Assembly (NCBI GenBank): GCA_040218535.1
Contig: JAVJRG010000012.1
Location: 1,240,001 to 1,304,000, forward strand
Source of the DNA: Lacipirellulaceae bacterium
GTDB taxonomy: Bacteria; Planctomycetota; Planctomycetia; Pirellulales; Lacipirellulaceae
DNA length: 64,000 bases
Reading direction: 5' to 3'
A program made the position numbers and the translations under genes. Every line of letters begins with the position of its first letter. Within the stretch, counting starts at the first letter, position 1. Below are positions 1-64,000 of this stretch, piece after piece. The notes below the pieces were generated by a model. The model was not told the DNA's origin, made no database searches, and saw only the letters and a program-made list of their open reading frames with translations.

Positions 1-1
1 C

Positions 2-592
2 CGTGCGTCGCTGACAGGTTTAGGAGAACGGTCGCATCTGGCAACGCCCAAAGTGAATCTCGATACCCATATACGTGACGTGGTGAACCTGATTGAGTTT
101 GATGATCTGAATTCAGTCATCCTCATAGCGCATAGCTATGGAGGTGCGGTTGGGCAGGGAGTTGTCGAAGCGATTCCCAAGCGAATCGCCACGGTGATTT
201 ACATCGATTCCAGTTTGCTTGAAGACGGAGAGTGTTGCGTAGAGGACGACCCAAAAGATCGCGAATTGTATACCCGTCGAGCCAAAGAAGATGGTGATGG
301 CTGGCTAGTTCCCGTCGATTGGCCCAACCCGATGCGGGACACGCCGCATCCCTTGGCGACCTTTTTACAGCCGATCAAGTTGACAAGTGACATTCATAAA
401 CAGGTGCCAGCCACTTATTGGTTGCTCGCCGATGGCAAGCCACCGGAGCAAGACAAACGGTACCGTTTTTACCAGCGTGCTGTCGAGCGTAAACTAAATG
501 TCAAGGTCTTCTCGTGGGGCCACAACCCACAACGAGAACGCCCTGACGATCTCACGAAGGAATTGGTCGCCAGCATTAGCAAAAGTAACTGA
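2..592 (+). CDS. Alpha/beta hydrolase (5' end outside window)
   Basis: The reading frame is open from base 2, so the gene begins upstream and the GTG at 53 is not its start. The first residues read LTGLGERSHLATP, the conserved lid/oxyanion-side segment of a common bacterial alpha/beta hydrolase family. The nucleophile elbow is AHSYGG (Ser at about bases 133-135), and a late SWGHNPQ supplies the likely catalytic His near the C terminus. The substrate cannot be told from sequence; relatives are generic esterases. It ends 56 bases before the next gene on the same strand, with no obvious functional link to it. Confidence 0.85.
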   Translation, partial: RASLTGLGERSHLATPKVNLDTHIRDVVNLIEFDDLNSVILIAHSYGGAVGQGVVEAIPKRIATVIYIDSSLLEDGECCVEDDPKDRELYTRRAKEDGDGWLVPVDWPNPMRDTPHPLATFLQPIKLTSDIHKQVPATYWLLADGKPPEQDKRYRFYQRAVERKLNVKVFSWGHNPQRERPDDLTKELVASISKSN

Positions 593-648
593 AGTTAAGC
601 GAACTAGTACGCGTTCTCAGTAAACCCTCAAAGAAGCCAGTATTTCAA

Positions 649-3600
649 ATGTTGCGAAAGTCTCTATTCCCACTGATCCTACTAGCCAGCTGCCTTTCAG
701 TGGTTGGCAAGGCCACAGCAGCTGACGAACTCAAGTTCAATCGCGATATCCGTCCCATCCTGTCAGACAAGTGCTATTACTGCCACGGTCCAGATGAGAG
801 TACTCGCGAAGCGGATATGCGCCTCGATTCTCGCGAAGAGGCTGAGTATGTCCTGGAGGGCGAACTCCTTGAGCGCATCAACAGCGACGACCCCGATATG
901 CTGATGCCGCCCCCGCATTCGAAGCTGGAGCTTTCAGAGGAAGAGAAGCAGACGCTCAAAACGTGGATCGAACAAGGTGCACCTTATCAGGGTCATTGGG
1001 CGTTCGAACTGCTGCCAGATACGGTTGAAGTACCTGATGTCAGTGAACCCGCGTGGTGCCGACAGCCGATCGATCGTTTCGTCATGGCCAAGCAAGAGGA
1101 AAACGGACTGTCACCCAGCCCACCTGCAGAACCGCTGCGTTGGCTTCGGCGAGTTACCCTCGACCTAACCGGTTTGCCGCCAACAATCCAGCAGATCACT
1201 CAGTTCCAGAAAGCACTGAAACAGGGTGAGGCGGCGTACGAAGAAACGGTTGACTCTCTGCTGGCTTCTACCGCTTACGGTGAACACATGTCCGTGGCAT
1301 GGTTGGATGCAGCTCGCTACGCGGATTCTTACGGCTATCAATCGGACCGACTCAACACCCAGTGGCCTTACCGCGATTGGGTCGTGCGAGCTTTCAATGA
1401 GAATCTGCCCTACGATGATTTCCTCACCTGGCAGCTCGCCGGCGATCTGCTGGAAGATCCGACGCGGGATCAACGTCTCGCTACTGCGTTCAATCGGATC
1501 CATCGTTTGAACAACGAGGGAGGCGCCGTCTTCGAGGAGTGGCGCATTGAGAATGTTGCCGATCGGGTCCAGACCTTCGGGACCGCGGTACTCGGGCTCA
1601 CGATGGAATGTTGCCGTTGCCACGATCATAAGTACGACCCGATCCCGATGCGTGACTACTACTCGCTCTCAGCATTTTTCAATTCGATCGATGAAAATGG
1701 CGTCTACGACAACTCGGAGAAGGTGCCCAATCCTTCCCTCTTACTTCCGACGGCCGAGCAAACGACCGCACTCGAGCAAGCACGGCAGAAAGTTCGTGAA
1801 GCCGAGCTGGCCCATCAGATGGCCACAATGGCTGCGAAGGTTCAATTTGCGAAAGAGGGTCCACCTGAAAGTTCCTCGGCGGAAATCCCCGGCCTGGTCC
1901 GTTCACTAAGCTTCGATGCTCCCTTCGAGAAGAGTCTCAAAGAGATTTACTACCCCGGCTCAGGTGATCGTGGACAGTCAAAACCTTTGCCGACGGTTGA
2001 AGTTGTGGATGCCGAACAACCACGTCTCGACCCGTCACAATCAACCGAGGGCGTGAAGCTAGAAGTCAAGAAAGATCATTCACTCAAACGTTTGGCCGTC
2101 AGCTTCGATGGCGAACATGGCATCTTCATGCCAGGCGTCGAGCCCTTTGATCGCTGGACGCCATTCAGCTTGGTGGTCACGCTGCGAGAAACCAAACGCG
2201 TCCCGCTCCCAGCAACCATCGCTCATATCAGCCACGGCCAGCTAGCCTTCAACGGCTGGGACCTCCTGCTCAACGACGGGTATTTGGAAACACGCATGTA
2301 TCGCGAGTGGCCGGGCAATGCGATCGGCGTGCGAAGCAAAGAGAAGATACCGCTGGATCAGTGGCATCAGGTCGCCGTCACTTACGATGGCTCCTCGAAG
2401 GCCAAAGGCTTCAAGCTATTCCTAAACGGCAAAGAGCTAGAAACGACCGTCCTGCGCGACCGGATCAAGAAACGTGCGATGGTTAAGGTTATGCACGGCG
2501 GGACGTTGACCATCGGGCAGCGGTGGCGTGATCGCGGTTTCGATGGCGGACTGGTCGACGACGTGCGCGTCTACGGGCGCGACTTGGCACCGACGGAGGT
2601 CAACCATTTGGCAACCGGCGAGCCGGTCGAGCAAACGGCGGATTACTTCGCCAACGTGATCGATGAAGGTGCGAAAGAGGCACTGACGAAACTGACCGAG
2701 GCTCGCAAGGCCTTGGTGATGGCCGAGGAAGTCATCCAAGAGATCCCCATCATGGAGGAGATGGCCGAGCCGCGCGAAACGCACGTTTTGGCTCGTGGTG
2801 TTTACGACGCTCCAACGAGCGATGAGACGCGTGTCACTCGAAGCACGCTTTCGGAATTACCTCTGGAGTTTCCCGAAGGTGCCCCGAACGACCGGCTGGG
2901 GCTCGCTCGCTGGGTGACCGATCGTAAGCATCCGCTGACAGCGCGTGTCGCGGTGAATCGCTTTTGGGGGAACTTCTTCACATCACCACTGGTGCGAACT
3001 CCTGAAAACTTCGGCTCCCAAGGCGAGCTTCCCACGCATCCTGAGTTGCTCGATTGGCTTTCGAGAGACTTCATCGACAATGGTTGGGACGTGAAGCGGC
3101 TTTGCAAAATGATCGTTCTCTCCGCGACCTACCGGCAAGATTCTCGGGCGAGCGACGAGCAGCTCGAGGCCGACCCAACCAACCGTTGGCTCGCCCGCGG
3201 GCCGGCCCATCGTTTGTCGGCGGAGCAAATTCGCGACTTGGCCTTGGCGGCTTCCGGCTTGATGAATTCCAAAGTCGGTGGGCCTCCCGTTTCACCCTAC
3301 CAGCCGGGCGGTGACCTGTGGCGTGAGGCGAATAGTATGTCGCCCGCCTATAAACAATCGGCCGGCAAAGCGCTTTATCGCCGCTCGCTTTACTCGGTTT
3401 GGAAACGCACGGCACCGCTGCCCAACATGTTGGCCTTCGATTCCACCACGCGTGAAGTTTGCACCGTGAAGCGTTCTCGCACGAACACGCCGCTGCAAGC
3501 TTTGGTCTTGCTCAACGACGTGCAGTTCATCGAAGCCGCCCGCGTGATGGCCGAAGAACTCATCGCTAGTGAGACCAACCAACCATTGGAAGTTGCTTTC

Positions 3601-3825
3601 ACGAAGTTCTCCGGTCGTAAGCCGGACGAGACGGAACTGACCGCTCTCCGCGAACTGTTGCAGGGCGAGCGAGACTTCTATCAGGAAAATCCCGAGTTGG
3701 CGGGTAAGCTGCTCTCGCTTGGCGAGATGAAGCCGCGGACGGAACTTGAGAGTGTCGAACTGGCCGCCTTGACGAATGTTTGCCAAGCCATCTTGAACCT
3801 CGATGTCACGATTTGGAGGCGTTAG
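649..3825 (+). CDS. Planctomycete PSCyt1/PSCyt2/PSD1 cytochrome (DUF1549-DUF1553) with LamG-like domain
   Basis: A 1058-residue exported protein. An N-terminal signal peptide (about residues 1-24) precedes a PSCyt1 domain with one haem c site (CYYCHG, about residue 42). PSCyt2/DUF1549 follows (about 130-350; [13 protein letters not shown]), then a concanavalin/LamG-like insert (about 480-660, ending in [13 protein letters not shown]) and PSD1/DUF1553 (about 765-1030; [14 protein letters not shown]). This architecture is largely restricted to planctomycetes and relatives and is nearly always next to a DUF1501 gene, as here. Its role is unproven, but a haem-dependent periplasmic oxidoreductase or polysaccharide-processing function is commonly inferred. 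The downstream DUF1501 gene starts 4 bases after this stop, so the two are one transcription unit. Confidence 0.95.
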
Positions 3826-3829
3826 AACC

Positions 3830-5272
3830 ATGAACCAAAATCTGCTATCAATGAATCGTCGCCTCTTCATCAAAAAGGGTTGCGCTGGCGTCGGCGTCGC
3901 CGCGCTGGCAAGTTTGCTGCAAGACGAAGCGCCTGCCGCAGCAAGTAGCGCGGGAAGTCACCTCGGCTTGCGAAATGTCCCTCACTTCGCCCCCAAGGCG
4001 AAGCGGGTGATCTATCTGTTCCAATCGGGCGGGCCGGCTCAGCAGGACTTATTCGATTACAAGCCGCTGCTCAACAAAATGAATGGCGAGGAGCTGCCGC
4101 CTGAGGTTCGCAGCGGGCAACGCCTCACGGGGATGTCGGCTCATCAGTCGTCGCTTCCGATTGCCGGTTCGCATTTCAAATTCTCTCAGCACGGGGAGTC
4201 GGGCGCCTGGCTGAGCGAGCTGCTCCCCTACCACCGCGACATTGTTGATGATGTTTGCTTCATCAAGTCGATGCACACCGAGGCGATCAATCACGACCCG
4301 GCGATCACCATGTTCCAAACCGGCTCGCAGATTGCCGGCCGGCCTTCGTTGGGGGCTTGGCTTTCTTATGGCCTGGGCAGCGAAAACCAAGACCTGCCGT
4401 CGTTCATCGTTCTGGTTTCCGCCGGTCAGGGCGGGCAACCGTTGTATGCCCGTCTGTGGGGCAATGGTTTTCTCGATTCCAAGTATCAAGGCGTGCAGTT
4501 CCGCGGCGGTGCGGAGCCGGTGCTCTACCTGTCGAACCCCGAAGGCATCCCCGCCGCGCGTCGCCGGGCACAGCTCGACGCGATCAACGCGTTGAACCAG
4601 CATCAATTCGATAAGGAACTCGACCCGGAAATCGAATCGCGCATCTCGCAGTACGAAATGGCGTTCCGCATGCAGACCAGCGTTCCCGATGTCGCGGACT
4701 TCTCCGATGAACCCGCTTCGACCTTTGAACTTTACGGCGAGGACGCCAAAAAGCCTGGCACGTTTGCGGCAAATTGTTTGCTCGCGCGACGGTTGGCGGA
4801 GCGGGACGTTCGTTTCATTCAGTTGTATCACCAAGGCTGGGATCACCACGGCAACTTGCCCAACTCGATTCGCGGGCAAGCGAAGGAAACCGATCAGGCC
4901 TCGGCAGCGCTCGTGAAAGACTTGAAACGACTCGGCCTGCTTGAAGACACGCTCGTGATTTGGGGCGGCGAGTTTGGGCGGACCTCCTACACGCAAGGGA
5001 TTTTGACAAACACAAACTACGGCCGCGACCACCATCCCCGTTGCTTCACTACGTGGATGGCCGGCGGCGGCGTGAAGCCGGGCATCTCCTACGGCACGAC
5101 CGACGAGTTCAGCTACAACATCGCCGAGGATGGCGTGCACGTCCACGATTTCAACGCGACCCTCCTGCACCTGATGGGCATCGACCACGAACGCCTCACC
5201 TACCGCTACCAAGGCCGCCGCTTCCGGCTGACTGATGTGCACGGTCACGTGCTAGATAAAATCATCGCTTAA
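3830..5272 (+). CDS. DUF1501 family protein with Tat signal
   Basis: A 480-residue protein starting [17 protein letters not shown], with a twin-arginine-type signal (NRRLFIK plus a hydrophobic stretch). I chose ATG 3830 because GGAGG lies at 3815-3819 at good spacing and the gene then begins just after the upstream stop. The ATG at 3803 would overlap that gene, and ATG 3851 is a further alternative. DUF1501 proteins have an alkaline-phosphatase/sulfatase-like fold; visible features include [16 protein letters not shown] and the terminal [15 protein letters not shown]. The protein is probably exported folded and works with its PSCyt partner in the periplasm. The exact reaction is unknown. Confidence 0.95.
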
Positions 5273-5691
5273 GCACGTGTCCCCTCTCCCGCCCGCGGTA
5301 GCGCGCCCATACAAGTCCCCTCTCCCGCTTGCGGGAGAGGGCTAGGTCTCCTCCGGCGACTCGCCGTGGCGAGGTGAGGGCTTCTAAACAAAATCCAGTG
5401 GACAAAATAGGCTAGTCGGTCAGTTCTACTCGCGCCCCTAAGCCCCACACCGGCAGCGACTTAGGCTTCGCCACGCCCTCTACTGGGGTTCCATTCTATC
5501 GGCAGAATTGCGAGCACGCCGGACAGAATTGAGTCGCTTGGGAGGGGTTCGGCGAGGAGGTAGAACTCTGGCGAGAGCCTATTTTAGCGGATTGCGGGTG
5601 CGGGTTCAGTAGGGCGTATTAGGCCAAGTTGTTTAGCTGGATTGAGATACAACCAACAGTCATATTCTCTTACGTACTAGACTCCAAAAAG
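5273..5691. other. Intergenic region between DUF1501 gene and defence locus
   Basis: No credible coding frame was seen. The left third holds a dispersed hairpin repeat (listed separately). The rest, 5381-5691, becomes AT-richer towards the nuclease gene and may contain the junction of the transferred segment. I saw no integrase, tRNA or direct-repeat attachment site. Confidence 0.5.
5312..5380 (+). repeat. Dispersed repeat A, copy 1
   Basis: Contains the inverted repeat CCCTCTCCCGC / GCGGGAGAGGG, followed by GGTCTCCTCCGGCGACTCGC and GGCGAGGTGAGGG. The same unit occurs in opposite orientation at 11269-11337. It is REP-like and lies just beyond a stop codon, so it could also end transcription or stabilise mRNA. 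Confidence 0.75.
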
Positions 5692-6378
5692 CTAGTAAAA
5701 CTTCAATAGAGAATGATAGATGCGAATTCGACCTTGTCTAGAATCTCTAGAATGACAGGTCACGTATGTATCCTGAAGTTCAGGGCATTGCTGGCTACTA
5801 GTCCAACTGCCATCGCTGGTCAGCCTGAAACGCCCCTCATCTTCTGATAGCTTGCTCTCGATACGTTCCGCCCAGACGCTTTCGTCGTCTTTTTGAACAT
5901 AACCGAGCATTCCGGCGCGGTACTCCTCCGCGGCATAGTCCCCGGTAAGAAAGAGACTGAGACCGTCCTTTCCCACATAGCCTCCGACAGGGTGACGTTT
6001 TCCAAGTCGCTTGGCCTCGAAATAGAATCGTGAGTACGGCGAGAACTCTGAGGAGTCAATCTTGATATCGATTCTACGTCTGCTTCGCCCCTTGCGTATG
6101 CCTTCTGGGTTCTCTCGACTTCTTGAGTCATTGATAGGTGGGTCATCGTACACCCGAAAGAAACGCATCCAGCTCTCCGAGCTCTCTTCGAGTACCGTTT
6201 CGATTGAACCGACCAAGTCGCCGGTGATTGCGGTTTCCTGCTCTTCTTTATATTTCGCAGGTTCGAGACTTTGATACCCACGCATTACGATTGTGTGAGT
6301 ACGTTGGATAAATAGTCTGTCAAACTCCCCATGATTTGAAGAGCCAGTGGGAGGCTGAAAGCTACGAGGTCCGATCAC
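5692..6378 (-). CDS. Putative restriction-type nuclease partner of the adjacent N6-methyltransferase
   Basis: A 228-residue protein of unassigned family. The stretch RRRIDIKIDSS followed by RFYFEAKRLGK (about residues 98-125) has the D...E-x-K spacing of a PD-(D/E)XK nuclease core, which is the basis for the call. It starts with GTG at 6378, overlapping the methyltransferase stop as GTGA, so translation is coupled. A small protein in this position suits a restriction subunit, since the methyltransferase alone would protect host DNA. The locus is AT-richer than its neighbours, consistent with transfer. The nuclease assignment is motif-level inference only. Confidence 0.6.
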   Translation of the reverse strand: MIGPRSFQPPTGSSNHGEFDRLFIQRTHTIVMRGYQSLEPAKYKEEQETAITGDLVGSIETVLEESSESWMRFFRVYDDPPINDSRSRENPEGIRKGRSRRRIDIKIDSSEFSPYSRFYFEAKRLGKRHPVGGYVGKDGLSLFLTGDYAAEEYRAGMLGYVQKDDESVWAERIESKLSEDEGRFRLTSDGSWTSSQQCPELQDTYVTCHSRDSRQGRIRIYHSLLKFY

Positions 6379-9300
6379 TCTGACAACTCCGGTGGGGTCA
6401 AAGTTTCTGTCAGGATCTCACGAGCATCAAGCATCGCTTGAGTCACTGTCCAATGAAATCTCTGCATCGGCTTCAATAAATAGGTCTTTGCTCCCTCATA
6501 GATGCGGAGGTTCCGGTCGAAGTAAACCCATTGAGTACGTTCTTGCCGCAGTCGTTCTCTGGTACGCGAGAGTTGCTTCGCTTCTGCGGAACTAGCTGAT
6601 GCGATGACAAGCTTTTTTGATTGTGCAATGTCTTTCGTAAGATCAACTCTGACCATACCGGATAGCTCATCGTATACCACTCCAATCGCATGTCGCTTTG
6701 GAAGATCACCCCCTACAAAGTCATCGAGTTCTCTCTTGAGACGGGATGCGTACTTGCGAATTTCTTTGGTGGTTGGAGTCCGAGTTGCATCATCTCCAAC
6801 TTTCCCGTCGTTGAGTTTTAAGCGCACATGAACGAAGTCTTCGACCAAAGCGCGCTCGCCGTTGGTCAATCCTAATGCGTCGCTCACAAGATCATTCAGT
6901 TCGTCAACTAGCGGTGTGAGTGGTTCCGGGGTTTTCCCGTCGAGAGACTTCTGTACCACGTGATTCGCTGGTCTCCCTATACGCCGTGGAGAGGTTTTCA
7001 CGAGTTCTTTGTGCAATCTTAGCCACTCATTCACTTTCACCTTTGAGAGCTCAAGAAGCGGAATCGGAATGCCGCGAAGTGATCTTAAAGTTGCTACATC
7101 ACGTTTCACGCCAAACTGTGAAGACGAGAAGAACTGATGGTAGAGCATGAAGTCGGAACTTAGGAACAATGATAAACACTTGAGCAGCCGTTCATCGTCC
7201 ACAGGGCTTACAATCCCGATCTGCCTTGGTGGAACAATTAAGTATTCATCGCTGTAAACAGCAAAAAGCCGTGCCGCGCTTACGATTACGTGAGGGGGGC
7301 GAGACACTTCAATGCCACGTCTTCCGCCACGCAGAGTAGTATAGTTCTTCCTATTCTTTGCCAGCGCCGAATCAGGAAAAGCAAAAACATGCCTGAGTTT
7401 TTCCAGTGCTTTTACATTTAGTACGTTCTTGCTACGTACCCTTGGCTCTGGGCGTGTTCGCGATGCACCCTCAGCAACTGGAGATTCTACGAGTGGAGAG
7501 CCTTCGGCCACAACGAGCGTTGCATTATCTTCCAGGTCGGCTAGGTTTGGGAATCTCCGGGACAAACGACTTAGTAAACGATGATCTAGATTGGATCCCC
7601 AGGTTGCGAGCTTCCAAGGCAAACCACTTCCACCTGCGATCTCACTATAAGGAATGTCACGAATCTCGCTGGCATTGATGACGATGCTCCAGGTCTCATT
7701 GCGGCGGCCAGGTTTCTCAGGCCGCGTTGCTTCCTGATTCGCGACAAGTGGCGAGTAAGTTCGAACGTACTCGTTTGCAGGTGTAGATTGTTCATCGCTA
7801 GACCGATGACGATAGAAAAAACAAGCAGCGGGAACCCGAAATCGTCCTCCAGCGAGTACTTCCGCAAGATTGGATAAGTTTGCTACCGTATATACATGAA
7901 AGGTTTGGAAAAATGTACGGCGAAACTCTTCCGCTGCATTCTCAAAGAGTGTCATTGCTGGCATGAACAGAGCGATCTCGCCATCTTCTGAAAGATAGTC
8001 AGTCGCTTTCCAAGCAAATGCCCGAGCAGCCTGATTGCCTCCAACCGGATGAGTCTTTTTATGTTCTTCAATCCAGTTCCAAACAGGTTGTTCATCCTCT
8101 CTTAGCTGAGAGGGTTTAAGCCTTTTCCAAGGAGGATTTCCCACAATCCAGTCAAACTTCCGTTTCGTGAATTCCTCGTCCCACGCCGACTCCTTAGAGA
8201 AGAAGTTTGAACAGTAGATGTTCTTGTCGCGGAGCGCGGGCAACTTAAAACGATGCCGCTGGTCTTCCAGGTCTGGTGGATCAATGTAGTCAAGCAGTGT
8301 TAAGGCGAGGCTGAGCTCGGTAACATTGCACGCATCTTCCTCAACATCGACACCAAAGATGTGGTTTTCGAGCAGAGACCTCAATTCTGTTGGGCTTGGT
8401 TTTGTGCCTGGAGGAAACTCCCTTTCTATCAGCCTTCGGAAGCACTGCACTAGAAATGCCCCAGACCCGCAAGATGGGTCAAGAACACGCATTCCCTTCG
8501 TGAGAGGATGATGCTCTTCGAGTTCTGAGAGCATCATGTTGACGATCGGAATCGGCGTGTAGTAGGCGCCCATTTCTCTGCCATGAGCAACAGGCCTGCC
8601 ATCTGATTGATCGTGCAAGAATTGTTCGTAGACTATCGAAAGGGTTTCGATCGGTATGAATGAAAAATCATATGCCTTGAAGTCAAGGCTTAGCTGCAAT
8701 TCTCCCGCTCCTGAAACCTCGTCACCCTCAAACACCCCAGCTACGTAACGTAGGTGTTCTTGTGTCGGCGCCTCTGTGCCCTTGAATGAAAGTGGAAATA
8801 CACTTCCATTCAGCCAATCGTTCAACTGACTAACTACCTCGGAGACCCCTTTGAGCGTGGCACTTCTACCAAATACTTCACTTGATTGGATTCCCCATTT
8901 GCCAAGTTTTTTTGGTGAAAGAATTTCACGATCACGAAGATAGTGAAGATAGACGTATTTCCCGATTAGAGCGTGGGAAGTTTTACGAGGCAGTCCATTG
9001 TCCTGAAGCGTTTTATCTAGTGTGCGGAGGTTCTTGAGTAATTTCCAATCAACACGATATTCAGGTGTCACTTGTGAGCCACGGGATCGCCAGAGATTTC
9101 CAGAATCTATAGATCCTGCCGAGAAGTGCTCAGTTATCGCAGAGATACGATTGAAAGCGGTCAACGGCTCAAGAACGCCATATAAGTCTCCCGACTTCGT
9201 TCGTTCGTGTCTATAACCTGAATAAAGCTTTACTCCTTTAGGTGTATGTACAAGTAAGAAAGGGGCTACATCCTGATTCCACACGTAGCGGTGAAGTTCA

Positions 9301-9524
9301 TCCGCCTCCTGCTCCGAAGACGCCTTACAAACATAGACGACCGGCGTGGCTGGAGCATCGCGATGCGATTGAAGAGTATAGACACCACGAAGCGACAGTT
9401 TTTGCTTCGCAAGCCGAAAGATGTGCCCGTAGTCCGGCACGGTTCCAAGCTTTCGTTGACGCGAACTAAGGAATCTGGGCGAGTCCGCATAGCCGAGTTC
9501 ATCCAGAAGGTCGGCAACTTGCAT
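6375..9524 (-). CDS. N6-adenine DNA methyltransferase, large (type IIG/Eco57I-like)
   Basis: A 1049-residue class I SAM-dependent DNA methyltransferase. The SAM-binding motif I is RVLDPSCGSGAFLVQCF (about residue 350), preceded by GAYYTPIPIV, the segment typical of N6-adenine methylases. The catalytic NPPW motif (DWIVGNPPWKRL) is at about residue 460. The first 150 residues form a separate domain that I do not recognise, and the C-terminal half probably holds target recognition (LRGIPIPLL, like type I/IIG specificity regions). It lies in a two-gene operon with the putative nuclease. It most likely marks adenines in a restriction-modification system. It might instead belong to a larger defence family such as BREX-like PglX proteins, but no other BREX genes are present. 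Confidence 0.88.
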   Translation of the reverse strand: MQVADLLDELGYADSPRFLSSRQRKLGTVPDYGHIFRLAKQKLSLRGVYTLQSHRDAPATPVVYVCKASSEQEADELHRYVWNQDVAPFLLVHTPKGVKLYSGYRHERTKSGDLYGVLEPLTAFNRISAITEHFSAGSIDSGNLWRSRGSQVTPEYRVDWKLLKNLRTLDKTLQDNGLPRKTSHALIGKYVYLHYLRDREILSPKKLGKWGIQSSEVFGRSATLKGVSEVVSQLNDWLNGSVFPLSFKGTEAPTQEHLRYVAGVFEGDEVSGAGELQLSLDFKAYDFSFIPIETLSIVYEQFLHDQSDGRPVAHGREMGAYYTPIPIVNMMLSELEEHHPLTKGMRVLDPSCGSGAFLVQCFRRLIEREFPPGTKPSPTELRSLLENHIFGVDVEEDACNVTELSLALTLLDYIDPPDLEDQRHRFKLPALRDKNIYCSNFFSKESAWDEEFTKRKFDWIVGNPPWKRLKPSQLREDEQPVWNWIEEHKKTHPVGGNQAARAFAWKATDYLSEDGEIALFMPAMTLFENAAEEFRRTFFQTFHVYTVANLSNLAEVLAGGRFRVPAACFFYRHRSSDEQSTPANEYVRTYSPLVANQEATRPEKPGRRNETWSIVINASEIRDIPYSEIAGGSGLPWKLATWGSNLDHRLLSRLSRRFPNLADLEDNATLVVAEGSPLVESPVAEGASRTRPEPRVRSKNVLNVKALEKLRHVFAFPDSALAKNRKNYTTLRGGRRGIEVSRPPHVIVSAARLFAVYSDEYLIVPPRQIGIVSPVDDERLLKCLSLFLSSDFMLYHQFFSSSQFGVKRDVATLRSLRGIPIPLLELSKVKVNEWLRLHKELVKTSPRRIGRPANHVVQKSLDGKTPEPLTPLVDELNDLVSDALGLTNGERALVEDFVHVRLKLNDGKVGDDATRTPTTKEIRKYASRLKRELDDFVGGDLPKRHAIGVVYDELSGMVRVDLTKDIAQSKKLVIASASSAEAKQLSRTRERLRQERTQWVYFDRNLRIYEGAKTYLLKPMQRFHWTVTQAMLDAREILTETLTPPELSE

Positions 9525-9844
9525 CGGTTCAGCTTGAAATAAGGAGGAGAATTTCCACTAGTGTGTATAAGTGTACACCAATCCAGTTTGCGAAGTCTAT
9601 GGCTTATTTGGCAAGCTACTTCTAGAGAACAACTTACAGCCCGTTGGTGTCGCTAACAAGTCTACGGAAACCTTAATCATCTGCTTCTGCTTCCAAAGAC
9701 GCCTCGTAGCGGGAGAAGTCGCAGTCGTCACGGCCACAGCTAAGGCGATACCGTCGGTAGGAGTTATTGCCAAGCTCCACCGGCTATAATCCAGTCGCTT
9801 ACGTAACGAAGTTATTAGCAAGTGTGTACTGCGAGCTTCCCCCA
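9525..9844. other. Divergent intergenic region
   Basis: Separates the minus-strand methyltransferase from the plus-strand PLP enzyme and should contain both promoters. The only structure I can support is an imperfect inverted repeat at 9563-9578 (listed separately). Frames across it have no family resemblance. Confidence 0.5.
9563..9578. promoter_or_regulatory. Candidate operator upstream of the methyltransferase
   Basis: GTGTATAAGTGTACAC has 5-base arms GTGTA/TACAC around a 6-base centre, about 40 bases upstream of the methyltransferase start. Restriction-modification operons are often controlled through such sites, but no controller gene is present here, so this is tentative. Confidence 0.25.
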
Positions 9845-10837
9845 ATGCCCCCCGCCCTCCCCTTCAACAACCTACCGCGAGTCCCCCTAGCAAACCTCCC
9901 AACACCGCTTGAGCCGCTCGCGAATCTTTCGCGCAAACTAAACATCGAGCTATGGATCAAGCGGGACGATCTGACTGGGTTGGCGACCGGGGGGAATAAG
10001 ACTCGGAAGTTGGAGTTTTTGATTGCCGCGGCGCTTGAGCAGGGGGCCGATACCGTCATTACTGCGGGGGGGCCGCAGTCGAATCATTGTCGGCAGACGG
10101 CTGCGGCGGCGGCGAAGTTCAATCTGGCGTGCCATCTGGTGCTCGGCGGCGAGCCGGAGCCGCCGTTGGGGAATTTGCTGCTCGATCGGTTGCTGGGTGC
10201 CGAGGTCCACTGGGTGGCCAAGCCGGAGCGGAACGCCCGGATGGAGCAACTCGCCGGCGAACTTCGCGCGGCGGGGCGGAAGCCTTATGTCATTCCGGTG
10301 GGCGGGTCGAACGCGGTCGGTGCCGTCGGCTATGCGGTGGCCGTGGCCGAGCTTGTCGAACAGGCCCGTGCGGCAAGCGTGGAGTTTGATCGGATCGTGT
10401 TCCCGACCAGTTCCGGCGGAACGCAGGCCGGCATGCTGCTGGGGGCTCAGCTGGCAGGGCTCAACAGTCGCGTGACTGCCGTGAGCATTGATGTCCAGCC
10501 GGACGATCGCGCTTACCTGGAAGAAGTCGCCGGCATTGCGAACGAGGCGGCGTCGCTCATGGGAACCGAAGCGAAGCTGACGGCTGACGATCTCGACCTG
10601 GCCTACGACTACCTTGGCGAAGGCTACGGTGTGGTCGGCGACTTGGAGCGACGGGCGATTCGCACGATGGCGCAAGCCGAGGGCATTATACTTGGCCCGG
10701 TTTACAGTGGCCGTGGCTTCGGGGGCTTGCTCGACATGGTGGCCAAGGGCGACATCAAGCCCGGCTCGAAGGTGCTGTACTGGCACACGGGGGATGAGTC
10801 GGCGCTGCATGCTTATGCGGACGCGGTGGTGGGGTAG
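9845..10837 (+). CDS. D-cysteine desulfhydrase / ACC deaminase family PLP enzyme
   Basis: A 330-residue fold-type II PLP enzyme. The PLP lysine lies in TGGNKTRKLEFL (about residue 50). The substrate loop is AGGPQSNHCRQTA, the phosphate-binding Gly-rich loop is SSGGTQAGM, and the C-terminal segment is YWHTGDESALHAY. These match D-cysteine desulfhydrases and 1-aminocyclopropane-1-carboxylate deaminases, which sequence alone separates poorly; QSNHCRQTAA favours the D-cysteine type. The expected reaction is D-cysteine to pyruvate, H2S and ammonia in the cytoplasm. I chose ATG 9845 because the frame upstream is not family-like and MPPALPFNNLPRVPLANLPT is the typical N terminus. It appears monocistronic. 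Confidence 0.9.
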   Translation: MPPALPFNNLPRVPLANLPTPLEPLANLSRKLNIELWIKRDDLTGLATGGNKTRKLEFLIAAALEQGADTVITAGGPQSNHCRQTAAAAAKFNLACHLVLGGEPEPPLGNLLLDRLLGAEVHWVAKPERNARMEQLAGELRAAGRKPYVIPVGGSNAVGAVGYAVAVAELVEQARAASVEFDRIVFPTSSGGTQAGMLLGAQLAGLNSRVTAVSIDVQPDDRAYLEEVAGIANEAASLMGTEAKLTADDLDLAYDYLGEGYGVVGDLERRAIRTMAQAEGIILGPVYSGRGFGGLLDMVAKGDIKPGSKVLYWHTGDESALHAYADAVVG

Positions 10838-10856
10838 TGGGTCACGGAAGCCTACT

Positions 10857-10930
10857 CCGAAGGGGTTTCATCCTACAGCCCAGGGTAAGATCCACCGAGC
10901 CTAAGCGAGGAGGATCGCCACCCTGGGTAT
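10857..10930 (+). repeat. Dispersed repeat B, copy 1
   Basis: A unit of about 74 bases with CAGCCCAGGGTAAGATC near its left and GATCGCCACCCTGGGTAT at its right end, so it can fold on CCCAGGGT/ACCCTGGG. It matches the reverse complement of 11092-11165 over nearly its full length. Confidence 0.8.
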
Positions 10931-11091
10931 GGAATTGAGGCCTAACAAGCGACCGAGCAATAAGGCCTGACTACCGGCGGCACTTTGGCGAGGTCGCAAC
11001 TGGCCGTGGCAAGCCTTTCCCGTTTCGACCTCGAAGGCGCATATCGGTACTCATAACTTGCTGCTCGGTCGATTTTCTTTTGGTTTGCTGA

Positions 11092-11165
11092 GACCCAGGG
11101 TACGATCACACTCGCTGGGGCTCGCGATGATCGAACCCTGGGCTATGGGATGTAATCCCTTCGGG
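11092..11165 (-). repeat. Dispersed repeat B, copy 2
   Basis: The inverted copy of 10857-10930, starting GACCCAGGGTACGATC and ending ATGTAATCCCTTCGG. Differences are scattered substitutions that keep the CCCAGGGT/ACCCTGGG arms, as expected for a structured mobile repeat. Confidence 0.8.
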
Positions 11166-11210
11166 ATAATATTTGAGAACTGCTGTGTTACTTTCAGGTC
11201 GTCCTTTGTA

Positions 11211-11228
11211 CCCGGCATGAATGCCGGG
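11211..11228. repeat. Perfect small hairpin
   Basis: CCCGGCAT-GA-ATGCCGGG, a perfect 8-base inverted repeat. There is no T-run after it on either strand, so it is not a classical terminator. Confidence 0.6.
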
Positions 11229-11268
11229 CCTAGTCATGTTTGGATGGAAGCTTTTGTCTTTGTTCCAT

Positions 11269-11337
11269 CCTCACCTCGCCAGGGCGAGTCGCCGGAGGAA
11301 ACCTAACCCTCTCCCGGTGAGCAGGAGAGGGAACTTG
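11269..11337 (-). repeat. Dispersed repeat A, copy 2
   Basis: Opposite orientation to 5312-5380, sharing CTCACCTCGCC, GGCGAGTCGCCGGAGGA and the CCCTCTCC/GGAGAGGG arms. It lies about 100 bases before the DUF5009-like gene. Confidence 0.75.
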
Positions 11338-11439
11338 AGAGCACCGGGTTGTGAGTGAGTTAGTTGTCACTGGCTGTCCGCTGGGCTATCTTGATGCGGC
11401 CTCGTGTCGAGAAGCCGCGAGGAACACCGAGGAGAAGTA

Positions 11440-12693
11440 GTGGGGGAATCGCGCGCTGAGAAATTGACGGTTGAGACTGCGACGCCGACCGTGCGCTTGC
11501 ATTCGCTGGACGCGATGCGCGGTTTTGTGATCGCGGCGATGCTGTTGGTGAACATGACGTGGGACCGTGATGCTCTGCCGGCCCAGTTGTTTCACGTGCC
11601 ATGGAACGCTCCGGCACAGGGGGCGACGTTCACGGATCTCGTCTTTCCTTGGTTCGTCTTCATGGCTGGGGCTGCCGCTCCGTTGTCGCTGCGCTCGGGC
11701 CGGGGGAAGGGCATGACCAGCGGCCAGATTGTCTGGGCCGCCTTCTTGCGATCGGCGAAGCTCTACTTGCTGGGCGTTCTGCTGACGGTGGCATCCTTCG
11801 CGTCGGAGCGACCGCTCGCTTGGGGCGATCTTCTCTCGTGGAATATCCTTCAGTTGTTGGGCGCGGCTTACTTTTTTGTAGTGCTTGCTCAACTTGTCTC
11901 GTCGCGTTGGCGCTCGGCGATCGTCATTGCTGTGCTGGCGGCGAAGTGGGCGACCTTCTTGCTGCCGTATGAAACAATCGCGTCGCTTGCGACGCTGCGA
12001 CCCGTTGATGGAGCTCCGGTGGGGCCAGGGACGTGGGCGCACTTTGACGGCGTAAAGCAGTTGTTTCACATGGAGCACGTTGCTGAGCCGTCGCTCACTT
12101 CGCTACTGATCGGCTGGCTGGGCATGGCACAGCAGTATTTGCCTTTAGCGGCGATCGGCGTGTGTGGGGCGCTGGCTACGGAACGGATCGAACGTGGCCG
12201 TGATGGCCGAAGCGCGATGGTTGTTGCTGGCTGGGGTGCGGCTTTGATTGCGGTCGGCGCGGCGTTGCAGTGGGGTTTCGTACCGGGCGGTGGCGGGTTG
12301 TGGGGCACGGCGACGGTGCCGTTCAGCAAGTGGTTGTTTAGCCCCGCGTACTGCCTGCTGGCGGCGGGGACCGGCGCGATGCTGCTGGCGACGTTCTTCG
12401 CGGCGATCGATTGTGCGAGCCTCGTTCGATTTGGGCCGCTGCGGTCGCTGGGTAAGAACGCACTGGCGGTCTACGTTGGTGCCGAGTTGAGTTTTAAGTT
12501 GATCTTCAGCAAGTGGCTACTGCCGCTGCCAGAGAAAGGGGCGGACTCGATCGCCGGTGCGATCCAGGCGTGGATTGGTCACGCAACTGGCTCGCCGATC
12601 GCCGCGAGTCTCGGCTGGGCCTTGCTATGGGTCGTGGTCTGGACCCTCGTCGCGATATGGCTGGACCGCCGTAGGATTTATTGGCGCGTTTGA
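11440..12693 (+). CDS. DUF5009/HGSNAT-like acyltransferase membrane protein
   Basis: A polytopic membrane protein of about 417 residues. The N-terminal segment LHSLDAMRGFVIAAMLLVN, then TFTDLVFPWFVFMAGAA, is the signature of the heparan-alpha-glucosaminide N-acetyltransferase (HGSNAT/NagX/DUF5009) family, which transfers acetyl groups across a membrane to amino sugars. About ten hydrophobic segments follow. I prefer GTG 11440 because GGAG at 11431-11434 sits five bases before it; a start at GTG 11404 would add 12 charged residues. Its role is probably modification of surface or imported sugars. No sugar gene adjoins it. Confidence 0.85.
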   Translation: MGESRAEKLTVETATPTVRLHSLDAMRGFVIAAMLLVNMTWDRDALPAQLFHVPWNAPAQGATFTDLVFPWFVFMAGAAAPLSLRSGRGKGMTSGQIVWAAFLRSAKLYLLGVLLTVASFASERPLAWGDLLSWNILQLLGAAYFFVVLAQLVSSRWRSAIVIAVLAAKWATFLLPYETIASLATLRPVDGAPVGPGTWAHFDGVKQLFHMEHVAEPSLTSLLIGWLGMAQQYLPLAAIGVCGALATERIERGRDGRSAMVVAGWGAALIAVGAALQWGFVPGGGGLWGTATVPFSKWLFSPAYCLLAAGTGAMLLATFFAAIDCASLVRFGPLRSLGKNALAVYVGAELSFKLIFSKWLLPLPEKGADSIAGAIQAWIGHATGSPIAASLGWALLWVVVWTLVAIWLDRRRIYWRV

Positions 12694-12705
12694 GCGGGAT
12701 AAGGG

Positions 12706-15700
12706 CTAGCTGAAGAGGGACTCGAGTAGCTCGTCGTCGAGCCATTGGGTTTCGGTCTCTTGCTCGCTGGCGAGATCGACGGCCTTTTCGGCTGTTGCAG
12801 ATTCTTCGAGGAGGGCGAAGGCGGCTTCGCGGGTGGTGTCGCTGCTGGTTGACTCAACGCGGGCAACTTGAGGAGTGATGAGGGGTTCAGTGGCCGGCTG
12901 TTCTTCTATTCCGGCTGACGCTTGCAGGGCGACGCCGGCTAACTCGCTATTGGTGATTGCCGGGGCGGAAGCGGCGCTGACGGCACTTGCTCCGTTCGTA
13001 CTGACGACGAATCTGATGTTATCGATATAGAAGGAGGGTGTCGACTCAGTTGTGTTCCTGTGGTTGACGATGATCAGCGGGTTGATCGTTGAGCCGCCCG
13101 AGGTGTCGATCGTGCCCGTCGCGGTGATCGTCGTCCAGGAATCGAGGACGGCGCTGGAATTGATCGTGGTGAACCCGGTCGGTCCGTCTCCGGGGTTCAA
13201 GTAGACCGTGTCGTCGGTCAGCGGCTGTGCTGAGTTGACGTAGTAGTCGAACGAGAAGCTGTAGTCCCAGCCGTTGTAGCTACTGACGTCGAGATCCGGT
13301 CCGGCCGGATTGATGTTGTGGAACTGGTTCTGGCCGTTGGTGATCCAGCGACCGATGTCGCCCATCCCCGTGCCGAAGGGATCGCTGATCTTGGAAACGG
13401 CCGAGCCGTCAGCGTCGTCTGGCGGGGAGGTATCTTCCCACAGAGTTACTGACGTTGTGGCGTCTTCCAGGTCGATGACGAGCGAGGGTCGGATTTCGGT
13501 GCTGCTATTCTCGCTGGAGGCGAAGGCCACGTCGTCGCTGCTCGCGCCGTCGGTATCGACGACGAACGAGACTTCATCCCCAGCGATCACGGCGCTAGAC
13601 ACATCGAACGAGTAAGTCTGGCCGATGACGAAATTCCCGGTTATGTCATCGAGAAGCGTGGTCTTGGCGGGAGCTGTAGCGGCCGAGAGAGTGGTCTCCG
13701 TCCAGTTGTCCGAGCCGCCTTCGTAGACACGGATCCGCATGTTCGTGCCGGCGTCGCCGCTGACAGTCAGTTGGAGCGTCGCGCCGGTGATGTTATTGCC
13801 TGGGTAATCGGGAACGTCGAACTTGAGGTAAGCCGTGCGCGTGCGACTGGTGCTGTCTTCAATGCGAAGCAGTGCGTTATCTTGCGAGGTGCCGTCTTGA
13901 AGGTAGGCGTCTTCCACCGCGGAGAGCTGCTGGCCACCGATGGGGGTGTTTGAACCCGGCGTGAAGAAGTATCGGATCGATTCGGAAGCGACGGTGACAA
14001 ACTTCACGACAAGATCGTTCCCATCAACCCAGTAGCCGGGTCCAGAGAGTGTTTCCAGCTCAGCGAAGCTGGCCACTTGCGTCGTCGGGGTGACTTGGCT
14101 GCCATTGAATCGGTTTTTCGACTCAAGCACTTGTAGACTGTTGGCGATACCGCTGAAGCGGATGATGCTGCTTTCAGTGATTGTGGCGGGATCGGTATTC
14201 CCAAGCTGGATGCGGTAGAGGATTTCAAAGCCATCCTCGTAGCTGGACGCGCCGCTCGGGAAGCTAGCGGTGTAGACTTCGTTGTTCGCTTTGAGGATCG
14301 TTCGGTGCGAATCGTTCGAGCTTTCGGTATCGGACTCCCCATCCGGCGTGACGAGTGTGAATTGGCCCTGATTGTTGCCATCGAACTCGATTCGGAAGTT
14401 CGCGTACAGGTCGTCGGAGATTCGAGCGTCCCAGCCGGCGGGCCGGATGTCGTTGGTGTCGGTGATATAGTTATTGTCAGGAAGCAGGACTGTCCCGGCG
14501 GTTCCCCCTCCGTGTCCGGTCAGGGTGCCATCGACGTCGTAGATGGCTGTTGGCGCTTGGAAGTCGAAGGCGTCTCGGTTCGCGTCGTAAGTTGCACCGT
14601 AACGTTCGGAGATGCTGAGTTGGTCTTTCGTGCCGTCCTCTTCGAACGACGTGTTGCTGACGTAGACGTGGGTGTTGCGTAGAGCTCCGCCGTGGTTGCG
14701 GAAGACGTGGGCGCTGCTGCCGCGGTTAAACCCGGCGAAGTGGGTGCCGTCCATGTTGTTCGGCCCGTCGTAAAGTGACTGACCGGTGACCACTTCGCTT
14801 AGGTCTGCGTTTCCTTGGCTATGACCGATGTAGAGGGAGTCGGTAATCCGCTGTGAGAAGGTAATGAACGTGCTGGTGAAGTTGTCGGCGAACTTGTTCT
14901 GGTCGAACTGGCCATAACGCCCGCGATGGTAGATACCAATCTCGTGCTTATAAGCTGTGAAGTTGTTGTAGACGGGTTCGACTTCTTGCCCGGAGGAATT
15001 CTGTGGCTGGTAGGCTCTGCCGAAAGAGTTACTGAGAAGGTTCGCGCCGACAGGGGACTCGAGGTCCATGCCGCGGTCTTGGTTAAATCCGACCTGAGAC
15101 GAGTGCGATGTGTTGTGGGTGAAGAGACCAAGAGGCGTTTCGTTGGCGTTGACGTTGTTGTACTGCGGATCGCTCGCTGAAAGGCCAATCGGAAACTCAG
15201 GCAGAATAAACCAGTAGCCTGTTCCGTCGACTCCTGCCGAAACGTTTCCGATCCAGACGTTATCAGGGTTGGTGACCCAGTAGGCGGACGAGCTCAAGAA
15301 ACGTAATGGGTTCTGCCCGACAAAGTCGTGCGTGTCGACGATGAATGGGTCGTTCACGTCAGGATAGTTGTCGCCACCCGCATCGGTGCGTCCGACTTTG
15401 TGGATGCCCAGGGCAATGTTTGCGAGGAAGAAGTTGCCGGTTTCGACTCCGTCTTCCATAAAGAAGCCGTGTCCATGGATGTCGTGGAGAACGACGTCCT
15501 GGATGAGCAGATTGTGAGTGCCGTGCACCGTGACGCCGCGGTTGTTGGAGTTCGTAACCGAGACACCCCTAAGTACATCCCCCGTCCGGTCGCCCGCCAC
15601 ATGCCAGTGGATGGGATACCTGCCCAGCGTACCAGTTTGTCCGAGGCGATCGAGCTGCACGCCTTCGACCGAGATTTGCCCAGCAGTGGGCATGATCATG

Positions 15701-16824
15701 ATGTGACCGCTAATTCCGCGATGGTCGCCTGTGCTGCCGGTGTTGAACAAAGCACGGTCGCCCCAGTTGCTGTCGGTGTCTTGTGAGGCGAGACCTTGGA
15801 TTCGGACATTGCGGCTGAGGAGGGCGACTTCTGCGCGCAAGTCGATGCTGCGGTTGCCGTTGTCGTAGGTCTCGATCTCGCCGTAGTGGCGGTTTGACAA
15901 TACATTGTCGAGCGTCAGACGTGTGGTGCCGTTGCCCAAGTCAGTGATTGCGGTGATGGTGCGAACTTCCTGATCGCTGTAATCTCGAGTTGAGCTTGCA
16001 ATGACGATCTGGTCGCCCACCTCCCAATTCAACTCGCCGTCCGACGCGGCCGAAATCGTTCCGTCGAAGTTCCGCTCGATGACGTTCTCGACGACGATCG
16101 AGTTCGCCCCGGCCTCCGCAGTTTGTCCCAGCTTCGTGAAGCTAAGTTTGTCTTGGCCGAAGAACTGCAGACGTCCGCCCATCGCGGCCATGAGGAAGCC
16201 GCCGTTGTCAGTGATCTGCGTCGTTCCGGTCGAGGTCTCGACCGTGTAGTCGGCATTCTGATCGGTGCCGGTCAGCGTGAGGACAAACTCGCCTTGATCG
16301 TAGCGGTTGGCAGCGGTGCCAATCTGGAACACGCCGCCACTGTTGACGTGAATCCAGTCGGTGGTGAGCGTCTTCGTCTGGCCGCCCGTCGATCCTGCTG
16401 TGTCGTATTGTTGCTGCCACAGGCCCAAGTCGGCGGCGTCGGTATCGGAGTCCCCGTCCGCATCGCCGTTGCCGCCCTGCCATGAGAGAAAGTCGGAACC
16501 ATCGACGGTGCCGCTCCCATCGAAGTCGGCTCCCGAAGGTTCAGCAACATCCAATGTTCCGTGAACGACGAGCTCTTGAGCCACATGGTCGGTGCCAGCC
16601 AATGTAACGGTGAGGCCTGAGGGAATAATCGCGCGCAGCGAATCGTCAGGGACGCCAGCGCTCCAGGTGCCAACGTCGTCCCAGTCGCCTGACTGCACTG
16701 CCGTTGTCACAGCGAGAAGCGTCCTGGGTTCGAGCGACTCGAATCCGAGTTGTAATGATTGGCCAGTCCGCGTGCCTCGCCGAGACAGCCAAGACTTCCC
16801 CTTCTTGGGCTCTATCTCTGCCAT
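12706..16824 (-). CDS. Giant secreted G8/CEMIP-like beta-helix protein with dockerin-like and DNRLRE-like domains
   Basis: An exoprotein of about 1372 residues. The N terminus (about residues 20-40) carries LQLGFESLEPRTLLA, a planctomycete export-associated motif. A G8 domain follows (VQSGDWDDVGTWSAGVPDD), interrupted at about 100-140 by a dockerin-type pair (DFDGSGTVDGSDFLSW and GDSDTDAADLGLW). The beta-helix core contains RYPIHWHVAGD (about residue 405), matching the CEMIP/TMEM2 family. A DNRLRE-like carbohydrate-binding region (about 970-1115) and a cohesin- or CBM-like C-terminal domain follow, ending WLDDELLESLFS. ATG 16824 is chosen because GAGG lies upstream and the longer frame adds unrelated sequence. 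A polysaccharide-binding or depolymerising role (hyaluronidase-like in animals) is inferred. Confidence 0.85.
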   Translation of the reverse strand: MAEIEPKKGKSWLSRRGTRTGQSLQLGFESLEPRTLLAVTTAVQSGDWDDVGTWSAGVPDDSLRAIIPSGLTVTLAGTDHVAQELVVHGTLDVAEPSGADFDGSGTVDGSDFLSWQGGNGDADGDSDTDAADLGLWQQQYDTAGSTGGQTKTLTTDWIHVNSGGVFQIGTAANRYDQGEFVLTLTGTDQNADYTVETSTGTTQITDNGGFLMAAMGGRLQFFGQDKLSFTKLGQTAEAGANSIVVENVIERNFDGTISAASDGELNWEVGDQIVIASSTRDYSDQEVRTITAITDLGNGTTRLTLDNVLSNRHYGEIETYDNGNRSIDLRAEVALLSRNVRIQGLASQDTDSNWGDRALFNTGSTGDHRGISGHIMIMPTAGQISVEGVQLDRLGQTGTLGRYPIHWHVAGDRTGDVLRGVSVTNSNNRGVTVHGTHNLLIQDVVLHDIHGHGFFMEDGVETGNFFLANIALGIHKVGRTDAGGDNYPDVNDPFIVDTHDFVGQNPLRFLSSSAYWVTNPDNVWIGNVSAGVDGTGYWFILPEFPIGLSASDPQYNNVNANETPLGLFTHNTSHSSQVGFNQDRGMDLESPVGANLLSNSFGRAYQPQNSSGQEVEPVYNNFTAYKHEIGIYHRGRYGQFDQNKFADNFTSTFITFSQRITDSLYIGHSQGNADLSEVVTGQSLYDGPNNMDGTHFAGFNRGSSAHVFRNHGGALRNTHVYVSNTSFEEDGTKDQLSISERYGATYDANRDAFDFQAPTAIYDVDGTLTGHGGGTAGTVLLPDNNYITDTNDIRPAGWDARISDDLYANFRIEFDGNNQGQFTLVTPDGESDTESSNDSHRTILKANNEVYTASFPSGASSYEDGFEILYRIQLGNTDPATITESSIIRFSGIANSLQVLESKNRFNGSQVTPTTQVASFAELETLSGPGYWVDGNDLVVKFVTVASESIRYFFTPGSNTPIGGQQLSAVEDAYLQDGTSQDNALLRIEDSTSRTRTAYLKFDVPDYPGNNITGATLQLTVSGDAGTNMRIRVYEGGSDNWTETTLSAATAPAKTTLLDDITGNFVIGQTYSFDVSSAVIAGDEVSFVVDTDGASSDDVAFASSENSSTEIRPSLVIDLEDATTSVTLWEDTSPPDDADGSAVSKISDPFGTGMGDIGRWITNGQNQFHNINPAGPDLDVSSYNGWDYSFSFDYYVNSAQPLTDDTVYLNPGDGPTGFTTINSSAVLDSWTTITATGTIDTSGGSTINPLIIVNHRNTTESTPSFYIDNIRFVVSTNGASAVSAASAPAITNSELAGVALQASAGIEEQPATEPLITPQVARVESTSSDTTREAAFALLEESATAEKAVDLASEQETETQWLDDELLESLFS

Positions 16825-17000
16825 GATCGAGTGGTCCTCTTGCTCGAATTCAGTGCGCGGCAATGTTGGCAATCGTCGAGACGCCGCGTTGAAAAGATGC
16901 TTGTTCCGTAGTCGGATCGTACCGATTCCCGAGCGGAGGTTCCGTTCGATCCAAGTCACTTATTGTAGAGTGCGAGGCCAGAAATGTCTATTGTACGCAA

Positions 17001-17014
17001 TTTCACACGTGAAA
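17001..17014. promoter_or_regulatory. Inverted repeat upstream of the G8 protein gene
   Basis: TTTCAC-AC-GTGAAA, two perfect 6-base arms, about 180 bases upstream of the chosen start of the G8 gene and beyond the end of the alkylation repair gene. It is a candidate operator, with no partner regulator identified. Confidence 0.3.
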
Positions 17015-17076
17015 AGTGCGATTACGGGTTCATCTCCTGGACCATAGTCTGAGAATTCAGAAGAAGGGTTATCCGC

Positions 17077-17826
17077 CTAGCCGTTGTTCTTCGACTTTCT
17101 CAACGTCCGGGTAGCGTGGGAGATAATCCAGTCGGTGTGTGAGTTCTTTTCGCGCGACCAGGCCTGAGTCAGTTCTCTGATCCGATCGGGGTGGTCTTTC
17201 GAAATGTCGTTCAGGAGATTCGCAACGGACTTGCGGACGTAGGCCGATGAGTCGGTTCGCAACGGAGTGACCAGTTTGATAGCTGGTTCTGGATCGTCAA
17301 TGAAAACCTCGAGGCGTTTCGCCCAGGGGAGCCGCGGTCGTGCTCCTTCACTAGCGAGCCGCCGAACGTGCGCGTCTGGCGAACGGGACCAGAGACGCAA
17401 GAACTTCAACCCCCGAGTTGTGTCGTCCTCAAGGTAGGGACGGACGGCGTACTCTGACGTATGGCGACGCGTGATCTCTTCACAAAGAGACATTGAAGTG
17501 TCGAAATGGGATCGTCCGAACTCCTCCACGAGCCGGGCAACTGGCATGAACCAATATCCCTCGGTGAACATTCCCGTTTCACCCTGCAACGGCGGGCCGA
17601 GCGACTTGAGAAGAATTCGTGCGGATCGCTCGTAGTCTTTCGGCAAGCGATTATGCAAGCCGGTCGCCATCAGCAACACGCGGTCTTTCAGTTCAAGGTC
17701 ACCGACGCCTGCGTCGACTTCCTCAGCGTAGCTCTCAAGATCGAACTTCTTGAAGTTCGCTTGAATCGCTTCGCCTAAGCGAATGGCACAGTCGCGATCA
17801 AACCACTCTTTGAGTTTCTTGGCCAT
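17077..17826 (-). CDS. DNA alkylation repair protein (AlkD/AlkC-like HEAT repeat glycosylase)
   Basis: A 249-residue all-helical protein. Repeated units such as HVRRLASEGARPRLPW and YVRKSVANLLNDISKDHPD are HEAT-like repeats typical of bacterial alkylpurine DNA glycosylases of the ALK superfamily. EYAVRPYLEDD and the RLPWAKRL segment resemble the AlkC branch more than AlkD. The expected job is excision of N3/N7-alkylated purines, cytoplasmic. Length fits the family and the start is an ATG right after a free intergenic region. It stands alone on its strand. Confidence 0.88.
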   Translation of the reverse strand: MAKKLKEWFDRDCAIRLGEAIQANFKKFDLESYAEEVDAGVGDLELKDRVLLMATGLHNRLPKDYERSARILLKSLGPPLQGETGMFTEGYWFMPVARLVEEFGRSHFDTSMSLCEEITRRHTSEYAVRPYLEDDTTRGLKFLRLWSRSPDAHVRRLASEGARPRLPWAKRLEVFIDDPEPAIKLVTPLRTDSSAYVRKSVANLLNDISKDHPDRIRELTQAWSREKNSHTDWIISHATRTLRKSKNNG

Positions 17827-18550
17827 AAGGTTTTCGATAGCCGGAAGTTATGTGCTACACACCCCACTATTTAGGAAACGCTACGCACGCGGCACGATTG
17901 CTTTCGTGACGACAGAATTGAGGATTGCGGTCAGAATTACGCCGCTCCAGACGGTGCTTGGTAAGGAATAGAATGTGTGAAGCGGATCTATTTCGCGGGA
18001 TGTGAGTGAGAATACAGTAGTGGATTTTGGGACGTAGTTTCGATACTTTGCGGTAACCTAATCTTAGGGGTTTGCAAAGTAATACTTCAAGTAAGACCTC
18101 TTGCTACCGATAATCTCCATACCCTCGAAGAGAGTCGCCAGAAAAGGAGATTTGGTTCGATTGATAAGCCTGAGAATTCTGAACCCGAGAAAATCTAGGA
18201 CCGAGTCTTAACGACGACTCTTACTTGGATTAATGGAGATTCTAGCCTTGCATTGTCCGTTTGATGATGACCGAGGGATGACTTACGGTGCGACCGACGA
18301 TCACAGATTCAAAGTAGTAGAGATCCCCGTCCACGTGAGCGACCTGCATACCACGATGCTTCATCAGCTAGACTCGACCACCGTCGCTTGACATTCAAGC
18401 ACTAAGGCCCCGACGCGAAGCTCACGGTTGTCGAGCCCGCCCGCGTCATTCATGAAATATTGGCGAGTTGATTCCGATTGTCCCGAGTGGAACTTTGCGT
18501 CTCTTAAGAGGTAACAGACGCTCTCGCTTGGCAGAAACTTCCCAAGAAAG
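17827..18550. other. Intergenic region, mostly without features
   Basis: 17827-18230 shows no convincing coding frame or repeat. 18240-18500 contains a possible decayed coding remnant (listed separately). The long frame that enters from the tRNA gene is an artefact of reading through the tRNA. Confidence 0.5.
18243..18490 (-). pseudogene. Possible decayed coding remnant, FabZ/hot-dog-like
   Basis: Read leftward, the frame gives GGLDNRELRVGALVLECQAT, stops after VVESS, and continues one frame over as KHRGMQVAHVDGDLYYFES. The two pieces together loosely recall the C-terminal half of hot-dog dehydratases of FabZ type, where a VDG segment is common. A frameshift and stop separate them and no start is visible. 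The resemblance is weak; it could be chance. Confidence 0.2.
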
Positions 18551-18624
18551 TCGGGCCGACAGGATTTGAACCTGCGACCTTTTGACCCCCAGTCAAACGC
18601 GCTACCAGACTGCGCCACGGCCCG
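18551..18624 (-). tRNA. tRNA-Pro(GGG)
   Basis: 74 nt. The acceptor stem CGGGCCG pairs perfectly with CGGCCCG, followed by discriminator A. The anticodon arm is TTTGA-CTGGGGG-TCAAA, giving anticodon GGG. The T arm contains GGTTCAAATCC. No CCA is encoded. It lies 97 bases upstream of the glycosyltransferase stop and faces the same way as that gene. Confidence 0.96.
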
Positions 18625-18721
18625 AACTTTGGTGTTGGCGGCGAGAACACCGCATGAGCCAATATTCTAGTCCGCTTTGCCGTTGGGAGCAAAGGGGCCT
18701 CGGCCAGTGGCCGATTGCTGG

Positions 18722-19630
18722 CTATTTACGGTATTTCGCAATGCAGAATAGCGCGTTGAGGGCGTCTTTGAAGCCAATCTTTTTGCCGGCTTCGTAGTCG
18801 CGGGCGTTGTAGCTGATTGGGAGTTCCTCGATCTGGTAGCCCAGGTGCGACAGCTTAGCGGTGATTTCGGGTTCGAAACCGAAGCGTTCCTGCTCGATTT
18901 GAACCTGCTCCAGCACTTCACGACGGAATACCTTGTAGCAGGTCTCCATGTCGGTGAGCCGTTGCCCGGTGATCGCGTTCGAGGCGGTCGTAAGAGCCCA
19001 GTTGCCGAAGCGGTGGAGGCGGGATGGGTCGTTCTCTCTCGCGTTCTCCAGGAATCGCGAGCCATAGACGACATCGGCCCCTGCTTCGATGGCTTCGAGC
19101 AATTTGGGCAGGTCGTTCGGGTTGTATTCGAGATCGGCATCCTGAATCATCACGACGTCGCCGGTCGCCTGTGCGAACGCGGTTCGCAATGCTGCGCCTT
19201 TGCCGCGATTGTAGCCGTGGAGGATGACGTGGATGTCTGGCTCGCGCTCCAGTTCGAGCAGAATTTTGCGCGTGCCGTCGACGCTGAAGTCGTCGACAAG
19301 GACAATCTCTTTGTGAATGCCAACCGCCTGCACACGACGGACGATTTCGACGACCGTATTCCGCTCGTTGTAAACAGGGATCACGATCGATACATCGAGG
19401 TCGGTCTTTCTTAGTGGCTCAGCCGGAGGAGCGGCATCAAGCTCGTGGGCGACGGCCAACGTCTGCTCGGCAATGTCGAAAGTCGCTTCGATCCGATCGT
19501 AGTGCGACCTGTCGAGCTGAGGTCGATCGAGATAGGGCGCACTGCTGTGTTCGCCCGGCTCTTTCACGGCGTCTGAGCTAGTTTCGTTCGCTGGAGTTTC
19601 TTTGGCGGTCTTCATTTGATGTGTTTTCAT
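18722..19630 (-). CDS. Family 2 glycosyltransferase (DPM1-like)
   Basis: A 302-residue GT-A fold enzyme. After a variable 70-residue N terminus comes DVSIVIPVYNERNTV, then VLVDDFSVDGT and the metal-binding VMIQDADLEYNPND, followed by VVYGSRFLE. This pattern fits dolichol/undecaprenyl-phosphate sugar transferases, which make lipid-linked mannose or glucose at the cytoplasmic face. There is no C-terminal membrane domain, as in DPM1. Its ATG overlaps the stop of the upstream GT-C-like gene as ATGA, so the two are translated together. A plausible link is that this enzyme makes the lipid-linked donor that the membrane partner uses. Confidence 0.93.
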   Translation of the reverse strand: MKTHQMKTAKETPANETSSDAVKEPGEHSSAPYLDRPQLDRSHYDRIEATFDIAEQTLAVAHELDAAPPAEPLRKTDLDVSIVIPVYNERNTVVEIVRRVQAVGIHKEIVLVDDFSVDGTRKILLELEREPDIHVILHGYNRGKGAALRTAFAQATGDVVMIQDADLEYNPNDLPKLLEAIEAGADVVYGSRFLENARENDPSRLHRFGNWALTTASNAITGQRLTDMETCYKVFRREVLEQVQIEQERFGFEPEITAKLSHLGYQIEELPISYNARDYEAGKKIGFKDALNALFCIAKYRK

Positions 19631-21345
19631 TTTGCAGCCGGAAGTGCAGGCCAGTGGAATGAGCCGAGACGTGGCATGTCAGTGTCTATGCGATGCTCGA
19701 CCGGGATAAAGTCGAGGCTACTTTCCTTGGCAAACCGTTGGCTCTTTCCCCAAACTTCCGCCACGGGGTCGCGGTAGAGCAATGTCCAACTATAGGTTGA
19801 GTTCCGCATCACTTCGGCGGCGTTCGCGTAGTTGCGATCAAGCAGCACGATCTCTGGGTCGCCGTATTCGAGAACGCGGTATTGATTCTTGGAAATCGGC
19901 GGCGAACTTTTGCTGCGGTGTCGCTGCGTCTTCTTCTCCCCGAAGATGAAGTCGAAGTGCATGTCGACGACTTCCTGTGGATAGCAGGTGCGAAAACGTC
20001 CGTCGAAGGCGACCGTCGAATTGGGCGACAGCGCGGCAATGGCGTATTGAGCCCAGTTGAAATTCACGACCAAACGGCCTTGGATCTCGTGATCGACCAT
20101 GAACTGAATCGCATCGATCGGGTACTTGTCACGATAGACACGGAAGTTGCTCAGGCGTTCGCCCAAGGCGAGGCTCTGCAGGGCGATTGCCGCCACGATC
20201 AACATGCCCAGAACGCTACGGACACGTCGCGAGGGGAGCATGACAGGGAGTTTCCGCTCGCCGTCGGGTCGCAGCCGCGCCAGGGCTGATTGAAAGTGAG
20301 CCGGCAACCAAAAGCCAGCCAGCAATGCGAAGAAAGCGATGTGACGAAGGTGTGAAGCTGCTTGCCAGCCGACCAACGCAAACACCACGATCTGCGGCCA
20401 ATCGCGTCGTTCCTTCGAGCCGGCCAAACAGGCGACGACCACGATTGCTAAAGTCACGAACGGCCAGAATACGGGATCGCTTAGCGAAGGCGCGGCCCAT
20501 TCGGTGATCTCGGGGCGCGGTTCGCCGAGCGAGTTCAACAGCCAGCGATGCATTTCGAGGCCGTAGGGGTTGATGAACGTCGCAGCGACACAAGCCAGGC
20601 CGATGATCGCGAGGTTTAGCTGCGTGCGAAGAGAATCTTTTCCGTCACGGAACCAGGCTTCGATCATGCGACCGGCCAGCAGTGTTCCAACCACTGCCAG
20701 TCCCGCCACGAACGCACCGTGAGAATTCACCCAGACGGCGAAGATCAAGGGCAAGGCCAACAGCCAACGTAGTCGCAGTTGGCCTTTCGAATACCAATCG
20801 GCAAAGGCACGATCCGTGCAGATCATGGCTAGTGTGAACAGCAAGAAACTGAGTAGCTGCGGTCGTAGCGGGAAGAACGCTTGCAGGTTCGCCGCTACCA
20901 GCAACATCAACGCCCAAGCGGCGATGAGTTTTACACCGTGTCGACGGGCGATGAGGACCATTGACGTGAGAATGCCCAGGCCGAGCAGGCATTTCAGTAG
21001 AACCATTGGGTAGATGCCAAGCTTCTCGTAGCCGAGGGCGAAGAGTAACTCGGCAGCGTTCTCGTGATTGATCCACGGGTAATCGACAGCCGTGAACGTG
21101 TGCGTCGCGGAGCGATGCAAGTGCCCGTCGGCGAGCCAATCTTGCCCGTATTTCACGTGCCCCCAAAGGTCGGGATCAACGAGGTTCAGCGAAACGGGGA
21201 TCGCGCAGCTTAAGGCAAGCGTCGCCACGACACCGATTTTCAGCAGGCGATAAGCACTTTTGGCCTGCTCAACATCGACGGACTGCGTGGGGGACTCGGC
21301 TGCAGCGGATGTCTCTGCGGAATTGGCAGAATCAGCTTGTTGCAT
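19627..21345 (-). CDS. Polytopic membrane protein, probable GT-C glycosyltransferase
   Basis: 572 residues with about ten hydrophobic segments from residue 36 on. The first external loop contains NLVDPDLWGHVKYGQDWL, with acidic residues placed like the catalytic Asp of GT-C enzymes. The next contains DYPWINHENAAELLFA, also typical of ArnT/PMT-like proteins. A soluble C-terminal part (about 430-560) includes VNFNWAQYAIAALSP. No named family was recognised with certainty. It is coupled to the following GT2 gene by an ATGA overlap, supporting a role in transferring a lipid-linked sugar outside the cytoplasmic membrane. Confidence 0.75.
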   Translation of the reverse strand: MQQADSANSAETSAAAESPTQSVDVEQAKSAYRLLKIGVVATLALSCAIPVSLNLVDPDLWGHVKYGQDWLADGHLHRSATHTFTAVDYPWINHENAAELLFALGYEKLGIYPMVLLKCLLGLGILTSMVLIARRHGVKLIAAWALMLLVAANLQAFFPLRPQLLSFLLFTLAMICTDRAFADWYSKGQLRLRWLLALPLIFAVWVNSHGAFVAGLAVVGTLLAGRMIEAWFRDGKDSLRTQLNLAIIGLACVAATFINPYGLEMHRWLLNSLGEPRPEITEWAAPSLSDPVFWPFVTLAIVVVACLAGSKERRDWPQIVVFALVGWQAASHLRHIAFFALLAGFWLPAHFQSALARLRPDGERKLPVMLPSRRVRSVLGMLIVAAIALQSLALGERLSNFRVYRDKYPIDAIQFMVDHEIQGRLVVNFNWAQYAIAALSPNSTVAFDGRFRTCYPQEVVDMHFDFIFGEKKTQRHRSKSSPPISKNQYRVLEYGDPEIVLLDRNYANAAEVMRNSTYSWTLLYRDPVAEVWGKSQRFAKESSLDFIPVEHRIDTDMPRLGSFHWPALPAAK

Positions 21346-21708
21346 GGACGTGCCAGCAGGTTGGGGAGTGGGGGAAGCTAGATTGCGGGGAACCTTGCAA
21401 GTCTACCCCGTGTGGCAGGCTCCGCTGGCAAAGCCGCCGTATTCCCAAACAATTTTGTAATCCGGCACGATTTTGCGACCACGATAGAAGGTATGACTGC
21501 TCCCATCGCTAGGCGCCTCATGATCGGCATGAACCGCTAGCACTCTCTGTCAGGGGTGCTCACTAGAAGGCCGACAAGTTAGCGTTGTTAGCACTGAGGC
21601 CATTTGCTAACTTCCGTCCCTAGGAGCAAGTGGCCGCGGTTCGTCGCCACTTGTTCCCGCGAATTGAAACCTCAGAATTATGCCGACCCAACAGACAAGG
21701 AAGTCGCC
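21346..21708. other. Divergent intergenic region with leader hairpin
   Basis: Carries promoters for the membrane protein (left) and rimI (right). Apart from the hairpin at 21623-21657 nothing recognisable was seen. The TTG-started extension of rimI across 21604-21708 is not family-like. Confidence 0.5.
21623..21657 (+). promoter_or_regulatory. Leader hairpin before rimI
   Basis: GGAGCAAGTGGC pairs with GCCACTTGTTCC, a 12-base stem with one G-T pair around an 11-base loop, about 50 bases before the rimI ATG. It has no U-run, so it is not a terminator; an mRNA-stabilising or translational role is possible. Confidence 0.35.
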
Positions 21709-22254
21709 ATGGGTGCCTCATCCGATTCCTCACGACCGAAACTTCGTATCGCCCAGCCTCAAACGCGGGTCCACATCCGCTGGATGATTCGCCGCGACAT
21801 GAATGAAGTATTGGATATTGAGCGCAGTGCGTTCGAGTTTCCCTGGTTCGAAGAAGACTTCATCCGCTGTCTGCGCCAGCGCAACTGCATCGGCATGGTG
21901 GCTGAGCATGGCGAACGCGTCGTCGGCTTCATGATCTACGAGCTGCACAAGACACGTCTGCATATCCTGAACTTCGCCGTCGCGGAAGAATTCCGACGTC
22001 AGGGTGTGGGTCAGCAGATGGTCGATAAGCTGGTGAGCAAGCTCTCCAGCCAACGTCGCACCCGAATCACCCTAGAAGTACGCGAAACGAATCTGCCCGC
22101 TCAGCTTTTCTTCAAAGCGAACGGCTTTAAGGCCACGACGGTATTGCGAGCCTACTACGACGACTCGCCTGAGGACGCGTACTTGATGCAGTTCCGCTAT
22201 CGAGCCGAAGAGCCGCCTGCGGCGTTGCCGTTTGATCGGCGTCTGGCTGGCTAA
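21709..22254 (+). CDS. rimI: GNAT acetyltransferase, RimI-like
   Basis: A 181-residue GNAT enzyme. VHIRWMIRRDMNEVLDIE opens the fold. The acetyl-CoA loop is AVAEEFRRQGVGQQMVDKL (the R/Q-x-x-G-x-G/A type), and ITLEVRETNLPAQLFFKANG is the RimI hallmark segment. The likely reaction is N-terminal acetylation of ribosomal protein bS18. ATG 21709 has AAGGAAG upstream. RimI assignments from sequence often include unrelated N-acetyltransferases, so the target is not certain. Confidence 0.85.
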   Translation: MGASSDSSRPKLRIAQPQTRVHIRWMIRRDMNEVLDIERSAFEFPWFEEDFIRCLRQRNCIGMVAEHGERVVGFMIYELHKTRLHILNFAVAEEFRRQGVGQQMVDKLVSKLSSQRRTRITLEVRETNLPAQLFFKANGFKATTVLRAYYDDSPEDAYLMQFRYRAEEPPAALPFDRRLAG

Positions 22255-22269
22255 GCGACAAGTCACTTT

Positions 22270-22446
22270 TTAGGGATTGAGAACTTCCGGCTCCGTGACT
22301 TTCTTAAGTTGCTCGCCGCAGCAGGTGAACTTTGCGCAATCGGGTTCGCAGTCGCAACCCTTGGTGATGTGGATTTCCAGTCCGCACTTCTCGCAGTGGT
22401 ACATGTCGCCCACTTTGGGGGCGAAGCCTTCGATGATGTCGGCCAT
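22270..22446 (-). CDS. Desulforedoxin-like iron miniprotein with extra cysteines
   Basis: 58 residues. GDMYHCEKCGLEI followed by FTCCGEQLKKV matches desulforedoxin and the N-terminal domain of desulfoferrodoxin, where C-x2-C and CC bind one rubredoxin-type iron. Between the two pairs an extra CDCEPDC adds three cysteines not found in the classical domain. ATG 22446 is preceded by AAGGAGA at ideal spacing; the longer frame has no support. A role in electron transfer or oxidative stress is inferred from the family. The extra cysteines may bind a second metal. Confidence 0.8.
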   Translation of the reverse strand: MADIIEGFAPKVGDMYHCEKCGLEIHITKGCDCEPDCAKFTCCGEQLKKVTEPEVLNP

Positions 22447-22530
22447 GGTTTTCTCCTTGTGTTGGAATTGCCTGACCGTCCGTATTATATCAAATCCTTT
22501 ACGACTGGCGAGCAAGCACGGCAGTTAGCG

Positions 22531-22671
22531 TTAATCACTTCGTTTGTTGCGACGACATTTCTCTGAGCAGTAAATAACCTGCTCCCAGCAGCGTTGCCAC
22601 TTCTTCCGCCAAGTGAAGTCGCGACCGCAGGACGGACAGGTTTTCGTGGGTAAGTCACGCTTCTTACGCAT
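22531..22671 (-). CDS. DUF2256 zinc-ribbon miniprotein
   Basis: 46 residues. It starts MRKKRDLPTKTCPSCGRDFT and continues WRKKWQRCWEQVIYCSEKC, ending RRNKRSD. TCPSCG and YCSEKC form a CxxC...CxxxC zinc site, and the sequence fits the short DUF2256 family of unknown function. Its ATG at 22671 overlaps the last codons of the upstream membrane protein gene by 8 bases, so the two are probably co-translated. Confidence 0.85.
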   Translation of the reverse strand: MRKKRDLPTKTCPSCGRDFTWRKKWQRCWEQVIYCSEKCRRNKRSD

Positions 22672-23137
22672 CGTCGTCACCGAAGTGAATGCCGCCGGAA
22701 GAGTCGTCGCTCAGTTTCGATTCACCCAGAACGGTACCGTAGCCCATCGCACAGGTCCCGCTGAGAGCTAAGCAGAGCAAACCCCCGAACGTGAATGCAC
22801 AGCGCGCTAGTAGCACATTAGTCTCGTGAGAAACAAACGGTAAGCCGCCAGAGATGCTTTCATCATCACCAAGCAAGCCACACGCCCCGCCGACAAGACC
22901 GAAGCACAGCAGCATGAAGGCAATCATGTAGCGGGCGGCACGTGGATGCTGGCGGAAGATCAGCTGTGCCGCTGCAGGAGCGACAAAGATCAGCCCGCAG
23001 ACGAACACAACCCAGCGAGGAACGTGAAACTTCTCATCGGGCGAAGGAATGACATTTGTCGCCACGAGCATGAGGAAAATGCCAATCGCGACGAACAGAA
23101 ACAGAGCCCAGCGAGGTGTTTTCTGTGATCGAGCCAT
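22664..23137 (-). CDS. Small membrane protein, unknown function
   Basis: 157 residues starting MARSQKTPRWALFLFVAIG, with three to four hydrophobic segments and an acidic C terminus (SGGIHFGDDDA). No family was recognised. The chosen ATG 23137 marks the start of membrane-protein-like sequence; the longer frame runs through a dispersed repeat (23211-23383) and is rejected. It overlaps the DUF2256 gene downstream. Confidence 0.7.
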   Translation of the reverse strand: MARSQKTPRWALFLFVAIGIFLMLVATNVIPSPDEKFHVPRWVVFVCGLIFVAPAAAQLIFRQHPRAARYMIAFMLLCFGLVGGACGLLGDDESISGGLPFVSHETNVLLARCAFTFGGLLCLALSGTCAMGYGTVLGESKLSDDSSGGIHFGDDDA

Positions 23138-23210
23138 AGAACAAATATAGTGTTGAAATTCCAGCGAGCAGCACAAAGGCAAAACGGTCACCGAAAGTTG
23201 GCGTGAGTTT

Positions 23211-23383
23211 GGGCCGCGGATTGCGCGGATGACACGGATTGATAGTCGGCAACGTCCGTAGGTTGGGCACTCCTGCCCGATATAGGAACTGTCTTCAGAC
23301 ATTTTTTGTGATTGGCGGCTAAAGCGACGGCCAGGAGTGGCTATCCTACGAATTATCCGTGTCATCCGTGCAATCCGTGGCCT
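23211..23383. repeat. Composite inverted repeat C
   Basis: The outer arms are CCGCGGATTGCGCGGATGAC at the left and the complementary GTCATCCGTGCAATCCGTGG at the right. Nested inside, CGTAGGTTGGGCACTCCTGCC (about 23259) pairs with GGAGTGGCTATCCTACG (about 23334). The whole could fold into one long stem of about 170 bases. Similar CACGGATT-type units recur near 49 kb. Confidence 0.7.
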
Positions 23384-23391
23384 AACTTAAG

Positions 23392-24654
23392 CTATCCATT
23401 GCCAATGGACTTCCCCGCCAGCCAAGCCGTGCTGAACGCGGCTTGAAAATTGTAGCCACCAATCGGCCCATCGAGGTCAAGAATTTCGCCGGCCAGATAC
23501 AATCCCTTCACCAGTTTGCTTTCCATCGTTGAGGAATTCACCTCAGGGAGTGCGACGCCCCCGGCGGTCACCTCCGCTTTTTTGAAGCCGCGTGTGCCGC
23601 TGACAGGAATGTGCGTTTCCTTAAGAGCGTTCGCTAGTTTGCGTAGCTGTTGTTTGCTCAGTTCGGCAGCGCGACGTTCGTTGAGGCCGAGCAACTCTAC
23701 AAAGGTTTCCGCCAAACGTCTCGGTATCCATTGCGGCAGTAACGTGACAATCTGCTTCTTGCCATGCGCTTGGCACGCGGCGCGAAGTTCATCAAGTAAG
23801 CCTTCGAACTTTTTATCGACAATGAAGTCGCACCGCAGGGCGAGTTCTTTCGGTTGCGAGCATCCCGTGATCGCACGGCTAACGTCAAGGACGGCCGGGC
23901 CTGAGAGTCCAAAGTGCGTGAATAGGAATGAGTCGCACGCTTCGGCCAGCGGTTTCTGCTTTCCCGCGGACTCGCCGAGAGGTTTGCCGACTTTTGGAAC
24001 CACCGCGACCGAAACGCGCGGAATCGTCAGCCCTTTGAGCTTCGCTACCCAAGAGACTTCGGTTGTCACCGGTGTGAGTGAGGGCCGTGGGGTGACGATC
24101 GTGTGGCCGAGGCTTTTGAGCCACGCATATCCGTCTCCGGTCGTGCCGCTGCCGGGATACGACTTGCCGCCGGTGGTGACGATCAAATTCTTGGCTTCAT
24201 AGTCAGACTTGGGTGTCCGCACTGTGAAGCCTTGATCGACTTGGGTGATCGTCCTGACGGGTTCGTCGAGTTGGAGTTGGCAATCATTCTCCCCAAGCTT
24301 TGCACGAAGCGCCGCTACCACATCGGCGGCTCGGTCGCTGACAGGAAAAACTTTCCCTGTCTCTTCGACTTTGGTCGGAACGCCCTCGGCAGCGAACCAA
24401 GCGATGAGATCGTCCGGCGAGAGCGCCGCCAAGGCTGAGTGCAGGAATCGCCCCGGCGGGCCGTAAGCCTCAACGATTCCGCGCGCATCGGTCGCCTGGG
24501 TGAGATTGCACCGGGTGCCGCCGGACATCAGGATCTTCACCCCGGGACGCGGGTTTTTCTCCAGCAGCAGCGTTCGCAGTCCCCGCTTGCTGGTACGGAT
24601 CGCTGCCATCATGCCTGCAGCACCAGCTCCGACGACGATCACATCCCAGGACAT
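23392..24654 (-). CDS. BaiN/HI0933-family FAD-dependent oxidoreductase
   Basis: A 420-residue flavoprotein starting MSWDVIVVGAGAAGMMAAI, a Rossmann dinucleotide site, then LLLEKNPRPGVKILMSGGTR, the family signature. The C-terminal segment DLDGPIGGYNFQAAFSTAW closes the FAD site. The family contains many proteins of unknown substrate; a few act on flavin-linked dehydrogenation of bile-acid or other rings. ATG 24654 is chosen since the longer frame crosses a dispersed hairpin repeat (24660-24732). Probably cytoplasmic and monocistronic. Confidence 0.9.
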   Translation of the reverse strand: MSWDVIVVGAGAAGMMAAIRTSKRGLRTLLLEKNPRPGVKILMSGGTRCNLTQATDARGIVEAYGPPGRFLHSALAALSPDDLIAWFAAEGVPTKVEETGKVFPVSDRAADVVAALRAKLGENDCQLQLDEPVRTITQVDQGFTVRTPKSDYEAKNLIVTTGGKSYPGSGTTGDGYAWLKSLGHTIVTPRPSLTPVTTEVSWVAKLKGLTIPRVSVAVVPKVGKPLGESAGKQKPLAEACDSFLFTHFGLSGPAVLDVSRAITGCSQPKELALRCDFIVDKKFEGLLDELRAACQAHGKKQIVTLLPQWIPRRLAETFVELLGLNERRAAELSKQQLRKLANALKETHIPVSGTRGFKKAEVTAGGVALPEVNSSTMESKLVKGLYLAGEILDLDGPIGGYNFQAAFSTAWLAGKSIGNG

Positions 24655-24659
24655 TTTTG

Positions 24660-24732
24660 TAGACAGGATAAACAGGATTAAGTGTTGCGACAGTGAAATC
24701 TCCATCCTGACGATCCTGGAAATCCTGTCTAT
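24660..24732. repeat. Dispersed hairpin repeat D (ACAGGATT type)
   Basis: TAGACAGGATAAACAGGATT at the left pairs with AATCCTGTCTA and CGATCCTGG at the right, around a loop of about 30 bases. It lies between the divergently transcribed flavoprotein and Popeye-like genes. Confidence 0.65.
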
Positions 24733-24812
24733 TCCCAATCTACTCACACAAGGTTTTTTGATATTATTGGCCGAGATTCCTCCTGTCTCCGTTACCGCGG
24801 CTGAGTTTTCCT

Positions 24813-25508
24813 ATGCACTGGACCCACTACGGCTTCCACTTTGGCAACATCTTGTATCTAGTTGCCTATCTCGTGAGAGATATCCTCTGGCTTCGCATCA
24901 TCACGATAGCGGCGATCGCTTCGATGTTGCCGTACTACTATTGCTGTCACGATACTCCTCAATACCAGCCGATCGCCTGGTGTTCGCTTTTTGTGGCGGT
25001 CAATCTCGTCCAGATTGGTTTGCTGATTTGGGAACGCCGCCCGGTGTTCATTGGTGAAGAGGAGAAGCGCCTTTACCAAGAAGTTTTCAAGAGTCTTTCT
25101 CCGCGGGAATTTATCAAGCTATTGGCGATAGCTGATTGGAAGCGGGTGGCGGTTGATGAGTTTCTGCTGACGCAAGATCAAGTAGTCAATCACCTGACAC
25201 TGATTGCTACCGGGCGTGGGAGCGTGCAGATCGACAAGCGTCACGTCGCCGACGTCGGCGCGCGGCAGTTCGTCGGTGAGATGGCCTTTCTTACCGATGC
25301 CCCAGCCAGTGCTAGTGTCGTGGCCAAGACCAATATGGATGTGCTCTCCTGGCCTATCGAGAAGCTGCGGCCGTTCCTACTCGACAACTCGCAAATTCAC
25401 TTCAAATTGCGGGGAGTCCTCGGCAACGACCTCGTCGAAAAGCTCCGACACCGCGGCTTTGCGACAGCTCACCCTTCATTGATGCTCGACGGTACTGGGC
25501 AGGTTTAA
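24813..25508 (+). CDS. Popeye-domain-like cNMP-binding membrane protein
   Basis: 231 residues. Three hydrophobic segments (about 8-26, 30-45 and 52-70) are followed by a cytoplasmic cyclic-nucleotide-binding fold. EEKRLYQEVFKSLSPREFIK is a segment typical of Popeye-domain proteins. The pocket stretch ARQFVGEMAFLTDAPASASV corresponds to the phosphate-binding cassette of cNMP domains. In animals POPDC proteins bind cAMP; bacterial members are uncharacterised. No kinase or cyclase adjoins it. The Popeye label rests on the combination of three membrane segments and this pocket. Confidence 0.75.
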   Translation: MHWTHYGFHFGNILYLVAYLVRDILWLRIITIAAIASMLPYYYCCHDTPQYQPIAWCSLFVAVNLVQIGLLIWERRPVFIGEEEKRLYQEVFKSLSPREFIKLLAIADWKRVAVDEFLLTQDQVVNHLTLIATGRGSVQIDKRHVADVGARQFVGEMAFLTDAPASASVVAKTNMDVLSWPIEKLRPFLLDNSQIHFKLRGVLGNDLVEKLRHRGFATAHPSLMLDGTGQV

Positions 25509-25518
25509 GAGCACTTTC

Positions 25519-25600
25519 TGTCAACGAATGGCACAAATCTCACGAATCAGTTTAGCAACCTTAGAACTGGTAATTCGTGAGATTCGTGCCATTGGTTGAC
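25519..25600. repeat. Dispersed hairpin repeat E (intergenic)
   Basis: GTCAACGAATGGCACAAATC and the following TCACGAAT pair with ATTCGTGAGATTCGTGCC and ATTGGTTGAC, giving a near-perfect stem of about 30 bases. It is located between the Popeye-like gene and the cytochrome gene. Confidence 0.75.
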
Positions 25601-25685
25601 AAAACCAAGATTGTTCTGCGAATCCGTCACTTGGTATTATGGGCGGAACGTAGAAATCGCGTATCCGAGCTTTAGCGAGGTCCCC

Positions 25686-28600
25686 GTGCATCATCATTGC
25701 ACTCCTGTTGCCTTTCTTTTTTTCTTAGCAATCGTTGCATCCACGGTAAGTTGTCGCGATGCTTCGGAGCAGGTAGCTCCCTCTGAGGTTCCTGTCACCA
25801 AAACCTCTGCGGAAAGTGAGATCGCTCTCGGGAAGAAAGCCGATCTTGGTGAGCCCAGTGCGCTTCCGTTGCCGAGCACCATGGGCAACGCTGAGTATGA
25901 GGCCCGCTTGTTTCCTTTCTTGAATAAGCGGGAGTACAAAGCCCTCGGCTGGACGCCGGATAAACGAGTGCGAGATACTGGGCCGTTTATCAACGGCAAG
26001 TACTACGGCACCCATCCGGCGGTGAAGATTTTCTATTCGCCGGAGATCATCACTTGGCTCGAAGGGGGCAAAGAAAAGGCCATCCCCGATGGGGCGATGA
26101 TCATCAAGGAGCAGTACGAACCACCCGCGGTCCGCTATCAAGGGCTCGATGACGATCAGTTGTTTGAGCATCTCTCAAGCTGGACCGTGATGGTGAAGGA
26201 CTCGGGCGGCTCGCACGATGGCTGGTATTGGAGCAACCCGGCGAAGGATCAAAAGGTCGTCGATAACCACGAGTACCCCTTCGACCATCCCATCGGTGGT
26301 TTCGGTATTTACTGCGTTCGCTGTCATGCGTCGACCGAAAGCCACGGCGAGACCAACGAATATACGTTTTCCTCGTTACGTAACGTTGAAGGCTATCCAG
26401 GAGAGCCGCTGCTGTTCCGCGTTGACGATTCTTGGCGGAAAAACACGGACCACGAAGAGCCGGTTTCTTCGGAGGCGGCCGACGAACTTGTTGAGGAAAG
26501 TCCACATCCTGTGAGCAACGAAGAATTGCTTGCTGAAAGTCTCTTGAAGAGTCAGGTAAGTCTCCAGCGTGACGACCTCAAGAAGTTGGGCAGTCACCCG
26601 CGTTGCACCGCTGCGACGCATCCTGAGCAGTGCACACCGAAACTCAACGAGACGTTCCTAGAGTTCTTCCCATCAATCGACAAACAACATCGTGGTGATC
26701 TCTTGCACATGCCGCCAATTACGCACGACTGGGTCGTGCGACGGTCCGGCGATGCTCAGCAGGGGCAGCCGTTTGTAACCTCGAACCAATGCATGAGTTG
26801 TCATGCTGGTTTGACCGAGCCGTTTGGACCCACGATGTTCTTCCCGTCGGGTGAGTCGGCCGAGTACGGAGCTGCCGGGGCGGACCTTTCCCCTTACGGC
26901 GAATGGCGTTGGACGCCGATGGGTCTAGCAGGGCGCGATCCGATCTTCTTTGCTCAGCTTGAGAGCGAGATCGAGTTCATCAAGGACGACTTTCCCGATG
27001 ACCCTGTCAAAGTCAAAGAACACGTTGACGCCCTCGTCGAAACTTGCCTTACCTGCCACGGGGCGATGGGCAAGCATCAATACCGGGCCGACCACGGAAG
27101 TGAGGCGGAGCCCTTCGGTACCGACAAAGTCTTGTCTAAATCAACCGATCCCCACGCGACAGGAAAAGACGACTGGCGCTACGGTGCACTCGCCCGCGAT
27201 GGAATTAGCTGCACGATCTGCCACCAGATGGAGCCCCGCGAGCAACCTGCGGACGATCATCGACATTATTTAGAGTATTTCCTGGAGACCTCCATCACTG
27301 GCAATATCAACGTCGGCAATGCCAACGAGCTGCACGGTCCGTTTGAGGATAAGGAAATCGCACCTTACTCAATGAATCACGCCTTGGGATTCAAGCCGAA
27401 GCACAATCCGTACATCCAAAGCTCGCAAATGTGCGGCACTTGCCACGTTGTCAATCTGCCGATCATCGATGAACAGTATGCGGAAGGTGAAGCCACCGAT
27501 GAACTCGTCGCCGCGGAGCACAACCCGCTGTTCAAGAAGTATCACCATCACGTTGAGCAGGCGACTTACTTGGAGTGGCTCAACAGCGAGTTTGAGAACG
27601 AGTTCGACACCGAGAACCCCAAGGCCAAGTCCTGCCAAGACTGTCACATGAGTAAGGACTATCACAGTGACGAACTCGACTTGCACTTAGAGCAGATCGA
27701 AACCCGCATCGCCGCCATCCAAGACGACACCTATCCGGATGCAGAGAATCTCGTTGAGTTGAAAGAGCTACAGGTTCGCATGCGAAAGGAAAAATACGCT
27801 CGTCACAACTTCAAAGGCCTGAACATGTTCCTGCTGGAGATGTTCAACCAGTTCGACGATGTTCTCGGTGTGCGGAAGAACGACTTCATGACCGGCTCGA
27901 CGACGGCGATTCAGCAAGCCAAGGAAGATTTCCTCCGACAGGCCACCAACGACGTAGCGAAAATCAATGTGTCGACCAATGTGTCAGATGACGGTCAGCT
28001 TACGGCGGATGTGGAGGTGTTGAACCAAGTCGGCCATCGTTTCCCCAGCGGGGTCGGTTTCCGGCGGGCGTTTCTTGAATTCCTTGTTGTGGAAAACTCC
28101 GTCGCCACCGAAGGCAAAGATCGAATCGTCTGGTCTTCAGGCCGCACGAACGAAATTGGCGTCCTACTCGACGGTGACGGCAAGCCTCTGCCTTCGGAGT
28201 TCTTCCAAGATCATCCAAACCCCGAAGAGAACCGCGGGAGTTCGCAATGTTGCCAGCATCACCACGAAGTGATTACTTCACAGGATCAAGTGCAAGTTTA
28301 TGAAACATTGCTGCACTCCGCCGATCACAAGTTCTCGACGAGCTTCATCCACGCCGGCAAGACAATCAAGGATAATCGCCTGTTGCCGCGTGGTTGGTCC
28401 GCCAAGGGACCGGGGCCGGGTCTAAAAGGAAAGTTCCTCAAAGCAACGCACCCTGGTCCGCTCGCTAAGCATGACGAGCGTTACCAGGACGGCAGCGGCA
28501 GCGATGTTGTCACTTACAAAATGAGCTTGCCTGCGGGCGTTGATCCCAGCGACTGCGAAGTGCGAGTCACGCTCTACTATCAATCGATTCCGCCGTACTT

Positions 28601-28748
28601 TTTGCAGAGCCTTTTCGAAACAGCCCCCCATGGCCCTGCGACCCAACGGCTGCACTACATCTGTAGCAACATGGATCTAAGCGATACGCCGATCAAGGAC
28701 TGGAAACTCCCGGTGACTTCGACGATGTCTACGTTGGGTGACGAGTGA
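25686..28748 (+). CDS. Six-haem cytochrome c lipoprotein
   Basis: About 1020 residues. GTG 25686 follows GAGG at 25677-25680. The N terminus is a signal with hydrophobic core and a possible lipobox ending STVSC. Six CxxCH sites are visible: CVRCH, CMSCH, CLTCH, CTICH, CGTCH and CQDCH, so up to six c-type haems. The C-terminal third has no haem and contains VLNQVGHRFPSGVGFRRAFL, as in large decahaem-like family proteins. It is probably a periplasmic electron carrier or oxidoreductase, and its redox partner is unknown. The gene is monocistronic, converging on the 889-residue membrane protein gene. Confidence 0.9.
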   Translation: MHHHCTPVAFLFFLAIVASTVSCRDASEQVAPSEVPVTKTSAESEIALGKKADLGEPSALPLPSTMGNAEYEARLFPFLNKREYKALGWTPDKRVRDTGPFINGKYYGTHPAVKIFYSPEIITWLEGGKEKAIPDGAMIIKEQYEPPAVRYQGLDDDQLFEHLSSWTVMVKDSGGSHDGWYWSNPAKDQKVVDNHEYPFDHPIGGFGIYCVRCHASTESHGETNEYTFSSLRNVEGYPGEPLLFRVDDSWRKNTDHEEPVSSEAADELVEESPHPVSNEELLAESLLKSQVSLQRDDLKKLGSHPRCTAATHPEQCTPKLNETFLEFFPSIDKQHRGDLLHMPPITHDWVVRRSGDAQQGQPFVTSNQCMSCHAGLTEPFGPTMFFPSGESAEYGAAGADLSPYGEWRWTPMGLAGRDPIFFAQLESEIEFIKDDFPDDPVKVKEHVDALVETCLTCHGAMGKHQYRADHGSEAEPFGTDKVLSKSTDPHATGKDDWRYGALARDGISCTICHQMEPREQPADDHRHYLEYFLETSITGNINVGNANELHGPFEDKEIAPYSMNHALGFKPKHNPYIQSSQMCGTCHVVNLPIIDEQYAEGEATDELVAAEHNPLFKKYHHHVEQATYLEWLNSEFENEFDTENPKAKSCQDCHMSKDYHSDELDLHLEQIETRIAAIQDDTYPDAENLVELKELQVRMRKEKYARHNFKGLNMFLLEMFNQFDDVLGVRKNDFMTGSTTAIQQAKEDFLRQATNDVAKINVSTNVSDDGQLTADVEVLNQVGHRFPSGVGFRRAFLEFLVVENSVATEGKDRIVWSSGRTNEIGVLLDGDGKPLPSEFFQDHPNPEENRGSSQCCQHHHEVITSQDQVQVYETLLHSADHKFSTSFIHAGKTIKDNRLLPRGWSAKGPGPGLKGKFLKATHPGPLAKHDERYQDGSGSDVVTYKMSLPAGVDPSDCEVRVTLYYQSIPPYFLQSLFETAPHGPATQRLHYICSNMDLSDTPIKDWKLPVTSTMSTLGDE

Positions 28749-28758
28749 AGTCGAGAAG

Positions 28759-28824
28759 GCGATCGCCTGCCAGTGGTCGGGGAAACCTTGGTTTACGAAA
28801 CCATTATCCTGGCAGGCGGATCGC
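28759..28824. terminator. Structured element between convergent genes
   Basis: GCGATCGCCTGCCAG (28759-28773) pairs with CTGGCAGGCGGATCGC (28809-28824) with one bulge, and within the loop GGTTT/AAACC (28790-28802) forms a second stem. It sits between the stop codons of two convergent genes, so a bidirectional transcription stop is plausible. It lacks a U-run, so it may instead be a REP-like element. Confidence 0.5.
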
Positions 28825-28846
28825 ACGCCCGTTTCAGTCTTTCGTC

Positions 28847-31516
28847 CTATCGCCATTTGAGGATGCGGAACAGACCTTTGCCTTGTCGAATCCGCTCGGG
28901 GACTTCAAGCAACCGCTCGCGGTAGATGCTTAGCAAGACCGCGACGGCGAAGAAGATCGCTCCGCCGATCATCATGTAGACCGAGACACTTTGCAGTTGT
29001 TCGGGCAAATGAATCAGCGTGAGCAAGCTCAACACGTAGATCACCAGCGACGTTCCCCCGGCGAGCGTTGTGCTACGAATCCTGCAAACCGTCCCGAGGC
29101 CGAGGAGAATCAGGCCGAGTGCCAAGACGCCCACCTCGTGAACCATGACCCATGCCCAACCGCTTGAGCTTCCGAAGATTCGCTGACTCAAGAGACCGAG
29201 AACCAACGGAGCAGTTGTGAGCACGCTGCCGAGACTTAGGTTGAACGAGACGATACTCTCTGCTTGCGAACGACCTGAGCGCTCGCCCTCGGTTGAGCTC
29301 TTGGCGAGTTCTCTTCGCCAGCCTGTGTGGCCAAAGGCTAAGAGGATCATGCCGCCCGCGGTAACAAAGATTTCCGCACGTTGTCCAAAGCTCAAGGTAG
29401 AGAGAGCGTTGACAATGAGTATGCCAAGCAGCGCATGAACGCCGGCCAAAGTGAACAGTCCGCGGCGTGCATCCGGCGAAGGTGCAAAAACGCCTGCCGC
29501 GATGGCCGCGATCGCCTGACCCACCATTAAGGCCAGCAGTTCCCAGCTTTGATCCCCTCCGATGAAACGATTGAAGGTAAGCAGTCCACCAGCAATTCCG
29601 CCAAGGGTCGTCATGAGGTAGCCTGCCCACGCCAGGCCACTCTTGGTTGAGTCGCTCCGATGGGGACTGAGGTGCTGATCGCTGACCGGTTGCACTTCGT
29701 GACTACCGAGGACACGGTCGGCAATCAGGCAGAGAACGCCGACGACACTGGCTGCAAGGATCGGTGCGTAGGTTACCAATCCGCAGAAGACCAGCAAGTG
29801 CCACGCAGCAGCCCAGCAACTCCCCGCGACGAGTAGCGAGTCGAATGAGCGTCCGCTTTTTTGGTTGCTCTTGGTCAGCACGGCGAAAGCGATGGCTGAT
29901 TCAGCGAAGAACAACCCTTGCAGTAGGTTAAACATTCCTCCAGTTTCGTGCCCTCGGAATCCAAAGATGGTGGCAAACTGCGTCAGAAGTGTGCCGACAA
30001 TCCCCGTCAAGAAGAGGACCGTCAAGCTGGATCGTGCCATTGCCTGAAGCGAATTCTTCGAGCTTTCTTCTCCGCTCCCTCGTGAAACCAACAGGAGGAA
30101 CAGAGGCAGCAGGCCAAGAATCGGCAACTGAACGGCAAGGGTTCCAACGCCCAAGAGCGAGAGACTGGCGACAACACTGATTGCGACCGCGATCGCGACG
30201 ATTCCTCTCGAAAGCGTTTCTGATCGTTCACGACCCAATCGAGATTGCAGCGTTGCACCCACGGAGGTTGCCATCGCCAAGGTAAGCATCGCAGGGAGGT
30301 ATTGCCAGTCGAATTCAATTTGTTCGAGGAGCCCATTGTTGAGGACTTCCCCGGCAAAATACCAGCCGCCCAAGGCAAGGGCGAAGACGGAAAGCGTCAG
30401 TCCTAGAATGCCACCTGTCGAGGCGATTGTGTTGGCAGTGTCGTTTGCGTTTTCTGCCTGTGAAGCTGCTTCACCCGTTGGGCGAAGCTTCAAGGAGGCG
30501 ATCGCGAACGTGTTGGCCGCCAGGGCGATTGCTGCCAACAGGCCGATCATCAGCTCGCCGGTAAGGCGGATCGCCAATAAATCGATCCCGATCACCACGC
30601 ACCACAGCAGCATCAAGATGGCCGAGTAGGCATACCGCTTCCCCCGGCCAGCCACAGCGATTGAATAAAAGTAGGTGTAAGCCCCAATCGCTGCGATCAC
30701 GAGCGCGAAAAGTTTGAGATTGGCTGTCGTGGCAACGGTAGGAATGTCAAACCAATTTAGTCCGGCGAAGAACGGTTCATAAAGACGACCGGCAATGCGG
30801 CCCCCCAGGAGAACTGCCAGTCCGGCACCCATTGCCACGTGACCAGCGCGAAAGAATGCCGCGCCGAAGTTCTCCCGACTAAACGGACCCTTGCCGGAAC
30901 TAAAGAGCCGTTCGGTATGGACGCAGATCACTCCGATGACGACCAATAGCATCGAAGGGGAAATGACTTCCCAGAACCGATCGACTCGCTGGTCGGCTAG
31001 AAACAGCAGGCCGGTCATCGTTACGCCGCCGACAAAGGTGTAGACGAACAGCGGATCTTTCAGAATGCGCGCTATTCCCGCGTACAGGCAACAGATCACA
31101 AGCGCGGGAAACCAGAGATGGCCACCTTGGCTGAGCGTTATCAGGCCCTGTGCGTTATAAAACCAGAGGTTCAACGGCAGGACCAAGCAGGCCAAAAGCG
31201 TAACTGCGCGCCCTGCCGTTTGATACCGCGATTCTCTCACCAGCATCGCTCCGACACCGAGCACCGCCAGGTTGGCTCCGCCCATGATGCAGGCGACAAC
31301 AAGACTGTTGGCGAAGACTCCGATGGACCAAAGCCAAACGATGAGCCCTAACACCAGCAACCCACCACCACACATCATCAGCATCTGCAAACTGCGTGGG
31401 TCAAGCAGTCGATCAAAGAGGGTCTGCTCCTCGACTGGCTCTAAAGTAACGGTCGTCTGCTCAGGCTCAAGTTCAGGTTGGTCGAGCCGCGGGCGTTCTG
31501 GAATGGAATCTCTCAT
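28847..31516 (-). CDS. Large polytopic membrane protein, unknown function
   Basis: 889 residues with more than twenty hydrophobic segments after a charged N-terminal tail of about 45 residues rich in Glu and Pro. No transporter or enzyme motif was recognised. Repeating units of two to four membrane helices and a length near 900 recall uncharacterised membrane proteins of the DUF2157/DUF2339 type, but I could not confirm membership. It is transcribed divergently from the sigma54-type regulator 251 bases away, which may control it. Confidence 0.75.
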   Translation of the reverse strand: MRDSIPERPRLDQPELEPEQTTVTLEPVEEQTLFDRLLDPRSLQMLMMCGGGLLVLGLIVWLWSIGVFANSLVVACIMGGANLAVLGVGAMLVRESRYQTAGRAVTLLACLVLPLNLWFYNAQGLITLSQGGHLWFPALVICCLYAGIARILKDPLFVYTFVGGVTMTGLLFLADQRVDRFWEVISPSMLLVVIGVICVHTERLFSSGKGPFSRENFGAAFFRAGHVAMGAGLAVLLGGRIAGRLYEPFFAGLNWFDIPTVATTANLKLFALVIAAIGAYTYFYSIAVAGRGKRYAYSAILMLLWCVVIGIDLLAIRLTGELMIGLLAAIALAANTFAIASLKLRPTGEAASQAENANDTANTIASTGGILGLTLSVFALALGGWYFAGEVLNNGLLEQIEFDWQYLPAMLTLAMATSVGATLQSRLGRERSETLSRGIVAIAVAISVVASLSLLGVGTLAVQLPILGLLPLFLLLVSRGSGEESSKNSLQAMARSSLTVLFLTGIVGTLLTQFATIFGFRGHETGGMFNLLQGLFFAESAIAFAVLTKSNQKSGRSFDSLLVAGSCWAAAWHLLVFCGLVTYAPILAASVVGVLCLIADRVLGSHEVQPVSDQHLSPHRSDSTKSGLAWAGYLMTTLGGIAGGLLTFNRFIGGDQSWELLALMVGQAIAAIAAGVFAPSPDARRGLFTLAGVHALLGILIVNALSTLSFGQRAEIFVTAGGMILLAFGHTGWRRELAKSSTEGERSGRSQAESIVSFNLSLGSVLTTAPLVLGLLSQRIFGSSSGWAWVMVHEVGVLALGLILLGLGTVCRIRSTTLAGGTSLVIYVLSLLTLIHLPEQLQSVSVYMMIGGAIFFAVAVLLSIYRERLLEVPERIRQGKGLFRILKWR

Positions 31517-31710
31517 CTGGTTTCCCCTGTGTGCGTTGTGTTGAGACGGTGTTTTGGGCGTGTTAAGAAATCGGACGAGAGCAGTCCTGATTTCCTCGCA
31601 AACACGTTAAGCAAGAGGGGTGCCACTAATTAATGAAAGCCATAAGTCATTTGACTATAATGCCTTGTGTGATCGCGTCTGTGGCCTGTGGTTACAGCAT
31701 GAGAAATTGT

Positions 31711-31727
31711 TGTACATTAAATGTACA
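31711..31727. promoter_or_regulatory. Perfect palindrome, candidate operator
   Basis: TGTACATT-A-AATGTACA, 8-base arms with one central base, 40 bases upstream of the regulator ATG and within the divergent promoter region. A TATAAT lies at 31656-31661, without a good -35 at standard spacing. The site is a candidate for autoregulation. Confidence 0.45.
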
Positions 31728-31766
31728 CAGCATATACATTCAGTGGACATTCAATTCGACCAACAG

Positions 31767-33299
31767 ATGTCTCTCCTCTCAAGTTCCGACCAACAGTTTC
31801 TGACCGTCCTTGCTGAGCTTTCCTACTGCAATCCGTTCGAGCCCCGCCGTCTCGAACTGGAGCAAGCGGCCCTCGGCGAAGATTACCAACCGGAGCAGTA
31901 CCTCGCCTGGAGCCGAAAGGCCATTACCAACGAGACGGCGCGGCCGAACGTCGTGCGACTTACCGAGAAAGCAGACCGCTTAGCCGTGCGGCTGCGAGAA
32001 GCTCTATCCAGCTCGGGCAAGATGAAGGCCACCGAGAGGCAGCTCTATGAAGATCTAATCGTGTACGTGCTCTACTACCGTTGGTTTGCCGGGAACGATC
32101 CGGTAGCGACTTGCAGCAACAAGACGAGTCTTGGCAAGCTTTGGCGGTCGTTTCGTCAAGAGTTGGACGAGTTCCGTGGGCCGAAGCAGCTCGGCCTTTT
32201 TGCCGAGACCACGCCCGAGCATTTGTTCGCGTGTCTGCATCAAGTGCGACGTGCATTCAAGTACATCTTCGACTGTATCTATGGCGATTCGTTACCGGCA
32301 GCGCGTTTGCGTGGAACGGTTTGGCAATCGATCTTTACTCACGATATGCGACGTTACCGACGGACGCTATATAAAACAATGTCCGATTACTCGACGCTCA
32401 TCACTGGCCCTTCAGGAACAGGCAAGGAACTGGTCGCCCGTGCGATTGCCCTGTCGCAGTACGTTGCGTTCGATCCCAAGCAGGAGTGCTTCGTTGGGCA
32501 GCTGCAAGAAGGCTTTATTCCAATCAATCTCTCCGCGCTCTCTCCCACATTGATTGAGTCGGAACTTTTCGGCCACTGTCGCGGTGCGTTTACGGGAGCA
32601 ACGGCTGATCGTTCAGGTTGGCTGGAAACGTGTCCCTCGCATGGAGCCGTTTTCCTTGATGAGATCGGAGAGCTCGATCTGGCGATTCAAGTGAAGTTGC
32701 TGCGTGTTGTGCAATCGCGTTGTTATTCCCGCCTGGGGGACACCAAGGAGCGCACCTTTGCGGGGAAGATTATCGCCGCCACGAACCGCAACTTGGCTGA
32801 GCGGATGAGCGAAGGATACTTTCGGGCCGATCTGTACTACCGGCTCTGCTCCGACCACATTCAGACCCCTTCGTTACGCGAACAATTGAGTGCTCACCCT
32901 GAAGCGTTGACCAGCCTAGTAAAGATCATCACCGAACGGGTCGCAGGGTGCGAAACGGCGGAGTTAGCCGCCGAAGTCGAAAGCTGGATCAGCCGTGAGA
33001 TCCCCGCCGACTATCCCTGGCCCGGCAACATCCGCGAATTGGAGCAATGCGTCCGCAACGTACTAATCCGAAAGCAGTACGTGCCTTGGCAGCCGCCTGC
33101 CGACAAAGTTTCGGAGCTTCCGGCATGGTTGGAAGGCGTGCCTGAGAGCAACGTCACTGCCGATGAGCTCCTCCGCCGCTACTGCACCGCCACCTACGCA
33201 CGACTTGGCAGCTACGAGCAGACTGCCAAAGCACTCGGCCTCGACCGCCGTACAGTAAAAGCCAAAATCGACGTGGAACTTTTAGAGTCGCTGCGCTGA
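31767..33299 (+). CDS. Sigma54-dependent AAA+ transcriptional regulator with unrecognised N-terminal domain
   Basis: 510 residues. The first 190 or so form a domain I do not recognise (no receiver-domain Asp pattern, no PAS or GAF signature). The AAA+ core has Walker A GPSGTGKE, the sigma54-contacting loop GAFTGA, Walker B GAVFLDEIGELD and the arginine-finger region FRADLYYRL. A Fis-type helix-turn-helix ends it (SYEQTAKALGLDRRTVKAKI). It should therefore activate sigma54 promoters. ATG 31767 is chosen as the first Met in family-like sequence. It lies divergent from the 889-residue membrane protein gene and four bases from the convergent sulfatase. Confidence 0.9.
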   Translation: MSLLSSSDQQFLTVLAELSYCNPFEPRRLELEQAALGEDYQPEQYLAWSRKAITNETARPNVVRLTEKADRLAVRLREALSSSGKMKATERQLYEDLIVYVLYYRWFAGNDPVATCSNKTSLGKLWRSFRQELDEFRGPKQLGLFAETTPEHLFACLHQVRRAFKYIFDCIYGDSLPAARLRGTVWQSIFTHDMRRYRRTLYKTMSDYSTLITGPSGTGKELVARAIALSQYVAFDPKQECFVGQLQEGFIPINLSALSPTLIESELFGHCRGAFTGATADRSGWLETCPSHGAVFLDEIGELDLAIQVKLLRVVQSRCYSRLGDTKERTFAGKIIAATNRNLAERMSEGYFRADLYYRLCSDHIQTPSLREQLSAHPEALTSLVKIITERVAGCETAELAAEVESWISREIPADYPWPGNIRELEQCVRNVLIRKQYVPWQPPADKVSELPAWLEGVPESNVTADELLRRYCTATYARLGSYEQTAKALGLDRRTVKAKIDVELLESLR

Positions 33300-33303
33300 C
33301 GGT

Positions 33304-35175
33304 TTAATCCTTTTGCGATTGCTTCAGTCGCTTCCCAAAACGTCGCAAGTACTCATTGGCGTTCACATCGTCCAAAGTACGTTTGACCCACGAAGCCGGA
33401 ACTTGGTCGAGGGCGTCGATCTCGGTGAGCGTATTGATCAGCAGGATCGCGGATTCGCTATTGAGTTTCTTCCCGAGTTCCGCGACCAGCAGATTCGTTG
33501 ATTGTTCGGTCTCACCTAGTCCGAACAACGCTCGAGCTGCCATGATGCGGTTGGTAGAGTGGGAATCGCTTGCGAGTTTTTTTAGTGCCGCGGCGCTAGG
33601 TGACGCTTCCTTGCCGAGGAACACGCAACCCGCGGCAGCCCAGTAGCGGATTAGCGGGTCGTCGCTCTTGAGTGACTCAATCAGCTTTGGAAGGTTCTCG
33701 GTTTTCGATTCGCTCGCTTTCATGGCGATCGCTAGCACTTCGTCGACTTGGAACTTCTCGCTAGCAGCAAACTCATTGATCGTTGTTCCATCGGCCAACT
33801 CTTGAAACATCCCCTCGGGGATGAGCCCCGTGTCGCGTGCCTGCTGCATAGTTTCCACGAGTTGCTCGCGCATTTTGGTCAGTACTTCTTGGTAGGCCGG
33901 ATCGTCCGCCAAGTTCGTGATTTCCCAAGGATCGGTTTGAGTGTCGAAGAGCGTTTCAGTTGGTTGAGGGGCTTCCCAAGTGGCTGCGAATTGCTGATCC
34001 AGGTTTCCAGCCTGCCAGGCTTCCTTCCAGGCCGTCCAGGAAGGCATCGAGAACTGGTAGTAGCTGTAAGGAGCCGCGGGCAAGTGGGGCATGAAGCGAC
34101 GGACATATTTGTACCGCCCATCGGTGATGCCGCGTCGCATGCCGATGAGTTCGTCAAAGCGATCGCCATAGAGAAAAACGGTGTCCTCCGACGGTGGTTC
34201 TTGGCGATGCTCGCCCAGAAACGCGCGGCCTTGCATTTGCTCAGGCTTTTCGAGGCCGCAGAGTGAGAGCAGTGTTGGTGCAAAGTCGACAAACGCGACG
34301 AGTTCTTCTCGTCGAGAGCCGTTGGCGAAGGGACTCATCGCGCGGTACTTTTCGGGCACGTGAATCAATAGTGGAACTTGCACGCCCGTGTCGTGCAGGT
34401 AGCGTTTCCCCCGTGGCGTCGGGCCGCCGTGGTCGCTGTAGTAGAAGACGATCGTGTTCTCTGCTAATCCTTCGCGTTGGAGCTCATCAAGAATCTTTCC
34501 GACCTGCGCGTCGAGGACCGTCATTGTGTCGTAATACGTGGCGAAGTCAGATCGCACTGCCGGTAAGTCGGGCAGATAGGGCGGGACCTCGATGTCTGCC
34601 GAATCAATCCGCGTCTTCTTGGGCAGCACGCCCTGCTGGCGGCGTTTTTCGACGTTTTCAGGGAAGAGCGAACTCTCGTGCGAGAAGGTCAGGTTGAAGA
34701 TCGTGAAGAAGGGAGTTCCCGCGGGGCGATTCCTATAGTGGGCTTTCCCCGAGCACGCGTCCCAAATCGCCCGGTCGTTGCCCTTCTGGTTGAAGTCCGT
34801 CTTGCTGTTGTTCGTGCAGTAGTAGCCCGCCTCGCGTAAGTAGCTCACGTAGGGTTTGAAAGTCGCAGGAACCTTGTGACGGCTGCGCATGTGCTGCGTG
34901 CCCTGGGTCACAGCATATGCACCGTTGAGCAGCGTCGAACGCGCCACCGCGCAGACCGGCGCGTTCGAGTAAGCGTGTTCGAACAGCACGCTTTGCTCAG
35001 CCAACGCATCCAGCCGCGGCGTTTTCGCCTGCTGGTTGCCGTAGCAGCCGAGCCAGTGGGCGGCGTTATCCTCGCTAGTGATCCAGAGAATGTTCGGGCG
35101 GTCCGGCGCGTCTTCCGCATGACACCAAGCTATGGGACTAAGAAGGAAAAAAACAAGCAGGGTCAAGCGGCGCAA
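33304..35175 (-). CDS. Formylglycine-type sulfatase with C-terminal HEAT-like region
   Basis: 623 residues with a signal peptide (about 1-20). The sulfatase core begins RPNILWITSEDNAAHWLGC with metal-binding acidic residues. The maturation site is VCAVARSTLLNG, a C-x-A-x-R variant of the usual C-x-P-x-R, in which Cys becomes formylglycine. FYYSDHGGPTPRGKR holds further metal ligands. The last 140 residues contain helical repeats (SDDPLIRYWAAAGCVFLGKE), typical of planctomycete sulfatases. The substrate is probably a sulfated polysaccharide. It is exported and monocistronic. Confidence 0.92.
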   Translation of the reverse strand: MRRLTLLVFFLLSPIAWCHAEDAPDRPNILWITSEDNAAHWLGCYGNQQAKTPRLDALAEQSVLFEHAYSNAPVCAVARSTLLNGAYAVTQGTQHMRSRHKVPATFKPYVSYLREAGYYCTNNSKTDFNQKGNDRAIWDACSGKAHYRNRPAGTPFFTIFNLTFSHESSLFPENVEKRRQQGVLPKKTRIDSADIEVPPYLPDLPAVRSDFATYYDTMTVLDAQVGKILDELQREGLAENTIVFYYSDHGGPTPRGKRYLHDTGVQVPLLIHVPEKYRAMSPFANGSRREELVAFVDFAPTLLSLCGLEKPEQMQGRAFLGEHRQEPPSEDTVFLYGDRFDELIGMRRGITDGRYKYVRRFMPHLPAAPYSYYQFSMPSWTAWKEAWQAGNLDQQFAATWEAPQPTETLFDTQTDPWEITNLADDPAYQEVLTKMREQLVETMQQARDTGLIPEGMFQELADGTTINEFAASEKFQVDEVLAIAMKASESKTENLPKLIESLKSDDPLIRYWAAAGCVFLGKEASPSAAALKKLASDSHSTNRIMAARALFGLGETEQSTNLLVAELGKKLNSESAILLINTLTEIDALDQVPASWVKRTLDDVNANEYLRRFGKRLKQSQKD

Positions 35176-35224
35176 AGGGAACGCTCCGTTTGTGTTGGGA
35201 GAGAGGGAAGTAGCTAGAGGAGAA

Positions 35225-35890
35225 TCAGTCTTCGATCGGTCTTACCTGAACTGTCCAAGTTCGCACGCGCTTCTTACCTTCGGTCTCATAGTACGTGCCG
35301 ATCCAGACGTCCTTGGTTTTCTTCTTCAGTTGCAGAATCATGTAGCCATGCAGCGAGTTCTTGTCGTCGAATTCGAGTTTCATTTTTCCGTCGCGAATTC
35401 GATGGTACTGACCAATCCGTTTCGGTCGCGACTTCTCGGGCATGCTGATTTCGTTCTTCTCGCCAGTTAGAAGTTGCTTCAGGTTCTCCTTTGCTGAACC
35501 ACGCTTGGAAAGTTTGATCGAGCGGCTCGCGGCAAAGATCGCGGACTCTTCGGTACGAAAGTTACCAGAAATTTCAGGCTTCTTGTTGGATTTCTTCTTC
35601 CCATCCTTTGCCTCGCCCTCTTCATCCTTTCCCAGCTTCTTTGCAAGTTCCTTGGCGAACGGAGGGGCAGGCTTCGCATCCTTTTCCTTGGCCTCTTCCT
35701 TCTTCTCGGGCATCTTACCCGTCTTGAGAACACCCTTGTATTCCCAGATGGTCCCTTCGATTTGGTCGTTGGGCATTCTTGAGAGGGTACTGGCTCCCTT
35801 GCCACCAATAATGTTCTCAAGCGGGCCTTGAGCGTGTGCTGAGAAAGCGGACAGAGACAAGCAGAGGATAGTAATTGATAGGTATCGCAT
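35225..35890 (-). CDS. Secreted charged protein, unknown function
   Basis: 221 residues. A signal peptide ending SAHAQG leads into a Lys/Glu-rich linker (about 60-110; KKEEAKEKDAKPAPP). A folded C-terminal domain follows from about 110, with RIGQYHRIRDGKMKLEFDD and TKDVWIGTYYETEGKKRVRT. No family recognised. It is 49 bases upstream of the sulfatase start on the same strand, so the two may be one operon. Confidence 0.75.
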   Translation of the reverse strand: MRYLSITILCLSLSAFSAHAQGPLENIIGGKGASTLSRMPNDQIEGTIWEYKGVLKTGKMPEKKEEAKEKDAKPAPPFAKELAKKLGKDEEGEAKDGKKKSNKKPEISGNFRTEESAIFAASRSIKLSKRGSAKENLKQLLTGEKNEISMPEKSRPKRIGQYHRIRDGKMKLEFDDKNSLHGYMILQLKKKTKDVWIGTYYETEGKKRVRTWTVQVRPIED

Positions 35891-36238
35891 GATCGTGTCA
35901 GCCAGAAACAGAGGAGCCCAAACTATCGACCCCAGTCGCTATTCAAAGACGTGAACTACGGGCACGGCGGAGCCCCTCAGAATAGTCCTCAGGGAACGCG
36001 ACATCAAGTAAACTAGGGGGCAACGAAGCCTCGCCGTCCCTTAAAAAAGACGCTTTTCTTGTTTGAGGCCGCGGCGTGGAATTATTGTCGTGAACCCTTG
36101 ATCTGGGTGTACGTGCCTCTTTTGGACTGATGCTCCCGTTGCTTGTGGTATAGCCCATGGCGGGTTAGAGTGCCTATACAGGTAGTGGTCTTTTCCGAAT
36201 TGGTATTCTTATCCCCTCATTTTCATTTCTTGGTATCT
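35891..36238. other. Divergent intergenic region, no features seen
   Basis: Separates the charged secreted protein (leftward) from the LamG protein (rightward). I saw no convincing promoter, repeat or coding frame. The extended frame of the LamG gene reaches into it but lacks signal-peptide character. Confidence 0.5.
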
Positions 36239-37336
36239 ATGGTCCGTAAGTACCTATTCCGTTTGCTTGTTGTCCTTGTCGCTTCGGCGCTTGCTGAGGA
36301 CACGCTCGCCGTCGTTCCCACCCCTACGGTCGGCCATTGGCGATTCGATGATGGTGCGGGCTCCATCGCTACTGATTTCATCAATGGCAACGATGGCGTT
36401 TGGGACGGTGGCACGGGGAACAATGTGTGGGCAGCGGGGATCATTGGTGGCGGGTCGCAAACCAACGATGAGAACGGCGGCAATGGCCAGGAGCATTTCA
36501 CAATCCCCTCCCTCTCGCAGCTCAACGGAGCGAGCGGACTGACGATCTCGATTTGGTTCAATCAGAATGTTACCGACAATAACAACTCAACTTACAATGC
36601 ACTTTTCATGACACGCTTCATGGAAACGAGCTTTGGCGGTGGCGGCGAGAACTGGGGCGTTGCCTTAGAGAACAACAGTGCACCGCGTCATATTGATTGG
36701 CGTGTCGACGGCGTTTCTGGCGGCGAGTTCGATCTCATCTCCGGCGACCCGGGCTGGCACCATGTAGCGTTCACTTGGGATGGCACCATTGGCCAGCGGG
36801 CCATCTTTCTTGACGGGACCGAGTTGGAACGCGTCAGTGCACAGACCGGCACCATCATCAATGGTGGCTCTTGGGACATCGGCAACGATACCTGCTGCGG
36901 TAACCGCGAATTCACAGGCACCCTGGATGACTTAGCCGTTTGGGACACGGCCTTACCTGCATCCACGATTACCGAGATCTACTTCAACGGCCTCTCCGGC
37001 GTGAACGCCTCTTCGGAGAATCCTCCGCTTCGCGGAGATGTCGATCTTGATGGGGACGTCGATTTCGATGAGACCGACAACGACGGCATCAGCGATCTCG
37101 ACATCATCCAAGCCAATTTCGATATGTTCACCACGGGGGCGTTCCGCACCGATGGCGATCTTACCGCTGATGGCGTGGTGAATTTCGATGACCTCGTCGA
37201 GTGGCGGCGTGGCTTTGTCCTCAACGGCGGGAATCTCGAGGCGTTAGCCAACCGTGTCCCTGAACCAAACGCCTGCCTGATAATGATTTGCTCCGGCCTC
37301 CTAGCCCTTTCCCGTGCTTCTCGCTCCCGGCATTGA
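36239..37336 (+). CDS. Exported LamG-domain protein with dockerin-like repeats and PEP-CTERM-like tail
   Basis: 365 residues starting MVRKYLFRLLVVLVASALA, a signal peptide. A LamG/concanavalin fold (about 25-245) carries VGHWRFDDGAGSIATDFING and HHVAFTWDGTIGQRAIFLDG. A calcium-binding dockerin-type region follows (DVDLDGDVDFDETDNDG, then DGDLTADGVVNFDDLVEW). The end is VPEPNACLIMICSGLLAL plus basic residues, a PEP-CTERM-type sorting signal. It is probably attached or secreted at the surface by an exosortase. It is first of three like-oriented genes with small gaps. Confidence 0.85.
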   Translation: MVRKYLFRLLVVLVASALAEDTLAVVPTPTVGHWRFDDGAGSIATDFINGNDGVWDGGTGNNVWAAGIIGGGSQTNDENGGNGQEHFTIPSLSQLNGASGLTISIWFNQNVTDNNNSTYNALFMTRFMETSFGGGGENWGVALENNSAPRHIDWRVDGVSGGEFDLISGDPGWHHVAFTWDGTIGQRAIFLDGTELERVSAQTGTIINGGSWDIGNDTCCGNREFTGTLDDLAVWDTALPASTITEIYFNGLSGVNASSENPPLRGDVDLDGDVDFDETDNDGISDLDIIQANFDMFTTGAFRTDGDLTADGVVNFDDLVEWRRGFVLNGGNLEALANRVPEPNACLIMICSGLLALSRASRSRH

Positions 37337-37358
37337 TTGGCTTCTCTTGGTTGACTTT

Positions 37359-38408
37359 ATGCATATTCGTTTCCAATTCTCAGTCGCACTTTTTGCCCTG
37401 CTGGCCGTCGCGATACCGTTGCGTTCGCACGCACAAGATGTCGTGCTCAGGGTGGACCGTGATTCGGGCGTTGTTAGCATCGCCAACAATGTTGTCACAG
37501 ACGGGCATGTGGGTCTCTACGAAATTCGCTCGGATCTAGGCTCCATTGATTCGGCAGCTTGGGTGCCCTTGGCCAATGGCGACTCGTCTTGGCGTGTGGT
37601 GGGAACTCCTTCCAGTACGAAGGTGACAGAGATCAAAGAGACGGGCGAGGTCGCCGTCAGTCAGGGCTCGCCGGTTGGTTTAGGAGCGGCATTCGATCCT
37701 GCCCCGGCCAAACTGGCTGCCGGCTTTGGCGTAGATGTCGAAGACTTGGCGTTCCGCTACTTCGATCCGGTCCTCGATCAAGTGCTCGAGCCAACCGTCG
37801 AGTATGTTGGCGAGAAGATCTACAACAATCTTATTCTGAATATCGACCCCGCGACGGGGCAGGCGAATATCGAAAATGAATCACCATTTGATGTCGATCT
37901 AACGGGCTATACCGTGAAGTCTGCCCTCGGTGAGTTGAATCCTAGCTGGGCGGGAATCCGAGCCAGTGATGCGACGAATTGGGTGGAAGCAGGCATCAGC
38001 GCGACGACGGTCCTCTCCGAACTGAATCAAAATCCCACAACCGCAGCGCTACTCCTTACCGCCGGCTCGACAGTCAGCCTCGGTTCGCTTTACACGGGCG
38101 ACGGCAGTAACCAGGATGTCACCTTCGACTTCATTCTCGAAGGCTCAGAAATGCAAGTCAGTAGCGTTGTGAAATACACCAGCCTCGGAATCGCAGGCGA
38201 TGCCGACGGGGATGACGATGTCGATGGGGCGGATTTTTTAAGCTTCCAACGAACCGACGCCTCTCAGATTCCAACTTGGCAAGCCAATTACGGAAACAGC
38301 GGCTCGAACGTCGCCAGCATCCAGAGCGTCCCCGAGCCCTCCACACTTTTGCTGACCTTGCTTTGCGGTACGTTCCTGTTCGCCCGGTGCCGTCAACTCT
38401 CAGCTTAA
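37359..38408 (+). CDS. Exported PEP-CTERM protein, unknown domain
   Basis: 349 residues. ATG 37359 begins a signal peptide (FSVALFALLAVAIPLRSHAQ). The body contains two comparable beta-rich halves (about 20-120 and 160-270; LRVDRDSGVVSIANN, and LNIDPATGQANIENES) suggesting a duplicated domain. A dockerin-like GDADGDDDVDGADFLSFQR precedes VPEPSTLLLTLLCGTFLFAR, a classical PEP-CTERM signal. It follows the LamG gene by 22 bases, so co-transcription is likely. Confidence 0.82.
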   Translation: MHIRFQFSVALFALLAVAIPLRSHAQDVVLRVDRDSGVVSIANNVVTDGHVGLYEIRSDLGSIDSAAWVPLANGDSSWRVVGTPSSTKVTEIKETGEVAVSQGSPVGLGAAFDPAPAKLAAGFGVDVEDLAFRYFDPVLDQVLEPTVEYVGEKIYNNLILNIDPATGQANIENESPFDVDLTGYTVKSALGELNPSWAGIRASDATNWVEAGISATTVLSELNQNPTTAALLLTAGSTVSLGSLYTGDGSNQDVTFDFILEGSEMQVSSVVKYTSLGIAGDADGDDDVDGADFLSFQRTDASQIPTWQANYGNSGSNVASIQSVPEPSTLLLTLLCGTFLFARCRQLSA

Positions 38409-38441
38409 CTTAACGGACTTTCAAAGCTCCGGTAGAAAATC

Positions 38442-40229
38442 ATGAAGCGATCCTCCCGAACAATCTTCGCCCTGACGACCGGCATCCTTGCCGTTGCGAG
38501 CATTCAGCCTCTCTATGCTCAGCGTATCAGCAACGGTTCGCTTTCGGTCCGTTTGTCAGACTTTCACTCCTTCCAAACTTCTGCCGACGATTATGCTCCC
38601 ACGGACATGATTCAAATGCCCGATGGACGGTTCATGGTGGCGACCCTCGGCGGCACGGTGCGGTTACTCGACCAGAATGGCGGGCTCATTTCCACACTGA
38701 TGAGTCCGACCGAAACCCAAACTACCAAGGTCGACATCACCCACTACGGCATGACCAGCTTGCAACTGCATCCCGACTTTGATCAGGTAGGCACGTTCGG
38801 CTACGGCAAGGCCTACGCGCTGGTGACCCAACAGCCGCAGACGGTTACCGGGGTGACGGCCGACTTCTCCGTGCCTGGGGGCAATCCGGCAACGAATGGT
38901 TCATTCACCAACCAGGACGTCGTCCGCGAGTATGATCTCACTTCGATGCTCACCAGCGGAACCACTTCTTATGTAGGCCAGTCGGTCACTTCGCGTGATA
39001 TTTGGCGAATCGACTCGCCGCAAGCTTCGCACAATGCATTCGACATCGTCTTCAGCAGCAATGGCGACATGTATATCACCTCGGGCGATGGTGGCTTTAC
39101 GGAGCTAAACTCCCTTGGCCCTTTGCACAATCGCCGTCAGAAGTCGCAAGACCTCGATAGCGCTTACGGCAAGATCCTCCGCATCAACCCCGACCCCAAC
39201 GCATACACGCAAACCGGCGGGCAAAACAATCAGTACAGCATTCCCGACGACAATCCGTTCTTCAATACTTCTGGGGCGCTGAAGGAAATCTTCGCCAATG
39301 GTGTCCGCAGCCCGTACCGCATGAACCTCGACCCCGACGACCCCAACGAGGAAACCCTTTGGCTGGGCGACGTTGGCGAAGGGGGACGTGAGGAAGTCAG
39401 CAAGGTCACCAAGGGCGCCAACCTTGGTTGGGGCCGTTTTGAAGGTACCAACCAGAGTAACGGCAGCATCTCGCTACAAGGCAACGCGCACACGCCGCCG
39501 GAGTTTCAATACTCCCACGGCCCATTGAGCCTCACCAGTTCCTCCAGCGGTCCCTTTGATAACTACAACGAGGAGGCGGGTGGCAACTCGATCACGGGGG
39601 GCCATCTGTATCGTGGCACGGCGCTCGGACCGGAATTCGACGGCCTTTACATCGGCGCCAACTTGGGCCACCACGCCGGCAGTTCCCAACGCTTGCCGCG
39701 TCTGTTCTACGGCGACCCCGACGATGCGGCGGTCGATTTGTTCAAGTTCGACTTCGATCCTTTCGGCCAAAAGTTCGATAACGATTTCCTCAACACGGAC
39801 ATGTTCGTGCCCGGTTTCGATTTCGAAGCGGCGGGCCTCACCCCTGGCGAGTTCGACCTGCCTCAATTGATTATCAGCATCACTGAGGATGCCGCGGGTG
39901 AGCTTTATGTCCTCGGCGTCGATTTCAACGGCTTGGCGACCATCTCGAAGATCGTCCCCAACCTGCTCCCCGGCGACGTCGACAACATGAACGGCGTCAC
40001 GCTTGATGACTTCCTCATCATCCGTGCCAACTTCAACCAGGCCGTCGCCAGCCGCAGCCAAGGCGACCTCACCGGCGACGGCATCGTCGACCTCGACGAC
40101 TACGGCCAATGGCAAGCGAATGTCTCCCCCGCCGTGGCCGCCGCGGCTAACTGGAACGTTCTGGAGCCGAGTGGTGTGGTGCTCCTGTTAGCGGGTTTGC
40201 TTGCGATGCCGCTGGGTCGTAGGCGGTAG
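38442..40229 (+). CDS. Exported glucose/sorbosone dehydrogenase-like propeller with dockerin-like and PEP-CTERM tail
   Basis: 595 residues. Signal peptide ends about YAQ (residue 27). The beta-propeller carries GMTSLQLHPDFDQVGTFGYG, YITSGDGG and GKILRINPDP, plus FANGVRSPYRMNLDPD and EVSKVTKGANLGWGRFEG, the pattern of PQQ-type sugar dehydrogenases (GSDH). A dockerin-type pair (GDVDNMNGVTLDDFLI, GDLTGDGIVDLDDYGQW) and a terminal hydrophobic segment before RRR follow. It should oxidise an aldose or similar sugar at the cell surface. It is last in the three-gene PEP-CTERM cluster, 33 bases after the second gene. Confidence 0.88.
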   Translation: MKRSSRTIFALTTGILAVASIQPLYAQRISNGSLSVRLSDFHSFQTSADDYAPTDMIQMPDGRFMVATLGGTVRLLDQNGGLISTLMSPTETQTTKVDITHYGMTSLQLHPDFDQVGTFGYGKAYALVTQQPQTVTGVTADFSVPGGNPATNGSFTNQDVVREYDLTSMLTSGTTSYVGQSVTSRDIWRIDSPQASHNAFDIVFSSNGDMYITSGDGGFTELNSLGPLHNRRQKSQDLDSAYGKILRINPDPNAYTQTGGQNNQYSIPDDNPFFNTSGALKEIFANGVRSPYRMNLDPDDPNEETLWLGDVGEGGREEVSKVTKGANLGWGRFEGTNQSNGSISLQGNAHTPPEFQYSHGPLSLTSSSSGPFDNYNEEAGGNSITGGHLYRGTALGPEFDGLYIGANLGHHAGSSQRLPRLFYGDPDDAAVDLFKFDFDPFGQKFDNDFLNTDMFVPGFDFEAAGLTPGEFDLPQLIISITEDAAGELYVLGVDFNGLATISKIVPNLLPGDVDNMNGVTLDDFLIIRANFNQAVASRSQGDLTGDGIVDLDDYGQWQANVSPAVAAAANWNVLEPSGVVLLLAGLLAMPLGRRR

Positions 40230-40917
40230 TATCTTTCGGCCAACGGGGTGTTCTGCACTTTTGCTCGAAACAAAAAAGCACGAGCAAAACTAACCCTATT
40301 TCCCCGATACGCGAAACCGGAACCCAATGCCGTCGCATGACTTGTGGCTCAGGTCAGCTCTGCGGCTGCCTGAGTTTGCGCGAGCAAAACTCCATGAGGT
40401 CTTGGCGATTGGGAAGCCTTCAATGGGGAAGCTTCTGGCACAAGCTGACAGCGAACGTGAAGTTTGCAGCTGAGGGCATTATAGAGGTTGGTGGGGTGGG
40501 GTGCAGTAAGGGTTTTTGGCCAGGTGAAATCTTTGGTAAGGGTGCCGCTTCTGGCTCGTCCAGCAGTGCTGACATCAAACGCGAATTGCATCTGCACGTA
40601 TGCTTCGAATTGCCCATTAGATTGCATCTCGGCTCGCAGCTCTCGACTCGGTCTTTATTGAAGCCCAAACTAACGTGCTAACAGTCTGTGATTGCCAAGG
40701 TAGCAGTGGCACCCGCCTTGTTTTGGGCAACTGATACTCGATTGAAAACACATTTAATGATAGCTTACCACTAAACCGTCGCATTCAGCTTTGCGCTTTG
40801 TCATCTAATGGTTACTTAGAGTACCCTGCCGCTTGATGTATGCGATTGGATGCATCTTCTCCTAATCGGTATCGTGGACCGAATTACTAACGAATTCCGA
40901 GTTAGCGCAGGCTATAG
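40230..40917. other. Intergenic region at the left border of defence locus 2
   Basis: 688 bases with no accepted gene. Frames of 90-110 codons exist on both strands but have no signal, family pattern or ribosome site. Base composition turns AT-rich towards 40700, probably the edge of the transferred segment. No att site or repeat was recognised. Confidence 0.5.
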
Positions 40918-42051
40918 ATGAAGAATACAAAAGACGAAGTGAACGAACTCTGCAAGAAGATTGCGGGCGAATTCCGTGGCAGAAGTTTTGACCCCTTCAT
41001 CGAGTTTATTGCGTTTCCGAATTACAAGAATTTCAGCAAAGATACCCGAATAACCTTTGAGTTTCCCCTGACAGTAGTAGTGGGTCAGAATGGAACTGGT
41101 AAGAGTTCATTGCTGCAAGCGCTTTATGGTGCTCCAGCGGGGCTTCAACCTGGCAAATGGTGGTTTGGCACGGCCCTCGACCCAATGATCTATGATGAAC
41201 TCATACGTACAGGAACACGCAAGCGGCTCAAGACCGAGGACAAGGCGGCTTTTTGGTATCAATATCGGGAAAAAGGCACGAGTCGACAGGCTGTGAAAAC
41301 AAGAGTTCGCCGTGAAGGTGATCCAGATTACTGGGAGCCGAGCAGGCCGATTAAGAGCTATGGAATGGATAGTAATGACAGAGCGCCAGTAGTGTCCATG
41401 GATGCGATCTACATGAACTTCAAAACGCAGATAAGTGCGTTCGACCGATGCTTTTATTTCAATGCGCCGGATGCGATCAGCAAGGTCGCTCGTTCTGCAT
41501 ATTGGCGCGATATAACCGCAACTGCAAAACCCAGATCAGCTAGAATTCAGGATTACCTCCGCTGGCGTTCAACAAGGCTAAAGAAGGCTTTGATAGAAGG
41601 TGAAGTTGTTAGGCATGGTCCACATGAATTTCACGAGACACGCGTAAAACTCACGTCTAATGAGCTGTCAGACATCAGCAACATAATTGGACGAACCTAC
41701 GAATCAGGTTACTTGTTGGAGCATCGCTTCTATGAGACGTGGGGAATGTCGGTCATGTTCAATACAGAAGAGAGATCTTACTCAGATGCATTCGCTGGCA
41801 GTGGCGAGTCGGCAGTCGTTAGACTCGTACACGAAGTATCGAAGTCGGAGCCAGGGCGGCTAATCCTACTAGATGAGCCAGAGACTTCATTGCACCCGGG
41901 AGCACAAGAGCGTTTACTCACCTTTTTATTGCGAGAGACCCGACAAAAAAAATTGCAGATTATCATCTCAACTCATTCGCCAGCCCTAGTCCGACTTTTA
42001 CCGAAAAACGCAATCCGTGTCGTTTCACTCAACGCGGATAATCGTATATAA
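40918..42051 (+). CDS. OLD-like AAA ATPase half (truncated by in-frame stop)
   Basis: 377 residues. Walker A is VVGQNGTGKSSL (about 57), Walker B LILLDEPETSLHPG (about 316) and the switch histidine lies in ISTHSPALVRL. This is the ABC-like ATPase of OLD-family nucleases and related defence ATPases. The frame stops at TAA 42049-42051, but the same frame resumes immediately with sequence that continues as a TOPRIM domain, so the protein looks cut short. Codon use is AT-rich compared with neighbours. It is upstream of a cytosine methyltransferase. Confidence 0.8.
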   Translation: MKNTKDEVNELCKKIAGEFRGRSFDPFIEFIAFPNYKNFSKDTRITFEFPLTVVVGQNGTGKSSLLQALYGAPAGLQPGKWWFGTALDPMIYDELIRTGTRKRLKTEDKAAFWYQYREKGTSRQAVKTRVRREGDPDYWEPSRPIKSYGMDSNDRAPVVSMDAIYMNFKTQISAFDRCFYFNAPDAISKVARSAYWRDITATAKPRSARIQDYLRWRSTRLKKALIEGEVVRHGPHEFHETRVKLTSNELSDISNIIGRTYESGYLLEHRFYETWGMSVMFNTEERSYSDAFAGSGESAVVRLVHEVSKSEPGRLILLDEPETSLHPGAQERLLTFLLRETRQKKLQIIISTHSPALVRLLPKNAIRVVSLNADNRI

Positions 42052-42783
42052 GTTACAGAGAACGTAAATGCAGACGAAGCCTTCTTCGTTCTTGGGCATC
42101 CGCCTGAGGATGTAATCCAGCTAATCGTTGAGGATCGCTTGAGCAAGCAACTGATTGATGCGGTACTACAACACAGCGATGAAGCGTTTCGCTCTCAGTT
42201 TGCTACTGTTTACCGTCCGGGTGGAGCTTCGCAAATGAAGAAGGATGCATCCATTCACATGTTGGAAGATGGCATCCGTAGGATATTCGTCTTTGACGGT
42301 GACCAATCAAACTCGGTCCAGGAATTTGATCTATCTACTGTTCCCATAGATGTCACTCCTGAAGCATTGGACGGAATGATACTTGAATGGCTAGGAGTAA
42401 GTATTGGGTTTCGCCAAGACTCTAATATGTCTGACGATCAAAAGATATCGATCCGAAAGGATTTTATTGAGTACGCTAATAAAACATTTAGAATCCTGCC
42501 ATTTGAAACTCCAGAAGCAGCAATTTGGTCTGATGAGCGCGCGCGCGACCAACTTCGAGTGGTCGGAGCAGATGAAGGACTTATTGATAAAATCACGACT
42601 CTTAATGATTGCAAGGAGAAGTTTCTGGCCCTGAGTGAAGCTACTCAACCTCTTGGTCAAAGTTTAGCCAGCAGCAATATATCAACTATACATGGGATTT
42701 TCGTGACGGGTTTTTGCAATGATGCAAACAGTCTCTTTGTAGACATGAATAATTTGCTAAAGGAAATTGCGGATAATGCTTGA
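42052..42783 (+). pseudogene. TOPRIM half of the OLD-like nuclease, in frame after a TAA
   Basis: Directly in frame with the ATPase: after the stop comes VTENVNADEAFFVLGHPPED, then VIQLIVEDRLSKQLIDAVL and GIRRIFVFDGDQSNS. The VED and DGD positions resemble the acidic motifs of TOPRIM nucleases. The only late start, TTG 42139, would fall after the VED and lose it, and there is no Shine-Dalgarno site. So either the gene is a recent pseudogene, the stop is a sequence error, or readthrough occurs. The stop of this half overlaps the methyltransferase start by 8 bases. Confidence 0.75.
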
Positions 42784-43735
42784 ATGTATTGAGTTATTCT
42801 CGGGCGCGGGGGGGCTTAGTTTAGGCCTCAGAAAAGCAGGGATTAAGGTCAGGGTTGCGGTAGATTGTGATGCTGATTGCAAAGCAACTTATGAGCTAAA
42901 TCAGCCTGGGGTAACCTACTTGCAGAATAGAGTTCAGAATCTAACCCGAAATGACTTACTAGGTGCAATAAAACATCCAAAGGAAATCGTCTTAGCAGGG
43001 GGGCCGCCATGCCAGTTGTTTAGTCGGCTCAATCGCTCACCAGTTAGCATCACGGAGGAAGTGAAAGCTTACATCCGACTAGTGCGGTCACTTCGCCCTT
43101 TGTACGTAGTTTTTGAGAATGTGCCTGCGATTAAAAGAAGGTCATCTGCTTGGGGGTTTGTAGTAGAAAGTCTTCACAGGCTTGGATACGGAGTGCGATG
43201 GAAGGTTGTTAATTGCCATGACTTTGGTGTTGCACAACGTAGAGAGCGCATGATCGTGATTGCAAGCAAACTTGAGGTCGATGTCCCTAAGTCAACCAGT
43301 GCTAAGTCGCTCACCGTTCGAGACGCAATTGGGCACTTGCCAGAAGCTAGTCAAGAGATAGTAAACCACCGCTCAATGGTTCTGAGCAAAACGAATCTAA
43401 AGCGAATTAAGAGTATCAGGGCGGGTGGAAACAGTCGGGAGCGTACAGCTTCCTTCTCTGATAGCTACGCTCGCATGTCATGGGACCGACCAGCACCTAC
43501 AATTACAACTAAATGCATTTCCTTTTCTAATGGCAGATTTGGACATCCAGTCTATGATCGGGCTATTAGTGTACGGGAAGCTGCGAATCTACAAAGCTTT
43601 CCAGAAACATACGAGTTTGTTGGGAGTCTTCTTAGCTGTGCTAGGCAGGTTGGGAATGCAGTGCCGCCCGCACTAGGCGAAGCCTTAGGCAAGGAAATCT
43701 TGCGATCCTTCAAGCGTCACAAGCGTAAGATATAG
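42776..43735 (+). CDS. C5-cytosine DNA methyltransferase
   Basis: 319 residues. SAM motif I is ELFSGAGGLSLGL. The catalytic motif IV is GGPPCQLFS (Cys nucleophile), motif VI VFENVPAI, motif VIII AQRRERMIVIAS and motif X QVGNAVPPALGEALGKE. These show a complete enzyme; the short target-recognition region is about residues 175-260. ATG 42776 overlaps the TOPRIM frame stop as ATGCTTGA. It probably protects host DNA from the OLD-like nuclease; the recognition site cannot be read. Confidence 0.93.
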   Translation: MLECIELFSGAGGLSLGLRKAGIKVRVAVDCDADCKATYELNQPGVTYLQNRVQNLTRNDLLGAIKHPKEIVLAGGPPCQLFSRLNRSPVSITEEVKAYIRLVRSLRPLYVVFENVPAIKRRSSAWGFVVESLHRLGYGVRWKVVNCHDFGVAQRRERMIVIASKLEVDVPKSTSAKSLTVRDAIGHLPEASQEIVNHRSMVLSKTNLKRIKSIRAGGNSRERTASFSDSYARMSWDRPAPTITTKCISFSNGRFGHPVYDRAISVREAANLQSFPETYEFVGSLLSCARQVGNAVPPALGEALGKEILRSFKRHKRKI

Positions 43736-43870
43736 CTATGTGATATTTTTTAGGCCTACAGGACGCAACGTAATTTCCATGTAAAAGCCAGTATTCTTGC
43801 CTTCATGCCAATAAACGGGACTGCGGAATCAATCCGTCGTAACCTAAAAAAGCAATTCTTAGTTCCCGTT
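43736..43870. other. Intergenic region, no features seen
   Basis: A short AT-rich gap between convergent genes, with no clear terminator hairpin. Confidence 0.5.
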
Positions 43871-45322
43871 TCACCCGCCCACACAGAACAAATGCCGCTC
43901 CCCACGGATAATCAACTCATCCCCCACCGGCGCCGGCGTCGCATCAACCGTTTCGCCGACGTTGTTGGTGGCGACCACGTCGAGTTTATCGTCATCCTTG
44001 ATTACCACGGTCGTGCCGTCGCGGTCGGTGAGGTAGACGTGGCCGCCGGCGGCGATGGGCGACGCGTAGAGTTGGCGTAGCTCGGTGCGCCTGGCGGCAT
44101 AGTGGGGCTTGCCGGTCGAGGCGTCGAGGCAGGTGAGGATGCCGGTCTTGCCTTTGGTGTAGTAGAGCCGGTCGCCCGAGAGCAGCGGCGAGGCGATGTC
44201 TGGGGTGTCGCGGTTTTTGGTCCAGACGACGCTTTCGGTCCCCTCGAGATTGCCGCGGCCATCGGGACGGAACGCGGCAAAGAACGAACCGCGGTGGCCG
44301 CTCCCCACGAAGATCAAGCCGTCCGCTGCAACCGCCGACGCGACAGGCCGCTCGGTCTGCCCACCGCAGCGCCATAGTTCTTTGCCGGTTTCCAAGTCAT
44401 AGGAACGAGCGCAGGTTTGGCCGTTCATGACGACCTGCTTGCGGCCTTCGTAATCGACCACTAGCGGCGTGGCCCAGCAACTAGGTTCGTCACGCGGCGT
44501 TTTCCAAAGCGGCTCGCCGGTCTTGGCGTCAAGCGCGAACAGGTAGGAGTCCCCCTCATGATCCCACGGGACAATCACTTTTTCAGCGCCATCTTTCCCT
44601 TTGACCAACGTCGGCGAGCTGCCCTCGCCAAAGCCGTTTCGCATGGTGAGCTTGCCCAACTGACGGCTCCAGACGTGTTGCCCTTCGACGGTGTAGCAGT
44701 GAATTCCTTGCGAACCAAAATGCGCGAACACATGCTTGCCATCGGTGCAAGGCGAGCCGGACGCGTAACCGTTGGTGCCGTGGGTGCCTTCGTGCGGCGT
44801 GGCTTCGGCGGCGGTCTCTTGCCAAAGAAGTTCGCCGTTGGTTCGGTCGTAGCAAAGAACGTCGAACTTGAGTTTCTGAGGTGCCGCACCACGACCTCCA
44901 CCAAAACGTCCCCCGAACCGGCCTCCGCCGCGACGCCCTTCACCGCGGCGTCCTCGTTCTCCAGGGGGTCGCTGACCATCACGCGGTGGGCCGAAGTCTC
45001 GCCGTGGGACGTTCGCTTCTTGTGGCTCGGCGTCCTGTGCCGTGTCGGAACCGTCGGCAGGAATCGCGCTCACTACGAAAATACGATTGCCCCACACCAC
45101 CGGCGAGCCCGAACCGCGACCGGGCACGGCAACTTTCCACTTGATGTTTTCGGTATCGGACCAAGTGGTCGGCGGCGTGGCGGTGGTCGAAACCCCATTG
45201 CCTCCTTCCCCCCGCCAGTGTCCCCAGTTATCGTTCGCGTTGCCTGAAGCGTCTGCCGGCATGGCTGTTGTGAGGAAGATTGTTCCTACAAGCAATGAAA
45301 ACGAATAGCGAGCGAGCATCAT
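43871..45322 (-). CDS. Exported PQQ-like beta-propeller protein (BamB/quinoprotein type)
   Basis: 483 residues. The signal peptide ends about ADA (residue 24). WGHWRGEGGNGVS, then WKVAVPGRGSGSPVVWGNRI, begins an eight-bladed propeller with repeated W-type blades (GELLWQETAAEATPHEG, VWSRQLGKLTMRNGFGEG, GEPLWKTPRDEPSCWATPLV). A Gly/Arg/Pro-rich insert at about 110-150 interrupts the first blades. This group of planctomycete proteins is annotated as PQQ-binding-like; whether PQQ is bound is unknown. It is separated from its neighbours by wide gaps. Confidence 0.88.
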   Translation of the reverse strand: MMLARYSFSLLVGTIFLTTAMPADASGNANDNWGHWRGEGGNGVSTTATPPTTWSDTENIKWKVAVPGRGSGSPVVWGNRIFVVSAIPADGSDTAQDAEPQEANVPRRDFGPPRDGQRPPGERGRRGEGRRGGGRFGGRFGGGRGAAPQKLKFDVLCYDRTNGELLWQETAAEATPHEGTHGTNGYASGSPCTDGKHVFAHFGSQGIHCYTVEGQHVWSRQLGKLTMRNGFGEGSSPTLVKGKDGAEKVIVPWDHEGDSYLFALDAKTGEPLWKTPRDEPSCWATPLVVDYEGRKQVVMNGQTCARSYDLETGKELWRCGGQTERPVASAVAADGLIFVGSGHRGSFFAAFRPDGRGNLEGTESVVWTKNRDTPDIASPLLSGDRLYYTKGKTGILTCLDASTGKPHYAARRTELRQLYASPIAAGGHVYLTDRDGTTVVIKDDDKLDVVATNNVGETVDATPAPVGDELIIRGERHLFCVGG

Positions 45323-45737
45323 GGATTCGATCTCCGTCCTGGGAAGAAAAAGTTTTTGGCGGAACCTTGGCGTGGGTGAAGTTGTTTATAGCGTATTTGG
45401 TCGGGCGGACAAATTTGGTGGTAGCTAGTGGTCACTCTTTCGAGTGCCGGAAGATCTACTAGAACCCTCCCCCTGGGAGGGTCGACGTCTCAGCGTCGGG
45501 GAGGGTAAGGCATCGATCAGATCGCACTCAACCTTACTCACTAGGTCAGCCTTATGCAGCTTCTGCCCTCCCCGGCCTATGTTTATTTTTTTCTTTGGAG
45601 CCGACCCTCCCAAAGGGAGGGTGATTGTGTGCGTTGGATAATGCGTCTACTTGTTGCCGTCAACTCAGCGCTCTAGGATGAAGCCGCTGCGTTCCCTTAA
45701 TCTTCGTTCAACCCCGCAACCGCGTTGGAGTTTCGCG
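45323..45737. other. Intergenic region with GC-rich hairpin repeats
   Basis: No accepted gene. Contains hairpin repeats of type F (listed separately). The upstream extension of the DUF3500 frame (from 45651) is unsupported by a ribosome site. Confidence 0.6.
45465..45621. repeat. Hairpin repeats F (CCCTCCC / GGGAGGG)
   Basis: CCCTCCCCCTGGGAGGG at 45465-45481 and CCCTCCCAAAGGGAGGG at 45605-45621 are near-perfect short palindromes bracketing about 120 bases that include further GGGGAGGG and CCCTCCCC tracts. The arrangement resembles a mobile repeat with terminal hairpins. Confidence 0.6.
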
Positions 45738-46814
45738 ATGCCTCGCCTTACTTCTGTTCTGTTTCTTCCTTCCTTGCTTTGTTTCCTTGGCCCAACAAGT
45801 CCGGCTTTTTCACAAACGGTCGCAACTGATGAATTCGTCTCCGAAGCATCGCGAATCGTCGGCACATTCAAGCCAAAAGTCGAAGAGCGAACCCCGGAGG
45901 CGCGAGCTGAGGCGGCACGGCAGTTCCTCGACACTCTGGATGAAGAGCAAAAGAAGAAGGTCGCGCTCACGTTGGACGATCCCGAACGTCGCAAGTGGAC
46001 GAACTTGCCCGCGCGGGAAGATGCTGGCGGGTTACGACTGGGCCATTGTGAAACGCGTCAGGTGAAAGCGTTCTGCCAGATGATGGCCACGCTGCTCAGC
46101 GAACAGGGTTACGCCAAGATGTGCAACATCATGCTGGCGGATGACGAACTGATTAAGGGTGGTCGCCGACGCGCCGGGCTCGGGACGGAATACTTCGCGG
46201 TGGTGCTGTTCGGAGAGCCGTCAGCCACCAGGCCGTGGGGATTCCAACTCGACGGCCATCATGTCGGTTTTAACTTGGCGATCGAGGGCGAGAAGCTGAC
46301 GATGTCGCCCAGCTTTCTCGGCACCCAACCCGAAGCGTTCCACCTTGCCGACAAGAAGGTTCGCCCGTTGGCAGGCGAAATCGACGGGGCGTTCGCGCTG
46401 ATCAACAGCTTGGATGCCGAGTTGCAAAAGCAAGCGATCGTGAAGCCTAAACGGGGCAACCTTCGATCAGGCCCGGGTACCGATGGCCAAGTTCCTGAGC
46501 CCATCGGCGTGTCATGCGAAGCGTTCAATGAAGCGCAGAAAGAGTCGCTCTTGAAGTTAATCGCCCAATGGGTGAACGACCTGCCGCCGGCGCAAGCGAA
46601 GCTGCGCATGGAACAACTTCGCAAAGAGGTCGATCAGATGCACTTCGCCTGGCAAGGCCCCACGAAGTTGAAGAGTGATGTCTCCTACGCGATCCAAGGA
46701 CCGTCGCTGATCATCGAATACACCTGCCAAGACCTCGGCGGCAACCCGCCGGATCATCTACACACGATGTATCGCGATCCGACGAACGAGTATGGGAAGC
46801 AGTTGGGCAACTAG
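45738..46814 (+). CDS. DUF3500 protein, exported
   Basis: 358 residues. ATG 45738 (TTGGAG upstream at good spacing) begins a signal peptide ending SPAFSQ. The body matches DUF3500: NLPAREDAGGLRLGHCETRQ, then EYFAVVLFGEPSATRPWGFQ, LDGHHVGFNLAIEG and the C-terminal YRDPTNEYG. DUF3500 has no known function. An upstream ATG 45678 would give a long charged leader and is less likely. Confidence 0.85.
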   Translation: MPRLTSVLFLPSLLCFLGPTSPAFSQTVATDEFVSEASRIVGTFKPKVEERTPEARAEAARQFLDTLDEEQKKKVALTLDDPERRKWTNLPAREDAGGLRLGHCETRQVKAFCQMMATLLSEQGYAKMCNIMLADDELIKGGRRRAGLGTEYFAVVLFGEPSATRPWGFQLDGHHVGFNLAIEGEKLTMSPSFLGTQPEAFHLADKKVRPLAGEIDGAFALINSLDAELQKQAIVKPKRGNLRSGPGTDGQVPEPIGVSCEAFNEAQKESLLKLIAQWVNDLPPAQAKLRMEQLRKEVDQMHFAWQGPTKLKSDVSYAIQGPSLIIEYTCQDLGGNPPDHLHTMYRDPTNEYGKQLGN

Positions 46815-46843
46815 AAAAACGCGATTAACACGACGTCGCTCGC

Positions 46844-48403
46844 CTAGCTTATGCCGACTCCCGCGAACTGGATGCCGGTAAGCTCGGCCACTTCTTTCTT
46901 CCATGTGGTGATGTCGTTGGCGTTGAACTGGTTGAGGTGGTTGTGTCCGCATGCGCGAGCCATCACTTTCATCAGTTCGACCGAGGCATTAAGAAATCTC
47001 GCCAGTTGCTCGGCTGATTTATTGACATTCAGTTTGGCTCGTAAGTCCTTCCGAACCGTGGCGATGCCCGCGGGGCAATTGTTGGTGTTGCAGATACGGG
47101 CCGCGACGCAGCCGACGGCTTGCATGGCCGAGTTGGCAATGGCGACTCCGTCCGCGCCCAAGCACAAGGCCTTGATGAAATCGGCGGGAGTGCGAATACC
47201 GCCGGTGGCAATTAACGTGACGTCGCTTTCGCCGTTGCGATCCAAATGTTGGCGTGCACGAGCGAGTGCAGGAATCGTTGGCACGGAAATGTTGTCGCGA
47301 AAGAGCAGCGGTGCCGCTCCCGTGCCACCGCCTCGCCCATCGAGAATAATGTAGTCGGCACTTGCTTCCAGCGCGAAGTCGATATCTTGCTCGATGTGCT
47401 GTGCGGAGAGTTTGAAGCCGATGGGAATCCCGCCCGAGAGCTCGCGGACGCGATCTGCAAACTCTTTAAAGTCTTGCGAGGTGACCAAGTCTTTGAACGT
47501 TGGCGGAGAGATGGCTGCATCGCCTTCCGGCAGGTCGCGGACTTCGGCAATCTTCCCTTTCACTTTGTTGCCAGGGAGATGCCCACCGGTGCCGGTCTTC
47601 GCCCCCTGCCCGCCTTTGAAATGAAAGGCTTGAACTTTTGGCAAGTGATCTTCGGAGTAACCAAATTTCGCCGAGGCGAGTTCATAGAAGTAGCGAGAAT
47701 TCTCCTCTTGTTCTTCGGGAAGCATGCCGCCTTCGCCAGAGCAGATACCCGTTCCCGCCATTTCTGCCCCGCGAGCTAGGGCGATCTTTGCTTCTTCGGA
47801 GAGTGCACCGAAGCTCATGTCGGAGACGAAGAGTGGAATCTTCAGTCGCAGGGGCTTCTTTGCTTTGGGTCCGATGACCAGCTCGGTGCTGACTTCGGCA
47901 TCGTCTTGCAGCGGCTTGGTCGCCAACTGTGCAGTGAGGATTTGGATGTCGTCCCAGTGTGGCAGCTTGTTCCGCGGCACGCCCATCGCTGCGAGCGGCC
48001 CGTGATGCCCCATCTTTTCCAGACCATCCCGGGCCAAAGCATGGATGAACTCGACGGTTGGCTCTTCCGAAGTGGCTTTCGCCTTCGGCATCTCGTTGTC
48101 GGACCCCTCGTCAGACTTGGACTCTTCGGAATCTGTTTCGGAGTCTTCCGTTTCTGAGTCGCTGTCGTCGAGATTATTGTGGCTGCCATCGCAATAGGGA
48201 GGATCGCCGGTGTGTTTGCACATGCAGAGCGCGGCCTCTTGTTCCTCGTCAACAGAAAAGGACACAGGCTCGATTCCCGTGCCGCGATGCGAACCATCAC
48301 AAAAAGGCTGGGAACTCGACTGGCCGCAGGCACACCAATGGTGTTCACCCTTTTCGAGTTCAACCTCGACAGGTTCTTTGGCTGCGATTTTGGGCGAAGA
48401 CAT
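46844..48403 (-). CDS. Double-CDGSH / glutamate-synthase-like FMN protein
   Basis: 519 residues fusing two iron-sulfur CDGSH domains (CACGQSSSQPFCDGSH, about 24-39; CMCKHTGDPPYCDGSH, about 60-75) to an FMN-binding glutamate-synthase-like domain (about 130-500) through an acidic Ser/Asp/Glu linker. In the FMN domain PLFVSDMSFGALSEEAK, SGEGGMLPEEQE and DGRGGGTGAAP are diagnostic, and ATGGIRTPADFIKALCLGAD binds FMN phosphate. NTNNCPAGIATV is a typical iron-sulfur or substrate segment. ATG 48403 has AGGAGA upstream. It is probably a redox enzyme moving electrons from 2Fe-2S centres to FMN; the substrate is unknown. Confidence 0.9.
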   Translation of the reverse strand: MSSPKIAAKEPVEVELEKGEHHWCACGQSSSQPFCDGSHRGTGIEPVSFSVDEEQEAALCMCKHTGDPPYCDGSHNNLDDSDSETEDSETDSEESKSDEGSDNEMPKAKATSEEPTVEFIHALARDGLEKMGHHGPLAAMGVPRNKLPHWDDIQILTAQLATKPLQDDAEVSTELVIGPKAKKPLRLKIPLFVSDMSFGALSEEAKIALARGAEMAGTGICSGEGGMLPEEQEENSRYFYELASAKFGYSEDHLPKVQAFHFKGGQGAKTGTGGHLPGNKVKGKIAEVRDLPEGDAAISPPTFKDLVTSQDFKEFADRVRELSGGIPIGFKLSAQHIEQDIDFALEASADYIILDGRGGGTGAAPLLFRDNISVPTIPALARARQHLDRNGESDVTLIATGGIRTPADFIKALCLGADGVAIANSAMQAVGCVAARICNTNNCPAGIATVRKDLRAKLNVNKSAEQLARFLNASVELMKVMARACGHNHLNQFNANDITTWKKEVAELTGIQFAGVGIS

Positions 48404-48566
48404 AAGCGTGGCGTTCTCCTGCAAAGAAGGCTTGGTTAGCAATCGCCGAGACGCACGCCAGAATAACAGTTGTGCTGAAAAATCACCACTGGCAACCAAA
48501 GCGATCTGCCCTGCACATCAACAAAAAAGGTCACTTGCCAGAGAGACAAGTGACCGTGCAGAAAAA

Positions 48567-48926
48567 GTGGAGGCGGCGGGAATCGAACCCGCGTGCCGAG
48601 ACCGCTCGACGCAAACTTCTACGTGTGTAGTCGGCGAATTTAGTTTCGCGGTGCGTGACGCCTCGTCGACCAGGCTTCACACGCGCTAGCTAGGAACGGA
48701 ATTTCGCCTTGAGCGTGCCCAGCAGTGACTCGCGGCTAGTTGGTTTAGGTGATGGACGTTCGCGCCGACCCAACGACGGCACGAGGCCCAGGCAGCCTAT
48801 TTCTAGGCAGCCAAAGCGTAGTTACCTTCGGCAATTGAAGGTGTGATCAGCTTTTTACGTGGCCTGCTGATCAACCACGACACGCCATTTACGCTTCGCA
48901 AATCCGGTCGAACCCTGTTCGCCCCC
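48567..48926 (-). ncRNA. ssrA: tmRNA (ssrA)
   Basis: 360 nt. The 5' end GGGGGCG pairs with CGCCTCC before the encoded 3' CCA. The T arm GGGTTCGATTCCC and the start GGGTTCGACC are canonical. The resume codon GCC (48830-48832) opens a frame encoding the tag AEGNYALAA, ending TAG at 48803-48805. Tags ending ALAA mark proteins for proteolysis. It supports trans-translation rescue of stalled ribosomes. Confidence 0.97.
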
Positions 48927-48985
48927 TGAGCTTGCGTAGTCTTCGATTATATTCGGCATCCTTGGGGAAGGAAAGCGAGCGAATC

Positions 48986-49075
48986 TGGCCACGGATTTCA
49001 CGGATGACGCGGATTGAGTGAGCGTAACGATGTTTGATAACCGCCTGATTCGTGCAATTCGTTTTATTCGTTGGC
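48986..49075. repeat. Dispersed repeat C/E-related hairpin
   Basis: GGCCACGGATTTCACGGATG followed by ACGCGGATT at the left is opposed by TGATTCGTGCAATTCGTTTT at the right. It is related to the CACGGATT unit at 23211-23383 and the ATTCGTG unit at 25519-25600. Confidence 0.5.
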
Positions 49076-49134
49076 GAAAATGATACATTGATGACCGACC
49101 ATCATCCGAATCGCGTTGAACAAGGAACCTAACG

Positions 49135-49848
49135 ATGAAGAATCTTTCCAAGACCGTTCATGTAGTCCTTATTTGCTACTTGTTACTCGCGTGCTCTCTG
49201 GCCAATGCCAAAGAAGGAAGTGGCAAGAAAGGGAGTGCAGCCAAAGCGACCACTACGAAAGCTGCCCCAGGGAAAGCAGTCATGCTGTTCAACGGCAAGA
49301 ATCTCGACGGTTGGAAGCACCACCTCGGAAAGTCGAAAGTTAAGCGTGAAGACGTATGGTCGGTGGAGGACGGTGTTTTGAAATGCAAAGGCCGACCGGC
49401 CGGTTACCTTTATACCGAGAAGGACTACGAGAATTACGTACTCACCCTTCAATGGCGCTGGCCTGGAAAAGGAGGAAACAACGGCGTGCTTGTACACTTC
49501 AACGGAAAGAATAAGGGGGTGATCGGTATTTGGCCAAAGTCGTTGGAAGTTCAGTTGCACGCAGACAACGCAGGCGACTTCTGGGTGATCGGCACCGAGA
49601 TCGACGTGCCCAATGAAGAGAGCCGGGTGAAGGGACGACGGCACTTGAATCTCAACGACGGTGCCGAGAAGAAACTTGGCGAGTGGAACGACCTTGAAAT
49701 CACTTGCAAAGGCGACGAGGTCACCGTGAAAGTGAACGGCAAGCTCGTCAACCGCGGCACGAACAGCACCGTCACCAAAGGAAGAATTTGTCTGCAGAGC
49801 GAAGGCACGCCGATTGAGTACCGGCGGGTGATGTTGCGGAAGCTGTAA
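49135..49848 (+). CDS. DUF1080 (3-keto-disaccharide hydrolase-type) protein, exported
   Basis: 237 residues. AAGGAACC precedes the ATG. The N-terminal signal has a hydrophobic core with LLLAC (possible lipoprotein site) or cleavage after ANA. DUF1080 starts VMLFNGKNLDGWKHH and continues WSVEDGVLKCKGRPAGYL, then VLTLQWRWPGKGGNNGVLVH and GEWNDLEITCKGDEVTVKVN. It has the concanavalin-like fold of family members, some now described as 3-keto-disaccharide hydrolases. A polysaccharide-processing role fits the sulfatase-rich setting but is inference. Confidence 0.9.
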   Translation: MKNLSKTVHVVLICYLLLACSLANAKEGSGKKGSAAKATTTKAAPGKAVMLFNGKNLDGWKHHLGKSKVKREDVWSVEDGVLKCKGRPAGYLYTEKDYENYVLTLQWRWPGKGGNNGVLVHFNGKNKGVIGIWPKSLEVQLHADNAGDFWVIGTEIDVPNEESRVKGRRHLNLNDGAEKKLGEWNDLEITCKGDEVTVKVNGKLVNRGTNSTVTKGRICLQSEGTPIEYRRVMLRKL

Positions 49849-49884
49849 AGTGAGCTACTCTATGCAGGCGGTTGGCAATTGTTT

Positions 49885-50895
49885 CTAGTATCTCTTGGTC
49901 TTTTCAAGGCGAGCTTTGCGGCACGCAAGTCGGAAAGAAATCAGTCCTACAAGTAAGAGGCTCCTTGGCTCAGGAATAGCTTGGACGTCAAGACGTGCAT
50001 TGCTGACATCGTTGCCATAATTTAGGTTCCAGTCAGCGAGCGACTCCGGCATGCCGACGCCTCGTTGCCAGGCAAGAAAGTCCGCCCCGTCGTAGTCACC
50101 ATCGGTGTCGACGTCGCCACTTCCCGACATGTCTTGAGTAACGAGTGTGTCGAGATGATCTTCGACCCAGGGAATGACGAGCTGATCTAGCGTATTGAAC
50201 GATATGTTGTCCGTGCCTGCTGCGATGAAAAACGGATCGGTGGTCTCGAAGCCCTCCATGCGAAGTTGCATCGCGAAGAGGTAGACGCCTTCAGTGAGCG
50301 TTGGGGCAGACGGGGCATCTAGGAAGAACCAGCGATGGGCATGCAGTGGCTGAGTCATGTTATTGGTGACCGTCCCAATGTGTTCGCCTGGAACGAATTC
50401 GGGTGAACCATCAACAAAGGCGTTGTCGAAGAAGCCCTCGGTGTAGAGGGTTAACTTCGTGTCACTTTCTGGAACGGCACCGAAGTCGACATCCTGGATT
50501 GTAGTTCCCAGGCCATCCCAATAGAGGAGATTCGCGGTGATTCCCGCGTGCGTCATCGGCAAGAAATCCCAGTAGAGTTCTCCGCCCAACGGAAGTGTTT
50601 CGGTGCCGGCAGGCGCGTTGCCCAGTGATGAAAACGCAGGGACATCGTTACCCACTGACGAGGGAAACTGTGGCGAGGGTGAGGGGAACTGCAAGGAGAA
50701 AGCCCGATTGCCCATGGTCTGCTGACCAGTGATGACACTATCGAGTCCCGTAACAAGTTTGCCTGCATCTTCTTGAACAAGGATGGCACCGTTGTGAGCG
50801 TGTGCAGCAATCTGGAACGCGGCGGGGCAAATGAGATTTACCGACAGGCATGCGAAAGACAGCAACAGGAATTTGCATGGGGTTTTCGAAGTCAT
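49885..50895 (-). CDS. Exported PEP-CTERM protein with HxH-containing domain and dockerin-like motif
   Basis: 336 residues. Signal peptide ends near AHA. The mature part starts HNGAILVQEDAGKLVTGLDS and contains HAHRWFFLDAPSAPTLTEG followed by VYLFAMQLRMEG and TDPFFIAAG. This layout also occurs in the neighbouring 51013-51888 gene and recalls a PEP-CTERM group described as Zur-repressed in cyanobacteria (all3515 type); I cannot verify membership. A dockerin-like DVDTDGDYDGADFLAWQRG precedes IPEPRSLLLVGLISFRLACR, the PEP-CTERM signal. ATG 50895 is the likely start. A metal-related surface role is inference. Confidence 0.82.
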   Translation of the reverse strand: MTSKTPCKFLLLSFACLSVNLICPAAFQIAAHAHNGAILVQEDAGKLVTGLDSVITGQQTMGNRAFSLQFPSPSPQFPSSVGNDVPAFSSLGNAPAGTETLPLGGELYWDFLPMTHAGITANLLYWDGLGTTIQDVDFGAVPESDTKLTLYTEGFFDNAFVDGSPEFVPGEHIGTVTNNMTQPLHAHRWFFLDAPSAPTLTEGVYLFAMQLRMEGFETTDPFFIAAGTDNISFNTLDQLVIPWVEDHLDTLVTQDMSGSGDVDTDGDYDGADFLAWQRGVGMPESLADWNLNYGNDVSNARLDVQAIPEPRSLLLVGLISFRLACRKARLEKTKRY

Positions 50896-51012
50896 TTTCT
50901 TAAATTCGTTTCGAGGTCGTCCTGTCAACAATGCCGGGGACCGTGCGATTTAGCGAACGGCCCCGGCTCATGGTTTAGCGACGATTGATCGTCCAGGGTA
51001 AGCAACGTTTAC

Positions 51013-51888
51013 CTAGCGACGGCGTCGCACGCCGCCGATAAAGCCGACGAGCAGAATTCCGGCCAGGGCCAGGCTCGTTGGCTCAGGGACAGCTTCCGTC
51101 TGGACAGCGCTAATCGCGTTTGAGAAGAAAGTAAAGTCGGCGGCTCCTTGGATTCCTTCATAGATCGGCAGCGGATTGCCAGCGGGATCGTCTGCGTAGA
51201 GGCGTGCCATCTCGCCGATCGCTTCGGCAGCCGCAATCTGGGCATCGCGGATTTCTTGTGCCGTTGCGTTGGGATCGAGCCGGTCCGCAATGTTTGTAAC
51301 CTCGCCTGTCACGAGCGTCACCATGTAGTAAGGATCGGAGTCAATTAGGCCATCGACGCTTACCGTTAGTTTGCCAACGTAAACCCCATCAGCAGGAGTG
51401 CCGTTGGGGTCGTTCACGCCAAACAGCGGGTGCGAGTGAAACCCTCCCAGCGTGTCAGATTTTCCCGGTTGAGGAGCGACGCCCGCATTGATTCCTGTGG
51501 CAGGGCCAAGCTGGACTTCGGCGGACTGGCCATCCCAATATCTCAGCTCCACTAGGTTGTATGAGATGTCTGCTTCCGTCGGCAATTCGCCCTCATTGGC
51601 GTCGAAGCCAGGTTCACTCGACCCGAACTGCCAGGGGATCGCGGGAATAGGATTTTGTGGAAGCAGCACCAGGGAAAAAATATTTTCGGTCGGGTCGAAA
51701 AATTCCTGGTCCTCATCCTGGTCATCCAAGACGGCGAAACCGATATCGACTTTGCCGTTGGTCGAGAAGATGGCGATGTCGCCGCCCGCTCCATGGCCGT
51801 AGGCATGCCGCGCAGCAGGTGAAGTTGCCAGCAGCGCGACCGAAAGGCAAATCGCAAACTTCAAAGAAGAAGTTGAAAACAAACGCAT
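51013..51888 (-). CDS. Exported PEP-CTERM protein, relative of the preceding one
   Basis: 291 residues. ATG 51888 begins a signal peptide (FAICLSVALLATSPAARHA). The mature N terminus HGAGGDIAIFSTNGKVDIGF and the later LGGFHSHPLFGVN followed by DGVYVGKLTVSVDGLIDSDP resemble the HAH, GVYL and TDP segments of the 49885 gene, so the two probably share a domain. An Asp/Glu-rich loop (VLDDQDEDQEFFDPTEN) could bind calcium or other metals. It ends VPEPTSLALAGILLVGFIGG plus RRRR, a strong PEP-CTERM signal. The gene has its own start on the same strand as its neighbours, 117 bases upstream of the next start. Confidence 0.85.
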   Translation of the reverse strand: MRLFSTSSLKFAICLSVALLATSPAARHAYGHGAGGDIAIFSTNGKVDIGFAVLDDQDEDQEFFDPTENIFSLVLLPQNPIPAIPWQFGSSEPGFDANEGELPTEADISYNLVELRYWDGQSAEVQLGPATGINAGVAPQPGKSDTLGGFHSHPLFGVNDPNGTPADGVYVGKLTVSVDGLIDSDPYYMVTLVTGEVTNIADRLDPNATAQEIRDAQIAAAEAIGEMARLYADDPAGNPLPIYEGIQGAADFTFFSNAISAVQTEAVPEPTSLALAGILLVGFIGGVRRRR

Positions 51889-51979
51889 ATCACAAACTCC
51901 CAATAAAGAGGCCAAACGATGGCCGTCATGTTCTAGAAAAAAACTGAAAAATCCCCTCACGGCAAAGCTTAGGTTCCAC

Positions 51980-52747
51980 TCAATACTGTGGCGGGATCGC
52001 AAAGTTGAATCCTTCGCGGCACCACTCCAGTATTTGATCCGAAGCAATAGCAACCACGTGCCCGTCCGCGTAGAGATAGTTGGCAACGTTGCCGGTATGC
52101 CGTCCGATCGTGACTTCGCTTTGCACGGCATCGTCAACGCGATCGTTGGTCACGTTCACTTCGCTGAACCAGCGATAGGAATGTACATGGTCGTAGTCGA
52201 CGGCCAAGCGAGAGGCATTCCCCTCGAACATCATGATCGTGGCATGGGTCACGCGGAGATCGTACAAGTCGGCAACCAATCCTTCGTCTTGCGCTTGCAC
52301 CGCTGCCGCCAACGCCGGAGGCAAGCCCGAGGTGTCAAGCGCTTCCGGTTCACGTAAGTAGCCGTTCATCGCGTAGCTCGTGGCGGCAACTTCGCTGCCA
52401 TCGATTCGCTTGATGTCTTCGGGGCAGAGGCGAATCGCATCGACATTTTCCGTGAAAGGCGCCAGTCCGGCGATCCACGACTTTTCCTCCTCGGTCTGGC
52501 CCGAATCAACCGTGTTGTGATACGCAATCAGCGGGAACTGCCCGTTGTGGACGTTGGCGAACTGGTGAATTGCCATTCCGATCTGCCGCATGTTGTTCGC
52601 GCATTCCGCCCGTCGAGCCGCTCCACGAGCAGCCTGAACGGCGGGCAGCAATAGCCCTATGAGCACGCCAATAATGGCGATCACCACCAACAACTCAACC
52701 AACGTCATCGCGCAACGGCCGTTGCGAGAGGAGCGAAACCTACGCAT
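51980..52747 (-). CDS. DUF1559 prepilin-like protein
   Basis: 255 residues. [20 protein letters not shown] is the type IV prepilin N-methylation/cleavage segment, followed by [20 protein letters not shown], typical of DUF1559. [14 protein letters not shown] is the H-x9-DG motif of that family. ATG 52747 has GGAG upstream. Such proteins are abundant in planctomycetes and are thought to form pseudopilin-like structures or be secreted at the surface. It belongs to the island of exported proteins here. Confidence 0.93.
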
Positions 52748-52851
52748 ATCGAGGACTCCATTTCCCTAGGGGGAAAGGACACCGTGGAAAGAACATCCTG
52801 GAAACGACGCCTAGCAGATAGCCAGCGCCTTGGTTCACAGAAAAACGTGAG

Positions 52852-53337
52852 CTACACGAGGGGGAAGGAAGGTGGCCCACGCGGTTGGTGGAGTCGCGTA
52901 GATTCACGGTGAGCGAAACTTTCTGTTTCGCTTGCGATCTGCGTGCTGGAAGTGTCTTCGAGGAACCATCCGATGAGCCCGACTTGGCTCTGCTCGAGAT
53001 CCGAGAGAACCGCCAGCAAAGGACAAGCGTGCGGCTCGTGCTGCTCTCCAGGTTCGTCGTAATCGGCTCCTGAATTCTTTTCTCGCTTATTATCCGTCTT
53101 GGTCGATGTGCTTGACGCCGTACGAACCGACTTCACGGGACCATGATAATGCACATGAAAATCAGGTCCGTGGAAATGGTGATAGCCCTGATGATGAGCT
53201 TCTTCTGCTACAGAATCCGTAGATGCAGAAGCTGTCGAATCGACGAGGTAATGCAACGACTGTCCGCCAAGTCCCACCACGAGATACATCGCAGTGAGGG
53301 CGATTGCTGTTGCCGTTTGCCGCTTCGTCCGTCTCAT
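52852..53337 (-). CDS. Small His-rich exported protein, unknown function
   Basis: 161 residues. The N-terminal hydrophobic segment (AIALTAMYLVVGLGG) is a signal peptide or anchor. The cluster HHQGYHHFHGPDFHVHYHG (about 47-65) carries nine histidines, suited to metal binding. A later HEPHACPLLAVLSDLEQS contains a lone Cys-His pair. No family recognised. It precedes the DUF1559 gene and lies in the HupE/PEP-CTERM island. Confidence 0.75.
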   Translation of the reverse strand: MRRTKRQTATAIALTAMYLVVGLGGQSLHYLVDSTASASTDSVAEEAHHQGYHHFHGPDFHVHYHGPVKSVRTASSTSTKTDNKREKNSGADYDEPGEQHEPHACPLLAVLSDLEQSQVGLIGWFLEDTSSTQIASETESFAHRESTRLHQPRGPPSFPLV

Positions 53338-53680
53338 CAGGTGCTACGATTCGTTGGTTAGAGGACAAGATGCCCAAGAGGACTGCTTGTACGTGTTGGT
53401 GTCCAGCGTGAGATCAATTCAACGTAGCCGATTGGTAGTCGGAAAGCGACCGGATTCTCTCAAAACCCTCGGTATTCGTGACTGGTGAATTACCGCAAAG
53501 AAGGTGGCACTTCAGACTGCAAGCATCGCCCAGAGCATCAATTAATACGAACGTGGGTAGACTGCGGATTGTTGAAACCTTCGGTTCTGCAATCCGAAGT
53601 CAGTTCTGGCCTGATTGTGTTCAATCTGGGCGGTTCGTTCTGTGAGATTCCATAGCTTCGCCCAATGAAATTAAGAAATG
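53338..53680. other. Intergenic region with no recognised feature
   Basis: 343 bases after the HupE gene stop and before the His-rich gene start, both leftward. It should contain the promoter of the His-rich gene. I saw no clear Zur-, Fur- or NikR-like palindrome and no coding frame. Confidence 0.5.
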
Positions 53681-54823
53681 TCAGAAGGGGAGAATGCTGT
53701 AATTGCCGACTCGCTCGACCATCCACAAGGCCGCAATCACGGCGATCACGACTGACCCTCCACGCATGATGCCCCATTCGTAGAACCGCGTGTGGCGGAG
53801 TGCGTAGGCTATCGGCAGGAACACCAGCACGATTGCCAACTGGCCTAGTTCTACCCCCACATTAAACCCCAACAGCGAGACGGCAAGGGCCGTGCTGGAA
53901 AGTCCCAGGTCGAGCAGGACGTTGGCGAAGCCGAAGCCGTGAATGAGCCCGAAGAAAAAAGCAATCATCCAGCCCGATAGTGGCAGAACCGGCCAGAGGT
54001 TGTTGGCTGCCGTGACAATGATCGAAAAGGCAATCGTTGCTTCGACCATCTGGCTGGGCAGGGTGACGTATTCCATCACGGACAGCCACAGCGTGATCGA
54101 GTGGGCGACAGTGAATACCGTGACGATTTTTAATACTTCCTTGCAGGCCGGGCCGAAGGCTTCGACCGGTTGCCACTCGCTCTCTCGTCTGACAAGAACG
54201 GCCGGAATCAGCAGACAGATCAGAAATAGAATGTGGTCTGTGCCAATCCAGATATGCCAGACGCCTTCCCAAATGTACTCCAGCAAGGTTCGCCAGAGCG
54301 ACGATTCAGCCGTGTTGAGCTGCAGGGTGCGACTCTCGGGGCTCAGAATATGTGTGCTGGCTGTTGGACCATTTTCGTAGAGAACCAAGCCGCGGTGCGT
54401 CGGGTCGAGTTCGAAGAGCAGGCTATACTCGACCTCAATAAGCTCGGCATCGCCCTGCCCTTCCGCGTCCAGTTGCAAAACGGCATAGGCTCCGTCACTG
54501 TGCTGCGTGACGAGCAGTTCCGCCAGTTTCAACTGACAGTCCGTGCCGTCGGCTTTCATGCTGAGGCGGTTGAGTGCGTAGTCGGCGATAGAACGCCGCT
54601 TTTCCTTCAATTCCCCCCAAGTAATTTTGCCGTCGCGGTTCGAGTCGAGACCGACGAGCAGTTCCAGATCCTTCAACGCAATGTCCCATTCGACTGCCAG
54701 TCGCTCGCCACCGCCGGTGATTCTCAGATAGCTGTCACTCGGTTTGTGGGCGTGGGCTTGGCTAATGCCGAGTAAGGGAAATGCAGCGAGTAGGAAGCAT
54801 GCTCGCAGAAGGAAAAGCTTCAT
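53681..54823 (-). CDS. HupE/UreJ-type membrane protein with EF-hand-like loop
   Basis: 380 residues. Signal peptide ends QAHA, followed by HKPSDSYLRITG. An exported domain (about 25-190) contains the EF-hand-like loop LDSNRDGKITWGELKEKR. The membrane domain (about 195-375) has IWEGVWHIWIGTDHILFLI, then LKIVTVFTVAHSITLWLS and FFFGLIHGFGFANVLLDLG, matching the HupE/UreJ_2 group, whose histidines are associated with nickel or cobalt transport. ATG 54823 is selected; a longer frame overlaps the TPR gene. It is probably a metal permease or receptor-coupled channel. Confidence 0.9.
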   Translation of the reverse strand: MKLFLLRACFLLAAFPLLGISQAHAHKPSDSYLRITGGGERLAVEWDIALKDLELLVGLDSNRDGKITWGELKEKRRSIADYALNRLSMKADGTDCQLKLAELLVTQHSDGAYAVLQLDAEGQGDAELIEVEYSLLFELDPTHRGLVLYENGPTASTHILSPESRTLQLNTAESSLWRTLLEYIWEGVWHIWIGTDHILFLICLLIPAVLVRRESEWQPVEAFGPACKEVLKIVTVFTVAHSITLWLSVMEYVTLPSQMVEATIAFSIIVTAANNLWPVLPLSGWMIAFFFGLIHGFGFANVLLDLGLSSTALAVSLLGFNVGVELGQLAIVLVFLPIAYALRHTRFYEWGIMRGGSVVIAVIAALWMVERVGNYSILPF

Positions 54824-54957
54824 GTCATTTCGACCGAGCCCCAGCGACCGAGAAATCCAGTCCGCACTTGAGTGGATGCTGGATTCCTCGGTCGGCGAGC
54901 CTCCCGTCGGAATGATATGATGTTTTAGGTTCGCTGCTACGCTTACAAAAGACACGA

Positions 54958-56166
54958 TCACTCGCCCCCCAACTGCTCAAGGAGCGGATCGAACTGCACA
55001 TCCTGCGTGCCGTGTTCTTTGAGAAAGTCAACGACGGGCTGAGCCGCGTCCGGCTTCTTCGCCGCAATTGCCGCTTCCAACACATTCCGCGTGTCACGCG
55101 CTTCCCTTTGCTTTTGCCAGTTGGCTAGCGCTAATTCAAGAGCAAGCTTTGGATCATCCTTGAGTTCGAAAGCCCAACGCGACTCGAAACGACCATGCGG
55201 CTCGCTGCCGCGGAGGCGGATTTCTTCGAAGCGATCCGCAAGTTGTTGCTGCCACTGTTCGGCCCGTTTATTCATGCCGGCGTTTTTTGCCGCAATCGCC
55301 GCACGCAGCAAGCAGCCCGTGTCGGCGGTATGATCTTGTACCAGTTCCAAAGCTTCTTCGGGTCGGTCGCGATCTAACAGGAAGTCTGCATACGAGCGCA
55401 GCAGGTAGCTTGGGCCGCTGTTGAGTTCTAGCCCCTCGCGATAGTGAGCTTCTGCCTCCTCATCGCGACCCAGCGTCCGCGCGATTTCGGCCTGCCAGGT
55501 GAGAATCCACGGGACGGTTTCGGGGAATTGTGCCTTAGCTGAAGGCAATTGCTTTTCGAGTTGCTCGTAGCCGACCTTCCCACGTCCCGTGGCAGCCAGG
55601 TAGGGAACGTTGACGTACATCACCTCAATCGGGCTCGCGAACTCGCTCAACGAGCCGCGTGCCTTGTTCATTTCTGCGTAGTTGCCTTGCACGCGCAGGA
55701 TATTCGCCAGCTCGATCCACGCCTGCACGTCCCGCGGCTTCTTCTTCACGACACGCCGCAAGTCAGCTAACGCGGCATCGTAGTCGTGGTCGACTTCAAA
55801 GAGTTCAGCGCGAAGCTTGCGTACTGACGATGGTGGTGCCGATTCTTCCCACCAGGGTTGCAAAGCAGCGCGGGCGTAGCCGAAAAGCCGCGGGTCGCCC
55901 TCCTGTTTGCCGAGCTGAATGTAGCGAGCGGCTATGGTTGTGGCCAAGTCGAGGTTCTTCGGGTCGTTGGCGAGCTTCTGCCGGTTCTTTGTGAGTTCGT
56001 CGTCTTGAGCGAATAACGTACTAGGTAGGATTTCGAGAACCACTTCGTCGCTCTCAGGAATGTACGATTCGGTGGCAGCTACGACGTTAGGCACTGCCAC
56101 AAGAAGAACCACGCAGAGGCGCAGAGATCGCGGAGTAGGTCTTTTTAAGTGCAAGAAGCTATTCAC
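54958..56166 (-). CDS. TPR-repeat exported protein
   Basis: About 402 residues. The frame is longer, but its extra N terminus runs through the terminator and 3' end of the DUF4331 gene. I therefore choose GTG 56166, which opens a signal-like NSFLHLKRPTPRSLRLCVVL then LVAVPNVVA. TPR-type helices follow from about 70 (NDPKNLDLATTIAARYIQLG, ALADLRRVVKKKPRDVQAWI, EEAEAHYREGLELNSGPSYL). No enzyme motif. It lies between DUF4331 and HupE genes on the same strand and probably scaffolds proteins in the periplasm. The start is uncertain. Confidence 0.78.
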   Translation of the reverse strand: MNSFLHLKRPTPRSLRLCVVLLVAVPNVVAATESYIPESDEVVLEILPSTLFAQDDELTKNRQKLANDPKNLDLATTIAARYIQLGKQEGDPRLFGYARAALQPWWEESAPPSSVRKLRAELFEVDHDYDAALADLRRVVKKKPRDVQAWIELANILRVQGNYAEMNKARGSLSEFASPIEVMYVNVPYLAATGRGKVGYEQLEKQLPSAKAQFPETVPWILTWQAEIARTLGRDEEAEAHYREGLELNSGPSYLLRSYADFLLDRDRPEEALELVQDHTADTGCLLRAAIAAKNAGMNKRAEQWQQQLADRFEEIRLRGSEPHGRFESRWAFELKDDPKLALELALANWQKQREARDTRNVLEAAIAAKKPDAAQPVVDFLKEHGTQDVQFDPLLEQLGGE

Positions 56167-56281
56167 AAGAAAACGTAGTTTCGTATCAGCTAAGCCAATC
56201 ACTTGGGCATTGTACCATGAGGAGATGCGGCCAACGAACCTCTGCGCCCTCCGCGCCTGGCGTGGGATGCAAGCGAGAGCG

Positions 56282-56316
56282 AAAAAATCCCACAGCACTT
56301 TCGCACTGTGGGATTT
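56282..56316 (-). terminator. Intrinsic terminator after the DUF4331 gene
   Basis: On the minus strand AAATCCCACAG pairs perfectly with CTGTGGGATTT, 11 base pairs around a 10-base loop, followed by a T-run of six. It lies 26 bases beyond the DUF4331 stop and upstream of the TPR gene, so most transcripts should end here. Confidence 0.9.
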
Positions 56317-56341
56317 CGTCCTGGAGACTTGTGGTAAGCTC

Positions 56342-57415
56342 TTAACCAACCTTGCGACGCCGGCCGCCAAGAGCCGTTATTCCAAGGGCGAGGATCGCAA
56401 AGCTTGAAGGTTCAGGAATGACCGGGTTGGCTGGAGCCAGGTACGGGAAGACGTTCAAGAACGGAACGTCGTTCGCATCGACACCGTCGCCCACCGGCGT
56501 GCTACTCCCCGTAAGCAGTGTCAACTCCGCATCAATCACATCATCCTCAAGGCGGCGTCCGTTCAAGAATCCGCTCGGATCAGAAGTATCGACTGTGAGG
56601 ATATCTGGTAGCAAGATCGGCGTCAGAGCATCGGCATTTGCCTGATCACTTAGTCCCGCAATCGCCGGATTGACTTCGCCCGAGAAGTTCGCAAAGTCAT
56701 CGGCGGGGACGCCGGCGTTGAAGTCGTCTTTCGAGGAGATCAACACAGTGTTGATAGCCGGACGACCCATGCGGTCGATCTGCATGTCTGTGGAAGAATC
56801 AGCCGTGCGTGCCCAAACACCGATATTGCTACTCGCACCATTCAGTTCCGTACTCGGAACCTCCAAGACGATCGCTGAGACATTGGTTCCCGCGAATGTA
56901 TCAGCACCGGTGAAATTCAAACTGTCCAAGAAACCGAAGAAGTCAAAGAAGAATGGGTCGTCGTAGAGGCCCGCGGTAACTTGGCTGCTGCCGGTTGTCG
57001 CGGCAGGGCCTCCCGTGAGACCGCCCGCGTAGGCTGATCCGTTACGTGTCACGGTAAACGCCTGACTTCCACCGACGGAGGCCGCAAAAGTCGTGGAGTA
57101 GGTGATATCAGCCGCAGCGTCGCCGTCGTTGTCAATCTTGAACTCGTAGACGACGTCGGTGCCAAACTCAGTGCTGCTGGTGGATCCAAAGGGATTCGTG
57201 AGGCCAGCCAACGGATTGACCGCCATGATCAAGACGGTGTTATTTGGATTAGCCGGTGATTGAAAAGCATACAGATCAGCAATGTCTGCTGATGCCGAGG
57301 CATCATTACGCAGGGCTGGTGCGTCGAGGTGATCCGCTGCAATAGCGCCTGACGCGGCGTGAAAGACACTCGCTACGGTGAGTAGAGCGAGTGAGCATTT
57401 CAAGGATTTGACCAT
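56342..57415 (-). CDS. DUF4331 protein with PEP-CTERM tail
   Basis: 357 residues. ATG 57415 begins a signal peptide (CSLALLTVASVFHAASGAIA). The mature start DHLDAPALRNDASASADIAD followed by LYAF is the DUF4331 hallmark; NNTVLIMAVNPLAGLTNPFG and GRPAINTVLIS follow. It ends VIPEPSSFAILALGITALGG plus RRRKVG, a PEP-CTERM signal. The function of DUF4331 is unknown. In this family genes for TPR and HupE-type proteins are often close, as far as I recall, and all three are consecutive here. Confidence 0.92.
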   Translation of the reverse strand: MVKSLKCSLALLTVASVFHAASGAIAADHLDAPALRNDASASADIADLYAFQSPANPNNTVLIMAVNPLAGLTNPFGSTSSTEFGTDVVYEFKIDNDGDAAADITYSTTFAASVGGSQAFTVTRNGSAYAGGLTGGPAATTGSSQVTAGLYDDPFFFDFFGFLDSLNFTGADTFAGTNVSAIVLEVPSTELNGASSNIGVWARTADSSTDMQIDRMGRPAINTVLISSKDDFNAGVPADDFANFSGEVNPAIAGLSDQANADALTPILLPDILTVDTSDPSGFLNGRRLEDDVIDAELTLLTGSSTPVGDGVDANDVPFLNVFPYLAPANPVIPEPSSFAILALGITALGGRRRKVG

Positions 57416-57504
57416 GGGTCGTAAGCTCCCCTTCAAGGAAAAGTGTGCGAAATAACTCCATCGAGTAAAGCTATTACGTAGCCAAGAGCGCGATAGATGT
57501 CGGT

Positions 57505-57525
57505 TTCTTCAATTGTTGTGAAGAA
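57505..57525. promoter_or_regulatory. Inverted repeat upstream of the DUF4331 gene
   Basis: TTCTTCA-ATTGTTG-TGAAGAA, two perfect 7-base arms, about 90 bases upstream of the DUF4331 ATG and 34 bases beyond the end of the neighbouring hydrolase gene. It lacks a T-run, so it is more likely an operator than a terminator. Confidence 0.35.
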
Positions 57526-57558
57526 TCGACGACAAGCCTCAAAAACCGCATAAAACCA

Positions 57559-58752
57559 CTATGAATAAAGGGTTCGCGAGACTTCTTCACAGTGAAAAGG
57601 CAGCCAACGTCGCCGCGTGTAGGTGCCGTGACCGAGAATGTGCCGCCAAGGAGCCAGCCCTTGGTCGTGGTAATCAATCAGCAATGTCGTTCCGCTTTCG
57701 GCTACGCGACGGCCGTGGTGGATGCGTGAAAGCAAGAACTCTCGCTTAAGTTCCGCTTCCAGATATCTCCCGAGCGACCAGTCGGCGAGCATCGCACGGA
57801 CGCTAGGAAACGCCGGAATGTTGGAGCCCGCGATGCCAATTTGTTGCACGTAGTCGCCAGCCGCTCCGGTGATCAACTGCCAAGGTCGAAACTTTTGAGG
57901 CCCAAGATGATCGCAACCAGGCTGCTTTAAGGGTGTCACTTTGGGGCGATGGTTGACGAAGCTCACAAGCCGGTCATTTGCTTCCTCAGGCCAGGCGTAA
58001 CGCAACGGTGTCCCGAACGTCACGTAGTCAATCTGCAAGCGCCGCAGGGGATGCTTGTCATTGCGTAGAACCTTCTGCGCCTCATGCCAACTTTGAAGAT
58101 TGATCTTTCTCGAGAGCCAGCTTTGGCAAAAGCGTCGAGAGTGAGTGAAGAACTCTTGTCGCATGTCCTCATCGGCTGCCAGCAGGTTGGCTATCAAAGC
58201 CATCACGTTCCCGCCGTGGCTGTGTCCCCAAACTTGAACCCGCGGGGGTAATGGGTGGTCGAGCGCGGCGGGGTTCTCCTCTGCGTGCTTGGCAAGTTCG
58301 ACCAGCAAGCGAACGGCCCCGTCGGCGCGAGCAATATGGTTGTTCAGTCCCGACCAAGAGAAGCGTCGGATTGGAATCGTTCTTTTACTGTTGCGTTGCT
58401 GGTTAACCGCCCGTTCAATTTCTCGCTCAAACCGCCGCGTATAGTTTCCGGTTTCTTGCGCGAAGAGATCGAAGACCCCTTTGCGAGTTCGCTGGAGGTG
58501 CTTCGCAAGACGTGGGACGTGACGTTCCAGTTCGGTCAGCAAACCGAAGCTATCATCCCCAGCGAACGTGCCATGCACTAGGAACACCGCGGCGACGTTC
58601 CGCTCGTGAAACGACTTGGTCGCTTCGGTGATCCGACGAAAGTACTCGTCACTGCCCGGGGTGGCCGACGCTGGCTCCGCGACCAACCGGTACGGCGAAG
58701 TGGGGCGCTCCGAGTGGTACGCTTGGTGTCGAAAGAGGTTGGTCGACGACAT
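57559..58752 (-). CDS. Alpha/beta hydrolase-like protein
   Basis: 397 residues. VAAVFLVHGTFAGDDSFG provides the oxyanion-side HGT, and VQVWGHSHGGNVMALIANLL the GHSHGG nucleophile elbow (Ser about residue 176). The probable catalytic His is near the C terminus (GLAPWRHILGHGTY). The family is unassigned. Its start lies inside the 3' end of the metallophosphoesterase gene, a 104-base overlap, suggesting co-transcription; a later start is possible but none looks better. Cytoplasmic by absence of a signal. Confidence 0.82.
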   Translation of the reverse strand: MSSTNLFRHQAYHSERPTSPYRLVAEPASATPGSDEYFRRITEATKSFHERNVAAVFLVHGTFAGDDSFGLLTELERHVPRLAKHLQRTRKGVFDLFAQETGNYTRRFEREIERAVNQQRNSKRTIPIRRFSWSGLNNHIARADGAVRLLVELAKHAEENPAALDHPLPPRVQVWGHSHGGNVMALIANLLAADEDMRQEFFTHSRRFCQSWLSRKINLQSWHEAQKVLRNDKHPLRRLQIDYVTFGTPLRYAWPEEANDRLVSFVNHRPKVTPLKQPGCDHLGPQKFRPWQLITGAAGDYVQQIGIAGSNIPAFPSVRAMLADWSLGRYLEAELKREFLLSRIHHGRRVAESGTTLLIDYHDQGLAPWRHILGHGTYTRRRWLPFHCEEVSRTLYS

Positions 58753-60253
58753 AGCTTTGCGTTGGGATTGGCCGGGTCGCTTCAGCGACCGCGGAAATCG
58801 GCGCCACCGGTACGGGTTGGGCTGGAATAGGTTGAGCCGGAACAGGTCGTATCACTGGCGGTGCCGTTTGCTCCACGGGGCGATCTACCCGATGCGTCAA
58901 GCCGCCGAGCGTAGCAATTCCGAGGGTGCCCGTCCAGGTTTCAAACGGCTTGCCGCGCCGCTCGTCATCCTTGAAGAACGCCAGGTAGCTGAGCGTATCG
59001 GCCGCAATGAACTCATGCTCGCGCGGAGCAAACTGCGTTTGCTGATGCACGCGCCGCCATGTGCCGCTGTTGAAGTATGTTTGATGCAGCACGAATCCTT
59101 CCGCATAGCTGGCGTCCAGCGGAACCATTTCCGCGTGGTGAGTATGGCCATACACAATGTGCTTGGCCCGACGGTTACGGAAATCCTGCTCCGCGAGAGC
59201 GTGCATGTAGTAGGAACTCGTGTCTGCTCCACGCAGTTTGCAGATCCACTGGGCGATCCAACTGGCCCAACCGACCGATAGTCGGCGGCTGAACTTCAAC
59301 GCTTTCTGTAACCCATCGACGATATCCACTGGGCACCACGTATCGCGTTGACGAACGAACGGCTGCTCAAGGAACTCATCGGCCAAGGTGTCCCAGATGC
59401 GTTTTACTTCTTTGCGGATCGCCGGTTGGGGGCACGCACGTTCTAGTAGCCCATCAATCCAGACAGGCACCAACAGCAGAGGACGAATGTTGTCGATCTC
59501 TCTTAGCCCGGCTAATGCAGAGATCGGCAGATCGTCGCCCAGTTCACGTTCGACCTGCAGGCCGAAACGGTTAAGCAGCTCAATGACAATCACGTCGCCG
59601 AGGCTGCTGGTATTGCGGTCCCCTTCAAAGTTAAACGGATCGAAGACGTCGCCATGCCGTGCGAACACCTTGTGGCGTCGCATGGTTTGCAGCAACTCGT
59701 TGCTTTCCCAAGGCTCGTGCGGAAACGGTGCATCGGGGTAAGTCGCCAGTCCCATCTGTTGGGCGACTTGCGCGCGAAGTCGATTGTATTTCTCGCCGGG
59801 CAGATGGAAGAACCAGTCGTGATTGCCCACCATGTAGTGTGTGCGAACCGGCACGGGCTGCGTCAGATCGCCGACCGGTCGCCCGTTGCTGGTCGCTGAT
59901 GGGATCGCCACGCCTTCGTGTGCAAGCTTGCGAAACTGTGCAAACGATCGATCATTCTGCCGCAGCGTTTCCGCGGTGATCTCCGCCAGCATCGGGAAGA
60001 ATCCTTCAGCACTAGGATCGTTCCAGGGCCGCACCGTACTTTTCAACCAACGATTCGAACGAATCACGTCGAGCACGTCACCCAACAACACAAGATCGAC
60101 CTGCTCGATCGGCTCGTACCGTCCATCCTGCCGAAACGAAGCCGAGGTCGCGAGGTCCGCAAGCCGTTCGCCGAGCAACTCAAACGCCCCCGGCGAAATC
60201 GTCTGCCCACTGGTCCCGTCGGTAAGATGAAGATCGCTGATGATAACCAGCAT
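58649..60253 (-). CDS. Calcineurin-like metallophosphoesterase
   Basis: 534 residues. The dinuclear metal motifs run in order: SDLHLTDG (residue 6), LVLLGDVLDVI (about 55), YMVGNHDWFFH (about 139) and VYGHTHHAEM (about 365). Spacing is large because of inserted regions. The last 70 residues are Pro/Val-rich low complexity (PAQPIPAQPVPVAP) and could be unstructured. It probably hydrolyses phosphoesters with two metals; the substrate is unknown. It is followed by the alpha/beta hydrolase gene on the same strand. Confidence 0.92.
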   Translation of the reverse strand: MLVIISDLHLTDGTSGQTISPGAFELLGERLADLATSASFRQDGRYEPIEQVDLVLLGDVLDVIRSNRWLKSTVRPWNDPSAEGFFPMLAEITAETLRQNDRSFAQFRKLAHEGVAIPSATSNGRPVGDLTQPVPVRTHYMVGNHDWFFHLPGEKYNRLRAQVAQQMGLATYPDAPFPHEPWESNELLQTMRRHKVFARHGDVFDPFNFEGDRNTSSLGDVIVIELLNRFGLQVERELGDDLPISALAGLREIDNIRPLLLVPVWIDGLLERACPQPAIRKEVKRIWDTLADEFLEQPFVRQRDTWCPVDIVDGLQKALKFSRRLSVGWASWIAQWICKLRGADTSSYYMHALAEQDFRNRRAKHIVYGHTHHAEMVPLDASYAEGFVLHQTYFNSGTWRRVHQQTQFAPREHEFIAADTLSYLAFFKDDERRGKPFETWTGTLGIATLGGLTHRVDRPVEQTAPPVIRPVPAQPIPAQPVPVAPISAVAEATRPIPTQSYVVDQPLSTPSVPLGAPHFAVPVGRGASVGHPGQ

Positions 60254-60519
60254 GTGCGCACCAAGCCTGTTTTGAAGAGAGAAGAGTAGCTAATCTCTGG
60301 TTTCGGCAGTTGGTGCTGGTGGGCGTTAGGGGTTTTGTTGAGTGGTAGCGAACCAAGGCGAGGAAGTCCTCGTTTTAAGCGAGCACGCGATTAGCCGCTA
60401 TTATCGTATGCTCGCGATGAATTCGCAGATGCGCGACCTAAGCTACCGCAAACGAGTTCTGCTATCATTTGTGAATCAATAACGATTCACCCCAACCTCA
60501 ATTGCATCTAACGGCACTT

Positions 60520-61395
60520 ATGAAATACCTCATATGCGTACTACTCTTCGTCAGCCAAATTGCTGGGGATTCGAATTCTGAAGCCAAGGAAAAGACACCC
60601 GAACCTAAGGCTCAGGTTGTCCTGGCACAAGATGTCAAATGGCAGCCCTTAAACCCAGCGCGGGGAAAGAAAGGACCGCAGGCGGGTACTTTATGGGGCG
60701 ACCAGACGGGTTCGGGTGCATCTGGATTTCTTGTGAAGTTCATAGACGGCTTCTCATCGCCACCGCATATTCACAATATCACCTACCGTGGGATCGTCAT
60801 CGCCGGTGCGCTTCATAACGACGACCCTGAGGCGACGCCGCTGTGGATGAAGGCAGGTTCCTATTGGACTCAGCCCGCCGGAGAAGCGCACATTACTTCT
60901 GCCAGGGGTCCTAGCATCGCGTATGTGGAGATCGCTACTGGTCCTTACCTCGTGATGCCGACTGAGAAGGCTTTCGACAACGGCGAAAGGCCCGTGAACG
61001 TTGATGCTTCAAACGTTATGTGGCTTGATGGCTCTAATACTTCTTGGATACGAAAGAGCCCCAAAGTCGCACCGGAGAAAGGGCCGAAATTGGCGTTCCT
61101 GTGGGGCAAGCCTCAGAAAGGTCACGTCAACGGCACAATGATCAAGTTGCCTGCCGGATTTAAGGGGAAGATCGCTGCGAGCGGTTCCGTCTCTCGTTAT
61201 GTCGTAGTACAGGGTCGCCTCACGCATCACGCTAACGGCGGCGAGAAGGCGCAAATTTTAGAAGCTGGAAGTTACTTCGGTTCGCCAGGGAAGTCCGAGC
61301 ACAGAATCTCTGCGAACGAAGAATCAATACTCTACGTAAGCACGAACGGTCCTTATGAAGCGATTGCTGCGTCAACTGGTCCAAGCGGCGAATGA
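60520..61395 (+). CDS. DUF4437 double-cupin protein, exported
   Basis: 291 residues. ATG 60520 begins a short signal ([14 protein letters not shown]). Two cupin domains, about 45-160 and 185-285, share a pattern: [18 protein letters not shown] and [18 protein letters not shown], with [17 protein letters not shown] carrying the metal His pair in the first copy. The second copy ([18 protein letters not shown]) lacks that HxH. DUF4437 is uncharacterised, like many small cupins. It is flanked by unrelated genes. Confidence 0.85.
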
Positions 61396-61434
61396 CCGTC
61401 TATCGACATCGAAGTTTCGAGGTTGTCACAAACG

Positions 61435-61467
61435 AAAAACGGCCACAGGAATCTCTTCTTGTGACCG
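61435..61467 (-). terminator. Intrinsic terminator after secreted protein gene 1
   Basis: On the minus strand CGGTCACA pairs with TGTGGCCG (one G-T pair) and is followed by five T's, 40 bases beyond the stop at 61508. It also lies just after the DUF4437 stop. Confidence 0.75.
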
Positions 61468-61507
61468 CTGATTCACTCAAGCCACTAGCTAACAGCCAAT
61501 GGCCTTT

Positions 61508-61756
61508 CTACCACCCAACACGCACGGAAACTCCAGGCCCATAATAGCGCGGTGCATAGTAAGGTCGCACGACCGGACGATACACCGGCCCGTAAGCAAC
61601 ACGGCGGGCAACAGGGTACGGTGGCAACACGGCACGGGCGGCGACGCGGCGAACGGGGGCGACGCGGCGGACGAACACGCCGGCGTCGGCTTCCGCGGCA
61701 GCGGTGGCACTTAATCCAATGGCCATCAGGCTCAGTAAGGCGAGGCGCTTGATCAT
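61508..61756 (-). CDS. Small secreted Arg/Val-rich protein 1
   Basis: 82 residues. MIKRLALLSLMAIGLSATAA is a signal peptide ending EADA. The mature part repeats R-V-A (VRRVAPVRRVAARAVLPP) and ends PGVSVRVGW. It resembles the next two secreted genes in signal type, small size, repetitive Arg/Val/Tyr/Gly core and C-terminal VSV-x-x-G-aromatic motif. No known family. GGGAG precedes the ATG. It has its own terminator. Confidence 0.8.
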   Translation of the reverse strand: MIKRLALLSLMAIGLSATAAAEADAGVFVRRVAPVRRVAARAVLPPYPVARRVAYGPVYRPVVRPYYAPRYYGPGVSVRVGW

Positions 61757-62013
61757 TTGTTTCACTCCCACTTGGAACTTGTAGTTAGAGCAGGCAACAA
61801 CCGTTGACTGTTCCCTCATTTTCACTCGTAGGGTCATTCGCGGCAATGCGTCGAAATCGCCAATCGACTCATCCCTTTTGAACACACTTCCATTGAACTG
61901 CCGTCGATCTGAGCCCGCTAGCTCGTGATTCTTCTGCTTGAACTCAAAAAGCCCGCCCTTCCGCAGTGGGAAGGACGGGCTCGGGGGCAGGTTTCGTTGG
62001 ATACGGTCTTCAG
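61757..62013. other. Intergenic region with terminator only
   Basis: Apart from the terminator at 61946-61981 nothing was recognised. Confidence 0.5.
61946..61981 (-). terminator. Intrinsic terminator after secreted protein gene 2
   Basis: On the minus strand AGCCCGTCCTTCCC pairs with GGAAGGGCGGGCT, followed by five T's, about 32 bases beyond the stop at 62014. Confidence 0.92.
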
Positions 62014-62349
62014 TTAGAAACCGACGCTAACTGAGACATCTGGGGTGTAGTAAGCACCACCATAATAAGCTCCGCCGTAAACTGGGTAAGCCGGACGCAC
62101 GATGGCGGGGCGTACTACGGGACGCACGACGGGGGCGACTACTGCGGGTCGAACCACTGTGCGAGCCACAGGAGCGGCGACCACTCGGCGAACAGGGGCG
62201 ACAACACCGACGGTGCGACGCACGGGGGCGACGGTTCGGACGGGGGCGACGACTCGGCGAGCCACGAAGGGACGGGCCTCAGCGTCTGATCCGCCAACGA
62301 AGGTCATGCCAGTGGCGACAACGGCGACTGCAAGGAATTTCTTGAACAT
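62014..62349 (-). CDS. Small secreted Arg/Val-rich protein 2
   Basis: 111 residues. The signal peptide begins MFKKFLAVAVVATGM and ends DAEA. The mature part is a run of imperfect repeats of type VVAPVRTVAPVRR and VARTVVRPAVVAPVV, ending TPDVSVSVGF. GGGAGA precedes the ATG. The repeat unit and C-terminal motif link it to the genes on either side. Confidence 0.8.
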   Translation of the reverse strand: MFKKFLAVAVVATGMTFVGGSDAEARPFVARRVVAPVRTVAPVRRTVGVVAPVRRVVAAPVARTVVRPAVVAPVVRPVVRPAIVRPAYPVYGGAYYGGAYYTPDVSVSVGF

Positions 62350-62709
62350 GGTTTCTCTCCCGAATAAAGGTCTTGCCGGCAGGTCTCTCAGGTCTGACGG
62401 CGGGTTCTCTGAAACGTTGGGTTTCAAGTTGTCGCTCGACTCTGAGCGATCTGCTAAAAGAATATGCATTCGCTGTGCCAATTCGATTGGATGCGACGTA
62501 AGGTTATTTATAGCAATGACTTAGATTATTCGCATGCTATCGGCTGCTTCCAGGAAAAGCCTTGGTGTTGCTTAAATGATGTCATTCGAAAATCAAAGAG
62601 ATGTCTAATTGTGCAGCAATTTGATGTCGATTCGTTGTCACTCAAAGGAAAAACCCTATAGCCGGGATCCCGACTACAGGGCTTGTCGCAATTAATTGTC
62701 AATTTCGGC
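62350..62709. other. Intergenic region between secreted genes 2 and 3
   Basis: No coding frame accepted; the region is AT-rich around 62480-62640 and holds the promoter of gene 2 (leftward) and the terminator of gene 3. Confidence 0.5.
62649..62684 (-). terminator. Intrinsic terminator after secreted protein gene 3
   Basis: On the minus strand GCCCTGTAGTCGGG pairs with CCGGCTATAGGG around a short loop and is followed by five T's, 26 bases beyond the stop at 62710. Confidence 0.92.
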
Positions 62710-63018
62710 TTAGAATCCGAAGGAAACGCTCACGCCGCCGCGACCGTAGCCGTAACCACGGCTGTAGGGATGGCCGTAGCCATAGCCGCGATAAGCGCTC
62801 CGATAGACACTCGGGCCGCGACCATAGTAAATGCCGGGACGCGGGGCGTAACCGTAGCCACCACCATAGTAGGCAGCTCGGCCATAACCAGCGCCGTAGC
62901 CATATCCATAGCCGCCACCACCGTAGCGGCAGCCGCCGGCTTCAGCTTCGGAGGCACTTGCCCCGGCAAAAGCAAACGCAGCGACAGTACACAGTGCTAG
63001 TAGGGATTTACGAATCAT
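62710..63018 (-). CDS. Small secreted Gly/Tyr-rich protein 3
   Basis: 102 residues. The signal peptide MIRKSLLALCTVAAFAFAGA ends SEAEAG. The mature part is Gly/Tyr-rich (GGGGYGYGYGAGYG, RGYGYGHPYSRGYGYGRG) and ends GGVSVSFGF. The Tyr/Gly repeats suggest an extended structural or adhesive protein. AAAGGAGAG precedes the ATG. It has the same position and C-terminal motif as the two genes downstream. Confidence 0.82.
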   Translation of the reverse strand: MIRKSLLALCTVAAFAFAGASASEAEAGGCRYGGGGYGYGYGAGYGRAAYYGGGYGYAPRPGIYYGRGPSVYRSAYRGYGYGHPYSRGYGYGRGGVSVSFGF

Positions 63019-63349
63019 TTTCTCTCTCCTTTGGCGCGGGAGGGGGCGCCACTTGAATAGGCGGCGGAGCCGCGGCAACCACTGCGCGGTCCGGTCGCTT
63101 GACCGGGAGATAATTAGGCAGTTGGTATGCCAAAAGTGGGGTTCGTTGCAGAAGTGCTTTTCAGCAAATAGCTTACGTCGAGTGTGGTTGAAATCCGCAA
63201 GCGTCATCGATCGACGGTAGCGTGATCGTGATGACCACAAAATGTCTCGAACTCGCTACTGTGAAACGACTTGCGGCGATTCGCAGCGTGAAATGAGTTG
63301 GGTGAGGTGGAGGTTGCAAGAAACTATGGTTGGATGGTCTGCACCCTAT
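63019..63349. other. Intergenic region
   Basis: No gene accepted. A dispersed repeat begins at its right end (63338). The remainder should hold the promoter of the small secreted gene 3. Confidence 0.5.
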
Positions 63350-63380
63350 TTATTCTGACCCCGGCTCCGACCTTATTTGG
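63338..63380 (-). repeat. Dispersed repeat G overlapping a gene end
   Basis: Minus-strand reading contains AAGGTCGGAGCCGGGGTCAG followed by AATAAATAGGGTGCAGACC, a widely dispersed motif in bacterial genomes as far as I recall. Its left part lies between genes and its right part supplies the last codons of the lipoprotein. Confidence 0.6.
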
Positions 63381-63892
63381 ATGCCGTTGCGTACCCGTTT
63401 CTGGTATTCAGAAAAGCCAGGAACAGGTTGACTGCTATCGAGATGAATGCCGATGGTCGAAAAATCGCCTTTCGCCTTCACGACTTCTCGCCATTGCTGC
63501 CTATCGAAAGCATGATAATCTCTGGCGTAGGAAATGGAGCGTCCCTCAATGGCTGTTATCTCCAGTATCAGGAATTCTGGCTCATCGATGAGTCTGGTGA
63601 CCTTTCCTGTCTGACGGTCAACTTCGACCGGCAAGCTCATGTGCAACTCATAGCGACCGCCGAACAAGAACTCGCTACGCCACTCAACACGATTGGGCTT
63701 TTCGTAATTGGTCGTGTAATGCCACGCTGGACCAAAGAGATCGTCTATTTGTCTCGCTGCAAGAATCTTGGCGTAGCCCGAGGTCACCATCGCCTTCTGT
63801 GACGGCCACTTTTCTGCCTTAGTGAGAAAATTCTGTGTGCAGCCCAGCAACAGCATGCACAAGGTAGCCGTGCATGCAGTACGTGTGGACAT
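63350..63892 (-). CDS. Probable lipoprotein, unknown function, repeat-derived C terminus
   Basis: 180 residues. MSTRTACTATLCMLLLGC is a lipoprotein signal with LLGC lipobox (Cys about 18). The body has a beta-rich pattern (EFLILEITAIEGRSI, RDYHAFDRQQWREVV) with no known family. The last residues IQIRSEPGSE come from dispersed repeat G, so the original C terminus has probably been replaced. It faces the same way as a gene that ends at 63904, just upstream, so both may be an operon. Confidence 0.75.
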   Translation of the reverse strand: MSTRTACTATLCMLLLGCTQNFLTKAEKWPSQKAMVTSGYAKILAARQIDDLFGPAWHYTTNYEKPNRVEWRSEFLFGGRYELHMSLPVEVDRQTGKVTRLIDEPEFLILEITAIEGRSISYARDYHAFDRQQWREVVKAKGDFSTIGIHLDSSQPVPGFSEYQKRVRNGIQIRSEPGSE

Positions 63893-63903
63893 AATGGCAC
63901 CTT

Positions 63904-64000
63904 TTATGGCTTGGTGAGCGCCTGCTTGATCTGAATCACTTCCTGGCGTTCCGGCAGCTTCTTGTAGTAGTCGTCCAGTGGATAGCAGCCACTGATGATG
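63904..64000 (-). CDS. 3' end of an unidentified gene (start outside window)
   Basis: The frame is open from the window edge and reads ISGCYPLDDYYKKLPERQEV then IQIKQALTKP before TAA at 63904-63906. It ends 12 bases before the lipoprotein start on the same strand. Too short to assign. Confidence 0.5.
   Translation of the reverse strand, partial: IISGCYPLDDYYKKLPERQEVIQIKQALTKP

What the first reader, a model, noticed from the sequence alone, without database searches (positions are those of the whole stretch)
40918..43735. OLD-like ATPase-TOPRIM nuclease split by an in-frame stop, paired with a C5-cytosine methyltransferase
The ATPase frame ends at TAA 42049-42051, and the very next codons continue in the same frame into what looks like a TOPRIM domain (LIVEDRLSK and FVFDGDQ). 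The second half has no usable start that keeps the first acidic motif. The combined gene would encode about 620 residues and overlaps the start of a complete cytosine methyltransferase. An OLD nuclease with its own methyltransferase would be an unusual self/non-self system; here the nuclease arm seems switched off while the methyltransferase is intact.
Basis: partly seen in the sequence, partly recalled or inferred. Interest (0 to 1): 0.6.

Follow-up and report, generated by a model that had tools for sequence, protein, structure and literature searches.

The report
Nuclease-methylase defence pair, nuclease gene interrupted
A planctomycete carries a two-gene module (an ATP-binding nuclease plus a DNA methylase) of a family that recurs in many bacteria and prophages, and in this copy the nuclease gene is cut by one stop codon exactly between its two domains while the methylase is intact.

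Summary
An in-frame TAA (42049-42051) separates a complete OLD-type ABC ATPase from a TOPRIM domain; the rest of the 621-codon frame is open and overlaps an intact C5-cytosine methyltransferase by 8 nt. Fourteen homologous genome loci all read through this junction. The second half alone folds like OLD and PARIS AriB TOPRIMs and keeps the family's acidic residues. So this is one conserved gene broken once (or a base-call error), not two natural genes.

The pairing is real and general. Of 73 members (15 genome loci with the window, 58 viral-collection contigs), 69 have a C5 methyltransferase adjacent or in the same gene row; in two more it lies further off (behind a transposase; in a facing operon); two members are cut by a contig edge. 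Five stand-alone HEC-04-type relatives have none nearby. Gene order changes repeatedly while proximity persists. Sampled viral-collection copies have prophage neighbours; 17 of 58 follow a repressor-like gene.

Best reading: a mobile restriction-modification-like module whose nuclease arm is probably off here. Nuclease activity and target are inferred; a guard or abortive effector attached to C5 methylase systems is the main rival. New variant of a known kind.

The parts
40918..42051 (+). OLD-type ABC ATPase half (377 aa) ending at the in-frame TAA
   Evidence: AAA_21 3.4e-21, AAA_15 8e-21; PADLOC best HEC-04 1.3e-29
42049..42051 (+). In-frame TAA at the ATPase/TOPRIM junction; homologues have variable residues here
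   Evidence: N,A,R,D,E,G,S,S,A in nine homologues
42052..42783 (+). TOPRIM half (243 codons plus TGA), same frame, no ATG/GTG/TTG start before the first acidic motif
   Evidence: model pLDDT 87.6, pTM 0.81; AriB Z 9.7 and 8.5, OLD C-termini Z 8.0-8.6
42776..42783 (+). 8-nt overlap ATGCTTGA: methyltransferase start inside the end of the TOPRIM frame
   Evidence: same in L006 and L007
42776..43735 (+). Intact C5-cytosine DNA methyltransferase (319 aa)
   Evidence: PF00145 1.6e-52 over profile positions 2-323 of 324; PPCQ, ENV, QRRxR and GNAVPP motifs seen
40500..43870 (.). Approximate low-GC island holding only this module (read from 500-base composition steps, ends not mapped)
   Evidence: GC 0.44-0.50 against 0.53-0.66 around it; GC3 0.39-0.48 against 0.70-0.74 in the two flanking genes

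Best explanation
This is a horizontally acquired two-gene restriction-modification-like module: a single-chain OLD-type ABC ATPase-TOPRIM protein and, overlapping its end, a C5-cytosine DNA methyltransferase. Shown: the gene pair, its linkage across the family, predicted folds, conserved residues, island composition, and one nonsense codon at the domain junction of this copy. Inferred: the methylase marks host DNA; the ATPase senses or loads on unmarked or invading DNA and licenses the TOPRIM site to cut; in this genome the stop removes the TOPRIM, so the nuclease arm is off (or strongly reduced) while the methylase persists. The lesion is probably recent, because the post-stop half shows no further damage.
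For: Intact full-length homologues with the same overlapping methylase. A scan seeded with the TOPRIM half gave 10 loci, 9 with a C5 methylase; without the three that were seeds, 7 of 7. 4 of 4 further Pseudomonas loci have one, full length. Among ORFs of 15 loci only two families are shared by more than two loci: ATPase-TOPRIM (15 of 15) and C5 methylase (14 of 15; the miss, L021, is cut by a contig end). In viral contigs 55 of 58 have the methylase within 200 bp, 29 of 32 clusters at 70% identity. Controls: 0 of 5 HEC-04-type planctomycete relatives in 12.5-13 kb regions (three of the five scanned against PADLOC) and 0 of 7 viral-collection loci with other OLD-type ATPases. Partner divergence is correlated: Mantel r 0.70, p 0.0002, 49 pairs. 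Gene order changed several times yet proximity stayed. E405, D406, D460, D462 in 52 of 52 non-redundant members, window included. Post-stop half diverges no faster than in other pairs: C/N identity ratio 0.51-0.79 in 8 window pairs, 0.52-0.85 in 28 others. Composition and the order-level search (only the window's genome of 396 at E 1e-50) indicate transfer.
Against: I found no experiment on any member. Some loci carry other restriction-type genes near the same protein (L018 an HpaII-type endonuclease; L094 an HsdR-like protein), and L067 faces an HEF_HK/receiver operon with a C5 methylase; a self-sufficient restriction subunit would not need these. The stop rests on one assembly. Breakage of the nuclease gene (4 of 73) against the methylase (0 of 69) is not significant (Fisher p 0.12; chance that all four fall in the longer gene 0.17). 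The Foldseek match of the TOPRIM half is modest (TM 0.36/0.41, one hit at E<=0.001).
Confidence: 0.6

Rival explanations
1. The module works as a guard or abortive effector: the ATPase senses phage attack on, or inhibition of, a C5 methylase or its restriction system, and the TOPRIM then cuts tRNA or host DNA, as in PARIS or (recalled) PrrC. The methylase is the guarded component, not a self-marker for this nuclease.
For: Highest structural match of the TOPRIM half is AriB (Z 9.7, rmsd 4.7, 170 aligned), nearly tied with OLD C-termini (8.0-8.6); AriB is reported to cut tRNA (passage of PMC12839542). In L018 the protein follows a methylase and an HpaII-type endonuclease; L067 faces an HEF_HK/receiver operon with a C5 methylase and L094 has an HsdR-like neighbour. 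PrrC/RloC, an ABC ATPase fused to an RNase domain, is listed as often found in R-M operons (passage of PMC3710099). 17 of 58 viral-collection loci, near-copies included, have a repressor-like ORF just upstream, fitting expression in lysogens.
Against: No third gene family is shared by more than two of the 15 loci compared, so there is no common restriction system to guard; but other endonucleases were looked for by Pfam in only some neighbours.
Confidence: 0.28
2. The TAA is a base-call or assembly error and the gene is intact in the organism.
For: One lesion, no other damage in 243 downstream codons; conserved residues kept. Only one assembly is held here.
Against: Weak: the contig is long (1.63 Mb) and the genome is rated 95.8% complete, 0.47% contaminated; three other members are also broken (L023, L095, L104), though those may be errors too.
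Confidence: 0.2
3. The truncated ATPase, alone or with a TOPRIM fragment made from a non-standard start or by readthrough, is still functional, as a PARIS-like split pair or an ATPase-only effector.
For: The stop lies exactly between the domains. PARIS has the two domains on separate genes (PMC10568477, passages). In E. coli YbjD the Toprim domain was dispensable for the phenotype (PMC13261556, passages). An ATC codon with GAGG upstream would keep the acidic motif. L095 also breaks at this junction.
Against: The 14 other genome loci read across the junction; L095 has a second break and intact close relatives. No standard start keeps E405. TAA ends other frames in the window.
Confidence: 0.1

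Closest known systems
HEC-04 / IbfA (stand-alone ABC ATPase-TOPRIM; PADLOC PDLC04149)
   Same: Best PADLOC match of the window protein and of all nine relatives scanned; same domain order
   Different: Window match 119.5 bits over 158-385 of 494 positions, against 145-173 bits over most of the model for three stand-alone planctomycete proteins; described as a single protein (PMC12111858, passages), while this family carries a C5 methylase
OLD family nucleases (TsOLD, XccOLD, BpOLD; P2 Old)
   Same: ABC ATPase plus TOPRIM in one chain; top Foldseek hit of the whole model is TsOLD (2.1e-12), of the TOPRIM half XccOLD (3.9e-4)
   Different: Class 1 is isolated, Class 2 has a downstream UvrD-like helicase, Class 3 a retron (passages; abstracts in the listing); none is defined by a methylase
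PARIS (AriA/AriB)
   Same: TOPRIM half closest in fold to AriB; ATPase half also scores against AriA
   Different: Two separate genes and not described with a methylase in the passages read; one gene in intact members here
PrrC/RloC (ABC ATPase-RNase in R-M operons)
   Same: ABC ATPase effector tied to modification genes (PMC3710099, passage)
   Different: HEPN nuclease domain instead of TOPRIM; its guard mechanism is recalled
Type II restriction-modification with C5 methylase
   Same: Compact two-gene unit with a PF00145 methylase
   Different: Nuclease arm is an ATP-binding TOPRIM protein, not a classical endonuclease (L018 has an HpaII-type one as well)
[quoted passage not shown] cited in PMC12839542, passages)
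   Same: OLD-ABC ATPases combined with R-M components
   Different: Primary paper not held, so whether this pair is described there could not be checked

Membership tests
OLD family (ATPase-TOPRIM) | ABC ATPase with Walker A/B and signature | tested here: met
   52 of 52, but viral-collection members were found by Walker B and signature patterns, so that count is partly selected
OLD family (ATPase-TOPRIM) | C-terminal TOPRIM with E and DxD, in the same chain | tested here: met
   Fold and residues met; same chain in intact relatives, interrupted in the window copy
Class 2 OLD / Gabija | Adjacent UvrD/GajB-like helicase | tested here: not met
   Window neighbours are GSDH, PQQ_2, DUF3500 and Glu_synthase proteins; three relatives have a large UvrD-PD-(D/E)XK-type ORF beside the pair
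PARIS | ATPase and TOPRIM on separate genes | tested here: not met
   Single frame in intact homologues
PARIS | Activation by an anti-restriction protein and tRNA cleavage | not testable with these tools
   Needs experiment
HEC-04 | Full-length match to the HEC-04 model | tested here: inconclusive
   119.5 bits over positions 158-385 of 494
Restriction-modification system | Methylase gene paired with a nuclease gene | tested here: met
   69 of 73 members adjacent or in the same gene row
Restriction-modification system | Methylation protects DNA from the partner nuclease | not testable with these tools
   No biochemical data

The most novel reading that the evidence does not exclude
A widespread, largely prophage-borne restriction-modification class in which an ATP-controlled TOPRIM (OLD-type) nuclease, not a classical endonuclease, is the near-obligate partner of a type II-style C5 methylase; frame breaks in the nuclease gene (window, L023, L095, L104) leave the methylase alone.
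Probability: 0.4. Interest if true: 0.65.

Novelty: new variant of a known kind. Interest (0 to 1): 0.5.

Why it matters
OLD-type ATPase-TOPRIM proteins are known with helicases, retrons or alone; a branch almost always tied to a C5 DNA methylase suggests that a self/non-self mark, or the state of a methylase, controls a TOPRIM nuclease. It is compact and present in named strains (Zavarzinella formosa DSM 19928, Pseudomonas agarici LMG 2112, Dyella nitratireducens CGMCC 1.15439), so this can be tested directly. The window copy is a natural nuclease-interrupted, methylase-intact variant.

Tried and rejected
Rejected: two natural genes (the 14 other genome loci do not end at the stop); chance open frame after the stop (intact homologues); stop-codon reassignment as a simple answer (TAA closes 6 of 32 mechanically listed frames of 250 aa or more in the window, this one included and antisense frames not removed).

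Led nowhere: PADLOC, Pfam and NCBIfam on the TOPRIM half (only weak HEC-01B and HEC-04 matches); plasmid and phage records searched with the TOPRIM half, plasmids with L022 and phages with a piece of L052, no match; plasmids with the whole protein gave 14 partial, mostly ATPase-side matches. A phylum search with the TOPRIM half gave one weak hit besides the own genome (L004), which has no match to the family profile and is not used as a control. A first viral-contig scan with the single protein found nothing; the alignment scan found 65 loci. No empty site: in 11 loci from relatives with the right-hand neighbour, the left-hand neighbour was not found within the short flanks. Promoter and terminator scan no better than shuffles. 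By annotation, the methylases of phages PhiR44_1 and P2_4B2 are not beside an ATPase-TOPRIM; PhiR44_1 has ParaMORC3. Rows dropped: L021 (partial) from the 72-row set; near-copies to reach 52. The 7 weak viral-collection loci L108-L114 are controls only; PADLOC names six of them (L113 not scanned) PDC-M01A, GajA-, HEC-02A- or PtuA-like, so not all need have a TOPRIM. Two of 49 methylases miss my motif pattern in the last motif (L018, L087); both show a near variant. One internal TAA listed for L018's genome is read as its terminal stop, as the frame is open for 608 aa. The controls were widened and the neighbours, literature and statistics rechecked.

Full report
OBSERVATION. The frame from ATG 40918 stops at TAA 42049-42051 and, in the same frame, stays open to TGA 42781-42783. 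The part before the stop is a complete ABC-type ATPase (AAA_21 3.4e-21, AAA_15 8e-21). The part after it matches nothing in Pfam or NCBIfam and only weakly the PADLOC models HEC-01B and HEC-04 (0.002 and 0.004). No ATG, GTG or TTG in frame precedes its first acidic motif. The methyltransferase is a full-length PF00145 protein (1.6e-52) that starts at ATG 42776, so the genes overlap by ATGCTTGA.

INTACT HOMOLOGUES. In 397 genomes of the class, 9 matched at 1e-10 (own genome included); two matched over the full length without a stop, at 40-41% identity (L006, L007), and in both a C5 methylase starts inside the last codons with the same ATGCTTGA. L008 is cut by a contig end and also uninterrupted. 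A genome-collection scan with an alignment of the TOPRIM half gave 10 loci, L014-L023, three of them the seeds L006, L007 and L008 again. Nine of the 10 carry a C5 methylase ORF, that is 7 of the 7 that were not seeds; the tenth, L021 (= L008), is the contig-end locus. In L018 the methylase is separated from the ATPase-TOPRIM gene by one gene, an HpaII-type endonuclease (PF09561, 2.5e-112). In 398 genomes of the genus of L022 (Pseudomonas agarici), 5 matched at 1e-40, L022's own included; the 4 new ones all have a full-length C5 methylase beside the gene. At the stop position nine aligned homologues have N, A, R, D, E, G, S, S, A. L023 (Pseudomonas otitidis) is broken elsewhere, at a run of eight A, with a full-length methylase ORF.

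HOW GENERAL IS THE PAIR. All-against-all comparison of ORFs of at least 90 aa in the window and 14 genome loci (flanks of different length) found two families shared by more than two loci: the ATPase-TOPRIM in 15 of 15 and the C5 methylase in 14 of 15. A viral-contig scan with the full alignment gave 65 loci; 58 are full members (L050-L107) and 7 are distant. Of the 58, 55 have a C5 methylase within 200 bp: 41 downstream on the same strand, 10 downstream and convergent, 4 upstream; each covers at least 321 of 334 profile positions. The three others: L088 has a Mutator-family transposase between the gene and a convergent methylase; L067 faces an operon with a receiver-domain protein, an HEF_HK ATPase and, 4.6 kb away and cut by the end of the fetched stretch, a C5 methylase; L090 ends at the contig edge. 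By cluster the figure is 29 of 32 at 70% identity. Controls: five planctomycete relatives (L009-L013) have no C5 methylase in 12.5-13 kb regions; the three of them scanned are HEC-04-type. None of the seven distant viral-collection loci has one; these are other OLD-type ATPases (six of the seven scanned). 69 of 73 against 0 of 5 gives Fisher p 6e-6, with the reserve that members are related to each other. Nuclease and methylase divergence are correlated (Mantel r 0.70, p 0.0002, 49 pairs). On a tree of 52 non-redundant members the label for methylase position needs 11 changes, those to 'none' included; well supported branches alone force at least 4 for 'upstream' and 2 for 'convergent'. So the genes stay together while their order changes, which speaks for functional linkage. 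The window groups with the two planctomycete homologues (100/99).

FOLD. The joined window protein with nine relatives gave a model of mean pLDDT 81.9, pTM 0.67; its best Foldseek match is the OLD nuclease of Thermus scotoductus (2.1e-12). The TOPRIM half folded alone gave 87.6 and 0.81. Its best Foldseek matches are C-terminal regions of Xanthomonas and Burkholderia OLD (3.9e-4 and weaker, TM 0.36/0.41); in the second look the first rows are PARIS AriB (Z 9.7, rmsd 4.7, 170 aligned; another entry 8.5) and those OLD regions (Z 8.0-8.6), then a hypothetical Pyrococcus protein 7.4, TsOLD 6.9, GajA 5-6, with unrelated folds at about 4. E405, D406, G436, D460, G461 and D462 are kept in 52 of 52 non-redundant members and K566 in 51 of 51; the window has all of them. 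Members from genomes L014-L023 were found by TOPRIM patterns, those of the viral collection by ATPase patterns, so each motif is partly selected in one of the two sets.

AGE AND NATURE OF THE STOP. The post-stop half shows no further stop or frame break. Its identity to relatives, relative to the ATPase half, is 0.51-0.79 in 8 window pairs and 0.52-0.85 in 28 other pairs, and it keeps 18 of 20 residues that are invariant in the nine other rows, against 18 of 18 to 18 of 20 for the others. So the lesion is recent, or it is a sequence error; these cannot be told apart here, as one assembly is held. Four of 73 members are broken in the nuclease gene (window, L023, L095, L104). L095 is broken twice, once at the same domain junction, while two relatives about 98% identical in DNA (L055, L066) are intact. 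None of 69 methylases is broken, but the difference is not significant (Fisher p 0.12).

ORIGIN. The module sits alone between ordinary genes (GSDH on the left, PQQ_2, DUF3500 and Glu_synthase proteins on the right). GC is 0.44-0.50 against 0.53-0.66 around it, and GC3 0.39-0.48 against 0.70-0.74. A profile search of 396 genomes of the order found only the window's copy at E 1e-50. Elsewhere copies lie on viral-collection contigs: sampled neighbours include terminase, portal, replication and Sak4-like proteins (10 proteins of 8 loci), an integrase and CI/S24-type repressors, and 17 of 58 loci, near-copies included, have a repressor-like ORF within 1.2 kb upstream.

MECHANISM. Shown: the gene pair, its linkage, predicted folds, residues, composition, and the stop. 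Inferred: the methylase marks host DNA and the ATPase licenses the TOPRIM to cut unmarked or invading DNA. The main rival is a guard role, suggested by the AriB-like fold and by L018, L067 and L094, where other restriction-type or signalling genes are present. Either way the TOPRIM is missing from the normal product of the window gene, so the nuclease function is probably lost here; an ATPase-only function is possible, since deletion of the Toprim domain of E. coli YbjD left its phenotype (PMC13261556, passages).

LITERATURE. Full-text searches for OLD or TOPRIM with methyltransferase and related terms: no title or abstract listed describes this pair. In one search the listing is ordered by the number of terms held and its first rows hold two of three, so no paper in that library holds 'old family', 'cytosine methyltransferase' and 'toprim' together. 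Passages seen: PMC12111858 (HEC-04/IbfA), PMC10568477 (OLD review), PMC12839542 (BREX survey; [quoted passage not shown] cytosine methylases with another ABC ATPase clade), PMC13261556 (YbjD), PMC2292703, PMC7824862 and PMC3710099 (no mention of this pair in the passages shown). Four of the seven papers were seen in the listing only. The 2020 ABC ATPase survey is not held; it may describe this pair, so I do not claim a wholly new system.

Noticed in passing
L018:3-4108: Bacteroidetes locus with C5 methylase, HpaII-type endonuclease and ATPase-TOPRIM gene in a row, the last two overlapping; the protein can join a type II system.
   Followed up: partly
L023:5350-5401: Pseudomonas otitidis member whose nuclease frame breaks at a run of eight A in a variable linker; could be phase variation, a lesion or an error.
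   Followed up: partly
L095:4863-6655: Member broken twice in the nuclease gene, once at the ATPase/TOPRIM junction, with a full-length convergent methylase; L055 and L066, about 98% identical, are intact.
   Followed up: partly
L067:4980-11599: ATPase-TOPRIM gene facing an operon of a receiver-domain protein, an HEF_HK ATPase and a C5 methylase, near a phage portal gene.
   Followed up: no
L088:6772-7983: Mutator-family transposase between the nuclease gene and a convergent methylase.
   Followed up: yes
L019:1714-4692, L020:1818-4727, L096:7870-10803: Large ORFs directly beside the pair: UvrD helicase with PD-(D/E)XK nuclease in L019 and L096; the L020 ORF is similar to that of L019 by BLAST.
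   Followed up: no
L094:7093-10035: HsdR-like type I restriction protein just beyond the ATPase-TOPRIM gene.
   Followed up: no
L050:1694-2947: A second C5 methylase near the pair.
   Followed up: no
L115:3947-6995: Phage PhiR44_1 carries an annotated Dcm and ParaMORC3 between its gpA and gpQ genes, perhaps a cargo site.
   Followed up: no
window 48567-48926: tmRNA gene on the minus strand with tag AEGNYALAA.
   Followed up: no
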